20,371 nt of DNA from Candidatus Methylomirabilis sp. (GTDB lineage: Bacteria; DYJV01), in contig DYJV01000018.1 in the NCBI GenBank assembly GCA_020722945.1, forward strand, positions 19,985 through 40,355, in the 5' to 3' direction. The position numbers and the translations under genes were made by a program. This document shows positions 1-20,371 of the stretch, piece after piece. Position 1 is the stretch's first letter. Each line of letters begins with the position of its first letter. The notes beneath the pieces are model-generated. The model was not told the DNA's origin, made no database searches, and was given only the letters and a program-made list of their open reading frames with translations.

Positions 1-1002
1 CTATTTTAAAAATTGTAAATCTACTATTTCTTTTGCATTAAATTTCTCTTTAATATAACCTAATTTATACATATAATCAATCTCCTGTTGAACCATTTTT
101 ATATCTATATCAGAACTACAAATCATTTGTGAAGATAAAGATCTTTTTATAGCATCCGATTTTATCGTAAGTTTTTCAGCTATTTTACTCACCTTTAGTG
201 GGTATATATTTTTGCCAGTTACAGTAAGGGCATCAGCAACAATTTTTGATGCTTCATCAGGATGCTTATAAATAAACTCTATTCCCCTCTTTGTTATATT
301 AACAAGTTTTTGCACTATTTCAGGATGCTTTTTTATCAATTCATCTTTTACAACAAGCACACTTCCCTCCATATCTTTCCATAAATCTTTTGCACTTAAC
401 AGTTCTTTAAATCCATCCTGAACAGCCATTGATGGAAACTGTTCGGGGAAAAATCCTGCATCAATCTGTCCTGTTTTAAGCAATACTAATGTTTCTGGTG
501 GCGGCATTCGTAAAACTTTATTTTTTATACCATTAAGATTATATTTTTCAATCATCTTATTCATAAGTACATCTACGGGACTTCCCTCTTGGGAGCATGC
601 AATTTGTATATTTTTATTCATCAAATCTTTAACAGTTTTTACTTTTTTTGAATTTACCACCAGTCCATATCCATACTTATGTGTTCCACAAACAACTTTA
701 ATTTTTACACCACCGTTTTTATATGTGGAAATTGCAGGAATCAAACATATATAAGATGCATCAATATCCCCTCTCGTTAGAGCAGCAGCAAGTGCCATTC
801 CTGTAATGTAGTTATCATACGCTACAATATTTAATCCTGCTTGTTTGAACCATCCTTTTGCACGGGCTATATGCGCCGATGCTGCATGTGCTACAAATTC
901 AACTGCCATCTTAATTGGCTTCTGAGTTGTTTTTTCTTTTTTCCCACAACCCAAAGAAAAAACTAAAACAAAAGAGATTAAAATATTTACAATGTTTCTC
1001 AT
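1..1002 (-). CDS. NMT1/SsuA-like ABC substrate-binding lipoprotein
   Basis: 333-residue periplasmic binding protein of the NMT1/NrtA/SsuA fold, which captures a small anion or organic ligand for an ABC importer. The N-terminus is a short basic stretch and a hydrophobic segment ending in Ser-Leu-Gly-Cys; Cys19 is a plausible though imperfect lipobox cysteine, so the protein is probably anchored lipid-modified. Family-like stretches include AHIARAKGWFKQAGL (about 43-57), GDIDASY and KTVKDLMNKNIQIA. The start is fixed by AAGGAGG seven bases before ATG, inside the end of the upstream ATPase gene, whose stop lies two bases away. The stop codon is the first three bases of the window, so the gene is complete. 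It is the last visible gene of the ModE-box operon, which suggests molybdate or tungstate as ligand, but family members also bind sulfonates, nitrate and thiamine precursors. The ligand is inferred from context only. Confidence 0.85.
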   Translation of the reverse strand: MRNIVNILISFVLVFSLGCGKKEKTTQKPIKMAVEFVAHAASAHIARAKGWFKQAGLNIVAYDNYITGMALAAALTRGDIDASYICLIPAISTYKNGGVKIKVVCGTHKYGYGLVVNSKKVKTVKDLMNKNIQIACSQEGSPVDVLMNKMIEKYNLNGIKNKVLRMPPPETLVLLKTGQIDAGFFPEQFPSMAVQDGFKELLSAKDLWKDMEGSVLVVKDELIKKHPEIVQKLVNITKRGIEFIYKHPDEASKIVADALTVTGKNIYPLKVSKIAEKLTIKSDAIKRSLSSQMICSSDIDIKMVQQEIDYMYKLGYIKEKFNAKEIVDLQFLK

Positions 1003-1004
1003 TT

Positions 1005-2186
1005 TTATACCTCCTTTTTAAAAATACTTATTCCTTTTTGCCATATTCCTATTCTTATTTTTTTACCAATATAGAGATTGTGTCTTTGATAAATATATGA
1101 TGGAAAAATCAACTCAAAATCAACAACAGATTTAACTTTTAAGATAGTAGTATCACTTAAAAAATGTGCTGATACAATTTTTCCCTCAAAAATGTTATCT
1201 TTCAATTCGTCTCTTATAGGCAAACCTTCTTTTATAATCTTTATATCCTGCGGTCTAATTGAAAATTTTACATATTCCCCTTCTGTAAAGTTCGTTTTAT
1301 GAGTTTCCTCTAAAATGTCCATATCTTCATTGGCTCCCTTTCTGTCATTCCTGCGAATGCAGGAATCTTTTACGAGATTTACCTTGTTAGAATGCTCTCT
1401 TTCATTGAAGGCAATAATTTTAAATTTTTCTCCTTTGATTATAACTTTTTCCTTGTTAACTTTTTCAATTATACCGGAATATATATTCTTTATCCCAAGA
1501 TACCTTGCTGCCATCTCTGTTTTTGGTTTTGATAATGTTTCCTCTTTATTTCCTTTTTGAATAATTTTTCCATCAATCAATAACGCAATTTTTGTTCCAA
1601 GAATAGATGCTTCATCAAGATTATGTGTTATATGAATAACAGGGATTTTAAACTTTTTTAAAATATCTATCATCTCAAACCATATATCTTTTTTTAGCCC
1701 CACATCAATTGAGGAGAATGGCTCATCCAAAATAAGAACTTGCGGGTCTACGAGAAGTGCTCTTGCAAGCGCAACTCGCTGTTTCTCTCCACCAGACAGA
1801 CTGTTAGGGTATCTTTTAAATAAGATTCCAATTTTTAAAATTTCTACAATCTTATCAAACTTATTTTTCACTTTGTTAAAATCTATTTTTCTTGCCTTTA
1901 CACCAAAAAGAATATTATCACGGACATTCATATGAGGGAATAAAGCAAAATCTTGTGGGAGATATCCGATGTTTCTTTTTTCAGGTGGGAGAGTAGTTAT
2001 ATCTTTTTTATTTAATAATATTTTTCCTTCTGTGATTTTATAAAATCCGCATATACATTTGGCAAGCGTAGTTTTTCCACTGCCAGTAGGACCTAAAAGA
2101 ATGAAATGATCTCTTTTTATATTTAAAGTGATATCGTTTAATAGAAAATTATCCAACCGACAAGAGAGTTTTTCTATTTTCATCAT
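1005..2186 (-). CDS. ABC transporter ATP-binding protein, molybdate/tungstate type, with TOBE-like C-terminus
   Basis: 393-residue cytoplasmic ATPase that would energise an importer. Walker A GPTGSGKT (32-39), Q-loop Gln78 in YLPQDFALFPHM, signature SGGEKQ (131-136), Walker B LILDEP (151-156) and the switch His188 are all present. The segment LPPEKRNIGYLPQ resembles ModC/WtpC and other TOBE-domain importer ATPases. Residues after about 235 form the TOBE-like regulatory part. Residues 274-281 (DSCIRRND) are encoded by a dispersed palindromic repeat at 1344-1367 and lie in an unusually long linker (about 262-298). ATGATG start; the upstream AAGGA is about 12 bases away. It follows the DUF2490 gene by 41 bases and precedes the binding protein by two bases. 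No permease gene is adjacent. Substrate assignment to Mo/W rests on subfamily resemblance and the ModE-type operator upstream. Confidence 0.9.
   Translation of the reverse strand: MMKIEKLSCRLDNFLLNDITLNIKRDHFILLGPTGSGKTTLAKCICGFYKITEGKILLNKKDITTLPPEKRNIGYLPQDFALFPHMNVRDNILFGVKARKIDFNKVKNKFDKIVEILKIGILFKRYPNSLSGGEKQRVALARALLVDPQVLILDEPFSSIDVGLKKDIWFEMIDILKKFKIPVIHITHNLDEASILGTKIALLIDGKIIQKGNKEETLSKPKTEMAARYLGIKNIYSGIIEKVNKEKVIIKGEKFKIIAFNEREHSNKVNLVKDSCIRRNDRKGANEDMDILEETHKTNFTEGEYVKFSIRPQDIKIIKEGLPIRDELKDNIFEGKIVSAHFLSDTTILKVKSVVDFELIFPSYIYQRHNLYIGKKIRIGIWQKGISIFKKEV
1344..1367. repeat. Dispersed palindromic repeat inside the ATPase gene
   Basis: A 24-bp palindromic unit: GTCATTCCTGC, a 2-4 base centre, GCAGGAATC. 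It differs by one base from the copy at 17640-17663 and is similar in type to the inverted copy at 17705-17728. The arms ATTCCTGC and GCAGGAAT pair perfectly over 8 bp. Here it lies within an open reading frame on the minus strand and is translated as DSCIRRND without breaking the frame. Confidence 0.85.
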
Positions 2187-2226
2187 ATACTTTTATTTTC
2201 CTTAATAATAAAAATGGTTTCAATTG
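2187..2226 (-). pseudogene. Residual 3' end of a permease gene before the ATPase
   Basis: The 40 bases between the DUF2490 stop and the ATPase start align with 3622-3661, the bases directly before the duplicated ATPase start. The shared pattern is TTGRAACYM then TTTTTATYAT, AAGGARAATAAAAGTAT and ATGATG, with a single-base indel on each side. At 3618-3710 the same stretch reads as the hydrophobic, basic-tailed C-terminus of a membrane permease. The trace here is short and has no function of its own beyond carrying the ATPase ribosome-binding region. Confidence 0.5.
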
Positions 2227-2227
2227 T

Positions 2228-2890
2228 TTAAAAGTTATACTTTATACTTAATTGTAATACATTTGTCTGTTGCCATATATCTGTTCTATAGTTGTTATCT
2301 AAAAAATATGTTAAGGAAATTTGTAGACTTTTTGATGTTTTATGGGCAGCACCAAAATAGAAACGGTATTTGTTAAATTTTTTTGCATTAAAATCGTAAA
2401 ACACCTCATAAGCAAGATTCGGTGTTAATTTAATTTCTTCTATTGGGAATTCAATTGTTAATTTATTTCTGTATCGTGGAATTTTTTTATCTTCCATTAT
2501 GCGATATTCCATTCTGTTTCTATCGCTTAAATTAAAATTATCTAATTGGGACTTGAAAGTTATAGAGAGATTTGGACGATATTCATTTTTCCAACTCAAA
2601 TTTTCCTTGTATCGTATGTGCTGATAACAGAAATGACATATAAAATATTTTTTTATATTCCACTGTATACCAAGCACAGCCTGAGCCCAGTAGAATGAGA
2701 TTGGACTATTTTGTTTGATACGAAACTGTGGGCTTATTATTAAATTCAGATTCTTACTTATTTTTTTGTTAATTTCAAAATTTGCCCAATATTGCCAATC
2801 AGACCCAGATGTTAGATTAGTAGTTGTGAAAATCATAATAAATAGAGTTGTGGTAGCAAATAATAAAAAACTTTTTTTAAATTTTAGCAT
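2228..2890 (-). CDS. DUF2490-type outer-membrane beta-barrel protein
   Basis: 220 residues with an N-terminal signal sequence (basic MLKFKKS, hydrophobic to about residue 30), then alternating amphipathic strands rich in Tyr, Phe, Asn and Lys, ending in SIKYNF; a terminal Phe is typical of outer-membrane barrels. WQYWANFEINKKISKNLNLIIS and the overall length match DUF2490, whose function is not established. AAAGGATGAT precedes the ATG. It is the first gene of a transcript with a consensus promoter and a ModE-type palindrome, and is followed by the ABC ATPase and binding protein. That placement suggests a role in moving the oxyanion or a chelate across the outer membrane, which is inference. 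The ancestral gene at this position was probably a permease, because permease-like 3' sequence survives just downstream at 2187-2226. Confidence 0.75.
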   Translation of the reverse strand: MLKFKKSFLLFATTTLFIMIFTTTNLTSGSDWQYWANFEINKKISKNLNLIISPQFRIKQNSPISFYWAQAVLGIQWNIKKYFICHFCYQHIRYKENLSWKNEYRPNLSITFKSQLDNFNLSDRNRMEYRIMEDKKIPRYRNKLTIEFPIEEIKLTPNLAYEVFYDFNAKKFNKYRFYFGAAHKTSKSLQISLTYFLDNNYRTDIWQQTNVLQLSIKYNF

Positions 2891-2918
2891 TGTTTTATCA
2901 TCCTTTTTAAAATTAAAG

Positions 2919-2942
2919 CGTTATATACAACTTTATATAACG
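2919..2942. promoter_or_regulatory. ModE-type operator
   Basis: Perfect 9-bp inverted repeat CGTTATATA, 6-base spacer CAACTT, TATATAACG. This matches the known ModE site pattern (CG-T-TATATA, 6-7 bases, TATATA-A-CG). It sits immediately downstream of the -10 box at 2951-2956, covering the expected start of transcription (about 2944), a position suited to repression of the DUF2490-ATPase-binding protein operon. A gene for a ModE-type DNA-binding protein lies directly upstream at 3036-3425. Confidence 0.85.
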
Positions 2943-2950
2943 ACTTGTAT

Positions 2951-2979
2951 ATAATATAACTACGAAAAAATAATGTCAA
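2951..2979 (-). promoter_or_regulatory. Sigma70-type promoter of the DUF2490-ABC operon
   Basis: On the minus strand TTGACA (2974-2979), 17-base spacer, TATTAT (2951-2956). Transcription would start near 2944, at the edge of the ModE-type palindrome, leaving a leader of about 55 bases before the DUF2490 start. Confidence 0.8.
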
Positions 2980-3035
2980 GAGAAAAAATAAATTTTTTTA
3001 TACTGTCCCGGAATTATAACTATTATTTCCCTAAT

Positions 3036-3425
3036 TTATTCAAAGCCCTGTTCAAAAATTTTTTGTATTCTCTTTTTAATTTCATAAAATTCTTTAATAA
3101 CAAGTTTTCCCATTTTTGTAAGTTTAGCACCACCACCTTTTTCTCCGCCTATAGAAGTTTCTATCAGAGGTTTAGAACTCAATTGATTCATTTTGTTTAT
3201 TAATTGATATGCGTGTTTGTAAGAAATATTCATTGATTTTGCTGCTTCTGAAATTGATTTATATTTATCTATTCTTTCTAATAGCATAACGCGTCCAGAG
3301 GCAAGAAAAGTTTCATTTTTTAATTCTACCCAAAATCTGATTTTTACTTTCTTATTCTTGCCAATAGTAATCTCAGCATCTGCCCTTGCCTGCCTCCCTT
3401 GTTTGGTACTATTACTTCTGCTCAT
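3036..3425 (-). CDS. ModE-type transcriptional regulator, DNA-binding domain only
   Basis: 129 residues. Residues 41-115 match the N-terminal winged helix of ModE: SISEAAKSMNISYKHAYQLI (57-76), then NKMNQLS, then the wing GGEKGGGAKLT (93-103). The E. coli counterpart has the same SIS-AAK-ISYK-A-INEMNQLS and GGKGGGGAVLT layout. The C-terminal Di-MOP oxyanion-binding region of E. coli ModE is missing, so how this protein would sense molybdate is unclear; short ModE-like proteins are common in archaea and some bacteria. The start at 3425 is supported by TTGCCT-N17-TATATT ending six bases before the ATG, implying a leaderless mRNA. Its probable target is the palindrome at 2919-2942. The first 20 residues are polar and may be unstructured. 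Confidence 0.88.
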   Translation of the reverse strand: MSRSNSTKQGRQARADAEITIGKNKKVKIRFWVELKNETFLASGRVMLLERIDKYKSISEAAKSMNISYKHAYQLINKMNQLSSKPLIETSIGGEKGGGAKLTKMGKLVIKEFYEIKKRIQKIFEQGFE

Positions 3426-3431
3426 AAAACT

Positions 3432-3460
3432 AATATAAAAAATTTTGCAGGTTTAGGCAA
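3432..3460 (-). promoter_or_regulatory. Promoter of the ModE-type gene, leaderless
   Basis: Minus strand TTGCCT (3455-3460), 17-base spacer, TATATT (3432-3437). The -10 box ends six bases before ATG 3425, so the mRNA would begin at or within one base of the start codon. No Shine-Dalgarno sequence is present. Confidence 0.6.
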
Positions 3461-3482
3461 CTATTTATTTTGTAAGAATAGT

Positions 3483-3494
3483 GGGTATGCTCCC
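3483..3494. repeat. Solo copy of the GGGTATGCTCCC repeat end
   Basis: GGGTATGCTCCC is identical to 12 of the 14 bases that bound the element at 5081-5161. Here only one end is recognisable; downstream bases (ACAAGAAGGTGCTC) resemble the element only weakly. It abuts the decayed ATPase fragment and may mark one edge of a rearrangement. Confidence 0.5.
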
Positions 3495-3548
3495 CCGGGA
3501 GGTAATTTTTTCACAAGAAGGTGCTCTAAAAGAATAAAGTAATCTTTG

Positions 3549-3621
3549 CTTTTTATATTTAAACTGACTTTTTTAATAAAAAATTACCCAACTGACAAGA
3601 GAGTTTTTCTATTTTCATCAT
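3549..3621 (-). pseudogene. 5' fragment of a second ABC ATPase gene
   Basis: Read on the minus strand, this begins ATGATG and encodes MMKIEKLSCQLGNFLL, against MMKIEKLSCRLDNFLL in the intact ATPase at 1005-2186. There are three mismatches in roughly the first 50 bases. A one-base deletion near codon 17-19 then breaks the frame (a stop follows at once), and homology ends after about 24 codons at 3549. This is a truncated, frameshifted copy; no ATPase motif remains. Confidence 0.8.
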
Positions 3622-3710
3622 AATACTTTTATTCTCCTTATGATAAAAAGAGTTCCAAGCGAAACTATAAGGGAAATCAATGTAAATATTACGGCAATAG
3701 AGATAAAAAA
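3618..3710 (-). pseudogene. 3' fragment of an ABC permease gene
   Basis: An open frame ending in TGA that overlaps the duplicated ATPase start (TTATGATG) encodes a hydrophobic segment with a basic tail, ending ISLIVSLGTLFIIRRIKVL. This is what the last transmembrane helix and cytoplasmic tail of a ModB/WtpB-type permease look like, and permease-then-ATPase with overlapping stop and start is the usual order. The frame is closed upstream by TGA at about 3711-3713, and its outer part overlaps the end of the AAA ATPase gene (stop 3689), so the true boundary of homology lies somewhere between 3660 and 3710. Confidence 0.6.
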
Positions 3711-4912
3711 TCAGCAGCAGAGAGGATATGTATAAATCCAGTATTTGTTCGTTTGACCTGATGAAAATCCGGCCTATTTACAATTTGAAAACCTTTTTTA
3801 ATATTTAAAATATTCATAAAATAGGATAAGTTATTTGATGGAGTTGTATCATTATTTTTTACCTCAATTAGCCATAGAGGTTTATTCTTTCTACAGATTA
3901 AGAAATCTACTTCTCTTTTGTTCTTGTCTCGGATAAAATATAATTTTAAAGTATCAAGTCCAAAATCATTAAAAAATTCAACAAATTTTTTTAAATGAAC
4001 AGCTATATAATTTTCAAATTTAATTGCTTCATTTTCAACTTCTGACCAGTCCCACAGATAAATTTTTTTTTCTTTATGTATACCTCTTTTTATAGATTTA
4101 TGATACGGAGGAACAGAAAAAATATAGTATAATCTTTCCAATATATCCATCCAATTTTTTAATGTATTAAAAGTGACTTCAATATCTTCTCTTAATGAAT
4201 TAATTGAAAAAATGGAACCAATTCTTTCAGGTATTAGTTCTATAAGCAATTCAATCAATGATACATTTTTTATATTTGTTAAATCTCTCAAATCCTCATT
4301 AGAGATTAGATTTTTTCTGTTGTTTGACCATCTTAATAGAAAACTTTTATCCTGTTTTAAAAATGGCTCTGGGAAGCCGGAAGTATTAAATAGTGCGTTA
4401 TGAGTAGATACAGCAATTTTAGACGAGGAAATAGAATTAAATATATCATTTAAATTGTCTGGCTGTTTAAATTTTCCAACAAGTTCGCCAACTGTTAATG
4501 GTAATAATTTATACAAAAAGTATCTACCAACAAGACTATCAGCACCTTTCTTATAGATATCCAATTTTGCGCTCCCTGTGATAAAAAAATCTATCTTATC
4601 AGAATATGTATCATATATACCTTTTAGATAATTTTTCCAATTTGGGAATTTATGAATTTCATCAAAGACTACGAGTGGTTTTTCTACCTGATATTTTTCA
4701 ATATCTTCCATAAAAAAATATGGGTCATTTAAAAGTCGTTTTCTAATAACAATATTATCCCAATTGTAATATAACTGTTCGGAATTAAATTTTTTAAGAA
4801 AGAATTTAGATAAAGTTGTTTTTCCAATCTGCCTAGGACCTACTAAGAATAATAATTTTTTGTGGGTAAAATGATATTTGAGCAAAAATCGTATTAACAA
4901 TCGTTCTATCAT
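3689..4912 (-). CDS. AAA ATPase with DUF4143 / PD-(D/E)XK-like C-terminus
   Basis: 407 residues from ATG 4912. Walker A GPRQIGKTT (25-33), Walker B LVVFDEIH (80-87), the sensor stretch FFITGSAKLD (109-118) and GRYFLYKLLPLT (129-140) identify the widespread AAA_14/DUF4143 family. Near the C-terminus REVDFLICRKN followed by LWLIEVKNN has the E-VDF-EVK spacing of a PD-(D/E)XK-like nuclease fold. The cellular role of this family is unresolved; members are often patchily distributed and found beside mobile or rearranged DNA, as here. I prefer ATG 4912 over TTG three codons upstream because a -10-like box ends seven bases before it and no Shine-Dalgarno is visible. Its 3' end overlaps the permease remnant. 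Flanks carry a decayed transporter fragment on one side and inverted repeats on the other, consistent with insertion. Confidence 0.85.
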   Translation of the reverse strand: MIERLLIRFLLKYHFTHKKLLFLVGPRQIGKTTLSKFFLKKFNSEQLYYNWDNIVIRKRLLNDPYFFMEDIEKYQVEKPLVVFDEIHKFPNWKNYLKGIYDTYSDKIDFFITGSAKLDIYKKGADSLVGRYFLYKLLPLTVGELVGKFKQPDNLNDIFNSISSSKIAVSTHNALFNTSGFPEPFLKQDKSFLLRWSNNRKNLISNEDLRDLTNIKNVSLIELLIELIPERIGSIFSINSLREDIEVTFNTLKNWMDILERLYYIFSVPPYHKSIKRGIHKEKKIYLWDWSEVENEAIKFENYIAVHLKKFVEFFNDFGLDTLKLYFIRDKNKREVDFLICRKNKPLWLIEVKNNDTTPSNNLSYFMNILNIKKGFQIVNRPDFHQVKRTNTGFIHILSAADFLSLLP

Positions 4913-4919
4913 ACATACC

Positions 4920-4947
4920 AATTTATACCCTTATGAAAAAAAGTCAA
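4920..4947 (-). promoter_or_regulatory. Possible promoter of the AAA ATPase gene
   Basis: Minus strand TTGACT (4942-4947), 16-base spacer, TAAATT (4920-4925), ending seven bases before ATG 4912. A better -10 match, TATAAA at 4922-4927, has only a 14-base spacer. The start would again be leaderless. Confidence 0.35.
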
Positions 4948-4956
4948 GACTTTTTT

Positions 4957-5046
4957 TCAGTTGACTAAAATAAAGTTATATAGAGAGGCGGTGCAAAACT
5001 TTGTTAATAAAGTTTGGCACCTCCCCTGTTTCGTCCCTGTTCCCAT
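4957..5046 (-). CDS. Mini-ORF with a perfect Shine-Dalgarno sequence
   Basis: A 29-codon frame starting MGTGTKQGRC and ending in TGA. The ATG is preceded by AAAGGAGGTGAT, fully complementary to the usual 16S 3' end, at good spacing. The middle of the frame coincides with the hairpin at 4990-5021. It lies between the TonB-dependent receptor (stop 5180) and the AAA gene, same strand. I do not recognise the peptide; it may be a remnant of a longer gene, a leader peptide or chance. The ribosome-binding site is the only real support. Confidence 0.3.
   Translation of the reverse strand: MGTGTKQGRCQTLLTKFCTASLYNFILVN
4990..5021. repeat. Stem-loop between the AAA gene and the receptor gene
   Basis: GGTGCAAAACTTT (4990-5002), six-base loop, AAAGTTTGGCACC (5009-5021): a 13-bp stem with one mismatch. 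It is downstream of the receptor gene on the minus strand and could help end that transcript, but no clean T-run follows, so it is listed as a structural repeat rather than a terminator. Confidence 0.6.
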
Positions 5047-5080
5047 GATTTATCACCTCCTTTCTTTACGTAAAAAAAAT

Positions 5081-5161
5081 GGGGTATGCTCCCATCAGAA
5101 GGATGTACTTCCGAAAAAAGAAGGAAAAGATGAATCCTTAAAATATATGGGAGCATACCCC
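5081..5161. repeat. 81-bp element with 14-bp perfect terminal inverted repeats
   Basis: GGGGTATGCTCCCA (5081-5094) and TGGGAGCATACCCC (5148-5161) are exact reverse complements enclosing 53 bp. The interior has no credible gene. Size and layout resemble a very small non-autonomous mobile element (MITE-like) or a REP-type hairpin. A third, solo end is at 3483-3494, on the other side of the AAA gene. No target-site duplication is obvious. Confidence 0.7.
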
Positions 5162-5179
5162 TAAATGTCAGGCTCTAAA

Positions 5180-7348
5180 CTATATTTTCAACTTCATACC
5201 GCCATAAATTTTTCTGCCAATAAGAGGTGCCCAGATAAAGGCAGCATTATCGGGTCTTCTATCATGTTGCCAATAATCAAATAGATTCTTTGCTCCTGCA
5301 AATATCTCAAGATTATTAAATTTTTTAGATATACGAACATCTGTAATCCAGAATGGTGCTGTCTTCTTAATTTCTGTAAGGAACTCATCATCTTTGTAAT
5401 ATTCAATATACATATAACCTGTATATTTTCCTGTAATATTGAATGACCATGTGCCTGGTGTAAAATCAAGAGATATACTTCCTGTATGAAATGGACTTCT
5501 TGCAATATACTTGCCTACATCTTTATAATCTTTCCAGGCATTTGTCGCAGCAGCATTAGTGCCCCATACTTCAGAATCAAATTCATCATAAGGATTCTTC
5601 TTATATTGAGCATTGATATAGGCATAATTCAGTTCAATGTTAATTATACGGAAGGGTTTTATCATTTTTGCAAGAGGAAATGGACCACCAAATGTTATCT
5701 CTATTGAATGGGTAATAGCGTCTTCCATATTTCTCCATTCATAATCATAGTCAGGAATATCGGTAGGAACGAATTCAATTTTATCTTTTACATCAATTAA
5801 AGTATATGTTAAATCTATATACCTTTTCCCAAATCCACAATCTTTCTCAAAATCAAGACTTGCAGTGTAACTCATAGATGTTTCAGGTTTTAGATTAGAT
5901 GGTTTTGCAATTTTTGGAGAACCACTACATAAATGTAAATCCTCATCAAAATGGTATGGAACTCTAAATCCTTTGCCTACACTACCTCTAAATGCTAATT
6001 TTTTGCTTATATCATATTTAATTGAACCTCGTGGATTAAGTGAAGTTGTTTTATATTTGTTATCACCTATGTTGTAATGTTCAACTGAATTATGATAATC
6101 GTATCTTGCACCAGCAATAATTGTTAGTCTCTTAGCTGGGGAATATTCGTCTTGCAAATAGCCACCTAAATCATCTGCCTTTTTTGTTGTTTTCATTCTT
6201 GTCCCTGTAATCCTTTGTCCTATAATCTGTGAAAAATCACTTCTTCTATGCTGAATACCGATTAAAAAACTGTGTTTGCCTGCTAATTTGAATGGGAATA
6301 GATACTTGGCTTCACTGATATATATTTTTTCATTCGCTATAAATGGAAATGGTAAATCATCTGCATTAGTTATACTGCCGACATTATCAAGAATTTCACT
6401 AATTGCAGCATCATTGGTGGCATCTCTTTTATGATGTGAATAGTTAAAGGTGATGCTTATATTCCGTTGTAATGAGAAATATTTGTTTAATTCAAATCCT
6501 AATTCGTGTCTGACGGTTTTAATATGTTCCGATGAGAGTGCAAATGGGTTATCCCAATTATTACCTCTTAAATCACCGCCTCGTCTAAATTCACTTAAAA
6601 TTTTTCCTGTGACTGTGAACAAGTCTATAAAACTTAATGGGTTGTAAAGATATAATTTACCCACGCCGCCAACATTATCTGTTTCTACCTGGTCAGTATA
6701 TAAATCTTTATCCATATCAACAGAGCCCTGAATAGATTTTTGAATTGAGATAACACCACCTATATTTTCACTTCGTTTTGATGCTAATACGGAAAATGCT
6801 CCTTCATTATACGAGCCATAAGTGGATGATATTTCATAATGTGATTCACCAGGTTTTGGCTCTTCTGTAATAATGTTTATTACACCTGCAACAGCATCGC
6901 TACCATAAAGAGATGAGCCACCACCTTTAACGATTTCAATTCTTTCTATATTACCTGATTGTATCTGTTGAAGCCCGTATACGCCAGCAAGCCCTGTATA
7001 AACAGGTTCACCATCTATCAATACAAGAGTATGACCACTGGACATTCCGTTTATACGCACCATTGAAAAGTTGCAGTATTGGCACTGTTCTTCAACTCTG
7101 ACTCCAGGTGCACCATCCAATGCTTCATACAAATTTTTTGCACCTTTTTTCTCAATATCCTTTTTAGAGATTACAGATGTCTTTATTGGAACATCTCTTA
7201 ATAATCTCTCAGTTTTTGTTCCTGTTACAACAACCTTAACTGCTTCAACTTTTTTGTTTGTAGCATCAGTCTTTTCGGCAGATAGTAAAGCGGTTGATAC
7301 CGCTACTATCAATATCACCAAACTAAATAATTTAAATTTTTTAAACAT
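5180..7348 (-). CDS. TonB-dependent outer-membrane receptor, probable iron uptake
   Basis: 722 residues, a full-length receptor that imports a ligand across the outer membrane using TonB energy. A signal peptide (1-24, cleavage near ALLSA) is followed by a TonB-box-like EAVKVVVTGTKTE (35-47), a plug domain (about 50-162, with RINGM, VLIDGEPVY, IERIEIVKGGGSSLYGSDAVAGVINI) and a long barrel ending in GGMKLKI. The plug contains Cys89-x-x-Cys92 just before RINGM, unusual for a periplasmic-facing domain. AAGGAGG precedes the ATG. It follows tonB on the same strand but has its own consensus promoter (7719-7747) with a dyad resembling the one at the DtxR-family operon. The FeoAB-ExbBD-TonB neighbourhood argues for iron or an iron chelate; the actual substrate cannot be read from sequence, and other metals or cobalamin remain possible. 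Confidence 0.9.
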   Translation of the reverse strand: MFKKFKLFSLVILIVAVSTALLSAEKTDATNKKVEAVKVVVTGTKTERLLRDVPIKTSVISKKDIEKKGAKNLYEALDGAPGVRVEEQCQYCNFSMVRINGMSSGHTLVLIDGEPVYTGLAGVYGLQQIQSGNIERIEIVKGGGSSLYGSDAVAGVINIITEEPKPGESHYEISSTYGSYNEGAFSVLASKRSENIGGVISIQKSIQGSVDMDKDLYTDQVETDNVGGVGKLYLYNPLSFIDLFTVTGKILSEFRRGGDLRGNNWDNPFALSSEHIKTVRHELGFELNKYFSLQRNISITFNYSHHKRDATNDAAISEILDNVGSITNADDLPFPFIANEKIYISEAKYLFPFKLAGKHSFLIGIQHRRSDFSQIIGQRITGTRMKTTKKADDLGGYLQDEYSPAKRLTIIAGARYDYHNSVEHYNIGDNKYKTTSLNPRGSIKYDISKKLAFRGSVGKGFRVPYHFDEDLHLCSGSPKIAKPSNLKPETSMSYTASLDFEKDCGFGKRYIDLTYTLIDVKDKIEFVPTDIPDYDYEWRNMEDAITHSIEITFGGPFPLAKMIKPFRIINIELNYAYINAQYKKNPYDEFDSEVWGTNAAATNAWKDYKDVGKYIARSPFHTGSISLDFTPGTWSFNITGKYTGYMYIEYYKDDEFLTEIKKTAPFWITDVRISKKFNNLEIFAGAKNLFDYWQHDRRPDNAAFIWAPLIGRKIYGGMKLKI

Positions 7349-7399
7349 TTTTTAAAATCCTCCTTAAATTTTAATTAAATTTTTTATTTTAGTTGCTCT

Positions 7400-7441
7400 T
7401 CAATCATACTTTTTTAAAGGGTTGTCTCTTGCTCTTGTCAT
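7400..7441 (-). CDS. Possible 13-residue leader peptide upstream of the receptor
   Basis: ATG preceded by AAAGGAGGTAAT at good spacing opens a 13-codon frame (MTRARDNPLKKYD) ending in TGA, 51 bases before the receptor ATG. The ribosome-binding site is among the strongest in the window yet serves no larger gene. It could be a translated leader, a remnant, or chance. Confidence 0.35.
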   Translation of the reverse strand: MTRARDNPLKKYD

Positions 7442-7475
7442 TTTTATTACCTCCTTTGAAATTATTTTAAATTGA

Positions 7476-7552
7476 AAATCCCCCATCCCCCTTTACGAAA
7501 GGGGGGGAATCACTCCCTCCCCCTTTGAAAAAGGGGGATAAGAGGGGGATTT
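7476..7552. repeat. Nested C/G-rich hairpin element in the receptor leader
   Basis: AAATCCCCC (7476-7484) and GGGGGATTT (7544-7552) form the outer arms. Inside are two hairpins, CCCCCTTT-ACG-AAAGGGGG (about 7487-7506) and CCCCCTTT-GA-AAAAGGGGG (about 7519-7537). The composition is far more GC-rich than its surroundings. This type of AAATCCCCC...CCCTTT...AAAGGG palindrome is dispersed in many bacterial genomes. Confidence 0.75.
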
Positions 7553-7686
7553 CTCATCCCTAATCAATGAGATGAAAGTCTATTTCCGCGGACTGTATCT
7601 TGTGGATACTTGTATCCTGTGGCTACCAATATTTTTGAAAACCTGAATTATTACATTTGAATTTTCAAAGAACACACAATAAAATA

Positions 7687-7717
7687 TAGACTAAACTAAT
7701 AATTATAGTTTAGCCTA
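7687..7717. promoter_or_regulatory. Candidate DtxR-family operator at the receptor promoter
   Basis: A 31-bp dyad with arms TAGACTAAACTA and TAGTTTAGCCTA around a 7-base centre (one mismatch), lying just downstream of the -10 box and over the expected start site. A shorter dyad TATAG-TTTAGC-CTATA occupies 7704-7719. Aligning 7705-7723 with the classical DtxR/IdeR box (TTAGGTTAGCCTAACCTAA) gives 13 of 19 matches, including the TTAGCCTA core. Confidence 0.6.
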
Positions 7718-7718
7718 T

Positions 7719-7747
7719 ATTATAATCACATATACTTTAAATGTCAA
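7719..7747 (-). promoter_or_regulatory. Consensus promoter of the TonB-dependent receptor gene
   Basis: Minus strand TTGACA (7742-7747), 17-base spacer, TATAAT (7719-7724): both hexamers are perfect sigma70 consensus. The predicted start (about 7712) lies inside the candidate operator, so strong transcription with tight repression is expected. Confidence 0.8.
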
Positions 7748-7766
7748 TCTTTTTTTAAAAAATTTT

Positions 7767-8357
7767 TTAGTTTAATTTATACACAATAGTTATTAGTATA
7801 TTCATCTCGTTCATCTCATCCGGCAACGGCGGAAATGGTACGGATGATTTAACAGTTTCAACAGCAGCAGTATTTAAGTATTTATAGGGACATTCTTTCA
7901 CAATAGCAAAATTTTTAATATTGCCATTTTTTTCAATAGTAAATTTGACAAATATTTCACCTTCGTGTCCTCTCACTCTCTCTATTTCAGGATAGAATTT
8001 ATTCTCTTCAAGTTTTTCATAAACTAAATCAATATAACTTTGTTTAAATTCAAGAGGAATAAAGGTCGGCTTAATCTCTTTTTGTATTATTTTCTTTCTT
8101 TTTTTTTCTCTTTTAATAATTTCAACTATATCATCCTCCTTAATCTCAACCTCTCGTTGCCTGAATTTCAGATTAATTTCAGTTGGCTTTTTGTGTACTG
8201 TTATGTATTTCCAATCTAAAGTATTATTATCAGCAAGCATATTTTTTTTAAGAATAAATCCAACTGCTAATAAAATAATAATATGAAGCAAAATGCTGAA
8301 AAAAAAATAGAATATTAGGCTATATTTATTTTTTAGGGCTATGACTGATTGCCACAT
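7767..8357 (-). CDS. tonB: TonB energy-transducing protein
   Basis: 196 residues. One N-terminal membrane segment (about 12-36) contains Ser21-x-x-x-His25, matching the essential S16-x-x-x-H20 pattern of E. coli TonB. A charged linker (about 60-95) is Lys/Glu-rich rather than the usual Pro-rich spacer. The C-terminal TonB domain (about 107-196) shows FYPEIERVRGHEGEIFVKF, AAVETVKSSVPFPPLPDE and a final ITIVYKLN strand. It spans the periplasm to pass inner-membrane proton-motive energy to outer-membrane receptors, presumably including the one encoded next. The start is supported by CAGGAG seven bases upstream, inside exbD, with a 32-base overlap. It is the last gene of the regulator-feoAB-exbBD-tonB operon. 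Confidence 0.92.
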   Translation of the reverse strand: MWQSVIALKNKYSLIFYFFFSILLHIIILLAVGFILKKNMLADNNTLDWKYITVHKKPTEINLKFRQREVEIKEDDIVEIIKREKKRKKIIQKEIKPTFIPLEFKQSYIDLVYEKLEENKFYPEIERVRGHEGEIFVKFTIEKNGNIKNFAIVKECPYKYLNTAAVETVKSSVPFPPLPDEMNEMNILITIVYKLN

Positions 8358-8727
8358 CTTTAACTCCTGAATTTTTCAATATATCCATAACAGAAACAAA
8401 ATTTTTAAATGGAACATCTTCATCACAATTAAACAGAACAACAGCATCTTTATTTTTATCCAATTCTTTTTCAACAAAATATTGTAAACTTTTTATATTA
8501 ATCTCTTTTTTATCAAAAAAGAGCCTATTATCTTTTGTTAAAAACAACGGTATTTTTTTCTTTTTAACTTTTTCATTAACTGCTGAAACAGGTAATTTAA
8601 TTTTTACAACTGGTTTTATAAAAGTAGTACTAATGAACATGAAAACAAGCAGTGTAAAGATAAGGTCAATAAGTGATGTAATCTCAATATGTGGTCGCTC
8701 TTTTTCCTTTTTTCTAAATTTCATCAT
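8326..8727 (-). CDS. exbD: ExbD/TolR-type biopolymer transport protein
   Basis: 133 residues: a basic cytoplasmic N-terminus, one membrane helix (about 15-37) carrying Asp21 in TSLIDLIFTLLVFMF, equivalent to the essential proton-pathway Asp of ExbD, then a periplasmic domain. With ExbB it forms the proton channel that drives TonB. The ATGATG start overlaps the exbB end by 14 bases and is preceded by AAGGAG. TolR is the alternative name, but the overlapping tonB partner and receptor nearby favour ExbD. Confidence 0.9.
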   Translation of the reverse strand: MMKFRKKEKERPHIEITSLIDLIFTLLVFMFISTTFIKPVVKIKLPVSAVNEKVKKKKIPLFLTKDNRLFFDKKEINIKSLQYFVEKELDKNKDAVVLFNCDEDVPFKNFVSVMDILKNSGVKDVAISHSPKK

Positions 8728-9385
8728 TTAAAGAATCCTTCTCCTTACCAACAATATCCGTCTTAAAGTTAATTTTTTCATCTTTTTTAAGCAAAATATT
8801 TAAACGGGAAACAACTAAAGACATATCATTACTTCTTTTTTCAACTATTTGTTCAAATATTCTAAATGCAAGAAAAGAAGGGATAGCAACAATAAGGCCA
8901 TTGGCAGTTGTAAGCATAGCTTCCCAGATACCGGCAGCTAAACTCATTACATCTATATCTCCTCCCATAAGGGTAATTGTGTGAAAAACCTTTAGCAAAC
9001 CAGTGATAGTTCCAAGTAATCCAAGCAATGGTGCAATATGTCCTATCTCACTTAAAATCCAGAGATTACTTTCCATTTTTTGAACAAGTCTAGTTCCCGT
9101 TTCTTCAATTATTTCATCAAATGAATTTTTATTATAATTTTCTATGTAAGTTTTAATCAATATCACAACAGGAGAATTTTTATACTTATCAAATATCTTA
9201 TTTTTTAAAATATTTTCTGATTTATTAATAGCAGCAAGAATTTTATCAATTTTATATTTTGTTTTAATATAATAGATTGTCTTTTCAAGAACAACAGCAA
9301 AAGATACAAAATACAAAAATGTTATTACCCAATTTATTTCTTTGCCTCTATTAATTAAATCATACACGCTATTTAAAAAATTCAT
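8714..9385 (-). CDS. exbB: ExbB-type MotA/TolQ/ExbB proton channel
   Basis: 223 residues from ATG 9385. Membrane segments lie at about 18-36, 109-134 and 158-180. The family core is clear: IGHIAPLLGLLGTITGLLKVF and IWEAMLTTANGLIVAIPS, with a cytoplasmic loop between the first two helices. A longer frame extends 28 codons upstream but would run inside feoB; the chosen ATG has GGAGG nine bases upstream and overlaps the feoB stop as ATGA, the typical coupling of this operon. It supplies the pentameric scaffold of the ExbB-ExbD-TonB motor in the inner membrane. Confidence 0.9.
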   Translation of the reverse strand: MNFLNSVYDLINRGKEINWVITFLYFVSFAVVLEKTIYYIKTKYKIDKILAAINKSENILKNKIFDKYKNSPVVILIKTYIENYNKNSFDEIIEETGTRLVQKMESNLWILSEIGHIAPLLGLLGTITGLLKVFHTITLMGGDIDVMSLAAGIWEAMLTTANGLIVAIPSFLAFRIFEQIVEKRSNDMSLVVSRLNILLKKDEKINFKTDIVGKEKDSLNDEI

Positions 9386-11388
9386 TTTATTAACCCTCCA
9401 ATTTGATATATTAAAACAGCTAAAAACCAACCTAAAAATATACTTGTTCCAGTAGATAACAACGCCCATTTCCAGTTTAATTCTCTTTTAATAACGCCTA
9501 TTGTTGCTATACAGGGAACATAAATAAGCGATGTGATTAAGAATGCATAGGCTGATAAAGGTGTAAAATAATGAGGTAATGCTTGTGATAAAGATTCAGC
9601 GCCGCCGAACAGGGTTCCCAGAGTGCCAACAACTACTTCCTTTGCTAAAATTCCAAAAATTAAAGCAACTGCTGCCTGCCAGAAACCAAAACCTGCGGGT
9701 TTTAATAAAGGAGCGAAAAAGGTGCCAATTTGCCCAATCCAACTTTGCTTTGAAGCATATTCTACTCCAACCGGAAGTGAACTTAATATCCAGATAATGA
9801 TAACAGTAAAAAATATAATTGTTCCTGCTTTATAAAGGAAAATTTTACTTTTTAACCACATTTGTAGTAAAGCACTTTTTGTTTGTGGCAATCTATATGG
9901 TGGCAGTTCCATAATAAGAGGAGCTGTCTCCTTTTTAAAAAATAATATCTTAAAGGAATTAGCCACAAATATCGCAATAATTATACCTAACAGATACAAA
10001 GAAAAAACAATTAAGCCTTGATGTTTTGGAAAAAATATAGATGTGAACAATACATAAATAGGAAGTCGTGCTGAACAAGACATATAAGGAATTGCCATTA
10101 TAGTGAGTATTCTATCCTTGCGTGATTCCAGAGTTCTTGTTGCCATAATTGCCGGCACATTGCATCCAAAACCCAATATCATTGGAATAAAAGATTTTCC
10201 ATGCAGTCCAAGCGAATGCATAAATTTATCCATAACAAAAGCAGCCCTTGCCATATATCCGCTATCTTCTAAAAATGCGAGTAATAAAAACATAATCAAA
10301 ATATTAGGAAGAAATACAATAACAGAGCCTACTCCATCAATTATGCCATCTTTAAGAAAAGAGACAACAATACTGGATACTCCAATTTTTATTAGGAGAG
10401 GTGCTATGGCATTCCCCAGCCAGTCAAAAAATTGACCAATCCAATCAACAAGAGGGCTCCCAACAGTAAAAACAATCTGGAAAGTTAAGTATATTAAAAA
10501 AAGAAAAATTGGTATGCCCAAGAATTTATTAAGAACTACGCTATCTATCTTATCAGATATTTCTCGTCCAATCTTTTTCTTTCTTGTTAATATTTCATTG
10601 ACTAAACCTTTAATATAACCGTATCTATTATCTGCTATAATAGACAGAATGTCATCATTATATTTTTTTTCAATTTTATTCACTTCAGGGAGAGCAATGT
10701 TTTCTATATCAGTTAGATTATACACCTTTTTTGCCATATTAAAGAGATATTGGTCCCCTTCTAAAAGAGTAATAGCCAGCCATCTTTCATTGGCAGGCAT
10801 ATTTTGAGATGGAAATTTTGAAATAATATTTTTAATTGCCTCTTCAATTTCTTTATTATATTTTACTTCAAAGTTTGAAACCCTCTCTTTCTTTGCAGCA
10901 GTAGCAATCGCTTTTTTTAATTGTTCAGTGTTCCTATTCTTATTTGCTATTGTTTTTACCACAGGAACATCCAATATTAATGAAAGCACCTTCTCGTTAA
11001 TATTAATTCCTTTTTTATCAGCCACATCAATCATATTTAAATTTAAAACAAGATTTACTCCCATTTCTAAGAGTTGTAAAGCCAGATAAAAATTTCTCTC
11101 AAAATTTGAAGAATCAATAACAGAGACAACAACATCTGGTTTCTCCTGAATAAGGAATTCTCTTGCTATTTTTTCATCAATTGATGATGCAGACAAAGAA
11201 TATATGCCTGGTAAGTCTATTACTTTAAATTCAATCCCCTCATAGAAAAAACTTCCTTCTTTTTTTTCAACTGTAACTCCTGGCCAATTTCCTACATGCT
11301 GATTAGCACCTGTAAGATTGTTAAAAATAGAAGTTTTTCCACTATTAGGATTGCCAGCCAGTGCTATTGTTATTTTATTATTTTTCAT
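9382..11388 (-). CDS. feoB: Ferrous iron transporter FeoB
   Basis: 668 residues, normal FeoB length. The N-terminal GTPase domain has G1 GNPNSGKT (12-19), the G2 region VGNWPGVTVE (32-41), G3 DLPG (58-61) and G4 NMID (118-121). The membrane domain has the two gate motifs, GFGCNVPAIMATRT and PYMSCSARLPIY, with conserved Cys residues, and later LAKEVVVGTLGTLF and YVPCIATIGVIKRE. It imports Fe(II) across the inner membrane. A longer frame begins 17 codons upstream, but ATG 11388 has GGAG six bases upstream and gives the normal FeoB N-terminus. It overlaps feoA by 11 bases and exbB by 4. No FeoC is present. Confidence 0.96.
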   Translation of the reverse strand: MKNNKITIALAGNPNSGKTSIFNNLTGANQHVGNWPGVTVEKKEGSFFYEGIEFKVIDLPGIYSLSASSIDEKIAREFLIQEKPDVVVSVIDSSNFERNFYLALQLLEMGVNLVLNLNMIDVADKKGININEKVLSLILDVPVVKTIANKNRNTEQLKKAIATAAKKERVSNFEVKYNKEIEEAIKNIISKFPSQNMPANERWLAITLLEGDQYLFNMAKKVYNLTDIENIALPEVNKIEKKYNDDILSIIADNRYGYIKGLVNEILTRKKKIGREISDKIDSVVLNKFLGIPIFLFLIYLTFQIVFTVGSPLVDWIGQFFDWLGNAIAPLLIKIGVSSIVVSFLKDGIIDGVGSVIVFLPNILIMFLLLAFLEDSGYMARAAFVMDKFMHSLGLHGKSFIPMILGFGCNVPAIMATRTLESRKDRILTIMAIPYMSCSARLPIYVLFTSIFFPKHQGLIVFSLYLLGIIIAIFVANSFKILFFKKETAPLIMELPPYRLPQTKSALLQMWLKSKIFLYKAGTIIFFTVIIIWILSSLPVGVEYASKQSWIGQIGTFFAPLLKPAGFGFWQAAVALIFGILAKEVVVGTLGTLFGGAESLSQALPHYFTPLSAYAFLITSLIYVPCIATIGVIKRELNWKWALLSTGTSIFLGWFLAVLIYQIGGLIK

Positions 11389-11626
11389 TTGCCTCTCCAT
11401 CTGAAATAATTTCCACAAAAATTCGTTTTGCCATGCCAACGCCTATACCAATTTTTAAGTCATCTTTTTGGACAATTATAGGACCTATTCCTGTATTTTG
11501 AGCAACTATCCAAATATTATTTGGGACTAATCCTAAATCTAAAGTTTTTTGTAACAAGCCACGACCACCTTCTATTTTAATTATTTTAAATTTATCACCG
11601 CTATTAAGTAATCTTAATGGAATCAT
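11378..11626 (-). CDS. feoA: FeoA, small SH3-like partner of FeoB
   Basis: 82 residues with the FeoA core: LRLLNSGDKFKIIKIEGGRGLLQKTLDLGLVPNN, a hydrophobic middle, then VGMAKRIFVEI at the C-terminus. FeoA is a small cytoplasmic protein needed for FeoB activity in studied systems, with an SH3-like fold. The start ATG overlaps the regulator stop (ATGA, 11623-11626), and its 3' end overlaps feoB by 11 bases, so the three are translationally coupled. Confidence 0.92.
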   Translation of the reverse strand: MIPLRLLNSGDKFKIIKIEGGRGLLQKTLDLGLVPNNIWIVAQNTGIGPIIVQKDDLKIGIGVGMAKRIFVEIISDGEANEK

Positions 11627-12297
11627 TTTTTCACCTTTTCAACTATTACTGTTTTGGCTTCATCTTGTCTTAAACTTAGATGATAATCTTTGATTTTAAT
11701 ATCAATGGGCCCTCCAAAAGGCGCAATCTTTTCAACTGAAAATTTTTCATTTGTAGAAAGCCCCATACTGAGCAACTTTTGTTTAATTGAAATTGGAGCA
11801 TCAATTTTTTTTATAATACCTGTTTCTCCGTTTTTTAATTCATTTAATAAATATACTCCTTCTATTTTTTTTGAAATGTGTTTGCTCTTTTTGAATTTTT
11901 TAAAATCATCAATTGAAAAATCGCTCTTTTGTAGATAACTAATAAAAGATATAAGAGATAAATAAGTTTCATTGGAAATATAATGTTCTATATTACAGGC
12001 GTCTTTTGCTGCAATATCTTCAGAGACGCCTAAAAACCTTGCAAAAAAATTGCTTAATGTTTTATGTTTTTCATATACCTCCTGAGCAAGGGTAAGACCT
12101 TTTTCTGTTAGTTCAATATAGCCATATTTTTCGTGATTAATAAGGCCCTTTTTTACCAACGTTTTTAATGCTTGATTAACAGACGAAACTTTGTAATTAA
12201 AATATTTCATTAAATCTTTTACCCGGACTATTTTAGAGTCAAGTCCAATTACCCATATAGCTTCAAGATAGTCCTCTAAACTTTGTGTTAATTCCAT
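11623..12297 (-). CDS. DtxR/MntR-family metal-dependent repressor with FeoA-like C-terminal domain
   Basis: 224 residues. An N-terminal winged helix (about 1-70; recognition segment SSVNQALKTLVKKG), a metal-binding and dimerisation domain (about 70-140) and a C-terminal SH3/FeoA-like domain (about 150-222). Putative metal ligands are Asp9, Glu12, His78, Cys101, Glu104 and His105. They align with MntR Asp8, Glu11, His77, Glu99, Glu102 and His103, except that Cys101 replaces Glu99, as in DtxR/IdeR (Cys102). The Cys points to iron, the Asp9 is MntR-like, so specificity is mixed on sequence alone. Heading the feoAB-exbBD-tonB operon supports an iron-responsive repressor. AAAGGAG lies upstream of the ATG, and the promoter carries a dyad likely to be its own operator. 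Confidence 0.92.
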   Translation of the reverse strand: MELTQSLEDYLEAIWVIGLDSKIVRVKDLMKYFNYKVSSVNQALKTLVKKGLINHEKYGYIELTEKGLTLAQEVYEKHKTLSNFFARFLGVSEDIAAKDACNIEHYISNETYLSLISFISYLQKSDFSIDDFKKFKKSKHISKKIEGVYLLNELKNGETGIIKKIDAPISIKQKLLSMGLSTNEKFSVEKIAPFGGPIDIKIKDYHLSLRQDEAKTVIVEKVKK

Positions 12298-12318
12298 AAT
12301 ATTTCTCCTTTGCTATAA

Positions 12319-12338
12319 ATTATAGTTGATACTATAAT
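12319..12338. promoter_or_regulatory. Candidate autoregulatory operator of the DtxR-family operon
   Basis: Perfect 8-bp inverted repeat ATTATAGT, four-base centre, ACTATAAT, overlapping the -10 box and start site. It contains TATAG-TTGATA-CTATA, the same 5-6-5 layout as the dyad at the receptor promoter (7704-7719). A further half site makes CTATAA-A-TTATAG at 12313-12325. Confidence 0.55.
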
Positions 12339-12363
12339 ATAACGCCATTTTATAAAATGTCAA
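12334..12363 (-). promoter_or_regulatory. Promoter of the dtxR-like/feoAB/exbBD/tonB operon
   Basis: Minus strand TTGACA (12358-12363), 18-base spacer, TATTAT (12334-12339). The leader before the regulator ATG is about 30 nt and contains AAAGGAG. The only other clear promoter in this block is the one for the receptor, so the six overlapping genes are probably one transcript. Confidence 0.7.
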
Positions 12364-12467
12364 GTTTTTTATAATTTTTCCAGAAATATTTTGGAATTCT
12401 ATCATCTCTGGTAATTATAGGGGGAGATTTTTTCATCGTTCCTATAGTATGGCTAAAAGTTTTTTTC

Positions 12468-12495
12468 TTGTCTTATGAAAATATATGTATATATT
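12468..12495 (+). promoter_or_regulatory. Promoter of the OprB-like porin, leaderless
   Basis: TTGTCT (12468-12473), 16-base spacer, TATATT (12490-12495). The -10 box ends nine bases before ATG 12505, and no Shine-Dalgarno is present. This also argues against the ATG at 12475, which lies within the promoter. Confidence 0.5.
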
Positions 12496-12504
12496 TTCAC
12501 TATT

Positions 12505-13578
12505 ATGAAAAATATTATCATTATATTAATTTCTATCTTTACACTAATAACAACAGCATATCCAGATTTTAATACAGAGATATGGAATGGATTACAACTC
12601 AATCATCCGACTTACTCTTCTGTTGCCTCAACAATAGGGCGAATCAGGTTTAATGGTATGTTAAATACTTTTCAAAAAAATATTGATTTCAATTTTCGGC
12701 TGGCAATATCTTATGGAAAAGATTATTTTGGTTCACAGTCACAGATGACCCCTGCAAATGATATTGCTGGCGATTCAAAAACTCTCAAATTAGACACAGC
12801 ATATTTTAGTTTTAAATACAGCCGGCTTAAAATATTTGTAGGGTTAATAGATTTAATTAGTGTAAACAATTATAATGGTTTTTTTAATATCCATTATACT
12901 GGAAATGAAAATGATGGTTTCTTTTCAACACACTTTCTCAGACTTCTTGCCAATAATGGTCTTGATAATTATTACTATCAATCCATCCCAGCAGTTGTTT
13001 TTAATATAGATGTTTTAAGAAATGTTATGCTTAAATTTAGTGTAACATCAGGGCTTTCAACAACACATCTGTTTGTGCGTAACAGTTTTCCTGTTGAACT
13101 TGAATTTGATAACAAGGATATACACTTATCGTTAAATTCAGGATTTGTTGACGCAGATACATCAGGTGTGCATAAAGTCTCTCCTTCATTTGGCGTAATA
13201 TTTGAAAAGTATATAATGAGCAAATTTTATTTTTTCACAAAATATAGCAGAGTTGAAAAAGATATTAAAACATTCAGAACACCTGATATTGTTATAACTG
13301 ATAATTACAAAGTTGCAGAAGAGTTTTCACCATTTAAAGAGCATATTGCATTAGGAATAGCAAAGCATAAAAAAGATTTTGGATTTGGTATTGGTTATAG
13401 TAGTTTAAAATCTTTTGGGAAGAGTTTGCCTGAACAGATAATAGAGATTTTTGTAAGGACCAAAGCATTTAAGATATTTGAATTTTCCCCTGATTTTCAG
13501 TATATCCTAAACCCCGATGGTGGCGATAGATTCAAATATATGTGGATAGCAGGCATAAGATTTTATATAAAACTTTGA
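12505..13578 (+). CDS. OprB-like outer-membrane porin
   Basis: 357 residues. From ATG 12505 the protein begins with a classic signal peptide (basic start, poly-Ile core, TTA-YP near residue 20). The mature part is an aromatic-rich barrel. The C-terminus, FSPDFQYILNPDGGDRF followed by MWIAGIRFYIKL, closely follows the end of carbohydrate-selective OprB porins (PD-Q-I-NPGG then GLR). The start 30 bases upstream (12475) would put ten extra residues before the signal peptide and falls within the probable promoter. The gene diverges from the DtxR-family repressor; whether it is metal-regulated is unknown. Sugar transport is the family function; substrate cannot be told. Confidence 0.65.
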   Translation: MKNIIIILISIFTLITTAYPDFNTEIWNGLQLNHPTYSSVASTIGRIRFNGMLNTFQKNIDFNFRLAISYGKDYFGSQSQMTPANDIAGDSKTLKLDTAYFSFKYSRLKIFVGLIDLISVNNYNGFFNIHYTGNENDGFFSTHFLRLLANNGLDNYYYQSIPAVVFNIDVLRNVMLKFSVTSGLSTTHLFVRNSFPVELEFDNKDIHLSLNSGFVDADTSGVHKVSPSFGVIFEKYIMSKFYFFTKYSRVEKDIKTFRTPDIVITDNYKVAEEFSPFKEHIALGIAKHKKDFGFGIGYSSLKSFGKSLPEQIIEIFVRTKAFKIFEFSPDFQYILNPDGGDRFKYMWIAGIRFYIKL

Positions 13579-13580
13579 TT

Positions 13581-14600
13581 CTAATATTTAAGTTTATTAA
13601 TAAACTCTATTAATTCTTTAAACTCAATTTTATCAAAGCAGTTATAATATTTGCACTTATCATATTTACAGTGCCATTTTTCGGGGCAATCTACTGGCGG
13701 TTTTATAATAAGCCTCTTTCCCCAGTATGGTCCCCACCTTGTAGGGGAGTGAACAAAAACCGGGGAATAGAAGCCAATTGTTGGAATTCTCAGTGCTGAT
13801 GCAATATGTAAAGGGCCGGTACTGTTGGAGATGAAAAGTTTCATCTGAGAGATAAGAGCAATCAGATTTCCGAGAGTCAAATTTTCAGGCATAAGGTATA
13901 TTTTTTTACTGCTTAATGTTATTAATTTTTGAATAATCGCTTTATCTTTTGACGAATGTGTTATAACAATTTCATATTTTGGAAATTTATTTTTTAAAAG
14001 GCTTATAAGTTTTGCATATTTTTCTACTGGGAGGTTATTAGAAGATTTACCTGAACCTGGATGAATACCAATCAATTTTTTATTGTTCAATTTTTTCTCT
14101 TTCAAAAGTTTTTTTATAAATTTTAAATCATCTATAGACGGGGTAAGTATGATATTTGTATCAATAATATCCACGCCGAGTGCTTTCAGTAAATCAATAT
14201 TATACTCTATTTGATGTTTCTCATTTTTGGAACGATGCTGAATTACTGTATCAGTATATAGAAATTGGTACCATTTCCAGCCATAAGAGATAATGCGTGG
14301 GATTTCAGATTTTTTTATCAATTTAACAACTTTATAATCAGGATGCAAAATAAGAGCGGTATCAAAATTGCCTGCCTTAATTTGTATACGCATATTATGG
14401 AAAGTGTTTTTATCATAATTAGTATATTCAATGATATCATCAACATATTTAAAATTTTTAAATAGCTCTTTTGTATAAGGAGAAATGAGTGCAGCAGTAT
14501 AAATAGACTTATCCCATTTTTTCAAAGATTTAAAAACAGGCAAAGAAAGAATTACATCGCCAATTCTATCGGTTTCAGATACTATTATTCGCTTTATCAT
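13581..14600 (-). CDS. GT9-family glycosyltransferase (ADP-heptose:LPS heptosyltransferase type)
   Basis: 339 residues. The GT9 N-terminal motif ETDRIGDVILSLPVFKSL (9-26), the central HPGSGKSS (180-187) and the nucleotide-sugar motif ISNSTGPLHIASAL (257-270) are all clear. Members add heptose or related sugars to the LPS core from the cytoplasmic side. Four cysteines near the C-terminus (305, 311, 316, 321) are spaced like those seen in some GT9 proteins and may bind metal. It converges on the OprB-like gene with two bases between stops. A promoter ends seven bases before the ATG, so the start looks leaderless. The exact acceptor is not determinable. Confidence 0.88.
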   Translation of the reverse strand: MIKRIIVSETDRIGDVILSLPVFKSLKKWDKSIYTAALISPYTKELFKNFKYVDDIIEYTNYDKNTFHNMRIQIKAGNFDTALILHPDYKVVKLIKKSEIPRIISYGWKWYQFLYTDTVIQHRSKNEKHQIEYNIDLLKALGVDIIDTNIILTPSIDDLKFIKKLLKEKKLNNKKLIGIHPGSGKSSNNLPVEKYAKLISLLKNKFPKYEIVITHSSKDKAIIQKLITLSSKKIYLMPENLTLGNLIALISQMKLFISNSTGPLHIASALRIPTIGFYSPVFVHSPTRWGPYWGKRLIIKPPVDCPEKWHCKYDKCKYYNCFDKIEFKELIEFINKLKY

Positions 14601-14607
14601 AGAGTTT

Positions 14608-14635
14608 AATATAATAAAATTTAATTAGCAGTCAA
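14608..14635 (-). promoter_or_regulatory. Promoter of the GT9 gene, leaderless
   Basis: Minus strand TTGACT (14630-14635), 16-base spacer, TATATT (14608-14613). The -10 box ends seven bases before ATG 14600; no Shine-Dalgarno is visible. Confidence 0.6.
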
Positions 14636-14648
14636 GGTTTAAAATTGA

Positions 14649-14676
14649 TTGACAAAATAATAGAAAATAATAATTT
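14649..14676 (+). promoter_or_regulatory. Promoter of the metallophosphoesterase cluster
   Basis: TTGACA (14649-14654), 16-base spacer, TAATTT (14671-14676), 13 bases before ATG 14690. It is back to back with the GT9 promoter. The leader would be only a few bases. Confidence 0.5.
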
Positions 14677-14689
14677 ATAGAAGTTAATT

Positions 14690-15442
14690 ATGAAGATTTT
14701 AATAATGTCTGACATACATTCTAATTTTGAAGCCTTAAAGGAAGTATTCAATTATATTAAAAATAAGCGAATAGAGATAGACGAATGTTTTATTTTAGGG
14801 GATGCAATCGGGTATGGTCCTTTCCCAAATGAGACACTTGAATTTATTAAAAACCTACAGCGTGTGAGATATGTTGCAGGCAATCACGAATGGGGAGTGG
14901 CTGGCAAATTGAATATTGAGTATTTTAATGAGTACGGTAGAAGAGCTATTTTATGGAAAAGAAAGGTCTTGACAAAGAACAATATGAGTTATATCTTCAA
15001 TTTAGATACTTTTGATAGAGAAGAGTATAATGGTATTAAATATAGGTTTTTACACGCAAGTCCTTTAAATCATATTGAGGAATATATAGTAAATAGTTAT
15101 ATTGCGAAATTGAATTTTAAAGCATTTAAAGAGGATGTCTGTTTTTATGGACACACACACATACCTATGCTTTATTTGTTAAAGGATGATAAAGTTGCTG
15201 GAATATCACTTAAGCATAAAATGGTAATAGGTATTAACCGAGGAAATAGGTATTTGATAAATGTAGGTTCAGTTGGACAGCCGCGAGATGGTGATTCAAG
15301 GTCAGGTTTTGGTATCCTTGATACGGAAGTTAATACTGTAACATTATTTAGGATTAAATATGATTACAGAGTAACACAGGAATTTATTAAAAGAAATAGA
15401 TTGCCCCAATTTTTAGCAGACAGGTTGAGTTGGGGACGATAG
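14690..15442 (+). CDS. Calcineurin-like metallophosphoesterase
   Basis: 250 residues with the full set of dinuclear-metal motifs: SDIHSN (Asp8, His10), GDAIGYGP (37-44), GNHEWG (64-69), a downstream His122 in LHASPLNH, GHTH (154-157) and NVGSVGQPRDGD near the C-terminus. This is the YfcE-related group of cytoplasmic phosphoesterases and nucleotide hydrolases; the substrate is not evident. It heads a plus-strand cluster with the HU-like gene three bases downstream. The promoter leaves almost no leader. Confidence 0.88.
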   Translation: MKILIMSDIHSNFEALKEVFNYIKNKRIEIDECFILGDAIGYGPFPNETLEFIKNLQRVRYVAGNHEWGVAGKLNIEYFNEYGRRAILWKRKVLTKNNMSYIFNLDTFDREEYNGIKYRFLHASPLNHIEEYIVNSYIAKLNFKAFKEDVCFYGHTHIPMLYLLKDDKVAGISLKHKMVIGINRGNRYLINVGSVGQPRDGDSRSGFGILDTEVNTVTLFRIKYDYRVTQEFIKRNRLPQFLADRLSWGR

Positions 15443-15445
15443 TTT

Positions 15446-15727
15446 ATGAATATTGATAATATTATAAGAGAGATGAGACAAGATTTAGATTTCAACCTAA
15501 AAGATATCGCGAAGATGGTTAACATCCTTGTTGGGACTTTTACTGATTTTTTAAAGAATAAAGATGAGATAGAGATTCGTGGGTTGGGTAGTTTTAAAGT
15601 GAAAAAACGAAAAGGGCGTAGAGCTCAATTAAGGACAAAGGTTATCAATAGCCCGGAACATTATGGTATAATATTTAATGATAGTTTAAAATTACGAAAA
15701 GAGTTAAATAATAAGAGAGAGGATTGA
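15446..15727 (+). CDS. HU/IHF-family DNA-binding protein
   Basis: 93 residues. The family signature is recognisable at 39-56: KDEIEIRGLGSFKVKKRKGR, followed by an arm region and a final NDSLKLRKELN helix. The arm lacks the usual RNP-TGE intercalating-proline sequence (here RRAQLRTKVINSPEHYG), so DNA bending may differ from typical HU. The N-terminal half follows HU helices only loosely. It starts three bases after the metallophosphoesterase stop, and three bases separate it from the zinc-ribbon gene, so the genes are probably cotranscribed. Confidence 0.78.
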   Translation: MNIDNIIREMRQDLDFNLKDIAKMVNILVGTFTDFLKNKDEIEIRGLGSFKVKKRKGRRAQLRTKVINSPEHYGIIFNDSLKLRKELNNKRED

Positions 15728-15730
15728 AAA

Positions 15731-15901
15731 ATGAAAAAATTTGATAAAAAATTACTTGATATACTGGCTTGTCCTGTATGTAAAGCAGATGTGAAATATG
15801 ATGAGAGAAATCAAAAATTAGTTTGCAAGAAATGTAAAAGAGTGTATCCGATTAAAGATGGCATTCCTATAATGTTAGTAGAGGAAGCAGAGGTAAAATG
15901 A
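15731..15901 (+). CDS. Trm112-like (YcaR/UPF0434) zinc-ribbon protein
   Basis: 56 residues, starting MKKFDKKLLDILACPVCKADV. Two Cys-x-x-Cys knuckles (CPVC at 14-17, CKKC at 32-35) and the tail YPIKDGIPIML match bacterial Trm112-like proteins almost end to end. Eukaryotic and archaeal Trm112 activates methyltransferases; the bacterial role is largely unknown. The ORF is short but well supported by motif content. The stop overlaps the lipid kinase start as ATGA (15898-15901). Confidence 0.9.
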   Translation: MKKFDKKLLDILACPVCKADVKYDERNQKLVCKKCKRVYPIKDGIPIMLVEEAEVK

Positions 15902-16827
15902 TACATATATTAGATTGGTTCAAAAAGAAAAGAAGTCCGCGGTTTAAAAAAGTTTTTATTATAATCAATCCTACTGCTGGCAGGGCGAGATTTTTGAACT
16001 ACAGCAAAGCGATACACAATTTCTTTTCAAAGATAGATATTGAGTATGACTATGTTATAACTAAGAGAAGTGGGGAAGCAACTACTCTTGCAAAATGGGC
16101 TGTGAAGGAAAAATTTGACCTTATAATTGCTGCAGGTGGAGATGGCACCACTAATGAAGTTGTAAATGGTATAGGGGATTCGCAGGTTACTCTTGGAATT
16201 ATTCCTATAGGAACTATAAATATTCTCTCAAAGGAGTTGAATATACCGTTAACATTTAATAGAGCATTAAAATTGATTCTATCAGGAAAAATTGAGAGTA
16301 TGGACATGGGGAGAGTGAATGACCGCTATTTTGTTCTTATGGCAGGGTGCGGTATAGATTCTTATGCTATATATAGAGTGAATATAAAGTTAAAGAAATT
16401 TTTAGGGCCACTTGCATATATTATTTCTGGCATATATAGTCTCTGGAAATATAAGCCGCATAAAATAACGATTAATATTGATGACCATAGAATTGATGAT
16501 TTTGGATATTTTGTTGTAGCTGAAAATGTTTCAACTTATGGAGGAAAATTTAAGATTGCTCCTTATGCTGATGTTAACGATGGACTTTTAGATATCTGTA
16601 TTTTTAAAAAAACAGGTGTATTTGATGTTTTTCGTTATTTTATAGGTATAGCATTGAAAAAGCATATTGATTATCCTGATGTTAGATATTATCAATGTAA
16701 AAAGATAGAGTTAACTTCCGAGCAGAATGTGTTGCTTCATACAGATGGTGAACTGATAGGCTCTACTCCTGCAATAATAACTGTTCTGCCTAAAAAATTG
16801 AAGGTCCTGGTGCCAAAAGATGATTAG
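15898..16827 (+). CDS. Diacylglycerol kinase-family lipid kinase (YegS/BmrU-like)
   Basis: 309 residues. The DAGK catalytic domain starts at about residue 17: VFIIINPTAGRARF, then AAGGDGTTNEVVNGI (78-92, the nucleotide-binding GGDGT) and IIPIGTINILSKEL (101-114, usually P-GT-ND). The C-terminal half contains GGKFKIAPYADVNDGLLDI and LLHTDGE, standard for this family. It phosphorylates diacylglycerol or a related lipid or sphingoid base at the membrane. Overlaps the zinc-ribbon gene by four bases and the next gene by eight. Confidence 0.9.
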   Translation: MIHILDWFKKKRSPRFKKVFIIINPTAGRARFLNYSKAIHNFFSKIDIEYDYVITKRSGEATTLAKWAVKEKFDLIIAAGGDGTTNEVVNGIGDSQVTLGIIPIGTINILSKELNIPLTFNRALKLILSGKIESMDMGRVNDRYFVLMAGCGIDSYAIYRVNIKLKKFLGPLAYIISGIYSLWKYKPHKITINIDDHRIDDFGYFVVAENVSTYGGKFKIAPYADVNDGLLDICIFKKTGVFDVFRYFIGIALKKHIDYPDVRYYQCKKIELTSEQNVLLHTDGELIGSTPAIITVLPKKLKVLVPKDD

Positions 16828-17530
16828 ATTTATATTTATTTTTATATTATCAATAACTGCAAATTTATATTCTAATAATGATTATGCTGTTATAAAAAAT
16901 GATGGCTTTAATATTTATTATAAGAAAAACATTAATTATTATACCGTTGAGTATGCTGTTAAATTATTTTCCAAATCAAAAGCAGAATTTATTGAGGCAT
17001 TTAAGGATGTTAAACCGACTAATATAGATATCTATATTTACGCTGATACAGTTGATTTTATTTCCGATGGCATTGGAATGTGGTGGGAGAATTTTGTATT
17101 TAAAAGTAATAAAATTTATATAAATAATATTGATTTACATATGGAAAAAAATTCATTAAATCGTATTATAAAATATTCTATAACATATAAGTATCTGATA
17201 AATAGTTATACCGATATAATACCGGAATGGTTTTTAAGGAGTGTATCGTTATATTTTGCTAAGTTGAAATTTCCGAAATCCTCTTCAAAAATACGAGATT
17301 TTAATGATATTGTAGATAAGATTGATAGTTATACTACAAAAGATGAATGCTATAAAGTTAATAATATATTATACAACGGAATGGAGTATCTTTCAAACAA
17401 TTATGGATTTGATAAAGTTGTTAAGTGTATTCAAGAGGGTAAAGAAGGTTCTGATTTTTCTCAAAGGTTTTTGCAAGAACTTGGAATCAGTTTAGACGAA
17501 TACAAGGAAATTATATTGAACCAGCAGTAG
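16820..17530 (+). CDS. Peptidase MA-like domain protein lacking the HExxH motif
   Basis: 236 residues with a signal peptide (about 1-18). The layout follows extracytoplasmic peptidase MA-like proteins: FNIYYKK at the start, a central helix pair, IPEWFLRSVSLYFA (134-147, normally LP-W-EG-A-Y), and a C-terminal NYGFDKVVKCIQEGKEGSDF then LGISLDEYKEI. The expected zinc-binding HExxH helix aligns with RIIKYSITYK (115-124), which has no His or Glu, and the third-ligand EG is Ser-Val. If the family call is right, this is a non-catalytic member. It overlaps the lipid kinase gene by eight bases and is the last gene of the cluster. Confidence 0.6.
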   Translation: MIRFIFIFILSITANLYSNNDYAVIKNDGFNIYYKKNINYYTVEYAVKLFSKSKAEFIEAFKDVKPTNIDIYIYADTVDFISDGIGMWWENFVFKSNKIYINNIDLHMEKNSLNRIIKYSITYKYLINSYTDIIPEWFLRSVSLYFAKLKFPKSSSKIRDFNDIVDKIDSYTTKDECYKVNNILYNGMEYLSNNYGFDKVVKCIQEGKEGSDFSQRFLQELGISLDEYKEIILNQQ

Positions 17531-17600
17531 ATTTATATCTTTCTTCTCGTTTGAAAAAGGTGGGAAGAGGGTTAACCGCGTTTTGACAAAAAATTGTCAC

Positions 17601-17756
17601 TTTGTCGAATAATTCGGTATTTTATGAAAAACCCGTATTGTCATTCCTGCGTATGCAGGAATCCCTTATATTTTTTCTCGTAATATCGTGATTTATCTAT
17701 AATGAGACCCCTGCATCCGCAGGGGTGACAGGGTGTCAAAATATTTATTCGACAAA
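17601..17756. repeat. 156-bp nested inverted-repeat element
   Basis: Outer arms TTTGTCGAATAA (17601-17612) and TTATTCGACAAA (17745-17756) are perfect inverted repeats. Inside are two facing palindromic units: 17640-17663 (GTCATTCCTGC...GCAGGAATC) and 17705-17728 (GACCCCTGC...GCAGGGGTGAC). No coding potential is evident. The left unit is a near-identical relative of the copy inside the ATPase gene at 1344-1367. It fills most of the 275-bp gap before nadK. MITE-like or REP-pair organisation. Confidence 0.75.
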
Positions 17757-17767
17757 CTAAAAAATTG

Positions 17768-17795
17768 TTGACAAATAATGAGAATAGAGTATTCT
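17768..17795 (+). promoter_or_regulatory. Promoter of nadK-recN, leaderless
   Basis: TTGACA (17768-17773), 16-base spacer, TATTCT (17790-17795). The -10 box ends ten bases before ATG 17806 and there is no Shine-Dalgarno sequence. It lies 11 bases from the repeat element, so the element is just outside the promoter. Confidence 0.6.
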
Positions 17796-17805
17796 TTACT
17801 AAATT

Positions 17806-18672
17806 ATGAAGAGAGAAATTAAAAATATTTCTGTTATACTTAACTTAACCAAACCGCAGTCCATTGAAGTATTTAATCAAATTATTAAAGAGGGCGAGAA
17901 GTATGGACTAAACTTTTTTCTTCAAAAAGATATAGCAAACCAGATTGGAGTTACAGGATACGGTGTATCAGACAGCAGATTTAAAAACGAATGTGATATG
18001 GTATTAGCAGTTGGTGGTGATGGAACTTTTATAAATGCGGCACATCATTTTTCTAAAGTAGATGTTCCGCTTCTTGGGGTTCATATTGGTGGCTTGGGGT
18101 TTTTAACAGAGATAAAAGCATCGGAAATATCAGAGACAATAAAAAATATAGTGGACGGGAATTTTATAATTGAAGAGAGACTTATGCTTGAGGCAAAGGT
18201 TATAAATGGTAAAAAAGTGAGAGCATCATATATTGGTCTCAATGAGATTGTTGTTCATAAAGGTTCGTTTACACGTATTATAAAATTAAGTGCATATATA
18301 AATAAGCAGTATGTCGGAACTTTTGAAGGAGATGGGATGATTGTTTCCACTCCTACTGGTTCTACAGGTTACTCATTGTCAGCTGATGGCCCTATTGTTG
18401 TTCCAGGAATGGATGTTTTTATAATCAATACAATCTGTCCACATACATTCGGGGTTCGTCCAATAGTTGTTTCATCCTCATCGCTTATAGATATTATTGT
18501 GACAAATGATAACTGTAAGATGTCTCTTGGAATAGACGGGATACATGGGATAGAAATTTTCAAGGATGATGTTGTCTCAATTACTAAATCAAAATATAAG
18601 ACAAAATTGATAAAGTCTCCGAAAAGAAACTTTTTTGATATTTTAAGAGAAAAGTTTGAATGGGTTAAATAG
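17806..18672 (+). CDS. nadK: NAD kinase
   Basis: 288 residues; converts NAD to NADP in the cytoplasm with ATP or polyphosphate. The catalytic motif GGDGTFINAAH (70-80), Asn-Glu at 146-147, the loop FEGDGMIVSTPTGSTGYSLSA (part of 173-193) and the region GVRPIVVSSSS are all as expected. Two family positions vary: GVHIGGLGFL replaces the more usual GVN-GRLGFL, and LSADGPI replaces LSAGGPI. Both are mild changes. recN begins at the very next base, an arrangement (nadK next to recN) common in bacteria. Confidence 0.95.
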   Translation: MKREIKNISVILNLTKPQSIEVFNQIIKEGEKYGLNFFLQKDIANQIGVTGYGVSDSRFKNECDMVLAVGGDGTFINAAHHFSKVDVPLLGVHIGGLGFLTEIKASEISETIKNIVDGNFIIEERLMLEAKVINGKKVRASYIGLNEIVVHKGSFTRIIKLSAYINKQYVGTFEGDGMIVSTPTGSTGYSLSADGPIVVPGMDVFIINTICPHTFGVRPIVVSSSSLIDIIVTNDNCKMSLGIDGIHGIEIFKDDVVSITKSKYKTKLIKSPKRNFFDILREKFEWVK

Positions 18673-20371
18673 ATGATTGAATATTTACACATAAGAAATT
18701 TTGCACTTATTGAAGATATAAAAATTAATTTCACAAAGGGCTTTAATGTTCTCACAGGTGAAACAGGTGCAGGCAAATCTATTATAATAGGAGCAATAGG
18801 TGCAATTCTTGGTGAAAAGGTTGATGAATCTTCCATAAGAACAGGGGAAGACCATGCAATAGTTGAGGCAACTTTTGATATCAGAACTAATACCGAAGCA
18901 ATAAATATTCTTAAAGAGAGCGGCATAGAGTTTGATATTTCAGAGTCTGTTATACTACGTAGAGAGATACTCAGAAATGGGAAAAATAAAAATTATATAA
19001 ATGCAACACCAGTCCCGCTTGTAAAATTAAAAGAGTTGGGAAATACCCTTGTTGATATTCATGGACAGCATGAGCATCAGACACTGCTTAAAGTTAACAT
19101 GCATATAGAGTTTCTTGATAAGTTTGGGAAATTGGAAAAGGATAGAGAGGAATTTGAAGATAAGTTTAAAGAGTATGAGAATTTGAAAAGTAGAATAGAA
19201 AAATTGAGTATGGATGAGAGAGAAAAGAATAGACTTATGGATTTGCTGCAGTTCAGTATAAATGAGATAGAGTCAGCCAATTTACAGAAGGGTGAGGATA
19301 TAGAACTTGAGAAAGAGTATTTAATATTGAGTAACCAGGAGAAGATATTTGCAAATTTAGAAAAAAGTTATGATGCATTATATGAAAGAGAGGGGGCAGT
19401 CTATTCTGTTATTGAAGAGACAATAACTTCATTAAATGAGATAGAGCAGTATGATAATGAAATAGTAAAATTTAAACAGGAACTTGAGGAAATTTTTTAC
19501 CAGTTAGAGGACACAATTGCGAAAATCAGGGATTATAAATTAAAATTTGATTTTTCTCCGCAAAGGCTTGATGATATTATAGCACGTCTTGAGGCTATTA
19601 ACGATTTAAAGAAAAAATATGGAAATACCATAGAAGAGATACTTAAATATAAAGAGAAAAGTTTAAATGATTTAACAAATATTAAATATAGCGAAGAGGA
19701 GATTGAGAAGAGTAAGGCAGAGTTAAAAAGAATACAAGCAGTATTGTCCAAACTTGCTGTTGCATTATCAGGTAGGCGAAGAGTTGTTGCAAAACTTTTA
19801 GAAGAGAAAGTTGAAAAAGAGTTGAATGAACTTGATATGGTGAAGACAAAATTTAATGTTGCCATAACATACACAGAAGATACAGAAGGTATTGCTGAAG
19901 TTGATGGCAAAAAATATAAGATAAGTAGTAAAGGGATGGATAATGTAGAATTTTTGATTGCTCCAAATGTGGGGGAAGAGTTGAAGCCATTGAAGAAGAT
20001 TGCGTCTGGTGGTGAGATGGCAAGAATTATGCTTGCTTTAAAGAGTATTCTTGGAGAAGTTGATAGAGTAGAGACCATGATTTTTGATGAGATAGATGTT
20101 GGTATAGGAGGCAAGACTTCTGATAAAGTTGGCAAAAAGTTGAAAAATTTAGCTGACAATCAGCAGGTTATTTCAATAACTCATCAAGTACAGATTGCAA
20201 GATATGCTGACACACATTTTGTTGTTACAAAAGAGATAAAAGAGAAGAGAACAGTAACAGGCATAAGAGAAGTTAAAGATGATGAGCGAATAAAAGAGAT
20301 AGCGAGAATGATGGCAGGAGAGAATATTACAGATACAACAATAGAGCATGCAAAGGAGATGTTGATGAGTT
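18673..20371 (+). CDS. recN: DNA repair protein RecN (3' end beyond window)
   Basis: The frame is open from ATG 18673 to the window edge: 566 codons, close to the full family length. An SMC-like ATPase that acts in double-strand-break repair. Walker A GETGAGKS (29-36), the Q-loop region DIHGQHEHQ (128-136), a central coiled-coil rich in Glu/Lys (about 150-420), signature SGGEM (445-449), Walker B MIFDEID (469-475) followed by GIGG, and switch His504 in SITHQ are all present. The C-terminal GITDT-like stretch (GENITDTTIEHAKEML) is normally near the RecN end, so only a few codons are likely missing. No gap separates it from nadK; it lacks a strong ribosome-binding site and probably depends on coupling. 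Confidence 0.95.
   Translation, partial: MIEYLHIRNFALIEDIKINFTKGFNVLTGETGAGKSIIIGAIGAILGEKVDESSIRTGEDHAIVEATFDIRTNTEAINILKESGIEFDISESVILRREILRNGKNKNYINATPVPLVKLKELGNTLVDIHGQHEHQTLLKVNMHIEFLDKFGKLEKDREEFEDKFKEYENLKSRIEKLSMDEREKNRLMDLLQFSINEIESANLQKGEDIELEKEYLILSNQEKIFANLEKSYDALYEREGAVYSVIEETITSLNEIEQYDNEIVKFKQELEEIFYQLEDTIAKIRDYKLKFDFSPQRLDDIIARLEAINDLKKKYGNTIEEILKYKEKSLNDLTNIKYSEEEIEKSKAELKRIQAVLSKLAVALSGRRRVVAKLLEEKVEKELNELDMVKTKFNVAITYTEDTEGIAEVDGKKYKISSKGMDNVEFLIAPNVGEELKPLKKIASGGEMARIMLALKSILGEVDRVETMIFDEIDVGIGGKTSDKVGKKLKNLADNQQVISITHQVQIARYADTHFVVTKEIKEKRTVTGIREVKDDERIKEIARMMAGENITDTTIEHAKEMLMS

Follow-up and report, generated by a model that had tools for sequence, protein, structure and literature searches.

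A putative ModE-controlled molybdate or tungstate import operon headed by a DUF2490 outer-membrane barrel gene in Candidatus Methylomirabilis sp.

In the stretch of Candidatus Methylomirabilis sp. DNA analyzed here (20,371 nucleotides; hereafter, the window), an exact ModE-type inverted repeat lies at the promoter of a gene for a DUF2490 outer-membrane barrel. This gene is not solitary but is the first of a four-gene ABC-importer set that extends past the left edge of the window. We consider it probable that the set is a molybdate and/or tungstate import operon repressed by ModE, and that DUF2490 proteins are oxyanion channels, each paired with the importer of its own operon.

In the scheme that we infer from these data, a ModE-type protein would bind the palindrome at the start site when metal is sufficient and would block transcription. 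When metal is scarce, the DUF2490 barrel would be made and, as an anion-selective channel, would pass the oxyanion over the outer membrane. The NMT1-type binding protein, the SsuC-type permease and the WtpC-like ATPase would then move it through the inner membrane. By extension, a DUF2490 protein would act as the oxyanion channel for whichever importer its operon encodes, be it for phosphate, molybdate or tungstate. Computation supports the operator sequence, the order of the genes, their recurrence, the enrichment of importer neighbours, the fold as predicted and the conservation of basic residues; that ModE binds and represses, that the barrel is a pore and which substrate it passes are inferences.

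The operator, its promoter and the regulator

The original prediction had described an exact ModE-type inverted repeat preceded by TTGACA-N17-TATTAT, with a ModE winged-helix gene upstream and a DUF2490 barrel gene behind it, and our analysis bears out all four elements. The operator, CGTTATATA-N6-TATATAACG, occupies positions 2919–2942 (no strand assigned), beginning close to the predicted start site. Its sequence, CGTTATATACAACTTTATATAACG, forms an exact inverted repeat of 9 bp around a 6-bp spacer; binding of ModE to it is inferred. The ModE consensus is ATCGNTATATA-N6-TATATANCGAT (PMC545781), and the window palindrome equals the core of it. Compared with CGNTATATA-N6-TATATANCG, the site at the promoter shows 0 mismatches (18/18 defined bases). 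It is the sole match in the window at ≤3 mismatches, for 0.07 expected from shuffles, and the exact palindrome is unique in the 2.5 Mb genome, where no other site comes closer than 3 mismatches. The nearest one (C79) falls within what looks like a lysozyme gene, on a contig of phage-like character, and was dropped. A reversed control pattern gave 0 matches at ≤2 mismatches in the whole genome.

On the minus strand, the −35 element TTGACA (2974–2979) and the −10 element TATTAT (2951–2956), with a spacer of 17 nt, score an 11/12 promoter match. Because shuffles of the same A+T-rich region yield about 4 promoter-like matches, the promoter alone is weak evidence. The −10 element and the palindrome are 8 nt apart, and the ATG of the DUF2490 gene is found 52 bp from the first base of the palindrome.

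The regulator gene is located upstream on the same strand (3036–3425, minus) and encodes a protein of 129 aa. This protein carries a ModE winged-helix DNA-binding domain, as judged from its matches to TIGR00637 (82.6 bits, E 1.6e-23, under the model's cut-off of 98.5) and to the ModE structure 1b9m in the PDB (E 6.6e-15). Only the N-terminal part of ModE was matched, and the C-terminal molybdate-binding domain is absent from the 129-aa protein. From its sequence, we class it as a single-domain ModE-type regulator only and not as a full-length, molybdate-sensing ModE; because the domain is missing, sensing of molybdenum or tungsten by this protein is unexplained. Neither this absence nor the four-gene importer operon figured in the original prediction. 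Single-domain ModE proteins occur in Desulfovibrio, where they accompany a different motif (PMC545781), and, going by the title of a reference in PMC4139814, a ModE-like protein in C. jejuni governs distinct transporters for molybdenum and tungsten. Literature searches on single-domain ModE and outer-membrane molybdate uptake turned up no mention of a link to DUF2490. The same genome encodes a second single-domain ModE-like protein, of 118 aa (L006 1477–1833, G000:C160), and no palindrome within 6 mismatches was found in the 2 kb around its gene.

The importer and its substrate

The DUF2490 gene (2228–2890, minus) encodes a barrel of 220 aa, which Pfam assigns to PF10677 (E 1.4e-23; 84.1 bits for a gathering cut-off of 29.8; profile positions 1–184 of 186). 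It is followed in the same direction, after a gap of 41 bp, by a gene for an ABC ATPase (1005–2186, minus) whose best match is WtpC, at 294.6 bits and below the equivalog cut-off of 440 (NF040840). After a further 2 bp comes the gene for an NMT1/SsuA-type substrate-binding lipoprotein (1–1002, minus; PF13379, with TIGR01728 below cut-off). The gene for an SsuC-type permease is located outside the window, 316 bp downstream of the binding-protein gene (G000:C168:18889–19668). The lipoprotein does not fall in the ModA, WtpA or TupA families. Putative control by ModE would extend to a whole ABC importer operon that begins with the DUF2490 gene. A palindromic repeat, TCATTCCTGCGAATGCAGGAATC, is present at 1346–1368, in frame within the C-terminal part of the ATPase gene.

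Upstream of modE, a degenerate remnant of the start of a wtpC copy (3525–3720, minus) shares 84% DNA identity over 135 bp with the start of the ATPase gene. It is preceded by a hydrophobic open frame which, read by eye from its translation, resembles the end of a wtpB-type permease. A wtp-type system thus seems to have been present at the locus in the past.

The case for molybdenum or tungsten at the window operon is built on its operator, the neighbouring modE and the WtpC-like ATPase. Against it counts the binding protein, since the substrates mainly associated with the NMT1/SsuA family are sulfonate, taurine and nitrate, and no molybdate- or tungstate-binding member of it is known to us. 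Exact sites are also present in Deltaproteobacterium JPMR_maxbin.018, at two loci (L073 and L107) before a DUF364–NMT1 binding protein–SsuC permease set. Identity to the window proteins is 47% for the binding protein and 65% for the permease. At these loci, the sites are in tandem (L073 1395–1444, L107 2231–2280), each exact one being accompanied, 26 bp further on, by another with 1 mismatch; the palindromes directly follow TTGACA and lie between −35 and −10. A transporter of the NMT1 type is therefore linked to ModE elsewhere too, at a position implying repression.

The same family membership also fits another reading, which we hold to be possible though clearly less probable, namely that the operon imports a molybdoenzyme-linked substrate such as nitrate or sulfonate, that ModE couples its expression to the molybdenum supply and that DUF2490 is a porin for that anion. 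In favour of it are the NMT1/SsuA/NrtA type of the binding protein, the activation of molybdoenzyme genes by ModE in E. coli and, in this genome, a Nap-like gene set that includes a molybdopterin oxidoreductase whose leader is twin-arginine-like. However, a periplasmic reductase has no need of nitrate import, and the ATPase is WtpC-like, with a wtpC remnant kept at the locus. Moreover, an operator at or after the start site, as in the window, or between −35 and −10, as in JPMR, occupies a position of repression, as for modABC. We retain import of molybdate and/or tungstate as the preferred reading.

Three molybdopterin oxidoreductase genes are present in the genome, which also speaks for this reading. 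A molybdopterin oxidoreductase gene with one in-frame TGA lies inside a Nuo-like cluster (L259 6068–8755, G000:C110) and may encode a selenocysteine formate dehydrogenase. An SBP_bac_11 binding protein resembling WtpA is also encoded (L258 6150–7130, G000:C118), with no wtpBC in the stretch read; its gene adjoins those of a helix-turn-helix protein and of a large frame resembling a TonB-dependent receptor. In the window itself, an OprB-family barrel gene (12475–13578, plus) is divergent from genes for a DtxR–FeoA fusion, feoA and feoB, then ExbB/ExbD/TonB (9382–12297, minus). As an OprB-type porin with feoAB is described in G. sulfurreducens (PMC545781), this may be another porin–importer pairing.

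DUF2490 genes in other genomes

Further DUF2490 genes were collected by profile in two genome sets, and the neighbours of 34 above-cut-off genes were read from open frames and profile matches, not all in full. Eight genomes have pst neighbours (G357, G285, G401, G412, G398, G204, G406 and G413), three have mod neighbours (G386, G420 and G416), G388 has tupABC, and NMT1-type neighbours occur in G102 and in the window genome (G000). In G174, the gene lies beside an ABC ATPase–permease pair that looks Phn-like, and in G389 the order is molybdoenzyme, TorD-type chaperone, mobB, DUF2490 and mobA. At about half of these loci, within the limits of this reading, no recognizable transporter neighbour was found. 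An automated tblastn test detected partners at 11/34 DUF2490 loci versus 0/30 control barrels (Fisher p 0.0005). Because the tblastn references came from DUF2490 loci, each locus's own references were left out. The 30 controls, PF13505 barrels, were drawn from Ca. Euphemobacter relatives; the two sets share some genomes and were not matched one to one. In a tree of 29 DUF2490 proteins, at least 4 changes of the molybdenum/tungsten label are needed on well-supported branches, and proteins that are closely related can have either Mod or Pst as partner. Across phyla, DUF2490 genes occur in operons for oxyanion import or molybdenum, and in other bacteria such barrels recur as the leading gene of operons that import molybdate, tungstate or phosphate, which makes it probable that the family consists of oxyanion channels.

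The AlphaFold model of the window protein (pLDDT 72.8) combines a signal helix with a barrel of 12 strands, although it was confident in only one run of five and used a two-sequence alignment. A second model, of the Ca. Euphemobacter protein, had low confidence (59.8). VIA-align ranked KdgM first (Z 16.0, 2.2 Å over 156), with NanC at Z 15.3, and autotransporter barrels scored nearly as high as KdgM. Nine positions on the strands (R57, R105, K113, R124, R126, R130, R139, R141 and R176) are basic in 20–28 of 29 DUF2490 proteins, and those within one strand are spaced by an even number of residues. Such spacing is the pattern of residues that face one side; it is read from sequence, and a pore-facing orientation has not been established on coordinates. 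The NanC pore is lined by strings of basic residues, and OprP likewise uses basic residues for anions (PMC3706956).

These data also bear on the view that DUF2490 is a general outer-membrane barrel, with some role in structure, lipids or efflux, and is only incidentally linked to oxyanion importers. Roughly half of the loci lack a transporter neighbour, and BT3499 of Bacteroides changes with iron (PMC10434189), both of which would fit a general barrel. We nevertheless find this view unlikely, given the 11/34 versus 0/30 partner counts, with partners that are nearly all oxyanion importers, the repeated label changes with close relatives paired with Mod or Pst, and the basic residues conserved on the strands.

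The original prediction called for a search for the palindrome upstream of DUF2490 genes in related genomes. Scanning GTDB contigs for the exact palindrome alone located at least 119 stretches, and ModE, ModA or ModB homologues were present at 57 loci among the matches listed. One of these stretches (L090), from Ca. Euphemobacter frigidus (Auribacterota), has the order single-domain ModE, exact site, DUF2490, ModA, ModB and WtpC/ModC-like ATPase. The ModE protein, of 118 aa, is similar to the window regulator, ModA scores 97.1 bits for a cut-off of 62.5, and a second site with 2 mismatches lies just before modE. In G420, a ModE-consensus site, CGATATATA-N6-TATATATCG, is located directly upstream of DUF2490, followed by modABC; in G416, such a site is again directly upstream of DUF2490, with modABC about 3 kb off on the same strand. 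Overall, 4/29 DUF2490 upstream regions have a site that departs from CGNTATATA-N6-TATATANCG at no more than 2 positions, versus 0.005 in shuffles, and the three site-bearing genomes besides that of the window all have modABC neighbourhoods. Among the 29 upstream regions, no ModE site was found at a pst-linked DUF2490 gene, which serves as a specificity control. The only genome of the same order that was compared (G001) has neither DUF2490 nor the palindrome. Independent recurrence in L090, G420 and G416 supports a link between ModE-type control and DUF2490, with binding and regulation themselves inferred.

A chance palindrome is rejected on the strength of the shuffles, the genome-wide uniqueness and this recurrence, and we regard it as very improbable that the site is accidental, vestigial or another regulator's, with a short ModE-like protein that does not respond to molybdenum: the regulator lacks the molybdate-binding domain and scores under the TIGR00637 cut-off, and the Desulfovibrio proteins of this kind accompany a different motif (PMC545781), but the match is exact at 18/18 defined bases, modE is adjacent, and Ca. 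Euphemobacter repeats the arrangement with a modABC partner.

What weakens the reading of a ModE-repressed molybdate and/or tungstate import operon is the lack of any experiment, the DUF2490 loci without a recognizable transporter and the regulator without a metal-binding domain. For a wider claim, we see the balance as even: that DUF2490 proteins (TC 1.B.81) are cross-phylum, arginine-lined, 12-strand oxyanion channels that switch ABC partners (phosphate, molybdate, tungstate and related), and that the NMT1/SsuC-type importer is a further class of ModE-controlled molybdate/tungstate uptake beside Mod, Wtp and Tup.

Comparison with known systems

General porins are usually taken to account for the passage of molybdate and tungstate through the outer membrane. 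If our reading is true, a metal-regulated, operon-encoded anion channel would give this step a specific gene. A porin family described as lacking an established function would also gain a role, and selectivity for phosphate, molybdate or tungstate could be compared among close relatives with different importers.

As in the E. coli ModE regulon, the window operator fits the ModE consensus over its core and is located at the promoter of an uptake operon, and the winged helix of the regulator can be aligned to 1b9m. Unlike E. coli ModE, the window regulator is a DNA-binding domain only, and unlike modABCD, the operon has an outer-membrane barrel gene in first place, and its importer is of the NMT1 type, not of the ModA type. 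With ModABC, WtpABC and TupABC, it shares an ATPase that is WtpC-like, though below the equivalog cut-off, and a ModE-type operator, and DUF2490 precedes modABC and tupABC elsewhere, whereas both its binding protein and its permease belong to the sulfonate/taurine (SsuAC) type.

The role that we propose resembles that of OprP, the phosphate porin of Pseudomonas, a dedicated channel for a scarce oxyanion with a ladder of basic residues (PMC3706956). OprP, however, is a 16-strand trimer of another family, whereas DUF2490 is modelled with about 12 strands at moderate confidence, and no sequence relation between the two was detectable. The acidic-sugar porins KdgM and NanC, with 12 strands, are the best structural match to the DUF2490 model, but they belong to another Pfam family, with about 10% identity, and the operon partners of DUF2490 are oxyanion importers; Pfam gives only DUF2490 for the window barrel and not the KdgM family, so that the likeness is in fold only. 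By PF10677, the window barrel is a member of the DUF2490 family, TC 1.B.81, a putative porin family whose functions were not established as of 2016 (PMC4827864) and for which the operon context found here suggests oxyanions.
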